From the NCBI GenBank assembly GCA_024518585.1, contig JANIHI010000015.1:1-38340 (forward strand): a stretch of 38,340 bases of DNA. The letters run 5' to 3'. Position 1 is the first letter of the stretch. The number at the start of each line of letters is the position of its first letter. Shown here piece after piece: positions 1-38,340 of this stretch. This stretch comes from Methanolinea sp. GTDB lineage: Archaea; Halobacteriota; Methanomicrobia; Methanomicrobiales; Methanospirillaceae. The notes beneath the pieces were generated by a model. It ran no database searches and was not told where the DNA came from. It saw only the letters and a program-made list of their open reading frames with translations. A program made the translations under genes and the position numbers.

Positions 1-86
1 TGCCACCGTCCGGCATGCTCTTCTGACCGTGGTCCATGTCACTGGCAGGAGGGGAGAATGGCAACCTGTACCCTTTTTACACCGAT
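1..86. other. Left-edge stretch with two weak reading-frame starts
   Basis: No gene is secure here. On the minus strand an ATG at position 37 opens a frame that reads MDHGQKSMPDGG to the left edge. It could be the 5' end of a gene that leaves the window, and a TATA-like TGTAAAAAG lies about 40 nt upstream (73-81). On the plus strand a strong ribosome-binding sequence, AGGAGGGGAG (47-56), precedes an ATG at 58. That frame encodes only 21 residues and stops at 121-123, inside the adjacent tandem repeat. Either may be chance, or the plus-strand frame may be a gene start cut off by the repeat. Confidence 0.25.
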
Positions 87-231
87 CATGGGAACATGCG
101 GTAGTCATGGGGACATGCGGTAGTCATAGGAACATGCGGTAGTCATGGGAACATGCGGTAGTCATGGGAACATGCGGTAGTCATGGGAACATGCGGTAGT
201 CATGGGAACATGCGGTAGTCATGGGAACATG
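87..231. repeat. 19-bp tandem repeat, seven full copies plus a partial one
   Basis: The unit CATGGGAACATGCGGTAGT recurs head to tail at 87, 106, 125, 144, 163, 182 and 201, with a partial eighth copy at 220-231. Copies 1 and 4-7 are identical; copy 2 (GGGG for GGGA) and copy 3 (CATAGG) each carry one substitution. The period is not a multiple of three and each unit brings stop codons, so the array is noncoding. Each unit contains CATG-N4-CATG, a small interrupted dyad. There are no unique spacers between units, so it is not a CRISPR array. It lies past the 3' end of the EF-Tu-like gene. Confidence 0.95.
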
Positions 232-278
232 GTGCAGTGGAATAGAAAGATGGATGGAAAGATGGATGACAGGGAGAT

Positions 279-1241
279 TTACTCGGGGACGATCCTCCCG
301 ACGACCCTGAGTTTTCCTCCTTCAAGGTAGAAAATGAGGATTGACGCCCCCGGGGGATACACGAGGTCTTTTTCCGACCGGAACGTCACCTCGGGTCTCC
401 TCCAGTCACCGCTGTTGTTCACGTAGGCGACCTTTGCCGGGACAAACTGCATCCAGTGGCCAAGGTAAACGACCATCTGCTCCTTCAAAGGAGCCGGCCA
501 GTAACGGACGAGTTCTGCCCGCCCGTTCAGGATACCGGAGACGACGAGGGAGGGGTTGTTGGAGAGGACAAAACCACGGTCAAGCTCCCCGGCCTCCACC
601 CCCTTGAGGGCAAGGCCGACCCTGTCCCCGGCCACGGCCTCGGTCACGTCATCGTCATGCTTCTGGATCGAGCGGACATGGGCGACCCTTGTCGTCGGGA
701 AGACGCGGAGCTCGTCGTGGACACGGATTGTCCCCTCGGCCACACCCCCGAGGACGACGGTCCCGACACCTTTCACCGGGAAGTGGTGGTCGACGGGGAC
801 CGAGCCGAACTTCAGGCCTCTTCCGCGGTCCGTCTGCTGCCCTGCACCGTCAAGGAACATCTCCCGGAGGTGGTTGTGGTCGTCGGGTGAGAGGGTGTAA
901 TTCTCAACGACCGTCCCCTTCACGAGGGGCAGTACCTGGTCGGGGGAGAGGTAATTCAAAAGGACAAGTACCCCTTTCTTCACCCCGGCGGCATCGAGCA
1001 CAAGGACACACTCCCCGAATGCCGGGTTTATCTCGCCAACAACCAGGAGGGCCATGTCAGCCATGGAGACGGCAAAAAAGAGGGAGGAGATCTTCTCGGG
1101 GTAACGGCTCGGCTCGATGTAGGTGACGGTTGTCTGGTCCCTCTTCTGGTTATAGAAGGTGATGTCCGAGACGGTCCCCTTCTTTCCCAGGTGACCGGCA
1201 TAGCCTTCCGGGCCGATGACCGCGACGGTGAGGTTGGGCAT
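279..1241 (-). CDS. EF-Tu/SelB-like translation-factor-related protein, degenerate GTPase domain
   Basis: This 320-residue protein has the architecture of an EF-Tu/SelB-family factor. Residues about 1-115 are in the position of the GTPase domain. Residues about 140-225 are a clear EF-Tu domain II, including VDHHFPVKGVGTVVLGG and AGDRVGLALKGV. Residues about 235-320 look like domain III. The nucleotide-binding signatures are not intact: the P-loop region reads GPEGYAGHLGKKGT, and I see no DxxG or NKxD motif. It is therefore probably a factor relative that does not hydrolyse GTP in the usual way. Its cellular role is not evident from the sequence. It lies 66 nt downstream of the YfhO-like gene on the same strand and could be read from that transcript. 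The family call is firm; the loss of GTPase activity is inference. Confidence 0.8.
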   Translation of the reverse strand: MPNLTVAVIGPEGYAGHLGKKGTVSDITFYNQKRDQTTVTYIEPSRYPEKISSLFFAVSMADMALLVVGEINPAFGECVLVLDAAGVKKGVLVLLNYLSPDQVLPLVKGTVVENYTLSPDDHNHLREMFLDGAGQQTDRGRGLKFGSVPVDHHFPVKGVGTVVLGGVAEGTIRVHDELRVFPTTRVAHVRSIQKHDDDVTEAVAGDRVGLALKGVEAGELDRGFVLSNNPSLVVSGILNGRAELVRYWPAPLKEQMVVYLGHWMQFVPAKVAYVNNSGDWRRPEVTFRSEKDLVYPPGASILIFYLEGGKLRVVGRIVPE

Positions 1242-1307
1242 GTGTGGTAGTATAGTGGGAGGAGGATGGTAATGAGTCTTCTAGATTAGGTCATGGGGGG
1301 GGTGTTC

Positions 1308-3617
1308 TTATTTCATTCCTCTCCGTGAGGGTGTTATGTGCCGGGTAGCCGCCGGTTGCATCATGCGTTCAATTCGCTTCCTCATCATGAAAAGGATACC
1401 GACCAGGACAACGCCGCCCAGGCTAAGGACCAGTCCGGCCTTATAGGGCATGAAATCGAACTTGAAAATTACTTCATCGACCGGGGCAGTCACTCTGTAA
1501 CCGATCATATTCCCTGCGGGGACCGCCTTTTCGCCGTTTACCGTCCATCCCTCGAAATATGAATATTTCAGGATGACGATGTCCCCCGGGGAAAAGGAGT
1601 CTCTTGCAATCACACGATCCGGCTCGAAAGTGATGATAGAGACGGGGAGAACGGTCCCATGACGAAGGATAAATACATTGGGCAGAACATTTTGGGGCTG
1701 AAAGACCGGTATCCCTGCACTGGTAAAGCTGACACCGGGAAGAATCGTCTCACCATTTTTGAGAGACTGGATATCAACAATAAAGTCAGCTGAATAATAC
1801 GTAGTATTTTCAATTTTGTAGGCAGTATCAACTGAATTTTCAAGGTAATACGCATAGTATGCCCTCACGGGATGGAGGCCCTGACGGATCAACCAGTAAG
1901 TATAGTCGATATAGTAGTAGCTCTGGCCGGTTGTCAGGACCCAAGATTGAGCAGTGCCAGACATCCTGGTGTGCAATGTCTCGGCGATCTCCCTGGCCGG
2001 GCTCTCATCGAGCCGTGGATCCACGGGTGAAAGATGCGATATGCTTCCTGTAATCGGAATAATAATCCCCAATAAAAGGATGAGGGAAAGGATGAGTGCC
2101 GGTTTTCCAAATGCCCGGAGTTCCCGGCAGGACAGCCACATGGTTATCGCAAGGATGACCCCAATACCGGCTGCCGTCCCCATGGCTCCCACGGTGGAGA
2201 TGGGATGGTTCAAAGCGATCCCAATTGCATTCAGTCCCAATCCCACGATCATTGATACGAGGAGGACGTTCGTTGACATTCGATCAAAATAGAGAAGGAT
2301 GATGACGGCAGCAATAAAAATGATAGACACCCAGGATTCAGGGGTAACCGTCTCCTGGAACGGGATCTCTGTCAATTTGAGCGCGATTAGCACGCCGGCA
2401 CCATAGAGGATGAATCGTTTCTGCTCAGCGGTGAGTGAAAACTTTCCTTGTGTCCTGAACTTTTCCAGGCTGATGGCAAAACCCTGGATACTTACAAGGA
2501 GGAGAAGGGGGACCAGGGGAGCAAATATCCGTCCGGGGCAACGGAAGGATTGGACAACGGGGAAGAGATGGACAAAAGAAAGGAGGGTCTTTCCGCCGTC
2601 AGCCCAGATCAAGGCGGCAACAAGTGACAGGAAGACAGGTATTATCCACTTTTTCTGGCCGAATATGAATCCGAGTATGAGGAAAAATACGGGGATCAAC
2701 CCGATAAGAACCATTGATTCAAAATCTCCGAATTGGAAACCTGCTATCTGGAACCCCTTGGTAATTGATGTACCAAAAATAAATGACGCCAAGTTGCTCT
2801 CGAGAGAGCCACCGTTGGATAGGGGATCAATAGGATCAACCCTCACGATCCAATCTTCTATGAAGAGGCCAGGAACGATTTTTATCGCTCCAACGAGGAA
2901 AAATAAAGTGATACCCATTACAAGGGGAAGTACAATTTTCCAATCGCGAAATTGCAGGTATTCAAAACCAAGTAATAGGGCAATGAACAAATAGGCAAAA
3001 AACAGGTAATAAACACTTGCCGAAAACAGGATGAAGAGTGAGGAAATGAGAAAGATCAGGATATTGGACATAGTATGCTCATAATACCGCACTATGCGGA
3101 AGTAGGCATAGTAGAGGAGTGGAATCCACGCGAGTGCATAGACGATGAAAATATGCCCCACCATGATTCGTGCGAGCATGGCACCAGAACAGGCGTATAC
3201 CAATGAAAAGAGTGCCAGGACCGGGAGGGGGATATCATATTCTCTCTTAAGTAGTGAAAAAAGCGCAAAAGACGTCAGATACGCGATGACGAGGTGCGCG
3301 ATGAGGACCCCGTTGATAACGAAAATGTCTCCCGTCAGAAAAAAAGCGGGAAAAGAGAAGGGATAGAACCTGTCGGACATGGGGGAGGCAATTTCCGGAA
3401 ATCCCGTGATCCATCCGTTATTCCATAAAGAGAAGGGATGTTCTCTCAAGAAATGGTAGGGCATAGTATTCTGGAGAAGATCGTGCCAGTCCCCGATGAA
3501 GACCCTCTGACCTGTCAATACAGAAGGGAAAATGAGGATGAACGATACCAGGGGAAGGAAAATTATTATCAAAGTCTTGAGAGAAGGCAGACTGGATTTA
3601 AACTCAATGCATTTCAT
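1308..3617 (-). CDS. YfhO-like polytopic membrane protein (GT-C-like)
   Basis: A 769-residue protein with roughly a dozen or more hydrophobic segments from residue 15 to about 500, then a hydrophilic domain (about 540-730), one more membrane span near the end and a basic tail (RKRIERMMQP). The first extracytoplasmic loop has GDWHDLL followed by LWNNGWITGFPE, which resembles the start of YfhO-type proteins. Those have a GT-C-like fold and are implicated in adding sugars to polyprenyl- or surface-linked glycans. The surrounding glycosyltransferases fit a surface-glycan role. The exact sugar and acceptor cannot be read from sequence. The ATG at 3617 is preceded by a TATA box about 40 nt upstream that lies in the target duplication of an IS element. 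Base composition is more AT-rich than in the housekeeping genes to the right. Confidence 0.7.
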   Translation of the reverse strand: MKCIEFKSSLPSLKTLIIIFLPLVSFILIFPSVLTGQRVFIGDWHDLLQNTMPYHFLREHPFSLWNNGWITGFPEIASPMSDRFYPFSFPAFFLTGDIFVINGVLIAHLVIAYLTSFALFSLLKREYDIPLPVLALFSLVYACSGAMLARIMVGHIFIVYALAWIPLLYYAYFRIVRYYEHTMSNILIFLISSLFILFSASVYYLFFAYLFIALLLGFEYLQFRDWKIVLPLVMGITLFFLVGAIKIVPGLFIEDWIVRVDPIDPLSNGGSLESNLASFIFGTSITKGFQIAGFQFGDFESMVLIGLIPVFFLILGFIFGQKKWIIPVFLSLVAALIWADGGKTLLSFVHLFPVVQSFRCPGRIFAPLVPLLLLVSIQGFAISLEKFRTQGKFSLTAEQKRFILYGAGVLIALKLTEIPFQETVTPESWVSIIFIAAVIILLYFDRMSTNVLLVSMIVGLGLNAIGIALNHPISTVGAMGTAAGIGVILAITMWLSCRELRAFGKPALILSLILLLGIIIPITGSISHLSPVDPRLDESPAREIAETLHTRMSGTAQSWVLTTGQSYYYIDYTYWLIRQGLHPVRAYYAYYLENSVDTAYKIENTTYYSADFIVDIQSLKNGETILPGVSFTSAGIPVFQPQNVLPNVFILRHGTVLPVSIITFEPDRVIARDSFSPGDIVILKYSYFEGWTVNGEKAVPAGNMIGYRVTAPVDEVIFKFDFMPYKAGLVLSLGGVVLVGILFMMRKRIERMMQPAATRHITPSRRGMK

Positions 3618-3654
3618 TGCGTAGCAATCTTGTTACTATGAATTATAGTTTTTC

Positions 3655-3669
3655 ACTTTTATACTCCCC
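3655..3669. repeat. Left copy of the 15-bp target site duplication
   Basis: ACTTTTATACTCCCC here is repeated exactly at 4636-4650. The two copies directly abut the inverted terminal repeats of the IS element. A 15-bp duplication is within the range known for the IS481 family. Confidence 0.85.
3656..3663 (-). promoter_or_regulatory. TATA box of the YfhO-like gene, inside the IS target duplication
   Basis: Read on the minus strand this is TATAAAAG, preceded by GGGGAG. Its centre is about 43 nt from the ATG at 3617, which predicts an RNA start near 3633 and a leader of about 16 nt. It lies entirely within the left copy of the 15-bp target duplication, so the insertion left the core promoter of this gene in place while replacing everything upstream of it. 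Confidence 0.55.
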
Positions 3670-3694
3670 TGTAGTATCCCGAAATAACTTTACA
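3670..3694 (+). repeat. Left inverted repeat of the IS element
   Basis: Starts TGTAGTATCCCGAAATAACT and pairs with the reverse complement of the right end, which starts TGTGTAATCCTGAATTTAGT. Eighteen of 25 positions agree. Confidence 0.85.
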
Positions 3695-3712
3695 ACCAAC
3701 ACAGACGAGTTT

Positions 3713-4615
3713 GTGCAGAAGTTATCTAACAGGGATATCGAAAGAATCATCAAACAATGGAAGAAAGGAAAACCGATTCCAGAAATAGCGAATTATTTTG
3801 GGATAACCCGGCAACGGGTCTATAAACTCATTAAAGAATACAAGGATTCGGGAGAATATCCCATTCTGCGTAAACCAGGTAGGAAAAGAAAGGAAATCGC
3901 AGAAGAGACGCGTATTTTCATTCTCGAAAATTTTCATGCACATTTGGTAGGGCCAGTACTACTCGAGAGGAAGATAGAAGAAGTACATGGGATACATATC
4001 CCGCATAACACCATCTACCAGGTCCTGCTTGAGTATGGGTGCATTGAGGTGAACGTCAGGAAGAGAAAACAAAGGAAATGGGTCCGGTTCGAACGAGAGC
4101 ACTCCATGTCACTCTGGCAGGGAGATTGGAAACAGGTCACGATAGACGGCCAGGTGAAATGGCTCATTGCATTTATGGACGATTCATCGAGATTGATTAC
4201 GTGTCATGGTATCTTCGATTTTCCGACAACAGAGAATACAATCCTCGTCCTTCAGATGGGTTTTGCACAGTATGGCATTCCCCGGGAGATCCTGACTGAC
4301 CATGGTACCCAATTTGTATCTGCACTAGACAGGGACAATGCATCTCATACATTCAAAGACTTCCTTGACTCATATGGCATCAAACATATCATTGCCAGAA
4401 TCAAGCACCCCCAGACAAACGGTAAGATTGAACGATTTTTTGGTGAAGTGGAACGACGCCTTCCGAGATTTGGATCAATTGAAAAGATTGTAGTCTGGCA
4501 CAATGAGGTCAAACCGCATTCCAGTCTCGATTATGACGAACCCTATCATGCGTTCTGGTATCGATTACCTCCTGAACGAATCCTGGGATATGTGAAGGAG
4601 TGGTTTTATGTGTAA
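3713..4615 (+). CDS. IS481-type transposase (DDE integrase core)
   Basis: The protein has an N-terminal helix-turn-helix (IPEIANYFGITRQRVYKLIK) followed by an rve-type catalytic core. Counting from the GTG start at 3713 (300 residues), the catalytic triad is D138 (WQGDW), D196 (LTDHGTQF) and E240 (NGKIERF). The spacing between the second Asp and the Glu is 43 residues rather than the usual 35 or so. I chose the GTG at 3713 because it is the only plausible start codon inside the element before the HTH. The open frame continues leftwards past the IS end into host DNA, to an ATG at 3638 and a TTG at 3617, and those cannot belong to the element. No good ribosome-binding site precedes 3713. The stop codon lies inside the right inverted repeat. 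Confidence 0.88.
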   Translation: MQKLSNRDIERIIKQWKKGKPIPEIANYFGITRQRVYKLIKEYKDSGEYPILRKPGRKRKEIAEETRIFILENFHAHLVGPVLLERKIEEVHGIHIPHNTIYQVLLEYGCIEVNVRKRKQRKWVRFEREHSMSLWQGDWKQVTIDGQVKWLIAFMDDSSRLITCHGIFDFPTTENTILVLQMGFAQYGIPREILTDHGTQFVSALDRDNASHTFKDFLDSYGIKHIIARIKHPQTNGKIERFFGEVERRLPRFGSIEKIVVWHNEVKPHSSLDYDEPYHAFWYRLPPERILGYVKEWFYV

Positions 4616-4635
4616 ACTAAATTCAGGATTACACA
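4611..4635 (-). repeat. Right inverted repeat of the IS element
   Basis: Partner of the left repeat at 3670-3694. It contains the transposase stop codon (TAA, 4613-4615) and ends in ACACA against the target duplication. Confidence 0.85.
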
Positions 4636-4650
4636 ACTTTTATACTCCCC
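4636..4650. repeat. Right copy of the 15-bp target site duplication, with a plus-strand TATA-like box
   Basis: Exact copy of 3655-3669. Read on the plus strand it contains TTTTATA (4638-4644), which would predict an RNA start near 4668 for the flippase-like gene that starts at 4750. The pre-insertion sequence may therefore have served as a shared promoter element for both divergent genes. Confidence 0.8.
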
Positions 4651-4678
4651 ACCTCCCGTGATTCTCATCCGTGCATCT

Positions 4679-4753
4679 ATGAAAGACCAAAATCCTCATG
4701 TAGCATATTTTTCAAGGTCCCAAGACCAAAGGATATCAGCAGTTATACCATGA
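4679..4753 (+). other. 24-codon upstream open reading frame overlapping the next start
   Basis: An ATG at 4679 opens a frame of 24 codons (MKDQNPHVAYFSRSQDQRIS then AVIP) whose TGA overlaps the ATG of the next gene as ATGA. This arrangement suits translational coupling. No ribosome-binding site is obvious, and the predicted RNA start near 4668 would leave an 11-nt leader. It could be a leader peptide, a remnant, or chance. Confidence 0.3.
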
Positions 4754-6396
4754 ACCCGAACCGGTTGAGGAGGATTCTCCAGGGTTTTCAATTCGGTCTA
4801 GGAATCGCAATCATCATTGCCATCCTCGTTTTTGTCTCAACCAATGAGTTCCTTGCCACTCTTCTCTCGATTGACGTCAGGTTCTTCATCCTCGCACTGG
4901 TCTGTTATTTCCTTAATAACGCCCTGATGATTTTCAGGCTTAAGAGTCTCCTTGCCCACCAGGGTCGAAGAATCCGATTGAAATTCGTCTTTCTTGCACA
5001 CATGTCCGGGATGATCCTCTCGGATTTCACTCCGCTCCGGAGCGGGTATCTCTATACTGCTGAAGTATTGAGGAAAAAAGGAGTCCCGCTTGAGAAGGGA
5101 ACGGCCGCAATCACCTCGACCTACATGTACGACCTTGTCTTCAAGGTCTCTGTTGCTATTCTCGGTTTTTCCTATCTCTATACCAGTCTCATGTCCCCCG
5201 AGATAACATATTCCCTTGCTACCATCCTGCTCCTGATTGCAACGATCCTGGCACTCTATTTCCTCATCCTGTATCCCCGTCCCTTCATCCGGCGAATCAT
5301 GACAAAATGGGCTTTTGGACAGAAAGTACTGGCCATGGGTGAGGAAGCCCGAAAAATCCAGCCTTTATTTCCGATGATCCTAATCGTTTCCTTTTTCGGT
5401 TGGCTGTTACGTGGTCTCCAGTGGGTTTGTATCGGGCTCTCGCTCCACATGACCTTTGCCTCGTACCTCGACGCTTTCTTCCTCTCACCCCTGCTCACCC
5501 TCTTCTCGCTCATTCCGCTGACCCCTGCCGGTATCGGGATCCAGGAGACTGCAATCATTGCCTTTTTTTCCGTGATCGGGATATCCCTCACGACCGCGGC
5601 ATCGTTCGCCTTCCTGGTGCGTGGGAGCGAAATCCTGGTCGATTCCATTGGTATCCGGGGATTCTTCATCAATCCCAAGGACGAGGAGAGCCTAAAGGCC
5701 CACTATCAGTCCATTCCCGGTGACATCGACGATCAGGCATACAATTCCAACCTTCTGGTCCAGCGGTATTTCCAGCGGCGCAAGACTGAGACGATAAAGC
5801 AGATCCTCGGTAAGGGGAATGGCGTTCTGCTTGATATCGGGTGCGGCAGCGGTGTCCAAATAGAAGAAATCCAGAAAGACAGGCCGGGTATGGCAATCGG
5901 GATTGATATCAACCGGAATGCCCTTTGCTATGCCCGGGGGAAACAGATCCCGGGCGCTTCTTTCATCCAGGCTGACGTTCAGTATCTCCCTATCCGGGAT
6001 TGCTGTGTCGACCGCGTGATCAGTGCCGAGATCGTCGAACATGTATCAAGGCCTGAAGGGATGCTCAAAGAAATTCGCCGCGTTTTGGCCCCTGGTGGTG
6101 AAGTTGTCATCACGACCCCCAACGAACGCTCCATCTGGGGGATCTATGAATTTTTCTGGGACCTTTTCGGGCGGGGGCGGAATTATGGGGAGACTCACCT
6201 CAGATTCTTCTCTGCCCGTGAGTTGTGCGGACTCTTTTTGGACTTCTCTTCCTGCTCAACCAGGACACTCTTTTTTATATCCCCCCTGTTTGCCCTCACG
6301 AACAGCCCTTCCCTCCTTTCTCTGGGAATGAGAATCGACACCTTCTTTGAGAACCTCGGCTGGGGGGTCTCTCTCATTCTCCACGCGAGGAAATGA
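4750..6396 (+). CDS. Flippase-like (LPG synthase TM/YbhN family) protein fused to a SAM methyltransferase
   Basis: A 548-residue two-domain protein. Residues about 1-305 form a multi-span membrane domain of the lysylphosphatidylglycerol-synthase TM/YbhN (UPF0104) type, with the family-typical segments LSDFTPLRSGYLYTAEVLRK and LIPLTPAGIGIQE. From about residue 320 there is a soluble class I methyltransferase domain: motif I is LDIGCGSG (361-368), followed by AIGIDINRNAL, SAEIVEHV and VLAPGGEVVITTP. The N-terminal family is linked to lipid or polyprenyl-linked sugar handling at the membrane, and the C-terminal half most resembles small-molecule or glycan methyltransferases. The fusion suggests methylation of a membrane-linked glycan intermediate; that is inference. 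It is followed at 68 nt by a DPM-type glycosyltransferase. Confidence 0.85.
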   Translation: MNPNRLRRILQGFQFGLGIAIIIAILVFVSTNEFLATLLSIDVRFFILALVCYFLNNALMIFRLKSLLAHQGRRIRLKFVFLAHMSGMILSDFTPLRSGYLYTAEVLRKKGVPLEKGTAAITSTYMYDLVFKVSVAILGFSYLYTSLMSPEITYSLATILLLIATILALYFLILYPRPFIRRIMTKWAFGQKVLAMGEEARKIQPLFPMILIVSFFGWLLRGLQWVCIGLSLHMTFASYLDAFFLSPLLTLFSLIPLTPAGIGIQETAIIAFFSVIGISLTTAASFAFLVRGSEILVDSIGIRGFFINPKDEESLKAHYQSIPGDIDDQAYNSNLLVQRYFQRRKTETIKQILGKGNGVLLDIGCGSGVQIEEIQKDRPGMAIGIDINRNALCYARGKQIPGASFIQADVQYLPIRDCCVDRVISAEIVEHVSRPEGMLKEIRRVLAPGGEVVITTPNERSIWGIYEFFWDLFGRGRNYGETHLRFFSARELCGLFLDFSSCSTRTLFFISPLFALTNSPSLLSLGMRIDTFFENLGWGVSLILHARK

Positions 6397-6464
6397 TTCC
6401 GCCCAGCCCGGTTCACTCTCGGTGCAACAGGTAAGAACGTATAATAGGTTGAAACGGCGATGAC

Positions 6465-7295
6465 ATGATCGGAAAAATGCAGGAAAGTTCCGATAAAAAC
6501 AGGGAAACCTTTGGTTTTCTGGCTGAATCGAAGAATTTAACCCACGAATTTGACATGACCGTTCTCATTCCCACCTTTAATGAGAGAGAGAATATCTGCG
6601 AGATGATCTCAACTCTTAACGACGTTTTTATAAGGTCGGGCATTCGGGGCCACGTTCTTGTTGTGGACGATAACTCCCGGGATGGTACAATTGAAGCTGT
6701 GAAATCAATCCTTCCGTCCTTTCGGAATGTCAGCCTCGTTGTGCGCTATACCAACCATGGCCTCTCTCCATCTCTGTATGAAGGTTTGTTGCTCTCTCCC
6801 ACACCTTTGATCCAGTGCATCGACTGCGATTTTTCCCATCCTCCCGAAAAGATTCCCGAGTTTTACCGGTGCCTCAAAGAGGAGGACATGGACATCGTCA
6901 TCGGGAGCCGTTATGTGAAAGGAGGGGGGTCGGTGAATTGGCCGTTGATTCGGAGGATTCTATCCTATGGTGCCTCCATTATCGGACGGTTCGTTATCCC
7001 GGTTGTCCATGATTCCGGGAGCGGCTTTTTCGCTATTAACCGCAGAGTCCTGGAGGGCGCAACACTGACTCCCCGGGGGTTCCGGATGGGCTTTGAGATA
7101 CTGGGGAAAGGAAACTGGCAAACCGCGAAGGAGATCCCTTTTATCTTCAGGAACCGGAATGCAGGTAAGAGTAAGTTAAAGCCATTCATCATCCTCCAGT
7201 TCCTTATCCAAACGGTGGGAATCCTGCACTACAATTTTGTCCTTGGGGCCAGTGCCAACATAAAAAAAGCGTGGAAGCACCATTTTTTCCATTAA
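6465..7295 (+). CDS. Family 2 glycosyltransferase, dolichyl-phosphate mannose synthase-like
   Basis: A GT-A-fold enzyme that transfers a sugar from a nucleotide donor, probably to polyprenyl/dolichyl phosphate. The core starts at residue 31 with MTVLIPTFNERENI; VVDDNSRDGT, the metal-binding region CIDCDFSHPP and GSRYVKGGG follow, all typical of the DPM1 family. The C-terminal tail (PFIILQFLIQTVGILHYNFVLGAS) is mildly hydrophobic and may touch the membrane; there is no full multi-span C-terminal domain. An alternative start is the ATG at 6555 (residue 31), because the first 30 residues are not part of the fold. Its lipid-linked product would be a suitable donor for the neighbouring GT-C enzymes. 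Confidence 0.88.
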   Translation: MIGKMQESSDKNRETFGFLAESKNLTHEFDMTVLIPTFNERENICEMISTLNDVFIRSGIRGHVLVVDDNSRDGTIEAVKSILPSFRNVSLVVRYTNHGLSPSLYEGLLLSPTPLIQCIDCDFSHPPEKIPEFYRCLKEEDMDIVIGSRYVKGGGSVNWPLIRRILSYGASIIGRFVIPVVHDSGSGFFAINRRVLEGATLTPRGFRMGFEILGKGNWQTAKEIPFIFRNRNAGKSKLKPFIILQFLIQTVGILHYNFVLGASANIKKAWKHHFFH

Positions 7296-7385
7296 AGCGC
7301 GTGAAGACTATCAGCATAAGTACCGGGAAGGTTCCGTATTGCCGGCCCATAATTTTTAACATGAATAAAAAATGATATCTCTACG

Positions 7386-8891
7386 ATGGGCCGGAAAGGA
7401 CAATTAAAGGGACCTCAAAAGAAAGAGGATGATTCCGAGGTGACAAAGGCACGTGATGAGAGCCCGGCTGGAATTATCTCTTCGATAGGAAGATCAGTTC
7501 GGGGTGATGTGTGGGTCCAGCTTTTGGTCGGGCTGACCGTTATTGGAGCGATAATTCGTTTCTACCACCTTGATTTCAATTCTCTCTGGCTGGATGAGGC
7601 CTTCACGTACGATGCGTCGAAAGGTTCTCTCATGGAGATATGGAATACAATGGAGGTTGGGGATTTCCATCCCCCGCTCTTCCACTGGATAGAACACTTC
7701 ATGCTGGCATTCGGACATTCTGAATTCGTCCTCCGCTTTATTCCGGCTCTTCTTGGTGTATGCACCATCCCACTCTTTTTCTTCGTGGGAAAGGAACTCG
7801 TGGATGAACGAATAGGTGTCCTTTCAGCCACTTTACTCACCTTTTCCCCATTTCACATTTATTACTCCCAGGAAGCGTATTCATACTCTGCTGTTCTTTT
7901 CACCTTTTCCCTGGTGCTTTATTGCTATTTAAGAGCGCTTCGAACGAGGGAGCGGACTTACTGGCTCCTCTGTGGTGTTTTCTCGGCATTATCGTTTTGG
8001 ATCCATTTCTATACCCTGATTCCGGTTTTCTTCGTATATCTTCATGCACTGATGGGTGTATTTCCGGAACGGAGAAAAGGTTGGGAAGCATTTAAAAATA
8101 TTTTCTATTCCGTAATAACCATCATCATCCTCATCTCACCATTGATTCCAATCGTTATCCAGCGCTACCTTTCCCTTACAGCCAGGCCCCCAACCTATGG
8201 GGTACTGGGACCTGCGTTAATCAGTGAATCCTTCATCCGTTTCTCGGCATTTTCCCTTCCAGTTACCATTCTGTTCGTTCTCCTTTTCGTGGCAGGAACC
8301 CTGTACCTGTACAGGGTAAACAGACATCTTTTCTGGCTCTGGGTCATGATGATATCCCTTCCCCTGCTCCTTTCCGTAATTCTGTCTTCAAAGATGACGA
8401 TGAACCCGCGGTATCTTATCTTTCTCCTTACCTTTTTTTATCCGGGTATTGCCTGTTCATATCTCTGGGTGAGACAGTATTCAGCCAGACAATGGATTGT
8501 ACTCGTATTCATTGCAGCATTCATTCTTCTCAATACGCCAACCCTGGTCTCTTATTACCAGGGATACAGCAAGGAGAACTGGCGGGGTCTTGCAACAATC
8601 ATGGAGACGAATACCATGCCCGGCGACTCCATCATCCTGGTACCAGGATACCTCGAGATGCCATTTACCTACTATTATAACAATTCCTCGGACCAGACGA
8701 GGGTATTTGGTGCCGCAAGCGTCGCCGAACTGGAAAATATCGCCCGTTTGCACGGTGAGAACAGGACCTTCTACATTGTGACAGGGGATATCATGGCCGC
8801 GAACCCTGAAGGGGATGTTATACGATGGCTAGAGAAAAATACGTCATATAAAGGAGAGTACACAAACATCTATATTTTTTCTTCACCTTGA
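7386..8891 (+). CDS. GT-C glycosyltransferase of the GT39/ArnT-like family
   Basis: A 501-residue integral membrane enzyme expected to use a polyprenyl-phosphate sugar and to act at the outer face of the membrane. The N-terminus is cytoplasmic and hydrophilic to about residue 45, followed by some ten membrane spans. The first outer loop carries LWLDEAFTYD (D70, E71), the acidic catalytic motif of GT-C enzymes; HPPLFHW and FHIYYSQEAYSY follow, also hallmark positions. The C-terminal soluble part has VPGYLEMPFTYYYNNSS. It is a paralogue of the gene at 8959-10485, which it faces tail to tail. Donor and acceptor are unknown. Confidence 0.85.
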   Translation: MGRKGQLKGPQKKEDDSEVTKARDESPAGIISSIGRSVRGDVWVQLLVGLTVIGAIIRFYHLDFNSLWLDEAFTYDASKGSLMEIWNTMEVGDFHPPLFHWIEHFMLAFGHSEFVLRFIPALLGVCTIPLFFFVGKELVDERIGVLSATLLTFSPFHIYYSQEAYSYSAVLFTFSLVLYCYLRALRTRERTYWLLCGVFSALSFWIHFYTLIPVFFVYLHALMGVFPERRKGWEAFKNIFYSVITIIILISPLIPIVIQRYLSLTARPPTYGVLGPALISESFIRFSAFSLPVTILFVLLFVAGTLYLYRVNRHLFWLWVMMISLPLLLSVILSSKMTMNPRYLIFLLTFFYPGIACSYLWVRQYSARQWIVLVFIAAFILLNTPTLVSYYQGYSKENWRGLATIMETNTMPGDSIILVPGYLEMPFTYYYNNSSDQTRVFGAASVAELENIARLHGENRTFYIVTGDIMAANPEGDVIRWLEKNTSYKGEYTNIYIFSSP

Positions 8892-8958
8892 ATGTAAAAC
8901 GAAATTTGAAAAAAATGGCTAATATATACTATTTCAAATGTAATTACCCGATTAATCA

Positions 8959-10485
8959 TCAGTTTATAGTAAAAATATGCACCCCCCAGTAGGAACCCCC
9001 GTACCGAGCGTGCTCCTTTAACCATTGGACTGCTTTCCCGGAGGGGTCTGCTGCCGTCAAGTCGTTGGTGAATAAGATAATTACTTTTTCATCCCTTCTC
9101 TGTCCAAAATGAATATCAAGCTCTTCTGCACTGGATACCCCTATCTCGGTTGTCATATCAGTGGTATTATTGTAATAAAAGTCAAAAGGTGCGGTTAAAT
9201 ACCCTGGCATGAGGACAACAATATCGCCGGGCGAAGTATTTTGAGCAATCATTGTAGATACGGATCTCCAATCTGCCTTGTATCCTGCGTTGTAATGGTT
9301 TACCAAACCAGGCATGCTCACGACGAATGCAAGCACAATATACATATAAATAATCCTTCTGTCATGTTTGAATCCTGCAGGAAAGAGATAAGACGATGCT
9401 ATTCCAATAAAAAAAATGGGAAGAATGCCGATAAGATACCGCGGAGCTAATGGCATCAAATAGGAAAGTCCCAGGCTTGCTGCAAATGTCAGAATTGTAA
9501 GCCAGATAAAAAGGATACAGGTATCTGACCTGATGAGCAGGATTCTATACATGCCGATGAGAAAAAGAACAATAAATACGAGTGCAATAGGGACAGAATA
9601 GCCGGAGAACTGTTTGAAAGTAATAGTGAAGACATCAAGGCCTCGCATTCCCCATGTGGGCGCAACTGAAACACGGTCAATCAGTATCGTCCAGATTATT
9701 GCCAGGAGCGGGAGAGAGAGCAAAATGAAAAGTGCAAATGAACAACCTAGTCCCTTCAATTTTTTTAGATCCAGATTCGTTTTCAATATCCAGGCAAAAT
9801 AATAGAGATACAGGCCTGCAACGATAATGATGGAATAGAATTGTGTCCAGAAGGCCAGTGCAGAAAAAATGCCAAATATAATCCACCAAATTATTTGCTC
9901 TTTCTTCCATGCCCAATAGAAGAAGAGCATGGCAAGCGAAAGAAACAGGAGCATGAGTGAGTACATCCTCGCCTCCTGGGAATAAAAGAGATGAAAAGGT
10001 GAGAATGCGAGGAACGCCGCTGCAATAATACCGGCATTCCTATCGACTGCTTCGCTGCCCAGAAAGTATATGACCGGAACGGTCATTATCCCAAAAATTG
10101 CAGGCAGAAAACGGAGTGTTGTTTCATTGTGCCCAAACACAAGGATAGGGTGCTCGAGCCAGTAAAAAAGCGGAGGGTGCGGTTCCCCTCCAGCACTGAT
10201 CAAAGTCCAGTATTCCATGAATGGGTTGATTGAAAACCGGTAGGTCAATGCCTCATCAAGCCATAATGAAGCAAGACCAAGGGAGAAAAATCGTAATATT
10301 GCAGCGATTACAGTCAAAACCAAAAGTATCTGGATATACCTGCTATGGAATAGAACACCTTTTACTGTCGCTATCAAACCCAAATGGCCTTTTTTTAGAG
10401 GAACGGGAGATAATCCGTTAAGGTCAACGACGGATAGATTCCCATTTTTTACTTTTGACCTCTTTTTATGCTCACCCGCCTGCAT
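8959..10485 (-). CDS. GT-C glycosyltransferase of the GT39/ArnT-like family, paralogue of the facing gene
   Basis: 508 residues with the same layout as its neighbour: a basic hydrophilic N-terminus (about 50 residues), then LWLDEALTYR, PHPPLFYWLEHP and FHLFYSQEARMYS, some ten membrane spans, and a C-terminal domain with MPGYLTAPFDFYYNNTT. It should transfer a sugar from a lipid carrier at the outer face of the membrane. The stop codons of the two paralogues are separated by 67 bp with convergent orientation. The upstream gene on the same strand ends 21 bp before this start, so a shared transcript is possible although the functions look unrelated. Confidence 0.85.
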   Translation of the reverse strand: MQAGEHKKRSKVKNGNLSVVDLNGLSPVPLKKGHLGLIATVKGVLFHSRYIQILLVLTVIAAILRFFSLGLASLWLDEALTYRFSINPFMEYWTLISAGGEPHPPLFYWLEHPILVFGHNETTLRFLPAIFGIMTVPVIYFLGSEAVDRNAGIIAAAFLAFSPFHLFYSQEARMYSLMLLFLSLAMLFFYWAWKKEQIIWWIIFGIFSALAFWTQFYSIIIVAGLYLYYFAWILKTNLDLKKLKGLGCSFALFILLSLPLLAIIWTILIDRVSVAPTWGMRGLDVFTITFKQFSGYSVPIALVFIVLFLIGMYRILLIRSDTCILFIWLTILTFAASLGLSYLMPLAPRYLIGILPIFFIGIASSYLFPAGFKHDRRIIYMYIVLAFVVSMPGLVNHYNAGYKADWRSVSTMIAQNTSPGDIVVLMPGYLTAPFDFYYNNTTDMTTEIGVSSAEELDIHFGQRRDEKVIILFTNDLTAADPSGKAVQWLKEHARYGGSYWGVHIFTIN

Positions 10486-10506
10486 ATGAAATAACTCCGT
10501 CTTTTC

Positions 10507-11376
10507 CTATTTAGAACTATTATTGTAACAATCGAGATGAAAAGGTGCACGTAACACCTTTAAAAGATGGTTCTCCTCCCGGACGACCGTGGACGACCGC
10601 TCGAGCATCAGGTTGACATGTTCATGCATCCCTGCCCGCCGGAAATCCGTCCTCAACGCGACGACAGGAATCCCGCGGGCATACGCATACCCCATCTCCC
10701 AGGACGTCCCGGAATCTGCGTCTGCCCCGTCGATGACGGCAACCATGATGTCACTGCGGGTGATCTCTTCGCAGCACCGGGAAAATATCCTCCGCTGCGA
10801 TTCTTCATCCCGGTGACTACTGTCATCACCGGCCTCCTGGGGGAGGAAGACCGAGAAGAAGTGTGCGGTGAGGATATCCCGGAGGTGGACATTGTAACGC
10901 CTTTCAGCAGCAGAGAAGAGGGGGGCGGCGAGGTAGATGCGGTACCGGGAAAAGTCAATGACATCGATGGCGGGGATCCCGGGAAACCTGGCCAGGAAGA
11001 CTCCCCTTCCCTCCCGGCGGGCAGGTCCTTTCCCGTCATCACCATAGTACGTCGCATCCACCCCGCAGGTCGGGGAGGAGTTGACACCCACGATGCAGAG
11101 AGGAGGGCCGCGGGTCCTGATGATCTCTTCCACATCCCTTTCAAGCCTGTCAAGGAGGTGGAAAAAAGTTTCCGTGTTGAGGCGTTCGAGGAATGTCCCT
11201 GGCTCCCGGTCCTTCCCGAGAAAGAGTGTCTCGGGGCACGGGAGCAAAACCACGTCTATCCCAAATTCCCTGCAGCGGGCAAGTGCCTTCTGAAAAGCCC
11301 TAATGTCAGATTCCCGCGTTATCCCCCTGGCTCTCAACCCCGGGTCATGGATGCAGGGGCACGCCAATACGTACAT
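10507..11376 (-). CDS. TudS/DUF523-like domain fused to a nucleoside 2-deoxyribosyltransferase-like domain
   Basis: A 289-residue protein with two parts. Residues about 1-130 carry cysteines at C6, C8, C47 and C104 within ACPCIH, LPCPET and VGVNSSPTCGV. This pattern resembles the TudS (2-thiouracil desulfidase, DUF523) group, where conserved cysteines hold an iron-sulfur cluster. Residues about 145-245 are a nucleoside 2-deoxyribosyltransferase-type domain: YRIYLAAPLFS, then DIMVAVIDG and DSGTSWEMGYA, with E227 in the position of the catalytic glutamate. The combination points to handling of modified or thiolated pyrimidines or nucleotides, which is inference. It starts 30 bp from, and divergent to, tsr3. 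Confidence 0.72.
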   Translation of the reverse strand: MYVLACPCIHDPGLRARGITRESDIRAFQKALARCREFGIDVVLLPCPETLFLGKDREPGTFLERLNTETFFHLLDRLERDVEEIIRTRGPPLCIVGVNSSPTCGVDATYYGDDGKGPARREGRGVFLARFPGIPAIDVIDFSRYRIYLAAPLFSAAERRYNVHLRDILTAHFFSVFLPQEAGDDSSHRDEESQRRIFSRCCEEITRSDIMVAVIDGADADSGTSWEMGYAYARGIPVVALRTDFRRAGMHEHVNLMLERSSTVVREENHLLKVLRAPFHLDCYNNSSK

Positions 11377-11406
11377 TAATACGAGATTGTGGGGGAGGAT
11401 ACATAG

Positions 11407-11898
11407 ATGATCCCCCTGTTTGCCTTCCGGGACAACAGCTGCGACCCCCGCAAGTGCACGGTCAAGAGGATGGAACGGGCCGGACTCGTCAGGGTCTTTT
11501 CAAAGGTATCACGGATACCGAGAAATACTCTCCTCCTTGACCCCACCGCAGAACAGGCCCTCTCCCCTGCCGACAGGAATCCCCGCTCCCTTTCTGTACT
11601 GGACTGTTCATGGGAGGTCCTCGAGAGTATTCCCCTCGGGATATGGAGACGCCGGCGGGCCCTCCCCTTCCTCGTGGCGGCAAATCCCGTCAATTTCGGG
11701 AGACCATGGCGACTCTCCTCGGTCGAGGCCTTTGCCGCGGCACTCACCATCCTGGGGGAGAGGGAACAGGGGGAAGAAATCCTCACGACCGTTCCCTGGG
11801 GAATTCGTTTCCTCGAGTTGAACGAAGAGCCGCTCGATCTTTACTCCCACGCACGTGACAGCCGGGAAATCCTCGAAGTCCAGAGCCTTTACATTTGA
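11407..11898 (+). CDS. tsr3: Tsr3, SSU rRNA aminocarboxypropyltransferase
   Basis: Tsr3 transfers the aminocarboxypropyl group of SAM to a hypermodified uridine of small-subunit rRNA late in ribosome maturation. The 163-residue sequence has the whole family signature: an N-terminal RDNSCDPRKCT (C12, C17), LDPTAEQALSPAD, LDCSWE, LPFLVAANPVNFGRP, and the EAFAAALTILG helix followed by WGIRFLELNEEPLDLY. Length is normal for an archaeal Tsr3. The last codons overlap the 3' end of the convergent PAS gene by 10 bp. It lies apart from rio1 and pno1, which take part in the same stage of ribosome maturation in eukaryotes. Confidence 0.93.
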   Translation: MIPLFAFRDNSCDPRKCTVKRMERAGLVRVFSKVSRIPRNTLLLDPTAEQALSPADRNPRSLSVLDCSWEVLESIPLGIWRRRRALPFLVAANPVNFGRPWRLSSVEAFAAALTILGEREQGEEILTTVPWGIRFLELNEEPLDLYSHARDSREILEVQSLYI

Positions 11899-14438
11899 TC
11901 CTGTCCAGAGACCGGAGGCCTGACGATGACCAGGTACCCGGGGAGCTTTCCATTTTCAGTGCGGATGGGAAATACTTTCATGTGGAGGGCTTTTTTCTCT
12001 CTCCCCCTCCTGGCATGCACTTTTTGCCCAGGGGAACCACCTTCTGAAAATCCCTGGAGAATTTCATCGATGCGGACCCTATCCTCATTCTGGACCAGTT
12101 CTGTCAAGACCTTTCCTGTCATCACTTCACGGGACAGGTCAAAAAGGGTTGCAAATGAGGTATTCGCCCATCGTATCCTTCTTTCACAATCCAGGATTGC
12201 ACAGCCATCGGGAATCCTGTCAAATGCGTCCTGCAGGAGTTTTTGGTCAATAGTGCCTTCCAACCCCTCAATCTCGCAATTTTGCCCGGTAACGGGTCTT
12301 AATAACCCTGCCCATGGCTGTATCTCCCGTGCCTTTTTCCATTCTGAAATGTCCCTGAATGACTCGATCGCTCCGATCATGTTTCCCTCGGAGTCATAGA
12401 GGGGTGTTGCCTTTGCCCACATCTGTCTCTCTTTCCCATCGGGAAGCAAGGGGATTGCCGCTTCCACGTAGATACTATCCCCAAACTTCCTGACTTGGGG
12501 ATATGTCTTTGCCAGCTCGTGGACAGGGAGGTTGATAATATCGACAAGGATTGGCATTTTGCCATGGAGAAAAGAGAGAGCGTAATGATACGAACCCGAA
12601 CCGATGACTTCCTGCTTCTTGATGCCGGACAGAACCTCAAGACCCCTGTTCCATGCAATTACTTTTCCCTCTTTCCCGACAATGAACGTAGGGTCCGGCA
12701 TGAACTCCACGGCCTCCTGGAGCTTTTCATACGTGGTTTTGATAGCCTTTTCGATTGCTTTCTGGGCAGAGGTCTCCATCAGGACGCCGATACTGCAGAG
12801 GGGCTGACCCCTGTCATCTTTCACGAGAGTCGTTGAGACCTGGAAAAACCGAAAAGACCCGTCTTCTCCCTGGACCCGGATTTCCCCGTTCCATTTACCA
12901 TTCCTCTTCATTTCCTCCCTGATCTCCCCGAAAGTCGGGTAAAAAGCCTTGGTGAGATTCCAGAAAAATTTCATGCGGTTCTCCTGCATGTCCCGGAGAT
13001 CTGTTGCCCCAAAAAGGGAGAGGAGGACCCGGTTCGCATAGATCAAGTTTTCGCCCGCATCAAAGATCATTATCGCGTTCGTAGCAGACTCGATCGCCAT
13101 ATTTTTGATGTAGATCTCCCGTTCTGCCTCGATCCTGTCAGTAATGTCAATGAACGATGCCATCATTGCGATCGGGGTCCCTGCAGTGTCCCGAACGAGG
13201 TTTGCAGTGTGGTGGGTGTGGATGCAGCTTCCGTCTCTCCGGTGGATCACCATCTCCCCGCTCCATACTCCTTCCTCACGGATGCTACTCATGACCTCTT
13301 TCAATCCCCCGTCCGGTTTACGAGGCATGGCAAGGGTTTCGATCGGCTGCCCGATGATATCCTCCCTTCGTGAAATTCGAAACATCCTGAGAAATGCATC
13401 ATTGACATACGTGATCCGGCCATCAAGGGTGGCCATACCTATCGCGTTGATCGAGGAGGTGACTGCCATGTTCAGGACCTGGAGCTCTTCTTCTGCCCTT
13501 TTCTTCTCGGTGATATCCCTGCCAACGCCCTGGTATTCAACGATCCGGCCGGATTGATCGAATATTGCCCGGTTCGTCCATTGGTGCCACCTGGTCATGC
13601 CTGAGGGGTCAATCACCCTCTGCTCGTGGGTCTCTGCCTCCTGACCGGGAGATAGAGAGAGTATGGTTTGCCTGACCCTCTCCCTGTCGGTGGGATGCAC
13701 ATATGAGAGCATGTTTTTTCCCAGGATCTCCCCGGGGGGTTGTCCCAGGAACTTGCATACCGCACCGTTGACAAAGGTAAAACAAAATCCGCAATCAAAC
13801 CGGCAGATAAATTCTGTCTGGTCCTCGACGATTGCCCGGAACCTCTCCTCACTCATCTTCAGTTTCTTCTCGAAGTCGCGGGAGAGGGTCACGTCCTCGA
13901 AAATGAGGGTGTATCCCCCGCTCCCGTCGTCAAAGACGGTGGGGACGACCTTGATGGAGAAATAGTAGGTTTTTCCTCCCAGCGTCAGGTTGAGTTCCCG
14001 GTCAGTTCCCTCCGGCAGGCTCTCTTTGCCCGAGAAGAACGTGAGGGGAAGACCCAGGATGCCCGGAATGCCCGACTCATCTATCCTTGTCCCCATGAGG
14101 TCCGACTTCTGGAGCGAGAAGAATGTAAGGAAATTGTCGTTGACATCAATGATTCGCATATCCGAGTCAAGGATCAGGATGAGTTCTGTCGAGAACTTGA
14201 GCATTGACGAGAGGGGTACCCTGTGGGAGAGAGTGTATACTTTTGCGTTACCATAGAGCTGGACCTCGACCTGCCCGGTAATGAGGAGGATCTCGAGGTA
14301 CTTTGCAACCGAGTTCCTGTTGAGCTTGAGGGAATGGGATATATCGGTAATTGTCAACCCTTTCGGCCGTGCTTTCAATAGTTTTTTAATCCTCGTTATT
14401 TTCTCCTGGTCCAGGATCATGACACTGTTTTTTGTCAT
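11889..14438 (-). CDS. HTH regulator with six PAS domains and no kinase domain
   Basis: An approximately 849-residue protein beginning with a winged-helix/HTH region (about 10-75, including LTITDISHSLKLNRNSVAKY). It is followed by six PAS domains at about 78-188, 198-312, 320-437, 445-565, 575-715 and 745-845. Linkers such as RDITEKKRAEEEL and FIDITDRIEAEREI are typical PAS/PAC junctions. No H-box, HATPase or output enzyme follows the last PAS, and the protein ends with PVSGQDQM. The natural reading is a one-component transcription regulator that senses small ligands, redox state or light through PAS domains; the signal is unknown. I prefer the ATG at 14438 over the adjacent GTG at 14441. Its 5' end faces a receiver protein across a shared intergenic region. 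Confidence 0.85.
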   Translation of the reverse strand: MTKNSVMILDQEKITRIKKLLKARPKGLTITDISHSLKLNRNSVAKYLEILLITGQVEVQLYGNAKVYTLSHRVPLSSMLKFSTELILILDSDMRIIDVNDNFLTFFSLQKSDLMGTRIDESGIPGILGLPLTFFSGKESLPEGTDRELNLTLGGKTYYFSIKVVPTVFDDGSGGYTLIFEDVTLSRDFEKKLKMSEERFRAIVEDQTEFICRFDCGFCFTFVNGAVCKFLGQPPGEILGKNMLSYVHPTDRERVRQTILSLSPGQEAETHEQRVIDPSGMTRWHQWTNRAIFDQSGRIVEYQGVGRDITEKKRAEEELQVLNMAVTSSINAIGMATLDGRITYVNDAFLRMFRISRREDIIGQPIETLAMPRKPDGGLKEVMSSIREEGVWSGEMVIHRRDGSCIHTHHTANLVRDTAGTPIAMMASFIDITDRIEAEREIYIKNMAIESATNAIMIFDAGENLIYANRVLLSLFGATDLRDMQENRMKFFWNLTKAFYPTFGEIREEMKRNGKWNGEIRVQGEDGSFRFFQVSTTLVKDDRGQPLCSIGVLMETSAQKAIEKAIKTTYEKLQEAVEFMPDPTFIVGKEGKVIAWNRGLEVLSGIKKQEVIGSGSYHYALSFLHGKMPILVDIINLPVHELAKTYPQVRKFGDSIYVEAAIPLLPDGKERQMWAKATPLYDSEGNMIGAIESFRDISEWKKAREIQPWAGLLRPVTGQNCEIEGLEGTIDQKLLQDAFDRIPDGCAILDCERRIRWANTSFATLFDLSREVMTGKVLTELVQNEDRVRIDEILQGFSEGGSPGQKVHARRGREKKALHMKVFPIRTENGKLPGYLVIVRPPVSGQDQM

Positions 14439-14441
14439 CAC

Positions 14442-14507
14442 CCTTCCAATAAAGATATGCCAAACGCTACGGAAAATATTTTAATTATCCCTGTTTCATC
14501 TTAACCA
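14442..14507. promoter_or_regulatory. Divergent promoter region between the HTH-PAS gene and the response regulator
   Basis: This 66-bp region holds AATATTTTAATTAT (14475-14488). Its centre is 27 nt before the ATG at 14508, the spacing expected for a leaderless archaeal mRNA. The same AT block, read on the minus strand, lies about 40 nt from the HTH-PAS start and could serve both genes. An AT-rich CAATAAAGATATG (14447-14459) is nearer to that start. Confidence 0.5.
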
Positions 14508-14969
14508 ATGGAGAGCCCGGGACAGCCATCCGAAATACTTCTCGTCGAGGATAACCCCAACGACGTTGAGCTCATTCTCTACATCTTCCAGTGGTGCAAC
14601 CTCTCTGACAGGGTGCATGTTGCATGGAACGGGGAAGAGGCCCTTGACTACGTGTTTGGCACAGGCCCTTACAGGGAGAGAGACATTACTATCCAGCCAA
14701 ACGTCATCCTCCTTGACCTGAAATTACCCAAGGTTGATGGAATCGAGGTATTAAAACGCCTGAAAAGTGATGAGAAGACACGAACGATCCCGGTTGTCGT
14801 ATTGACATCATCGCGGGAGGAACGCGATATCGTGGAGAGCTATAACCTGGGTGTCAACAGCTACATCGTAAAACCGGTGAAATTTGATGATTTTGCGAAT
14901 GTCATCCGGGAACTTGGGCTCTACTGGAGGATGATCAACCAGCCGCCCATCAAGAGAGACTGGGAGTAG
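14508..14969 (+). CDS. Single-domain response regulator (REC), Rcp1-like
   Basis: A 153-residue stand-alone receiver domain with no output domain. The acidic pocket is E14/D15, the phospho-acceptor is D70 (ILLDLKLPKVDG), the switch threonine is T100 (VVLTSS) and the conserved lysine is K122 (YIVKPV). The extended loop after the first acidic segment (YVFGTGPYRERD) is like that of Rcp1-type regulators that work with PAS/phytochrome sensor kinases. It should relay phosphate or bind a partner directly. It is divergent from the HTH-PAS gene, which lacks a kinase, so the cognate kinase must be encoded elsewhere. Confidence 0.9.
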   Translation: MESPGQPSEILLVEDNPNDVELILYIFQWCNLSDRVHVAWNGEEALDYVFGTGPYRERDITIQPNVILLDLKLPKVDGIEVLKRLKSDEKTRTIPVVVLTSSREERDIVESYNLGVNSYIVKPVKFDDFANVIRELGLYWRMINQPPIKRDWE

Positions 14970-14972
14970 TGC

Positions 14973-15248
14973 CTACTCTTTTCCCTCGTCGTCCATGTAC
15001 TGCTGTATCTTTTTCTCTTCCCATTCCCTTGTCAGGATTTTTCCCCTGCCAAAGACGTGTGCGGCATGGAAAAGTAGTGCGACGCCCCATGCCAGTGTAA
15101 CCCAGTAAAACCACCAGGATCCGGGCGAGGTTACATAGTTAATGATCACCAGGAGGAGGTTGATGAGCAGATATACTGACAGGTGTGAATAAAACCCCTT
15201 GAGTTCTCCGACCCTCTGCATCGCCCGCTCCCTTCTCTCATCGGTCAT
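14973..15248 (-). CDS. Small 2TM-domain membrane protein
   Basis: 91 residues with two membrane spans in a hairpin: about 20-41 (HLSVYLLINLLLVIINYV) and about 46-66 (WFYWVTLAWGVALLFHAAHV). A charged N-terminus (TDERRERAMQRVGELKGFY) and a charged tail (REWEEKKIQQYMDDEGKE) flank them. This matches the 2TM domain family, which is often found as short proteins or attached to histidine kinases. Function is unknown. It starts with ATG after a GAGGG sequence and ends 3 bp from the convergent response-regulator gene. Confidence 0.8.
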   Translation of the reverse strand: MTDERRERAMQRVGELKGFYSHLSVYLLINLLLVIINYVTSPGSWWFYWVTLAWGVALLFHAAHVFGRGKILTREWEEKKIQQYMDDEGKE

Positions 15249-15362
15249 TGTTTTCCCTCAATGGTACACTTTCTGTCAATCAGTGGTCTTCAATCTATCC
15301 AATGGCTGTCCGGTCATGTATTGCCTGCCCAGGATATAATTGGTCAACCTCCCTGCCGCCTG

Positions 15363-15689
15363 TCACCCGTTGAAGTGGTGCGAGTCATAGATCGTCCTGA
15401 CATATTCCTGCTGCCTCATGAGGAGGATTGCCTGATACGTCCCGTGGAGAAAAACCGCAATGCTCTCCTCGAGGTGCTTTCTGTATTGCGGGTCGAGGCC
15501 GGTGACCCTGCCGCTGAAGTTCCACCGCATCTGCTGGAGGTCCCGCGGTGAGTATGCAAGGACTATCCGGGCAATTTCCCGCCCGAGGTAACCGCGGGTT
15601 CCCTGTGCAGCCAGTACCTCGCACTCCCTCTCTCTCTGCGACCACGGGGAGGGTTTTGACCCATTGTTTTCCCCTTCTCCTGTCATCAC
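15363..15689 (-). CDS. Hypothetical protein
   Basis: A 108-residue frame that I do not recognise. It has no hydrophobic segment and no metal-binding motif. The middle is helical and charged (YLGREIARIVLAYSPRDLQQ), and the C-terminal part (LEESIAVFLHGTYQAILLMR) looks like an amphipathic helix. It sits between two better-supported minus-strand genes with 46 bp to the alkA-like stop, and no better frame exists on either strand, so it is probably real. The 114 bp between it and the 2TM gene hold nothing I can identify. Confidence 0.55.
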   Translation of the reverse strand: MMTGEGENNGSKPSPWSQRERECEVLAAQGTRGYLGREIARIVLAYSPRDLQQMRWNFSGRVTGLDPQYRKHLEESIAVFLHGTYQAILLMRQQEYVRTIYDSHHFNG

Positions 15690-15735
15690 GACCTTATCAC
15701 CCCCGGTGCCCTTTCATAAAGGGTGTGCAGAATGT

Positions 15736-16677
15736 TCATTGTATCTGATTCCCCTGGCGTCGCGGTGCTCCTCTCCAATCGTGCTGGTCAGCGACAAGGA
15801 GGTAGTATGCTGCAAGCCCCTTCCATTCCCCCCACTGCCGGGAGATCTCTCTTGCCCGTGCCGGGCTGACCTCCTCCCCGGGGCAGTAGAGGTGGCCAAT
15901 TGCACGCCTTATCCCCAGGTCATCTGCAGGGAACGTGTCCAGCCGATGGAGGCCCCGGAGCAGCACGAACTCCGCTGTCCACCGTCCAATCCCCCTGATC
16001 CGGCACAGATCCCGGATCAGAGAATCTGAATCGCCTGTTCCTCGCAGAGATTCAAGGTCGAGTGTCCCGTCCTTCACCATGCGTGCGACAGATATGATAT
16101 ATTCGCCCTTGCGTGCAGAGAGCCCGCACCCCCGGATTTCAGCCGGATCGGCATCCGCGAGATCTTCCGGGCGGGGATACGCGAAGGTGGTCCTGCCCGC
16201 AGCGCTCACTTCCTCTCCGAACCTCTTCACCAGCCGCGACTCGATCTTCCGTGCGACCGGCGTTGAAATCTGCTGCTCGATGATCGAGGTCACCAGTGCC
16301 TCAAAGACTGTCTCTGACGAGGGCATCTTCAGGCCGAACAGGGCTGAATTGATGCGGGCGAGAACGGGGTCGGCCTCCGTTGCCCGGTAAAACCCTTTTA
16401 AGTCATCGTCCAGGCCCAGCAGGCGCACGATGCATCTTTCAACGTCCCCCGTGCAGTACCCACACTCCTCTCCTCCGGGGAGAATGTTGACCGCAAGGAC
16501 CGTGTCGCCGTCCTCCCCTATATCCCTGATGCGGATGAGAACCGGATCACCCCCGACCCGGATGACCTGCGAAAAGATACCCCCCTGAAATGTCCTGAAT
16601 GCCGGGTCTCCCCCGGAAAAGACCCTGCAACTCAAGGAGAAGTCATACGGGGCAACCGGATGGATGAGCAGGGACAT
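15736..16677 (-). CDS. DNA-3-methyladenine glycosylase, AlkA/HhH-GPD family
   Basis: A 313-residue base-excision-repair enzyme that removes alkylated bases from DNA. The N-terminal third is an AlkA-like beta domain (from PYDFSLSCRVFSGGDPAF). The HhH-GPD fold follows from about residue 115 (SIIEQQIS). The helix-hairpin-helix is LCRIRGIGRWTAEFVLLRG, and the catalytic aspartate is in TFPADDLGIRRA. No four-cysteine iron-sulfur loop of the EndoIII/MutY type is visible at the end, which separates it from those relatives. Length agrees with the AlkA/OGG-like group. Substrate range cannot be told from sequence. Confidence 0.87.
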   Translation of the reverse strand: MSLLIHPVAPYDFSLSCRVFSGGDPAFRTFQGGIFSQVIRVGGDPVLIRIRDIGEDGDTVLAVNILPGGEECGYCTGDVERCIVRLLGLDDDLKGFYRATEADPVLARINSALFGLKMPSSETVFEALVTSIIEQQISTPVARKIESRLVKRFGEEVSAAGRTTFAYPRPEDLADADPAEIRGCGLSARKGEYIISVARMVKDGTLDLESLRGTGDSDSLIRDLCRIRGIGRWTAEFVLLRGLHRLDTFPADDLGIRRAIGHLYCPGEEVSPARAREISRQWGEWKGLAAYYLLVADQHDWRGAPRRQGNQIQ

Positions 16678-16786
16678 TCCGCGTGATCCAATGGGTGGGA
16701 GAGGGGAAAAGAATGGTGGTTTTTCCCTTCACCTTTTCCTCACATTTGACAACCTTTAATGCCCCTCATTCCCACTCCCTCACCAT

Positions 16787-17809
16787 ATGATCAGAGTTGC
16801 CATCAACGGGTACGGGACGATCGGAAAACGTGTTGCCGATGCCGTGGCTGCCCAGCCGGACATGAAGGTGGTGGGGGTATCAAAGACAAGACCGAGCCAC
16901 GAGGCCTTCGTGGCAAGGTCCAGGGGTTACCCGCTCTATATCGCTGACCTCTCGAAGAAGGATGCCTTCGAGAGGGCCGGGCTCCCGGTTGCAGGGAGCG
17001 TCGAGGACATGCTCAAGGCTGCTGACATCGTGGTGGATGCAACCCCGGGCGGTGTCGGGGAGAAGAACAGGCCTCTCTACGAGAAAGCCGGTGTGAAGGC
17101 CATCTGGCAGGGCGGCGAGGAGCACGAGGTGGCGGGGTTCTCCTTCAATTCCGACTGCAATTATACCGATGCCATCGGGAGGCAGTTTGCACGGGTCGTC
17201 TCCTGCAACACCACGGGACTGTGCCGCATCATCAACGCGATGGACAAAAATTTTGGCGTCGAAAAAGTCCGGGCGGTGATGGTCCGACGGGGCGGGGACC
17301 CTGCCGACATCAAGCGGGGCCCCATCGATGCCATCGTGCTGAATCCCGTCCACATCCCGAGTCACCACGGACCAGACGTCCAGAGTGTCCTGCCGCACAT
17401 CGCCATCGTGACGCTCGCGATGATCGTCCCGGTGACGATGATGCACATGCACGTTGTCCAGATGGACCTCAAACGGGCTGCCACGCGGGAGGAGGTCATC
17501 AGGATCATCGAGAAGAATCCCCGCATGGGGCTCGTCCGGAAGGCCACCGGGATCACGAGCACGGCCGAGCTGAAGGAATACGCGATGGACATGGGACGTC
17601 CCCGGTCCGACCTCTGGGAGAACGGCATCTTCGAGGACTCGATCTCCTGCCTGGGGAAAGAGCTCTACCTCTTCCAGGCGATCCACCAGGAAGCTGACGT
17701 CGTGGTGGAGAACATCGACTGCATCCGGGCGATGACCGGAATCGAGAAAGACCCGGCAAAGTCCATCGCCATGACCAACAAGGCATTGAACTTTGTTGCT
17801 ATCCGGTGA
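16787..17809 (+). CDS. gap: Archaeal type II glyceraldehyde-3-phosphate dehydrogenase (phosphorylating)
   Basis: It interconverts glyceraldehyde 3-phosphate and 1,3-bisphosphoglycerate with NAD(P), and in a methanogen probably serves gluconeogenesis. The 340 residues match the archaeal GapN-unrelated type II family. The Rossmann start is VAINGYGTIGKRVADAV, the catalytic cysteine is C140 in VSCNTTGLCR, and RRGGDPADIKRGPIDAI and HIPSHHGPDV are family-specific. A TTTAAT sequence about 30 nt before the ATG (near 16756) would give a leaderless message. It is followed by a 446-bp gap, so it is probably monocistronic. Confidence 0.96.
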   Translation: MIRVAINGYGTIGKRVADAVAAQPDMKVVGVSKTRPSHEAFVARSRGYPLYIADLSKKDAFERAGLPVAGSVEDMLKAADIVVDATPGGVGEKNRPLYEKAGVKAIWQGGEEHEVAGFSFNSDCNYTDAIGRQFARVVSCNTTGLCRIINAMDKNFGVEKVRAVMVRRGGDPADIKRGPIDAIVLNPVHIPSHHGPDVQSVLPHIAIVTLAMIVPVTMMHMHVVQMDLKRAATREEVIRIIEKNPRMGLVRKATGITSTAELKEYAMDMGRPRSDLWENGIFEDSISCLGKELYLFQAIHQEADVVVENIDCIRAMTGIEKDPAKSIAMTNKALNFVAIR

Positions 17810-18255
17810 CCTCCCCCCATCAAACACCTTTCTCTCCGCCTCGTGGGATCTACGGGCTTGCGTTTGCCCCGATCCCTATCCCTACACCCTTTCTCTCCAC
17901 CTTCGTGGGATCTACTCTGTCGTGAATGGCAATGGAAAGTTCAGGATGATTTCCGGGTATCCTTCTCCCCTCCCCCCAAACCCGGGTTCCTTTCCCCTTA
18001 TCTTTTACCCCCGATTGTCAATTTTCATCGAGGGAGTTTTGGAAGACTGTCAGGTTATCAAGGACCGCTTCCCCTTCTTTTTCCGTCATTAAATTTCGCT
18101 CCTTTTTGGCGTTTTCCTTCATTGCTTCGCAATAAATCTCCCCTCCGTCCGGGAGACCCTGCCCTTCCGTGAAAGGATCGGGAGGTCCTCCGGGATTTCG
18201 GGAGAGCAGGTCTTGCTCACAAGCATTAACACCACCCATCCCCCATTTTATATGA
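17810..18255. other. 446-bp intergenic stretch with a short direct repeat and a hairpin
   Basis: No secure gene lies here. A roughly 30-bp direct repeat occurs at 17824-17853 and 17884-17915, sharing CGTGGGATCTAC and TTTCTCTCC with small differences. A small hairpin, ATTGC-TTC-GCAAT, lies at 18121-18133. The DNA is pyrimidine-rich on the plus strand. A possible small minus-strand frame at 18018-18122 is listed separately. TTTTATAT (18247-18254) lies too close to the tyrS start to act as its TATA box. Confidence 0.6.
18018..18122 (-). CDS. Possible small charged protein (34 residues)
   Basis: A minus-strand frame from ATG 18122 would encode MKENAKKERNLMTEKEGEAV then LDNLTVFQNSLDEN. A second ATG at 18089 is preceded by GGAG at 9-nt spacing and would give 23 residues. 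The composition is protein-like and less GC-skewed than chance frames in this region. No family is recognised and the frame is very short, so this is tentative. Confidence 0.25.
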   Translation of the reverse strand: MKENAKKERNLMTEKEGEAVLDNLTVFQNSLDEN

Positions 18256-19197
18256 ATGGATGCGTATGCTCTGGCAACGAGGAACACCGTGGAAGTGGTC
18301 ACTGAAGACGAACTCCGCGGACTCCTCGCGAGGCCAACAAAGAGGGTATATGCCGGGTACGAGCCGAGCGGTGAGATCCACCTGGGCCATCTCGTCACGG
18401 TGAACAAGCTCATCGACCTCCAGGAAGCCGGGTTTGAGGTCACCGTCCTCCTCGCCGACCTGCACGCTTTCCTGAACAGGAAGGGGACGATGGAAGAAGT
18501 CTCCGAACTCGCCGAGTACAACAGGAGATGCTTTGAGGGACTGGGGCTCTCCCGCGTCAGGTACGTCCTTGGCTCTGACCTGCAGTTGGACAGGGACTAC
18601 GAGCTCATGGTCCTCCGGTTCTCGCAGCAGGTTACCCTGAACCGTGCGACCCGGAGCATGGACGAGGTCGGCAGGCAGATGGAAAACCCGACCGTCTCCC
18701 AGATGATCTATCCCCTCATGCAGATGGTTGACATCGCGAAGCTCGAGGTCGATGCCGCCGTCGGCGGGATAGACCAGAGGAAGATCCACATGCTCGCCCG
18801 CGAGTACCTCCCCACCGTCGGGTACCCTGCACCCGTCTGCATCCATACGCCGATCCTGAACGGTCTCGACGGGAAGAAGATGTCGTCATCGAGCCACAAT
18901 TACATTTCCGTGGCAGACAGCGTTGAAAACATCGAGAAAAAGTGCCAGAAGGCATACTGCCCACCGGAGACCGAGAACAACCCCATCCTCCAGATCCTCC
19001 AGTACCACGTCTTTCCCCGCGTCCGCCGGGTGCAGGTCCGCCGGCCGGAAAAATTTGGCGGTGACCGCGAATTCGAGAACTACGCCGAGATAAAAGAGGC
19101 ATACCGCAGGGGCGAGATCCACCCCCTCGATCTGAAGAAGACCACGGCCCGGTACCTGGCCGAGATCCTTGCCAGCGTCCGGGAAAGGGTCGCCTAA
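18256..19197 (+). CDS. tyrS: Tyrosyl-tRNA synthetase, archaeal type
   Basis: It charges tRNA-Tyr with tyrosine. The 313-residue length is typical of archaeal/eukaryotic TyrRS, without the bacterial C-terminal S4 domain. The class I signatures are H42-L-G-H45 (GEIHLGHLVTVNKL) and K208-M-S-S-S (DGKKMSSSS). YAGYEPSGEIH and the AAVGGIDQRKIHMLARE segment with its conserved GxDQRK are TyrRS-specific. The gene heads a cluster in which rio1 follows after 12 bp and pno1 overlaps rio1, so translation factors and ribosome assembly factors may be co-expressed. Confidence 0.95.
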   Translation: MDAYALATRNTVEVVTEDELRGLLARPTKRVYAGYEPSGEIHLGHLVTVNKLIDLQEAGFEVTVLLADLHAFLNRKGTMEEVSELAEYNRRCFEGLGLSRVRYVLGSDLQLDRDYELMVLRFSQQVTLNRATRSMDEVGRQMENPTVSQMIYPLMQMVDIAKLEVDAAVGGIDQRKIHMLAREYLPTVGYPAPVCIHTPILNGLDGKKMSSSSHNYISVADSVENIEKKCQKAYCPPETENNPILQILQYHVFPRVRRVQVRRPEKFGGDREFENYAEIKEAYRRGEIHPLDLKKTTARYLAEILASVRERVA

Positions 19198-19209
19198 ACC
19201 TGGTGAGAG

Positions 19210-20004
19210 ATGAGTCTCGAACGCATTGAAGACCGGTTCGACAGGAAGATTTCCGAGCTGGGAATCCGCATCAGGGACATGGACCAGCTCAAGGTCCGGC
19301 AGGATGTCTTTGATGAAATTACCCTCCTCTCGCTCTACCGCCTCGTCCACAAGGGGTATATCACAGCCATCGGGGGGTCGATCTCGACCGGCAAGGAGGC
19401 AAACGTCTTCTTTGGGGAAAAGGAGGACGAAGACCTGGCCATCAAGATCTACAGGATCCGGACTGCAAACTTCAACGCGATGAGTGAATATATCCTGGGT
19501 GACCGGAGGTTCTCGTCCATCCGGCGGACGCGGAAGGACATCGTATTTGCGTGGACCAGGAAGGAGTATGCCAATCTGCAGAGGGCACTCGAGGTCGGCC
19601 TTCCGGTCCCAAGGCCGATTGTCTGGGACCGAAACATCCTCATCATGCAATTCCTTGGCCATGACGAGAGACCGTACCCCCAGCTCCGGCAGGTCGGGCT
19701 CGACGACCCGGCTTCCGCCTACCGTGAGATCATTCGGTTCATGCATGTCCTCTACCAGGAAGCTAACCTTGTCCATGCCGACCTGTCAGAATACAATATC
19801 CTTGCCGGTGACCGCCTCTACGTCATTGACATGGGGCAGGCAGTGATGCACGACCACCCGCGGGCACACAGCTTCCTTGTACGGGACATTGCAAACATAA
19901 ACCGGTTTTTCCACTCGAAGTGTCCCATCCGCGATGAGAAGGAGATATTTTCAGAGGTCACGGGAAAGGAACTCCGGGAGACCACGATGAAAAGGGGTGA
20001 ATGA
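19210..20004 (+). CDS. rio1: Rio1 atypical serine protein kinase
   Basis: A 264-residue RIO-family kinase/ATPase that acts late in small-subunit maturation. The ATP-binding loop is STGKEANVF (S59-F67), with lysine at AIKIY. The catalytic loop is HADLSEYN (D191, N196) and the metal-binding aspartate is D207 in VIDMGQAV. These patterns are of the Rio1 rather than the Rio2 type, and there is no N-terminal winged helix. A GGTGAG sequence lies directly before the ATG. The last codons overlap the earliest possible start of the KH-domain gene. Confidence 0.94.
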   Translation: MSLERIEDRFDRKISELGIRIRDMDQLKVRQDVFDEITLLSLYRLVHKGYITAIGGSISTGKEANVFFGEKEDEDLAIKIYRIRTANFNAMSEYILGDRRFSSIRRTRKDIVFAWTRKEYANLQRALEVGLPVPRPIVWDRNILIMQFLGHDERPYPQLRQVGLDDPASAYREIIRFMHVLYQEANLVHADLSEYNILAGDRLYVIDMGQAVMHDHPRAHSFLVRDIANINRFFHSKCPIRDEKEIFSEVTGKELRETTMKRGE

Positions 20005-20008
20005 GAAG

Positions 20009-20548
20009 ATGATGCAGGAATTGAAAGTCGCAGGCAACCGTATCGGTGTCCTGATTGGAAAGGGAGGCCTTGTCAAGAAGGAGCTGGAAGAGAAGACCGG
20101 CACGAAAATCAGTGTCGACAGCCAGGAGGGTCTCGTCAGGGTGGAGGGGGAGTGCGCGGTCCCGTTCCTCCGGGCAGTCGAGGTCATCCATGCGATCAAC
20201 AGGGGTTTTTCGCCCGAGAGGGCATTTTCTCTTCTCGAGGACGAAGATCTCCTCCTCGACGTCATCGACCTCTCCAGTATCGCCGACAGCCCCCGCCAGA
20301 TGGACCGGTTGAGGGGCAGGGTCATCGGCAGGGACGGACGGGCCCGGGAACAGATCGAGCACATGACAAATACCCAGATCTCCGTCATGGGAAAGACGAT
20401 TGCCCTCATCGGCCTTCCCGAACAGCTCAAAATTGCACGCACCGCTATCGACATGCTGATCGAAGGTGCCCCCCACGAAGCAGTCTTCTCCTACCTGGAA
20501 AAGAAACGACAGGATGCCCGTCAGAACATGGTCGATTACTACTATTGA
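20009..20548 (+). CDS. KH-domain RNA-binding protein, Pno1/Dim2-like
   Basis: An archaeal relative of Pno1/Dim2 that binds pre-rRNA near the 3' end of small-subunit rRNA and works with Nob1 and Rio1. Two KH modules are visible: IGVLIGKGGLVKKELEEKTG (N-terminal) and RLRGRVIGRDGRAREQIEHM (C-terminal). The C-terminal tail is KRQDARQNMVDYYY. I chose the ATG at 20009 because GGGGTGA (19994-20000) sits at a suitable distance and homologues typically begin near MQEL; an in-frame GTG at 19997 would overlap rio1. The close coupling with rio1 fits their joint role in 30S assembly. Confidence 0.9.
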   Translation: MMQELKVAGNRIGVLIGKGGLVKKELEEKTGTKISVDSQEGLVRVEGECAVPFLRAVEVIHAINRGFSPERAFSLLEDEDLLLDVIDLSSIADSPRQMDRLRGRVIGRDGRAREQIEHMTNTQISVMGKTIALIGLPEQLKIARTAIDMLIEGAPHEAVFSYLEKKRQDARQNMVDYYY

Positions 20549-20620
20549 GAAGCGGAACCCTCCATGACTACCCGTCAAGAATTTCTCACCCCGGGAGGTA
20601 TTATTTCCAGTGGAGATGGA

Positions 20621-20666
20621 TACTATATAAGGAGCTCTTTTTATCGAATGGGAATTATAAAGAGCT
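20621..20666 (+). promoter_or_regulatory. hel308 promoter: TATA box and a downstream dyad
   Basis: CTATATAAG (about 20623-20631) is a good TATA box, predicting an RNA start near 20650. It is followed by an inverted repeat, AGCTCTTT (20633-20640) and AAAGAGCT (20659-20666), with an 18-bp spacer that surrounds the predicted start. The dyad could be an operator for a repressor or could form a hairpin. Confidence 0.45.
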
Positions 20667-20669
20667 TTT

Positions 20670-20688
20670 TGGAGTGGAAATAAAGGGG
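20670..20688 (+). promoter_or_regulatory. ORB-like sequence before hel308
   Basis: TGGAGTGGAAATAAAGGGG matches the strongest origin box of this window (25009-25027) at 16 of 19 positions. A half-match, TTCCAGTGGAGATGG, begins at 20605. The AAGGGG end also serves as the ribosome-binding site for the ATG at 20695, so part of the likeness may be due to that. Orc1 binding here is a hypothesis. Confidence 0.35.
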
Positions 20689-20694
20689 TTATGA

Positions 20695-22848
20695 ATGAGA
20701 GTCGGAGATCTCCCCCTTCCTGCCTACCTTCATGAGATCTATGCGAACCTTGGGATAGATACGCTCTATCCTCCCCAGGCTGAGTGTGTGGAGAAGGGCC
20801 TTTTCGAGGGGAAAAACCTCCTTGTTGCAGTCCCGACCGCAAGCGGAAAGACGCTCATCGCCGAAATGGCTATGCATTACCATGTCTCCCGGGGAGGGAA
20901 ATGCCTCTACATCGTCCCCCTTAAGGCACTTGCGAGTGAAAAATACGAGGATTTTTCGCGCAAAAAGGTGAAGGTCGGGATCTCCACCGGTGATTTTGAC
21001 AGGCGGGACGAGAACCTGGGGAGATATGATATCATCGTGGCAACGAGCGAGAAGGTTGACTCTCTCCTTCGCAACCGGGCACCCTGGCTCCCGGATATCA
21101 CGCTGCTGGTCGTGGACGAAGTCCACCTGCTCGACTCCACGGATCGGGGCCCGACACTGGAGATGGTCATGACAAAGATGCGGGCAAAAATACCACGGCT
21201 CCAGGTCATTGCTCTCTCGGCAACCATCGGAAACCCCCGGGTACTTGCCGGGTGGCTCGATGCCGGTGTAGTTACCGGGACCTGGAGACCTGTCGACCTG
21301 CGGCAGGGCGTTTACCTGAACGGTGAGATCTCCTTTGGCAATGGTATCCGAAAAGTCCCCCCTGTCTCCCGGACCGAGGATGTCAACCTCCTCCTTGACA
21401 CCGTTGGTGAGGGGGGTCAGTGCCTCGTCTTTGTCTCCTCGCGGAAGAATGCCGAAGCGTTTGCCAAGAGGGCTGCAAAGGCCCTCACGTGTTCAGATCC
21501 CGGTCTCCTTGAATGCGCATCCCGTTTGAAGAAGATTGCGGTGACGGAGACCGAGCAGGCCCTGGCGGGGTGTGTTGCCATGGGTTCAGCCTTTCACCAC
21601 GCCGGCCTCTCGCGGGAAGCCCGGGGAATTGTCGAAGATGCGTTCCGGAAAGGCCTTGTCAAGTGCATAGCATCCACCCCGACCCTTGCTGCCGGACTCA
21701 ACCTGCCTGCCCGGCGGGTCGTTATCAGGGACTACCGACGCTACGAAGCCGGCATGGGGATGGTTCCCATTCCCGCCCGTGAATATCACCAGATGGCGGG
21801 GAGGGCCGGCAGGCCGGGTCTGGACCCGTATGGGGAGGCTGTCCTCATCGCAAAGGACGAGGCCGAGGCACAGAACCTCCAGGAGTTTTACATCAATGCC
21901 CAGCCTGAAGACGTCCACTCGCAGTGTGCCGATGAATCTGTCCTCCTCACCCACGTCCTCTCCCTCGTTGCATCAGGGTTTGCAAGGACATACGAGGGTC
22001 TGCTTGAATTCCTTGACGGGACACTGTACTGTTACCAGCACCAGGGGGGGCGAATCCTTGAGACCGTTACCCGACGGGCACTCCAGTTCCTCGAGAATGC
22101 CGAGATGGTGACGTCCCTGGACGGTCACCTCTCCGCGACGGAATATGGCCACCTTGTCTCTCTCCTCTACATAGACCCCCGGGGAGCGGAGATGATCGTC
22201 AAAACACTCTCCTCTGCACGGGAATATTCCGACATGGGACTCCTCCACCTCGTCTGCAGCACGCCGGACATGTTCACCCTCTACATCTCGAACAGGGACC
22301 TCTATTACCTCGAGCGGTTCGTCCTCGAACACGAGGACGAGCTGTGGACACCCCTCTCCATCGGCGACGAGGAGGAGTTCTTCCGGGCCCTCAAGACGGC
22401 ACTTGTCCTCCGGGACTGGGGGAATGAAGTCCCTGTCGAGACGGTGTGCGAGCGCTATTCCATCGGGACGGGTGACGTGCACGCCCTCGTCGAAAGCAGC
22501 AACTGGCTCCTTCATGCATCGAGCCGCCTTGCAGCACTGTATGCCCCCCGGTATGCTCCTGCAGTCAGGGAACTGGAGGTATGCATCAAGCATGGCGTCA
22601 GGAGGGAGCTCCTGCCCCTGGTCAGGATCCGGAACATTGGCCGGGTCAGGGCACGGAGCCTCTACGCGAACGGTATAACAACCCCCGAGGAGCTCCGGTC
22701 TGCAGATCCTGTAAAACTTGCATCCATCCTCGGCCGCGGAGTGGCCCAGTCCGTTGTAAAACAGCTGGATGCCGATATCCGTGAAGATGATGAGGATGAG
22801 GACCCTGGCGGGCAGTCCCGGCTCGATTCCTTTTCCGGAGGGGTATGA
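20695..22848 (+). CDS. hel308: Hel308-type Ski2-like DNA helicase
   Basis: A 717-residue superfamily 2 helicase that unwinds lagging-strand-type forks and helps restart stalled replication. Motifs in order are: Q-motif region LYPPQAECV, motif I PTASGKT (T48-T53), motif II DEVH (141-144), motif [12 protein letters not shown], and motif [13 protein letters not shown]. They are followed by winged-helix, ratchet and helix-hairpin-helix regions ([20 protein letters not shown]). The extreme C-terminus, [11 protein letters not shown] (Q707, L710, F713), looks like a PCNA-interacting box. Length is normal for Hel308. The TGA overlaps the ATG of cgi121 (ATGA). Confidence 0.93.
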
Positions 22849-23360
22849 TGGACCCCTGTTCCATTCACCAGGTCCGGATATCCATTCCCGACCGTGAAAG
22901 TTTCCTCTGGAAAATTCGCAAGATTACCGAGTCACGCAGGGTTCATATCATCCTGCTTGATGCCGACCGGATGGCAGGGAGGGGCCATGTCCAGTCTGCT
23001 CTCATGCACGCCTTCCGGGCACGGGAGAAGGGCTGGATGATATCCGGTCGCGTCGAGGTGGAGGCGCTCCTGTATGCCGCCGGTTCACGCCAGATTGTGC
23101 AGGGTGCGAAGTTTGGCATCCACGAAGGGGAAAACAGGGTTTACCTGTGCATCTGCCCGGACAACAGGGCGGCGTGGGAAGACCTGGGGGGCCTCTGTTC
23201 TCCTGCCGACAACGAAGACTGGGAGACCCTTTCACCCGAGAAAATAACCCGCCTTTGTGAGCTTTTTTCCATCACACCGCAGGAACTCGAGGTCTGTGGA
23301 GTGGAGCGCCTCCCTGAGCTTGTCATCGAGAGGGTTGCGCTCCTGGAAGTCTCCCGGTAA
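22845..23360 (+). CDS. cgi121: KEOPS complex subunit Cgi121
   Basis: A 171-residue homologue of Cgi121/TPRKB, the KEOPS subunit that binds tRNA and activates Bud32 in the synthesis of t6A at position 37 of ANN-decoding tRNAs. The recognisable block is [20 protein letters not shown] and [14 protein letters not shown], followed by the helical C-terminus. ATG 22845 overlaps the hel308 stop codon as ATGA, so the two are translationally coupled. The next codon is also ATG. The other KEOPS subunits are not in this window. Confidence 0.88.
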
Positions 23361-23389
23361 CCTCTCCATCCCAGTAACCTCTCCATCCT
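23356..23389. repeat. 17-bp direct duplication at the cgi121 stop
   Basis: GGTAACCTCTCCATCCC (23356-23372) is followed directly by AGTAACCTCTCCATCCT (23373-23389), 15 of 17 positions identical. The first copy includes the cgi121 stop codon. It lies in the 89-bp convergent gap before moaB. Confidence 0.75.
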
Positions 23390-23449
23390 GGTGATAGTAA
23401 AGTGGGAGATCGATCCCCTGGATTTGGGATACTGCCGCGGGGAACCGCG

Positions 23450-23980
23450 CTATTCCGCCTTTTTCTTATCGTCCGCCGGTGGTTTGCCCTGGACGTGAGA
23501 CAGGATATGGCGCAATTCGGGAATGATGATCTCCTTCATGGCAAGCGAAACGGCAGGTGTTGAGCCGGGGATGCAGAAAATTACCCCTCCTCCGCATGTC
23601 CCGGCAATTGCCCGGGAAAGGATGGTCGCCGTCCCTATATCCTGGAGACCCTTGAGCCGGAAAATTTCTCCAAATCCCTCTATCCTCTTCTCGAGGAGTG
23701 GCGCAACAGCCTCGATTGTGCAGTCATCAGGAGAAAGCCCTGTGCCGCCGTTCATGATAATACAGTTGCAGTCTTTCAAAGCCTGGAAGAGCTGCCGGCG
23801 GATCTCTTCGACAGAATCCTTCACGATTCCATAGGAAAGGACGGGTATGTGGTCTTCTTCCAGGAACCGGATGATTGTCTTCCCGCTCGTGTCTGTCTCC
23901 ATCGTCCGTGAGCTTGATATGGTGATGACGGCAGCACGGATATCGACGGGTTTTTCATGGTGCGATTTCATCACTCTCAT
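23450..23980 (-). CDS. moaB: MoaB/MogA-type molybdenum cofactor protein
   Basis: A 176-residue MoaB-family protein that adenylylates molybdopterin on the way to Mo/W cofactor. It is relevant in a methanogen because formylmethanofuran dehydrogenase uses this cofactor. The fold is seen as AAVITISSSRT, the loop NCIIMNGGTGLSPDD, and FCIPGSTPAVSLAMKEIIIPEL. I place the start at the ATG at 23980, which has GGAGTG upstream at good spacing. An in-frame ATG at 24037 would add 19 hydrophobic residues (LFHSLIGIIYSFWSG) that do not belong to the family. Confidence 0.88.
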   Translation of the reverse strand: MRVMKSHHEKPVDIRAAVITISSSRTMETDTSGKTIIRFLEEDHIPVLSYGIVKDSVEEIRRQLFQALKDCNCIIMNGGTGLSPDDCTIEAVAPLLEKRIEGFGEIFRLKGLQDIGTATILSRAIAGTCGGGVIFCIPGSTPAVSLAMKEIIIPELRHILSHVQGKPPADDKKKAE

Positions 23981-24050
23981 TGTACCACTCCAGAAAGAAT
24001 AAATAATCCCAATAAGCGAATGAAAGAGGGTTATCATCCGGGAAAATGCA

Positions 24051-24096
24051 TCATGACAATGTTTTCCCAGGTTTCATGACAATGTTTTCCCAGGTT
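24051..24096. repeat. Perfect 23-bp tandem duplication at the left edge of the origin
   Basis: Two identical 23-bp units at 24051-24073 and 24074-24096, each containing ACAATGTTTTCCCAGG. They lie just upstream of the leftmost ORB and just before the 5' end of moaB. Confidence 0.9.
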
Positions 24097-24109
24097 CTAT
24101 CTTGGATAA

Positions 24110-24128
24110 CCCTATCATTTCCACTGGA
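24110..24128 (-). promoter_or_regulatory. Origin recognition box 1
   Basis: Minus-strand sequence TCCAGTGGAAATGATAGGG. The dyad core TCCAGTGGAAA is complete and the G-run is shortened; 15 of 19 positions match the box at 25009. Confidence 0.65.
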
Positions 24129-24460
24129 AGTGGGAAGACAAGTCGGTTGAAAAGAGCCTGTGCAGTTGTTCTATGAAGGGAAGAGTCTCCACTGACAGGT
24201 GATTGGGATTATACCCTCTTCGTCATTTCAGGTGGGTAAGGTGTATGAATGGGTTATAGCCTCTCTCTGGATTGAGCTGGTTAATCCAAAAGAAATCGAC
24301 TTAATGCGAAATGAATGGTGAAACCGCTGCCTGGGCTCCCTTTTGGGGGCTCCAGAACAATCCTCATGTGGAAGTGCGGGAGCGAGGCTGCCCCCGCTTT
24401 GGTTCCTATCCATCCACTCAAAATAGAGAAGAGGCGGATTATAGATGGAAGGAGATGGAA

Positions 24461-24479
24461 CCCCTTTATTTCCATTGGA
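24461..24479 (-). promoter_or_regulatory. Origin recognition box 2
   Basis: Minus-strand sequence TCCAATGGAAATAAAGGGG, 17 of 19 positions matching the box at 25009, with a complete G-run. It lies on the left side of the AT-rich core. Confidence 0.8.
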
Positions 24480-24533
24480 GAGGGGGGATGGGATGGGGTG
24501 ATCCTGGGCTTCGTGTTCACGGTGCAGAGTGGC

Positions 24534-24569
24534 TTGAGATTATTGGTCATGTTGAGATTATTGGTCATG
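24534..24569. repeat. Perfect 18-bp tandem duplication in the origin
   Basis: TTGAGATTATTGGTCATG occurs twice in tandem (24534-24551, 24552-24569) at the left border of the AT-rich core. Its place at the start of the likely unwinding element makes it a candidate initiator-contact or duplex-opening repeat. Confidence 0.9.
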
Positions 24570-24875
24570 AATTCAAAATTATCGTGGATACACCTGGTAA
24601 TTTTTGATATGTTTTGGTATTGCAATGGTGATTTTTCCTGGCTGATCTCGTAATTTCGGTATTGTTTTTACATTTAAGTCCCGTTATTTTTGCTGAGATA
24701 TTGTAATTTGGTTTTTCCTGCATTTTATGGCATTATCCTCTTATCGAATATGTGGTATATCGTGGACCCGTGTCTCCTGAATTCAATTCGGAATTCTTTT
24801 ATCTTCAAAGTTCAAAACAGAACCAAGGCTGTTTTACCATTACTTAACTCCACAAAAAGGAGTTCTCCCCCTATC

Positions 24876-24894
24876 TCCAGGCGAAACAAAGGGC
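24876..24894 (+). promoter_or_regulatory. Origin recognition box 3
   Basis: TCCAGGCGAAACAAAGGGC, 16 of 19 positions matching the box at 25009. The GAAACAAAGGG part is intact and the dyad centre is altered. Confidence 0.65.
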
Positions 24895-25008
24895 TCCCCC
24901 ACCTCATTTTCAACTATAAAAAATCAAAAGGAAACTTTGGTCTTTCACTTGCAAACAATTTTCTCTAATAACGTATAATTTGTCATTATCTTGTATTAAA
25001 ATAGCCTC

Positions 25009-25027
25009 TCCAGTGGAAACAAAGGGG
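25009..25027 (+). promoter_or_regulatory. Origin recognition box 4 (canonical)
   Basis: TCCAGTGGAAACAAAGGGG agrees with the archaeal mini-ORB/ORB core as I know it: a short dyad followed by a G-run. It ends 71 bp before the orc1/cdc6 start, next to the promoter, so Orc1 binding could both mark the origin and repress its own gene. Confidence 0.88.
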
Positions 25028-25048
25028 TTTATATCCTGTTCAAACAGG
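25028..25048 (+). promoter_or_regulatory. orc1/cdc6 promoter with a perfect dyad
   Basis: TTTATAT (25028-25034) is a TATA candidate directly behind the canonical ORB. It is followed by the perfect inverted repeat CCTGTTCAAACAGG (25035-25048), placed between the TATA box and the probable RNA start, where a repressor would block transcription. Confidence 0.45.
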
Positions 25049-25098
25049 TGTCTTTTTGAGGTAAGGGATGTATATGATTAACTCCCAGGGGGTCCGGG

Positions 25099-26382
25099 AT
25101 GTCAGACAACCAGAGTGCAGCAATAGGACTATTCAAAAAATACCTTGAGACAAATAAGATATTCAAGAACAGGGAAGTGCTGCGCCACTCCTACAGGCCC
25201 CAGATCCTTCCCCACCGGCGACCCCAGATCGACCAGGTCGCGGCAATCCTTGCACCGGCGCTCCGGACCGAAACCCCTTCCAACATCCTCATTTATGGCA
25301 AGACAGGGACAGGGAAAACGGCGGTTGTCCGGTACGTCGGGTCAGAACTCGAGACGGCCAGCGTCCACATGGGGACTGTCTGCCGCGTCGTTCACCTCAA
25401 CTGCGAAGTGATAGATACACAGTACAGGGTCCTTGCCCAGATCTCCAAGACGCTCCTTGGAGAGGATGAAACACCGAGTGATAAGGCACGAATCCATATC
25501 CCCATGACAGGCTGGCCAACTGACCAGGTCTACATGGAGCTCAAGAACCAGCTCGAGGCACTGGGAGGAGTCCTCATCATCGTCCTCGACGAAATTGACA
25601 AACTGGTCAAGAAGAGCGGGGACGAAACCCTCTACAACCTGTCCCGGATCAATTCTGACCTGAAAAGCTCAAAAGTCAGCATGATCGGCATCTCCAACGA
25701 TCTCTCTTTCAAGGATTTCCTGGACCCTAGGGTCCTCTCCTCCCTCTCCGAAGAGGAACTCGTCTTCCCCCCCTACAATGCCCCCCAGCTGTGTGACATT
25801 CTCCGGCAGCGCGCCGAGATGGCGTTTCTGGACGGTGTACTGGATGACGGTGTCATCCCCCTGTGCGCGGCACTCGCAGCCCAGGAACACGGGGATGCAC
25901 GGAGAGCACTTGACCTCCTCCGCGTCTCTGGCGAAATTGCCGACCGGGAAGAGGCCGACCGCGTCCTGGAAAGTCATGTGAAGATGGCCCAGGCAAAGAT
26001 CGAGGCAGATTCAATGATCGAGTGCATTGCCACCCTGCCGACCCAGAGCAAGGTGGTTCTCTATGCCATGCTCCTTCTCGACCAGATGGGCCAGACCATC
26101 TTCACGAGCGGTGAGGTGAGCAGGATTTACAAGGAAATTGCGCCCTCGCTTGACCTCGATGTCCTCACGCACCGGCGCATCACAGACCTCATCTCCGAGT
26201 TGAACATGCTCGGCGTGATCAACACCCGTGTCGTGAGCCGTGGCCGCTATGGCAGGACAAAAGAGATGTGGTTTGATACAAATACCCGTAAGATATGGGA
26301 AGTCATCACGTCAGATGCCCGCTTGAGTACCCAGGGTATAGCCGAGAGGGACGTCCAGTGGTGCCGATCCCTATTCAGGTGA
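25099..26382 (+). CDS. cdc6: Orc1/Cdc6 replication initiator
   Basis: A 427-residue archaeal initiator that binds ORBs, opens the origin and loads MCM. Walker A is GKTGTGKT (67-74), Walker B is VLDEID (162-167), sensor 1 is in MIGISNDLSFKD and sensor 2 is in HGDARRALDLLR. A C-terminal winged helix follows from about 305 (LPTQSKVVLYAMLLLDQMG), with the wing at VVSRGRYGRTKEMW. The adjacent ORB-bearing region supports its identity as the initiator of this origin. It is followed after 7 bp by an Lrp/AsnC regulator gene, suggesting a shared transcript. Confidence 0.95.
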   Translation: MSDNQSAAIGLFKKYLETNKIFKNREVLRHSYRPQILPHRRPQIDQVAAILAPALRTETPSNILIYGKTGTGKTAVVRYVGSELETASVHMGTVCRVVHLNCEVIDTQYRVLAQISKTLLGEDETPSDKARIHIPMTGWPTDQVYMELKNQLEALGGVLIIVLDEIDKLVKKSGDETLYNLSRINSDLKSSKVSMIGISNDLSFKDFLDPRVLSSLSEEELVFPPYNAPQLCDILRQRAEMAFLDGVLDDGVIPLCAALAAQEHGDARRALDLLRVSGEIADREEADRVLESHVKMAQAKIEADSMIECIATLPTQSKVVLYAMLLLDQMGQTIFTSGEVSRIYKEIAPSLDLDVLTHRRITDLISELNMLGVINTRVVSRGRYGRTKEMWFDTNTRKIWEVITSDARLSTQGIAERDVQWCRSLFR

Positions 26383-26389
26383 AGAGATA

Positions 26390-26881
26390 ATGGACGAAAA
26401 GGACCTTCTTCTGCTCCAGCTCCTGGAGGAGAACAGCCGCCTGACCAACGAAGAGATGGCCGTCATGGCCGAGATGGCACCAGGGGATGTCGCCGCACGC
26501 ATCCTGGCACTTGAATCCGCCGGTGTGATCCGGAGCTACACCGCTGTCATCGACTGGGAGAAGGCAGGCAACGGAGAAGTGTCCGCCATCATCGAACTGA
26601 AAGTCAACCCTGAACGAGACTTTGGGTATGACCGGATAGCCGAGAGGATCGCACGCTTCCGCCAGGTCAGGTCGCTGCGCCTCATTACTGGGGCCTACGA
26701 CCTTCAACTCGTGGTGACCGGCAGGAACATGCAGGAAGTGGCACGGTTCGTCTCGGAATACATTGCTCCCATGGACCGGATACGGGAGACTGCCACCCAT
26801 ATTGTCATGAAGACGTACAAGGAGAACGGCCGCACCTTCTGCGAGAAAGAAGGAGGCGAACGGATACCGTACTCGTTCTGA
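26390..26881 (+). CDS. Lrp/AsnC-family transcription regulator
   Basis: 163 residues: an N-terminal HTH (LLQLLEENSRLTNEEMAVMA and following) and a C-terminal RAM/AsnC ligand-binding domain (about 60-140, VSAIIELKVNP, RSLRLITGAYDLQLVVTG). The HTH is slightly unusual in reading MAPGDVAARILALESAGVIR, but the family is clear. It sits 7 bp after cdc6 and 7 bp before the aminotransferase, which it probably regulates in response to an amino acid. It could also report nitrogen or amino-acid state to the cdc6 unit; that is speculation. Confidence 0.88.
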   Translation: MDEKDLLLLQLLEENSRLTNEEMAVMAEMAPGDVAARILALESAGVIRSYTAVIDWEKAGNGEVSAIIELKVNPERDFGYDRIAERIARFRQVRSLRLITGAYDLQLVVTGRNMQEVARFVSEYIAPMDRIRETATHIVMKTYKENGRTFCEKEGGERIPYSF

Positions 26882-26888
26882 GGTGACG

Positions 26889-28088
26889 ATGAGGGACTAC
26901 ATCTCACGGAAGGCGAGGGAGATCCCGCCTTCCGGGATACGGCGTTTCTTTGACCTTGCACTGACCATGGAGGAGGTCATCTCCCTCGGTGTCGGTGAAC
27001 CGGATTTCTCCACACCCTGGAACATCTGCGAGGCGAGCATCTACTCGATTGAACAGGGGGGAACGTCGTATACACCCAACCGGGGTATTCAGCCGCTCCG
27101 GGAGGCACTCTCTTCCTGGCTGAGGGATCATTACAGCCTCTCGTATGACCCTGATACCGAGATGATCATCACAACCGGGGTTTCAGAGGGTCTTGATATC
27201 GCGATCAGGGCAGTTGTCGACCCCGGCGATGAGGTCCTCGTGGCCGAACCCTGTTATGTCTCCTATTCTCCCTGCGTCATGCTTGCCGGGGGGATCCCCG
27301 TGCCGGTTCCGTGTGTTGAAAGGGATAATTTCAGGCTCAACCCCGACCGTCTGATGGAAAAGGTCACACCAAAGACCAAGGCCCTCGTCATCAACTTCCC
27401 GAATAACCCGACGGGGGCTGTCATGGGAAGGGAAGACCTCCGGGGTGTGGCTGATATCGTGTGTGACCACGACCTGGTCCTCATAAGTGACGAGGTCTAT
27501 TCCGAGCTGACATATGGGGGCACCCACGTCGCAGCGGCAACCGTGGGCGACCTTGCATCGCGCACGGTTACATTGAACGGCTTCTCCAAGGCGTATGCCA
27601 TGACGGGATGGAGGATAGGGTACCTCTGCGCCCCCCGCGAAATATGCGATGCGGCGCTGAAGATCCACCAGTACGTCATGCTCTGTGCCCCCGTCATGGG
27701 CCAGGTCGCGGCCCTCGAGGGAATACGGAGGGGAGAGGAAGAGAAGGACAGGATGGTCCGGGAATACCGCGTCCGCAGGAACCTCTTTGTCGAGGGCCTC
27801 AACAGGGCAGGGCTGAAATGCCATCGTCCCGAGGGAGCCTTCTACGCTTTCCCCTCGGTTGCTGCAACAGGACTTTCAGACCAGGAATTCGCCGAGAGGC
27901 TCCTCCTCGAAGAGCATGTGGCAGTCGTTCCCGGGAGCGTCTTTGGGTGCGGCGGTGAGGGCCATGTCCGCTGCGCCTATGCCGTCTCGAGGGAAAATTT
28001 GGCCCTTGCCCTCCACCGGATAGAAAACTTCGTGTCGCGGTGCACGGGGGCCCCGGCCGCCGTCGCCCCATCGCGGGAACGCGTGTAA
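26889..28088 (+). CDS. Class I/II pyridoxal-phosphate aminotransferase (AspC-like)
   Basis: A 399-residue fold-type I aminotransferase, probably acting on aspartate or aromatic amino acids. Seen are [12 protein letters not shown], the substrate/PLP loop [20 protein letters not shown], and the PLP-binding lysine in [18 protein letters not shown]. The ATG at 26889 follows a GAGGTGA ribosome-binding sequence; an in-frame GTG at 26883 lies inside that sequence and is unlikely. The last residues ([13 protein letters not shown]) extend beyond the fold. It needs PLP, whose synthase genes pdxS/pdxT are in the same window. Exact substrates cannot be told. Confidence 0.9.
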
Positions 28089-28242
28089 GATATGGGTCAA
28101 GGTCAGGAAGACGTGCCAGGTTCTCCCCGCGGCGTTCACCCGGGGGTTTACTCTCGCCTCTTTTTACACGGGTAGTCTCTCTGTCGGAGGCACGACGGGG
28201 CCGCCCGGCGAGGCGTGGTGGTGCCGGGGAATACACGATATC

Positions 28243-28250
28243 CTTTTATC
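28243..28250 (+). promoter_or_regulatory. TATA box of purA
   Basis: CTTTTATC lies about 36 nt before the purA ATG and predicts an mRNA with a very short leader. The rest of the 194-bp gap (28089-28282) is GC-rich, and I see no gene or convincing hairpin in it. Confidence 0.45.
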
Positions 28251-28282
28251 CGCTATCCGGGTGTATAGTATATGGTTGTACC

Positions 28283-29293
28283 ATGAGTTGCACCATCGTC
28301 GTGGGCGGTTTTTTTGGTGATGAAGGAAAGGGCAAGATCGTTGCGCATATTGCCTACCGGGACCACCCCTCCATCATCTCCCGGGGAGGGGTAGGTCCCA
28401 ATGCCGGCCATACAGTCAGAATGGGGGAGAAGGAGTACGGTGTGCGCATGGTCCCGTCAGGGTTTGTCTTCCCTGGTGCCCGCCTGATGATTGGGACGGG
28501 GGTGCTCGTCGATCCGAGAGTCTTCGCCCGCGAGGTCGAGATGCTTGGAGTCGGCGACAGGACATTTGTCGACAGGCGCTGTGCAATCATCGAGGATTCG
28601 CACATCGAGCGTGACAAGTCAAGTTCCCACCTTGCCAAGACCATCGGGAGCACGGGGAGCGGTTGTGGGCCTGCCAATGCAGACCGCGTACTGCGGGTTG
28701 CACGCCTGGCTCGGGACGTCCCGGCCCTCGCACCGTACCTGGCCGATGTCCCCCTGGAGATTAATTCAGCCCTCGACCGGGGTGAAAATGTTCTGCTCGA
28801 GGGAACGCAGGGCTTTGGGATCTCACTCTACTATGGGACCTATCCTTTCGTGACGAGCAAGGACACATCGGCATCCCAGATCGCGGCCGATAACGGTGTT
28901 GGACCGACCCGCATCGATGACGTCGTGGTCGTGTTCAAGGCATACCCGACGCGGGTCGGTGAGGGGCCGTTTTCGACCGAGATGGAGAGGGAGGTATCCG
29001 ACCGGCTGGGTATCCAGGAGTTTGGGACTGTGACCCACCGGCAGAGACGGGTTGGCCAGTGGGACGGGGAGATGGCCCGTTACTCTGCGATGGTCAACGG
29101 ATGCACACAGGCGGCCATCACGGGAATAGACCGCGTAGACAAGGAATGTTATGGGATCACGGAGTACAGCCGGCTCACCAGGAAGGCACGGGATTTCCTT
29201 TCACGTGCGGAAGAGGACATCGGCCGTCCCATCACCCTGATCTCGACAGGACCGGATGTCTCGCATATCATCGATATCAGGGGTGACCAATGA
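28283..29293 (+). CDS. purA: Adenylosuccinate synthetase, short archaeal form
   Basis: It makes adenylosuccinate from IMP, aspartate and GTP, the first step from IMP to AMP. The 336 residues begin [20 protein letters not shown], with the P-loop-like GDEGKGK motif. GPNAGHTV, the IMP-binding [10 protein letters not shown] and [20 protein letters not shown] follow. It lacks roughly 100 residues compared with bacterial PurA, as is usual for archaeal forms. The frame is open upstream to 28040, but that extension is Arg/Gly-rich and lacks the fold, so the ATG at 28283 is the start. It overlaps the Trm112-like gene by 4 bp. Confidence 0.95.
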
Positions 29294-29502
29294 GGCGCTC
29301 CCTCCTCCCTATCCTCTGCTGTCCCGTCTGCAAGGGTGACCTTTCCCTGAAAGTGACAGTCGAAAACGACATTGAGATCGTGGAAGGGGAACTCAGCTGC
29401 CCGACATGCGGTGTCGTGTATCCCATCTCCGAAGGCATCCCCGATCTCCTCCCCCGCGAGAAGGAAGACATGGTAGCACGGGGAGAGAAGGTCCGCCAGT
29501 GA
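29290..29502 (+). CDS. Trm112-like zinc ribbon protein
   Basis: A 70-residue protein with CCPVCKGDL and [19 protein letters not shown], the pattern of the Trm112/YcaR family. In archaea and eukaryotes Trm112 is an obligatory partner that activates several methyltransferases acting on tRNA, rRNA and release factor. The first Cys pair (C11, C14) and the second (C37, C40) are both intact, so it can bind zinc. The ATG overlaps the purA stop (ATGA), implying coupled translation although no functional link with purine synthesis is known. Confidence 0.87.
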
Positions 29503-29577
29503 ATCTGCTCTCTGCTGGACGTGGAATAAAAAAGAAAATATCCCACCCCCCTGCACCACCCCTCTTGGCCTTCCACT

Positions 29578-30501
29578 ATGCTCTTTACGCGCATCCTCGT
29601 CTTACCCCTTGCCCTCCTCGTTGACAGGGTCACGGGAGACCCCCGGTCCCGGTTTCACCCGGTCGCGGTCCTCGGGCGGTTCATCGCCCTGTGGGGTGAT
29701 CCCGGCCGGTATCGCCATTCGCTCCAGCGGCCGGTGGGCATCATCATGTGGGCAGTGACAGTAACCACCTTTTCACTACCCTTCCTCCTCGCCGACCTCT
29801 TCCTGCCCTGGTATGTCCTCCTTTTTGTCGGGCCGGTCCTGCTCAAGTCCTGTTTTGCATGGCGATCACTCGAGGACCATGTCCGGTCTGTGGAACAGGC
29901 ACTTCTCACCAGCCTTGCAGAAGGGAGGGTCCGGGTCGGATACATGGTGAGCAGAAAGACGGATGACCTGGATTCCGAGCAGGTGCTTTCGGCGGCATAC
30001 GAGTCCCTCTCCGAGAACCTCGTGGACAGCATCGTTGCCCCCCTCTTTTACTACTCCCTCTTTGGCCTGGGCGGCGCTGCCCTCTATCGTGCGGCGAATA
30101 CGATGGACGCGATGCTCGGGTACCGGGACGAGAGGGAGAGGCTCGGCTGGTTCTCGGCCCGGGCAGATGATGTCCTGAACTACGTTCCGGCCCGCCTCAC
30201 CACCCTGATCCTCCTTGCGTATTTTGGATTCCGGGGACGACTCTCCCCCGCGCTCGAATGCCTCCGGCAGGACGGGAGGAAGCGCCCGGGGTATAACGGC
30301 GGGCTCCCCATGGCTGTGATAGCGGGAGGGACAGGGGTCATGTTCGAGAAACCCGGTTCCTACACGATTGGTTCCCGCAAAAAGTCCCTCCGGGACGCCG
30401 GTTCGGACATCATGGCAGCGGTCAGGGCCTGCACTCTCGTTTCGGCCCTCCTCTTTGTGGTGATACCAATATTTTTGGCCCTGCTCGTCCAATTCCTATG
30501 A
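29578..30501 (+). CDS. cbiB: Adenosylcobinamide-phosphate synthase CbiB/CobD
   Basis: A 307-residue polytopic membrane enzyme that attaches the aminopropanol (phosphate) linker to adenosylcobyric acid in cobamide synthesis. Family blocks are [22 protein letters not shown] at the start, [10 protein letters not shown]-like [34 protein letters not shown], and [20 protein letters not shown]. The C-terminus ends in a membrane span. An AATAAAAAAG sequence about 50 nt upstream could be its TATA box. It is followed after 4 bp by pdxS. Methanogens need cobamides for Mtr methyltransferase. Confidence 0.93.
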
Positions 30502-30505
30502 ACAT

Positions 30506-31402
30506 ATGAAACTCGAGGAACTGAGATTTGGCACCGAACTCCTGAAACGCGGCTTTGCATCCATGCAGAAGGGAGGAGTGATCATGGATGTGGTCAATGC
30601 CGAGCAGGCGCTCATTGCAGAGGAGGCAGGTGCCGTCGCGGTCATGGCACTGGAGCGTGTCCCCGCAGATATCCGGAAGGCAGGGGGTGTTGCCCGGATG
30701 GCAGACCCGGCCATCATCCTCGAGATCATGGACGCAGTCTCGATCCCCGTGATGGCAAAAGTCCGCATCGGGCACTTTGTCGAGGCCCAAATCCTCGAGT
30801 CCCTCGGCGTGGACATGATCGACGAGAGCGAGGTGCTCACCCCGGCCGACGAGGAGTTCCACATCGACAAGAGGGCTTTCTCCGTCCCCTTCGTGTGCGG
30901 GGCACGCGACCTGGGTGAGGCACTCCGCCGTATCCACGAGGGCGCGGCAATGGTCCGGACAAAGGGGGAGGCAGGGACGGGAAACGTGGTCGAGGCTGTC
31001 CGCCACATGCGCAACATCATGGGCGAGATCCGGGCCCTCCAGGGAAAGACACCGCAGGAGATCACAAGCCGGGCACGGGACCTCGAGGCCCCGCCTGACC
31101 TCCTCCTCGAGACCGTGAAGATGGGCCGCCTCCCGGTCGTCAACTTTTCTGCGGGAGGGATTGCAACCCCTGCAGACGCTGCCCTGATGATGCAGATGGG
31201 GGCAGACGGCGTCTTCGTGGGGTCTGGGATATTCCACTCGGGCAACCCGGAAAGGATGGCCCGGGCCATCGTCGAGGCCGTCAACCACTTCGATGACCCG
31301 AAAGTGATTGCAGAGGTGAGCAAGGGACTCGGTCAGCCCATGAAGGGGATCGACGTCCACACCCTCCGCGAGGACGAGGTGCTCCAGTACCGTGGGCGTT
31401 AG
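30506..31402 (+). CDS. pdxS: Pyridoxal 5'-phosphate synthase lyase subunit PdxS
   Basis: PdxS makes PLP from ribose 5-phosphate, glyceraldehyde 3-phosphate and ammonia delivered by PdxT. The 298 residues contain the complete family: [20 protein letters not shown], the Schiff-base lysine K85 in MAKVRIGH, the second catalytic lysine K153 in [11 protein letters not shown], and [14 protein letters not shown] and [10 protein letters not shown] at the phosphate sites. It forms a 12-mer of TIM barrels decorated with PdxT. Its last 11 bp overlap pdxT. Strong conservation leaves no doubt. Confidence 0.97.
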
Positions 31403-31985
31403 ACTCGGGGTGCTGGCCCTCCAGGGAGACGTGAGCGAGCATATCCTGGGTTTTGAACGGGCGCTCATGGCAATCGGGGTTGGGGATTACGCGGTTGTTC
31501 CCGTGCGCAGGCCGCGTGACCTCGATGGCATCCGGGGACTCGCGATTCCCGGCGGAGAGTCCACGACCATTTCCCGCCTCATCGACAAGAACGGTCTCCG
31601 TGATCCCCTTGTCCATTTTGAGGGGGGTATCTTTGCCACCTGTGCCGGGATGGTCCTTGTCGCAGACCGGGTGGACGATCCCCGCGTAAGGACGCTGGGT
31701 CTCATCGACATGGCGGTCCAGCGGAACGCGTTTGGCCGCCAGAAGGAATCCTTCGAGGCTGACATCGAGGTCAGGGGGCTCGACCGGCCGTACCATGCAT
31801 ACTTCATCCGGGCACCTGTCGCAAGGGAGGTCGGGAGCGGAGTCGAAGTCCTGGCAGAGATCGGTGCCGGGATCGTTGCCGTCAGGAAAGGCCAGCACAT
31901 GGCCCTCTCCTTTCACCCCGAGCTGGGCGGCGACACCCGCCTCCACGTGATGTTCCTCGAGGGGCTGGGGGTCCAAAAGGGATAA
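31392..31985 (+). CDS. pdxT: Pyridoxal 5'-phosphate synthase glutaminase subunit PdxT
   Basis: A class I glutaminase that passes ammonia to PdxS. The 197 residues show [13 protein letters not shown], the [10 protein letters not shown] loop, the nucleophile C84 in [10 protein letters not shown], the histidine and glutamate of the triad in [13 protein letters not shown], and [13 protein letters not shown]. It begins with GTG at 31392 inside the end of pdxS, so translation is coupled and a matched dose of the two subunits is ensured. It ends 12 bp from the convergent zinc-ribbon gene. Confidence 0.96.
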
Positions 31986-31997
31986 ACGGGGGAAAAT

Positions 31998-32660
31998 CTA
32001 ATCGCGGATCCCCAGTTGCCTGTCGATGATGGTGTAGGTACTCCCGGAGAGGTACGAAACCCGGACCTGCACCCGGTCGGTCCCGCCCCTGGTTCCTTGC
32101 AGGATCACTTCTTCAAGGATAATAGGCCGAAGGGTTCCCTTGAGGGATGTTCCATCCTGCCGGATTACTTCGACCTCGATGGAACGTAAAACCTTCTGGC
32201 CCGGTCCGCCGGAAAAGAGGAACGAGATCTCTCCATTGGAGGGGTCCTTGTGGACCTGGACCTGTACTTCGGTTCCTGGGGGAACCGTTTGTGTGGGGCC
32301 CGGTTGGAGGGATGGTGGTGATTCCGGCAGAATAATGTCAGACGGTGGAACGGTGACTGGCAGGGAGATATCAGGAGGATACCCGTTGAGTATGAAAAGG
32401 ATACCCACGATGGTAAGAAGAATAATCACGATAAGTCCTATCGCTCCCCATTTCAATGTTCTCTTCCGGGATGGTGGTGGTGACGGGTGATGGAGGGGAA
32501 TGTCTGGTGGAGGCGGAGGAGGTGAATATGGGACACTTTCTGCGCCGTTGGACATCTTTGACCGGGGTCCCACATCCTGTGGAGCACCGCATTTGGGGCA
32601 GAACTCGGCATCTTCCGGAATTTCTTTCCCGCACTGGGTACAGAAAACGGTCTGTGGCAT
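31998..32660 (-). CDS. Zinc-ribbon single-pass membrane protein (operon gene 4)
   Basis: A 220-residue protein: an N-terminal zinc ribbon (FCTQCGKEIP and FCPKCGAPQ, residues 7-27), a proline-rich stretch (YSPPPPPPDIPLHH), then a membrane span at about 69-92 (WGAIGLIVIILLTIVGILFI). The outer part of about 125 residues starts with a proline-rich linker and ends in a beta-rich domain (GEISFLFSGGPGQKVLRSIE). The predicted topology is a cytoplasmic ribbon and an extracytoplasmic domain. No enzymatic motif is seen. It is the last gene of a four-gene minus-strand operon, 9 bp after the previous stop. Confidence 0.78.
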   Translation of the reverse strand: MPQTVFCTQCGKEIPEDAEFCPKCGAPQDVGPRSKMSNGAESVPYSPPPPPPDIPLHHPSPPPSRKRTLKWGAIGLIVIILLTIVGILFILNGYPPDISLPVTVPPSDIILPESPPSLQPGPTQTVPPGTEVQVQVHKDPSNGEISFLFSGGPGQKVLRSIEVEVIRQDGTSLKGTLRPIILEEVILQGTRGGTDRVQVRVSYLSGSTYTIIDRQLGIRD

Positions 32661-32669
32661 TTGCAGTCC

Positions 32670-33857
32670 TCATGACTTTTGATCTGGAATTTGAACGGGT
32701 TTTCCACATTTACGGCAGAATTTTGCGTTTGGTGGGAGTGGGGCATGGCAGGAGGTGCAGGTATCAGGCACTTTGATTTGGTCGGATGCCTTGCGAACCT
32801 CTCCATGAGATGAAAGGGTCGATGCAAGACTCAAATCAGAGGGCTTATCATGTAAAAGAGGTTTCCTTGGTATAATCAGTTCATCGAGTAGTTTAAACAG
32901 AATAACCGGTTCAATTGTTGCTAAAGATACCTGCTCTGATGATAATGCAGGTGAAATTGCCCATACTCGGTTCCAGGTTCTGATAAGAAGGCAATTATTC
33001 AGAAGGACAGTGCTCTGGTTTTTGTTCTCAAGGGAAATAATTGCAAGCCTTTTTACAGACCGGGCAACTGAATAACAAAAATCAATACCATATGGCGTCA
33101 GCTCAATCTTATTCTCATTTTGGGAATACTCGATGACGTCAAGACTATGGAGTTGAGTCAGGGCACGCGACCAGTCAAGTTCCCTGCACATAGCAGGGTT
33201 ATAGGGGAAAGTTATGAAAACAAGAGGTGTAAACCAACGGGTATCTTTCATTCCCTCAAATCCGAGCAAAAATTTTTTCAAATCAGGAATGAGAAGAGTA
33301 TGCGATGGTTCTGCATGATTGACAGCCTGCAGATATTTTGAATTCTGCAGGAAGTCGATAATGCCTGCAAAAGCGATAAGAGCATCCTTTTCCATTAAGA
33401 GTCCTGCAGTCTCAAGATTTTGCGGCATTTCACTGGTTGCAAGGAAACCGATCCCGGCATTGAGATAGTCGATCCTGCTTTTCGAATCATCAAATAACAC
33501 GTGTCTTCCATCTGATGAAAGAGAAAGGGAAAAAATAGTATCCTCAGGTGTGTTTTCCGCGGAGAAGAGGTCCTTGGTGTATATCTGGTCAAAGTATTGG
33601 ACCGAGACCAGGCGAGTGATCTTTTCAGGTTTTCCAATGGCCTGGAACATTGTCAAATATCGCGCCTGATCTTCCTTCGTCTTCGAGTTCCACCACACAA
33701 TTGCCTTTTTTATCTCATAAGAGTGTTGTACCTGGCCGATTGAAAAGAAATGAAAAAGAGCACTTGGTGATATGTTCAGGTGCTCGAACAGTGGCATCAA
33801 AAATTCTCTTGGAACCATCATCTTTCCAGTTATTTCGTGTAAGTTCTTCTCGTTCAT
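32670..33857 (-). CDS. Unrecognised protein with C-terminal zinc ribbon (operon gene 3)
   Basis: A 395-residue soluble protein that I do not recognise. The only clear motif is a C-terminal zinc ribbon, CTSCHAPLPPNAKFCRKCGK. A region around 225-275 (DWSRALTQLHSLDVIEYSQN and ELTPYGIDFCYSVAR) has the look of a winged-helix fold. The N-terminal half is mixed alpha/beta with no catalytic signature. The start ATG is 7 bp after the stop of the large PKD gene and has GTGAG before it. Its ribbon resembles that of the next gene, so the two may bind one another or a common partner. Confidence 0.7.
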   Translation of the reverse strand: MNEKNLHEITGKMMVPREFLMPLFEHLNISPSALFHFFSIGQVQHSYEIKKAIVWWNSKTKEDQARYLTMFQAIGKPEKITRLVSVQYFDQIYTKDLFSAENTPEDTIFSLSLSSDGRHVLFDDSKSRIDYLNAGIGFLATSEMPQNLETAGLLMEKDALIAFAGIIDFLQNSKYLQAVNHAEPSHTLLIPDLKKFLLGFEGMKDTRWFTPLVFITFPYNPAMCRELDWSRALTQLHSLDVIEYSQNENKIELTPYGIDFCYSVARSVKRLAIISLENKNQSTVLLNNCLLIRTWNRVWAISPALSSEQVSLATIEPVILFKLLDELIIPRKPLLHDKPSDLSLASTLSSHGEVRKASDQIKVPDTCTSCHAPLPPNAKFCRKCGKPVQIPDQKS

Positions 33858-33864
33858 ACGTATC

Positions 33865-36800
33865 TCACAAATTTAAATTTTTGATCATCTGTCCCACGCC
33901 CTCGATAGATGTACCCAAGGCTTGCAAATCAGTCATTATTTCAGTTACTGGCTTTCCACTGGTGAGAACATTTTGAATTGCATTGACCCAATGCTGGGCA
34001 CTTTCCGGACGGTTCTGCAGAGTACCATTCTCGATGGCTTTCCGAATAGTTTTTGATGATTCATAGACAGCCCGGTTTATATCTGCGACCGCTTGCTCCC
34101 CAGCCTTGACATCACCGTGAGAAGCTTTACTGAGATTCTCTACAGCACGTGAAACGGGATTGTCAATCTTGTACTGTTTCGGGGAATAATCACCCTCGAT
34201 GTATGCCTCAGGATGTGCATGAGACGTAACATTTGACTCTGTGATCTTTCCCACGTACTCGGGTCTCAATTTCGTGCCTGCAGTAGCAGTATACCCCTGA
34301 TTATAAGCAGCCTGCTGGCTGGAGAGCGGAGTTGAAGATTCGTAATATTGCCCTGGCTCTATGGGTTTGACCGTTTGCTCCTTGAAATCAAAGTAGTGCT
34401 TCCCATCTCCCACCAACTGTCCCTTGGGCTTGAACTGAGTTGAATCGAATCCTGTAGTGGTATGGGGCGCCGGTTCGGTCCCTTTCGGGATGTACCGGTA
34501 CGCAGTTGCATCGTGATCATGAGGGAGTTTTGTCGCACCCTTGTGCCCGGTATAATCATGGACATAGATTGAATCTGCTGATACACCTTCCTCTTTCGCA
34601 ACAAAATTGGTCAATTCTGCTTTTCCACCCGCGTGGCACTGTTCATCAAACGTCGCGAGGCTATTTTTGAGATCCGGATCTCTATTGATGGCATCGAGAA
34701 GAGCAGGATTTTTCCTGGCCTCCCCAATAGCAACCACCTTCCCATCCGGGCCACTCTCCACAGTCTTTCTTATATGTTCAAGAGCTTCAGGCGAGGCACT
34801 CTTCATATACCCAGCTTCGAATTTTTTCAATTGTTCGATATCCAATACTTTTGAGAGTGATGGCTCGGGTGAAGAGATTGTTTTGGTTAAAAGAGACCCC
34901 AACTTTTTACCAATATGACCCAAGCTGACGGTCTTCAATATTGTGGAGCCACCCAATCCTGCAGCCTTGTCCCACGACAGGTCCAACTCCCCACTGTACC
35001 ACTTGTAAAAAGCCTCCATTTCGTGATAGGGAACAAAATTGACCGGATTAACAAGATCGCCGGTGTTTCGTCCGATTCCCACTAGGAATGCCGAGTAGAG
35101 CTCTCCAAGCGTCTGGGGTTGGGCCTCCTGAATCGCATTAAAAATTGCCTCGGGATATCCCATCAATGCCACATTTGAAATCAGGTCATCAAAAGTTCCC
35201 TTCAGGCCTTCAGCAAGACCGTCGGTCCATTTTACCGAATCCCCCCTGGCTCTCCGCTGGAGTTCCTGAATTTCCAGGAACTTCTGGTATAGGGCCTCGA
35301 TTCGGTCAAGGTCTGCCTGGGAAGACCTGATCCATTCCGAATGTGAATCGAGCCGATGTGAAATGTCATGAAGTCTCTTTTCATCGGTTGATGGCCCGAC
35401 TGGTTCTGTAACACGGCCTTCATAATCAGGAAGTGCACCGAGACTCTCCAGTTCTTCCCGGCGACGCCGGGCCTCCTCTTCCATTAACGTGATTATCCCT
35501 TCCCTCCCCGAGTCAATGCCTTCCTGGTCCGAGGCATCCCTGTTTGCTCTCTCTGTTGCGAGATTATCCATGAGACGCCGGTATTCATCCTGGAGGTCCC
35601 GGAGTTCATCCGGAGAGATACCCGGCGGCGGACGCATCCCGGGAATAAACCCGGATAAAGCGCCACTGCCGAGGGCGAAAAGCCCCCCGACGACTCCTGC
35701 GATCCCTGCGACAGCACCGGCTCCAATGTCTTCGGGGGTCAGGGAATCATTACCGTTGACTGGAGGAGCAGAATCGACGGAACTTTTTCCGCCCTCACCT
35801 TCAGTGGAATCTCCTCCCTTCTCGGAATTGTCATCGATTTGAGTACTGACAGAGATGGTCTTTCTCGCAATATCAGTTCCCCCCGCTCCACTTACAGTGA
35901 GTCTTACAGTGTAGGTCCCGGGCTCTTTGAAGGTATGACTGGGGTTAATAAGCTCTGATTTGTACCCGTCTCCAAAATCCCAGAGGTGAGAGCTGAGAGT
36001 CCCGGTTGAAGTGTCCGAAAACGATACTCGCAACGGGGCAGGGCCTGAAGAAGGAAATGCGGTGAATGATGCCACGGGACGTTCTGTTGGTTGAATAGGA
36101 GTGACAGGTGGTGCTGTTGAACCGCCAGTCTGAATTGTGTAAGAACCGGGATAAACAGTGATGTAGTTGACCTTTGTCGCAAAATCGGATGATTGGGCAT
36201 TCCATATCGTGAGGGTCACAGTAAAAGAATCAGCTGAACCGAGGATGTCTTCAAGGGCGTAGTATGTATGGACCGGGTTCTGGGAGGTGGAAATAGCACC
36301 ATCTCCAAACTCCCATCTCCATTTATTGGGATTTCCTGTCGACTTATCAGTAAAATGGACTGTAAGTGGACTATTACCAGATAATGGGCTCGCAGAGAAT
36401 GATGCCTGGAGAATATCCGGAGCAGTTTGACCTGAACTCACAGTGATGGTGGTGGAAGCCGATCTGCTCGTATAGGATGCCTTCGTTGCTGTTGCGGTAA
36501 TTGTAATAGTGCCAATTGCGCCTTCTGACCATGTCCCTGTTCGAGAATATTTTCCGGCAGAATTTATTGTCCCACTCTCCTGCACTTTTTGCCCTGTATT
36601 CTGGTTATAATATGCAATAGACAGGGCTGCTCCAGGAACGGGGGTATTTGTCGATGAGTCATGGACTGAAATAGAGAGGATGTATTGATCTTCGACATTG
36701 AATGTATCTGCGTTAGTGTATAACTCTAACAGAAGCGAGGGAGTTTCTGATTCTCCAGTGGTAACGTCATGACTCCCACTACACCAGTCTTTACACCCAC

Positions 36801-37059
36801 CTTGACTTGCATCGGTATTCCAGCACTCCTGGTAAGTTTTTGCGGGAGATTCAGGACTATCAAGCTGGCACACCATCATACATATATCACAGGGACTTGC
36901 CCCAGTCATTGGTAATAAAAGAGTTATAAACATTAAAACAAAAAAAATAATCTTGAAATCAGACAAAATATTGCATGGTTTGGGGGATAAAGAATAACAC
37001 GGCACTTTTTCAATGGCACTTGCTTTTTGGCACCGAACCTCACGTTTTATTAAGATCAT
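33865..37059 (-). CDS. Large exported PKD-domain protein with a long C-terminal region (operon gene 2)
   Basis: 1064 residues. A long N-region is followed by a signal/anchor segment at 35-53 (IIFFVLMFITLLLPMTGAS), then a six-cysteine stretch (C57, C60, C64, C79, C89, C93), an Ig-like domain (about 105-208), PKD domains at about 216-304 (WRWEFGDGA) and 328-406 (HLWDFGDGY), a Gly/Ala-rich hydrophobic span (about 446-473), and a charged coiled-coil-like part (about 483-600). The last about 450 residues are a soluble region with TGHKGATKLPHDHDATAYRY. The layout (exported adhesive repeats, hydrophobic Gly-rich segment, distinct C-terminal domain) resembles surface-anchored effector or polymorphic-toxin proteins, but I recognise no toxin fold. 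ATG 37059 overlaps the previous stop (ATGA). Confidence 0.8.
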   Translation of the reverse strand: MILIKREVRCQKASAIEKVPCYSLSPKPCNILSDFKIIFFVLMFITLLLPMTGASPCDICMMVCQLDSPESPAKTYQECWNTDASQGGCKDWCSGSHDVTTGESETPSLLLELYTNADTFNVEDQYILSISVHDSSTNTPVPGAALSIAYYNQNTGQKVQESGTINSAGKYSRTGTWSEGAIGTITITATATKASYTSRSASTTITVSSGQTAPDILQASFSASPLSGNSPLTVHFTDKSTGNPNKWRWEFGDGAISTSQNPVHTYYALEDILGSADSFTVTLTIWNAQSSDFATKVNYITVYPGSYTIQTGGSTAPPVTPIQPTERPVASFTAFPSSGPAPLRVSFSDTSTGTLSSHLWDFGDGYKSELINPSHTFKEPGTYTVRLTVSGAGGTDIARKTISVSTQIDDNSEKGGDSTEGEGGKSSVDSAPPVNGNDSLTPEDIGAGAVAGIAGVVGGLFALGSGALSGFIPGMRPPPGISPDELRDLQDEYRRLMDNLATERANRDASDQEGIDSGREGIITLMEEEARRRREELESLGALPDYEGRVTEPVGPSTDEKRLHDISHRLDSHSEWIRSSQADLDRIEALYQKFLEIQELQRRARGDSVKWTDGLAEGLKGTFDDLISNVALMGYPEAIFNAIQEAQPQTLGELYSAFLVGIGRNTGDLVNPVNFVPYHEMEAFYKWYSGELDLSWDKAAGLGGSTILKTVSLGHIGKKLGSLLTKTISSPEPSLSKVLDIEQLKKFEAGYMKSASPEALEHIRKTVESGPDGKVVAIGEARKNPALLDAINRDPDLKNSLATFDEQCHAGGKAELTNFVAKEEGVSADSIYVHDYTGHKGATKLPHDHDATAYRYIPKGTEPAPHTTTGFDSTQFKPKGQLVGDGKHYFDFKEQTVKPIEPGQYYESSTPLSSQQAAYNQGYTATAGTKLRPEYVGKITESNVTSHAHPEAYIEGDYSPKQYKIDNPVSRAVENLSKASHGDVKAGEQAVADINRAVYESSKTIRKAIENGTLQNRPESAQHWVNAIQNVLTSGKPVTEIMTDLQALGTSIEGVGQMIKNLNL

Positions 37060-38192
37060 ATTATCTCCCTCTCTTCGCGAATTCGTGCAGGCTGGGCTCT
37101 AAAAAAAGTGAAGAGCATAAAGAAGAGGAAAATTATACTTATAATGGATATTTGAATGAAATAATTCGATGAATTAAAAAATATTGAGATAATGAATCCT
37201 CCAACACCTCCTGTCATTCCAGCAACAGAAAACCAGGTTGCGGCATCACTAATATTTACGGCGAGATGCAGCCCCTTTGCGATATCAGATCCGATTGCCT
37301 GCAGGAAAAGCGCCATCATACTCTCTCTCTGGGCAATCAGCGTGTTCACAAAGAGAAGAATCCACTGGAGACTCACCAGAACGTTGGAAATAATCCCGGC
37401 TACGAGCAGGGCCAGGCATATACCGAGGAGGAAGAGGAGCATGCCCTGGAAGCCGGTCCGGTCAAAGGATTGCCGGATAAATCCGGGGGTTGTCAGTATT
37501 TTCTCTTTGGTTGCGGAAAGCTGGCCATGCCTGACTTTATTGATGAAGGAAATGACAAGACCCACAAGAAGTCCCCAGAAGAGCATACCGGCTGCTTCGT
37601 GACCGGGGAGGATGAGAATGGATGCAATCAAGGGATGAGGGTTCCCGGCGAGGGTATCTTTTTTTACCATCAACATGAGCAGGGTATGAATCCCCCACAC
37701 AGCTGCCATGCTGATAAGCATCAGCGGGAAACTCCTTCGAATACTTTTCGTCATCCCGGTCGCAAGGGTCTTTAGGAGGTTTACTGTCGCAAGACCTGAG
37801 ACGTGGTTTCTTGTGTCAATCCGTGATTGAGTTTCCAGAGACCGACGCGTGTCTCCAGATTTTAACCCCCAATGTCTTTCCCCCCGATCCCCATATTCCA
37901 ATTCGCTGACCCTGGCATGGAGATCCGGGGAAGTCATCTCTCCTTCTTCATATTTCCTCCCTGTATCAGAATATCCCTCCTTTGCAGTGAGCCTTTGAGA
38001 TTCGGTATCAGAGACCCCACCAGGGGTATGTCTCTGGTGTTTTGATGGTGGTGTATCGAGGAATGGATCTGCCGGTATCCATTGGGCCCCGTTCCACATC
38101 AGCCAGGACCCATCTTTCTGATTGATCTGCCACCAGGTACCTCGTTCGTCCCGGACACGAAGTTCAGAGATCTTCCGGGTATAAATATCCAA
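37056..38192 (-). CDS. Polytopic membrane protein with W-rich N-terminal motif (operon gene 1)
   Basis: About 378 residues. The N-terminus has a tryptophan-rich motif, GTWWQINQKDGSWLMWNGAQ then W, similar in look to short WxW-type or DUF2510-like modules seen in membrane-protein tails. A charged linker follows to about residue 130, then about six or seven membrane spans (from RSFPLMLISMAAVWGIHTLL to FIQISIISIIFLFFMLFTFF). I place the start at TTG 38192, because GGAG lies six bases upstream of it; the TTG at 38198 directly abuts that sequence, and no ATG is available. It is the first gene of the operon and overlaps the PKD gene by 4 bp. Function is unknown; an export or anchoring role for its partner is a guess. 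Confidence 0.7.
   Translation of the reverse strand: MDIYTRKISELRVRDERGTWWQINQKDGSWLMWNGAQWIPADPFLDTPPSKHQRHTPGGVSDTESQRLTAKEGYSDTGRKYEEGEMTSPDLHARVSELEYGDRGERHWGLKSGDTRRSLETQSRIDTRNHVSGLATVNLLKTLATGMTKSIRRSFPLMLISMAAVWGIHTLLMLMVKKDTLAGNPHPLIASILILPGHEAAGMLFWGLLVGLVISFINKVRHGQLSATKEKILTTPGFIRQSFDRTGFQGMLLFLLGICLALLVAGIISNVLVSLQWILLFVNTLIAQRESMMALFLQAIGSDIAKGLHLAVNISDAATWFSVAGMTGGVGGFIISIFFNSSNYFIQISIISIIFLFFMLFTFFRAQPARIREEREII
38180..38188 (+). promoter_or_regulatory. TATA box for the rightmost plus-strand gene
   Basis: TATAAATAT, centre 29 nt before the ATG at 38213, spacing typical of a leaderless archaeal mRNA. It lies inside the first codons of the divergent operon gene 1, so the 5' ends of the two transcripts overlap. 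Confidence 0.5.
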
Positions 38193-38212
38193 CGACAACT
38201 CCCCGCGAGCGT

Positions 38213-38340
38213 ATGAGCCTGTCCAACGAGGTCGAGGATTGGTTGGACAGAGTTATTCAGAAGGACTCCTCTCATCCATTCTGGAATACAACAACGAATC
38301 ATATTGGAGATAAAACGCGCGCGAACACAGTGATCTCAAG
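38213..38340 (+). CDS. 5' end of a gene running off the right edge
   Basis: The ATG at 38213 opens a frame that stays open to the end of the window (42 codons), starting MSLSNEVEDWLDRVIQKDSS and continuing with HPFWNTTTNHIGDKTRANTV. The TATA box 29 nt upstream supports a leaderless transcript. I do not recognise the family. It is divergent from the four-gene operon, with about 20 bp between the starts, and may be part of the same system. Confidence 0.55.
   Translation, partial: MSLSNEVEDWLDRVIQKDSSHPFWNTTTNHIGDKTRANTVIS

Follow-up and report, generated by a model that had tools for sequence, protein, structure and literature searches.

A probable orc1-linked chromosomal replication origin of the oriC1 type in a Methanolinea-like methanogen

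The ORB motif given for Methanomicrobia in DoriC / Ori-Finder 2 is TCCA[GC]T[GT]GAAA[CT][AG]A[AT]GGGGT (PMC4164010), and in the experimentally tested Haloarcula oriC1 a G-rich inverted repeat inside the ORBs enhances initiation (PMC3936714). The region described here comes from an uncultured Methanolinea-like genome (1.78 Mb in 27 contigs, 96.5% complete), of which one entire contig, C2, forms the window that we analysed (38,340 bp). Like the Methanomicrobia oriCs (PMC4164010), it carries the box motif in an intergenic position beside orc1/cdc6; nothing essential differs, and it adds a further member to that set. As in Haloarcula hispanica oriC1 (PMC3936714), inverted ORBs with outward G-strings enclose an AT-rich core beside cdc6, and an inverted repeat lies just inside an ORB. 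Unlike that origin, which has two ORBs, the present one has four over ∼900 bp, and its dyad, found at the right-hand ORB alone, is not G-rich and varies in sequence between lineages. Sulfolobus oriC1 shares the opposed ORBs around a duplex-unwinding element (ORB2/ORB3), with one Orc1 expected per ORB (PMC12141716), and Sulfolobus Orc1-1 is the nearest solved homologue of the Orc1 encoded in the window. In contrast to our region, the core of Sulfolobus oriC1 is compact (130 bp) and is accompanied by a ucm/UBP element (PMC12141716); no ucm-like element was identified at the window origin. Thermococcales offer a parallel of another kind, an ORB and mini-ORBs in the DP1 gene (PMC2643942), so that an ORB marks a further replication or repair gene close to the origin, but there the box lies in the PolD gene, whereas here it lies in the hel308 leader, just before the start codon.

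A first-pass annotation of this DNA had proposed a replication origin between moaB and orc1/cdc6, and box identity, box orientation, linkage to the initiator gene and about 100 related loci support that proposal. The intergenic region is very probably the orc1-linked chromosomal replication origin of this methanogen, whose activity we infer, and it is of the ordinary archaeal oriC1 type. Its features, with the neighbouring genes, are as follows.

20670-20688, plus strand: ORB-derived box TGGAGTGGAAATAAAGGGG upstream of hel308 (20695-22848), PWM score 24.5
23450-24037, minus strand: moaB-family gene, left boundary of the probable origin
24038-25098: intergenic region, probable origin, 1,061 bp, between moaB (minus) and orc1/cdc6 (plus), gene order kept in relatives
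24110-24128, minus strand: ORB L1, outer left, TCCAGTGGAAATGATAGGG, four mismatches to TCCAGTGGAAACAAAGGGG, PWM score 27.3
24461-24479, minus strand: ORB L2, TCCAATGGAAATAAAGGGG, two mismatches to TCCAGTGGAAACAAAGGGG, PWM score 31.1
24534-24569: perfect 18-bp tandem repeat, two copies of TTGAGATTATTGGTCATG
24567-24816: AT-rich core, candidate duplex-unwinding element
24679-24697, minus strand: probable decayed inner left ORB, from the genus alignment, PWM score -3.6
24779-24796: dyad GAATTC-N6-GAATTC
24846-24864: dyad AACTCC-N7-GGAGTT, 11 bp inside ORB R1
24876-24894, plus strand: ORB R1, TCCAGGCGAAACAAAGGGC, three mismatches to TCCAGTGGAAACAAAGGGG, PWM score 19.4
24924-24942, plus strand: putative relic of a third, degenerate box on the right, from alignment and PWM; congeners carry TCCTRTGGAAAANNNGGT
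25009-25028, plus strand: ORB R2, TCCAGTGGAAACAAAGGGGT, no mismatch to TCCAGTGGAAACAAAGGGG over 25009-25027, PWM score 33.4
25028-25036, plus strand: TATA-like element of orc1, TTTATATCC, directly abutting ORB R2
25099-26382, plus strand: orc1/cdc6 initiator gene, 427 aa, AAA+, lid and winged-helix domains

The gene to the right of the gap had been called an initiator, and its product indeed scores above the cut-off of the ORC1-type equivalog model and matches the Cdc6 lid and winged-helix families. Its PDB matches are Sulfolobus Orc1-1 (2qby, 2e-107) and Aeropyrum ORC1 (2v1u, 2e-105), and among named records it is closest to those of Methanolinea MAGs (identity up to 94%), which marks the organism as a Methanolinea-like representative of the Methanomicrobiales. 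It is thus an initiator of the Orc1-1 lineage with both AAA+ and winged-helix domains, and the gap occupies the intergenic position beside it that marks oriC1-type origins. Orc1 is present in 58 of the 61 genomes of the group. At most of the 39 loci that could be oriented, namely those with enough flanking sequence, relatives keep the order rio-hel308-cgi121-moaB(-)-gap-orc1-lrp-aminotransferase, followed mostly by purA-cbiB-pdxS.

All four boxes have the orientation first described, minus on the left and plus on the right with their G-runs outwards, and they flank the AT-rich element as inverted ORBs do in oriC1-type origins. Scoring with an ORB weight matrix, a check that had been recommended, recovered each of them, with R1 the weak member; close relatives score 22–33 at the same place. 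The best box, R2, is identical to the ORB that Ori-Finder 2 gives for Methanomicrobia (PMC4164010), and L2 is a near-perfect inverted copy of it over 25 bp; at least two ORBs fit the clade consensus. Sites within three mismatches of TCCAGTGGAAACAAAGGGG number four in the window, compared with 0.03 expected from dinucleotide shuffles; three lie in the gap and one (20670-20688) upstream of hel308. Equal density of the motif elsewhere in the genome, named at the outset as evidence to the contrary, was not seen: the generalised box TCCANNGGAAANAAAGGGG has two exact matches in the 1.78 Mb, both in the gap, and its nine matches at up to two mismatches comprise four on C2 and five weak, scattered ones. 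The usual layout in the genus places left boxes at about -650 and -458 and right boxes at about -221 and -88 from orc1. The inner left box is intact at about -458 in 11 of 12 aligned genus sequences, and the stretch of the window that aligns to it, GTCCCGTTATTTTTGCTGAGA, looks like a probable decayed copy. The spacing of boxes here differs from that of relatives because R1 is weak and this inner left box has decayed, a point against the origin reading.

Conservation extends well beyond the genus. Across the 39 loci, weight-matrix sites number 118 in 86 kb upstream of orc1 and 12 in 608 kb elsewhere; because part of these loci served to train the matrix, it is the difference between places that carries the information. 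The exact ORB pattern is matched in 50 of 61 genomes and a reversed control pattern in none of the 61. In 76 named loci the commonest arrangements are -++, --++, ++ and -+; left boxes are minus and right boxes plus almost everywhere, the exceptions being rare near-palindromic pairs that overlap, besides a very small number of other sites. This outward layout is kept in about 100 loci from many genera. Box identity, outward orientation, the place beside the initiator gene and conservation on this scale support an origin bound by Orc1. Protein from the adjoining gene would bind the four ORBs, with TCCA-N2-GGAAA read by its winged helix and the G-run by its AAA+ domain. The opposed left and right clusters would position Orc1 so that MCM helicases are loaded between 24480 and 24875, on the AT-rich core, from which the forks would leave. 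As ORB R2 runs into the TATA-like element of orc1, Orc1 sitting on this box probably also represses its own gene; competition with TBP/TFB is to be expected there, which makes autoregulation likely.

The core itself is less distinctive than the boxes. Its G+C content over 24601-24720, put at about 32% by hand count, is 31.7% by computation (52.8% for the window), and it is T-rich on the plus strand. Counting against the origin reading, stretches within 36913-37196 and 8829-8978 of the window form a weaker duplex than the core, and other gaps in the window melt as easily or more so. In the genus alignment the position of the core is not conserved. The 18-bp tandem repeat, which had been listed among the parts of the origin, is perfect as described but has no counterpart in aligned relatives and is therefore not to be counted as one. 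A second perfect tandem repeat, of 23 bp (TCATGACAATGTTTTCCCAGGTT twice, 24051-24096), lies just upstream of the moaB start.

Both dyads noted between the boxes were found, and the one beside ORB R1 recurs among relatives. Its arms there read AACTTCA/TGAAGTT, ACTACTCT/AGAGTAGT, TCCTCTC/GAGAGGA or ATGATACA/TGTATCAT, with pairing and place kept. The arms vary in step (combined p 4e-9; 0.81 for a control segment on the far side of the ORB), and at the same place relatives carry a direct repeat 32–37 bp apart (15 of 35 loci at p<0.05 each; 1 of 35 at a control offset), p-values that are overstated because the sequences are related and the element was first noticed in those same loci. In the window itself this direct repeat was not detected (p 0.59), and a search across the gap found no other iteron family. 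Dyad and direct repeat are possibly a binding site for a second origin factor. As an origin the region is of an expected kind; what is now available for Methanolinea-like methanogens is an oriC defined precisely and in alignment, and this alignment separates selected features (opposed ORBs, the box-TATA junction and the dyad) from incidental ones such as the tandem repeat. The more interesting leads are the dyad, conserved in position, the box-TATA junction and the hel308 leader box.

Because the window contig, at 38 kb, is too short for such an analysis, GC skew was taken from stretches sampled in three closed relatives (G013, G027 and G058) and from a congeneric contig (G021:C2). In G013 the G-rich arc starts somewhere from -97 to -37 kb relative to orc1 (p 0.004 by permutation), and in G027 from -160 to -19 kb (p 0.019), both coarse placements; G058, a point against the origin reading, showed no significant switch (p 0.29). 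On G021:C2 the cumulative minimum falls in the 90–100 kb bin, ∼10–18 kb from the orc1 start at 107.7 kb. The skew is thus supportive but coarse, with a switch near orc1 in two of three closed relatives.

The boxes might instead serve mainly as Orc1 operators for transcription of orc1 (and moaB), with replication starting elsewhere. TTTATATCC follows ORB R2 without a gap, 71 bp upstream of the orc1 ATG, so that box and TATA-like element overlap at their junction; this abutment is seen in 11 of 12 genus sequences, and the junction sequence GGGTTTAT occurs in those 11 and in 38 of 101 distinct loci. The related box upstream of hel308 likewise indicates that Orc1 boxes are possible at promoters. 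Operators alone are nevertheless very unlikely to be the main function, as four opposed boxes over 900 bp around an AT-rich core in about 100 loci go beyond an operator's needs, two relatives show a skew switch close to orc1, and the genome holds no other box cluster. That G-rich and AT-rich low-complexity sequence was mistaken for an origin by chance can practically be dismissed: the tandem repeat and the AT content are indeed not special or not conserved, but the shuffle expectation and conservation over many genera refute this explanation.

A genuine origin could also be dormant or secondary, with the main firing at a different locus, such as one dependent on a second Orc1. Such a copy exists (C9:48498-49595, 26% identical), one box in the window has decayed relative to congeners, and Haloferax mediterranei is known to have dormant origins (PMC4595724). 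When examined as a second origin, however, the C9 copy was rejected, having no ORB upstream and a gap of only ∼60 bp ahead of it; a second ORB cluster is absent from the genome, and the sites at 24038-25098 are strongly conserved. We therefore regard dormancy as highly improbable and retain the region as the chromosomal origin.

The box in the hel308 leader lacks the TCC arm, here and in most relatives, and thus does not combine the TCCA-N2-GGAAA dyad with the G-run; by sequence it is ORB-derived and not a full ORB. A complete ORB stands at hel308 in one locus, L153 (TCCAGTGGAAATGAAGGGGT), and the TCC arm is also present in L061 and L158. Of 59 loci, 37 retain the leader box, usually at position -20 or -21 relative to the hel308 start, and control leaders gave none in 157 (rio, cgi121, purA, cbiB and pdxS) and 1 in 72 for lrp. 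TGGAANNNAAGGGGT-N(1-10)-ATG has 42 matches in the 61 genomes, 16 of which, judged by comparing places, lie at hel308 starts, including that of G050, where hel308 lies ∼20 kb from orc1 on the opposite strand. A Shine-Dalgarno function was considered and rejected: in L060 the box is ∼33 bp upstream and a separate GGAGGTG stands beside the start, so ribosome binding does not explain the conservation. An ORB-derived box ahead of this DNA-repair helicase gene may be new; no description of it was found in the part of the Hel308 and 'origin recognition box' literature that is covered here, and its novelty is accordingly provisional. Tentatively, and with slightly more doubt than belief, we propose a joint reading for Methanomicrobiales in which Orc1 would be both initiator and DnaA-like regulator, through the ORB at its own TATA and the box in the hel308 leader, tying expression of a fork-repair helicase to Orc1 level or to fork passage from the origin, with the dyad inside the right ORB as one more origin element, so far undescribed. 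Binding of Orc1 to the box in the hel308 leader, if it occurs, would give archaea an initiator regulon like the one that DnaA has in bacteria.

Solitary ORBs distant from orc1 occur in a few genomes, which counts against the origin reading; these ORBs may be titration sites or relics. Strong matches of this type lie between convergent genes at L240:2903 (G058:C1:3226382) and, in L079 and L080, ∼6.6 kb downstream of the orc1 start; those of G039 and G032 are flanked by pdxT and a convergent phosphoglycerate-mutase-like gene (names from translations). The copies of G058 and of G039/G032, sitting between convergent genes, are therefore not promoters, and stray ORBs do not mark mcm genes either, as the places of MCM do not coincide with them. 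In L056, L057 and L058 a second TCCA-N2-GGAAA dyad without a G-run, resembling a mini-ORB, lies immediately 5' of the orc1 start codon. Sites of the TGGAAGGAAAGGGGTATAAAAGGATG form recur in G004, G019, G027 and G054. TGGAAGNAAAGGGGTATAAAAGGATG-like sites, common to one genus (G004:C1:603077, G027:C1:2518146, G019:C7:112087 and G054:C87:3916), have an ORB-like 3' half that merges into a TATA-like element upstream of a gene other than mcm.
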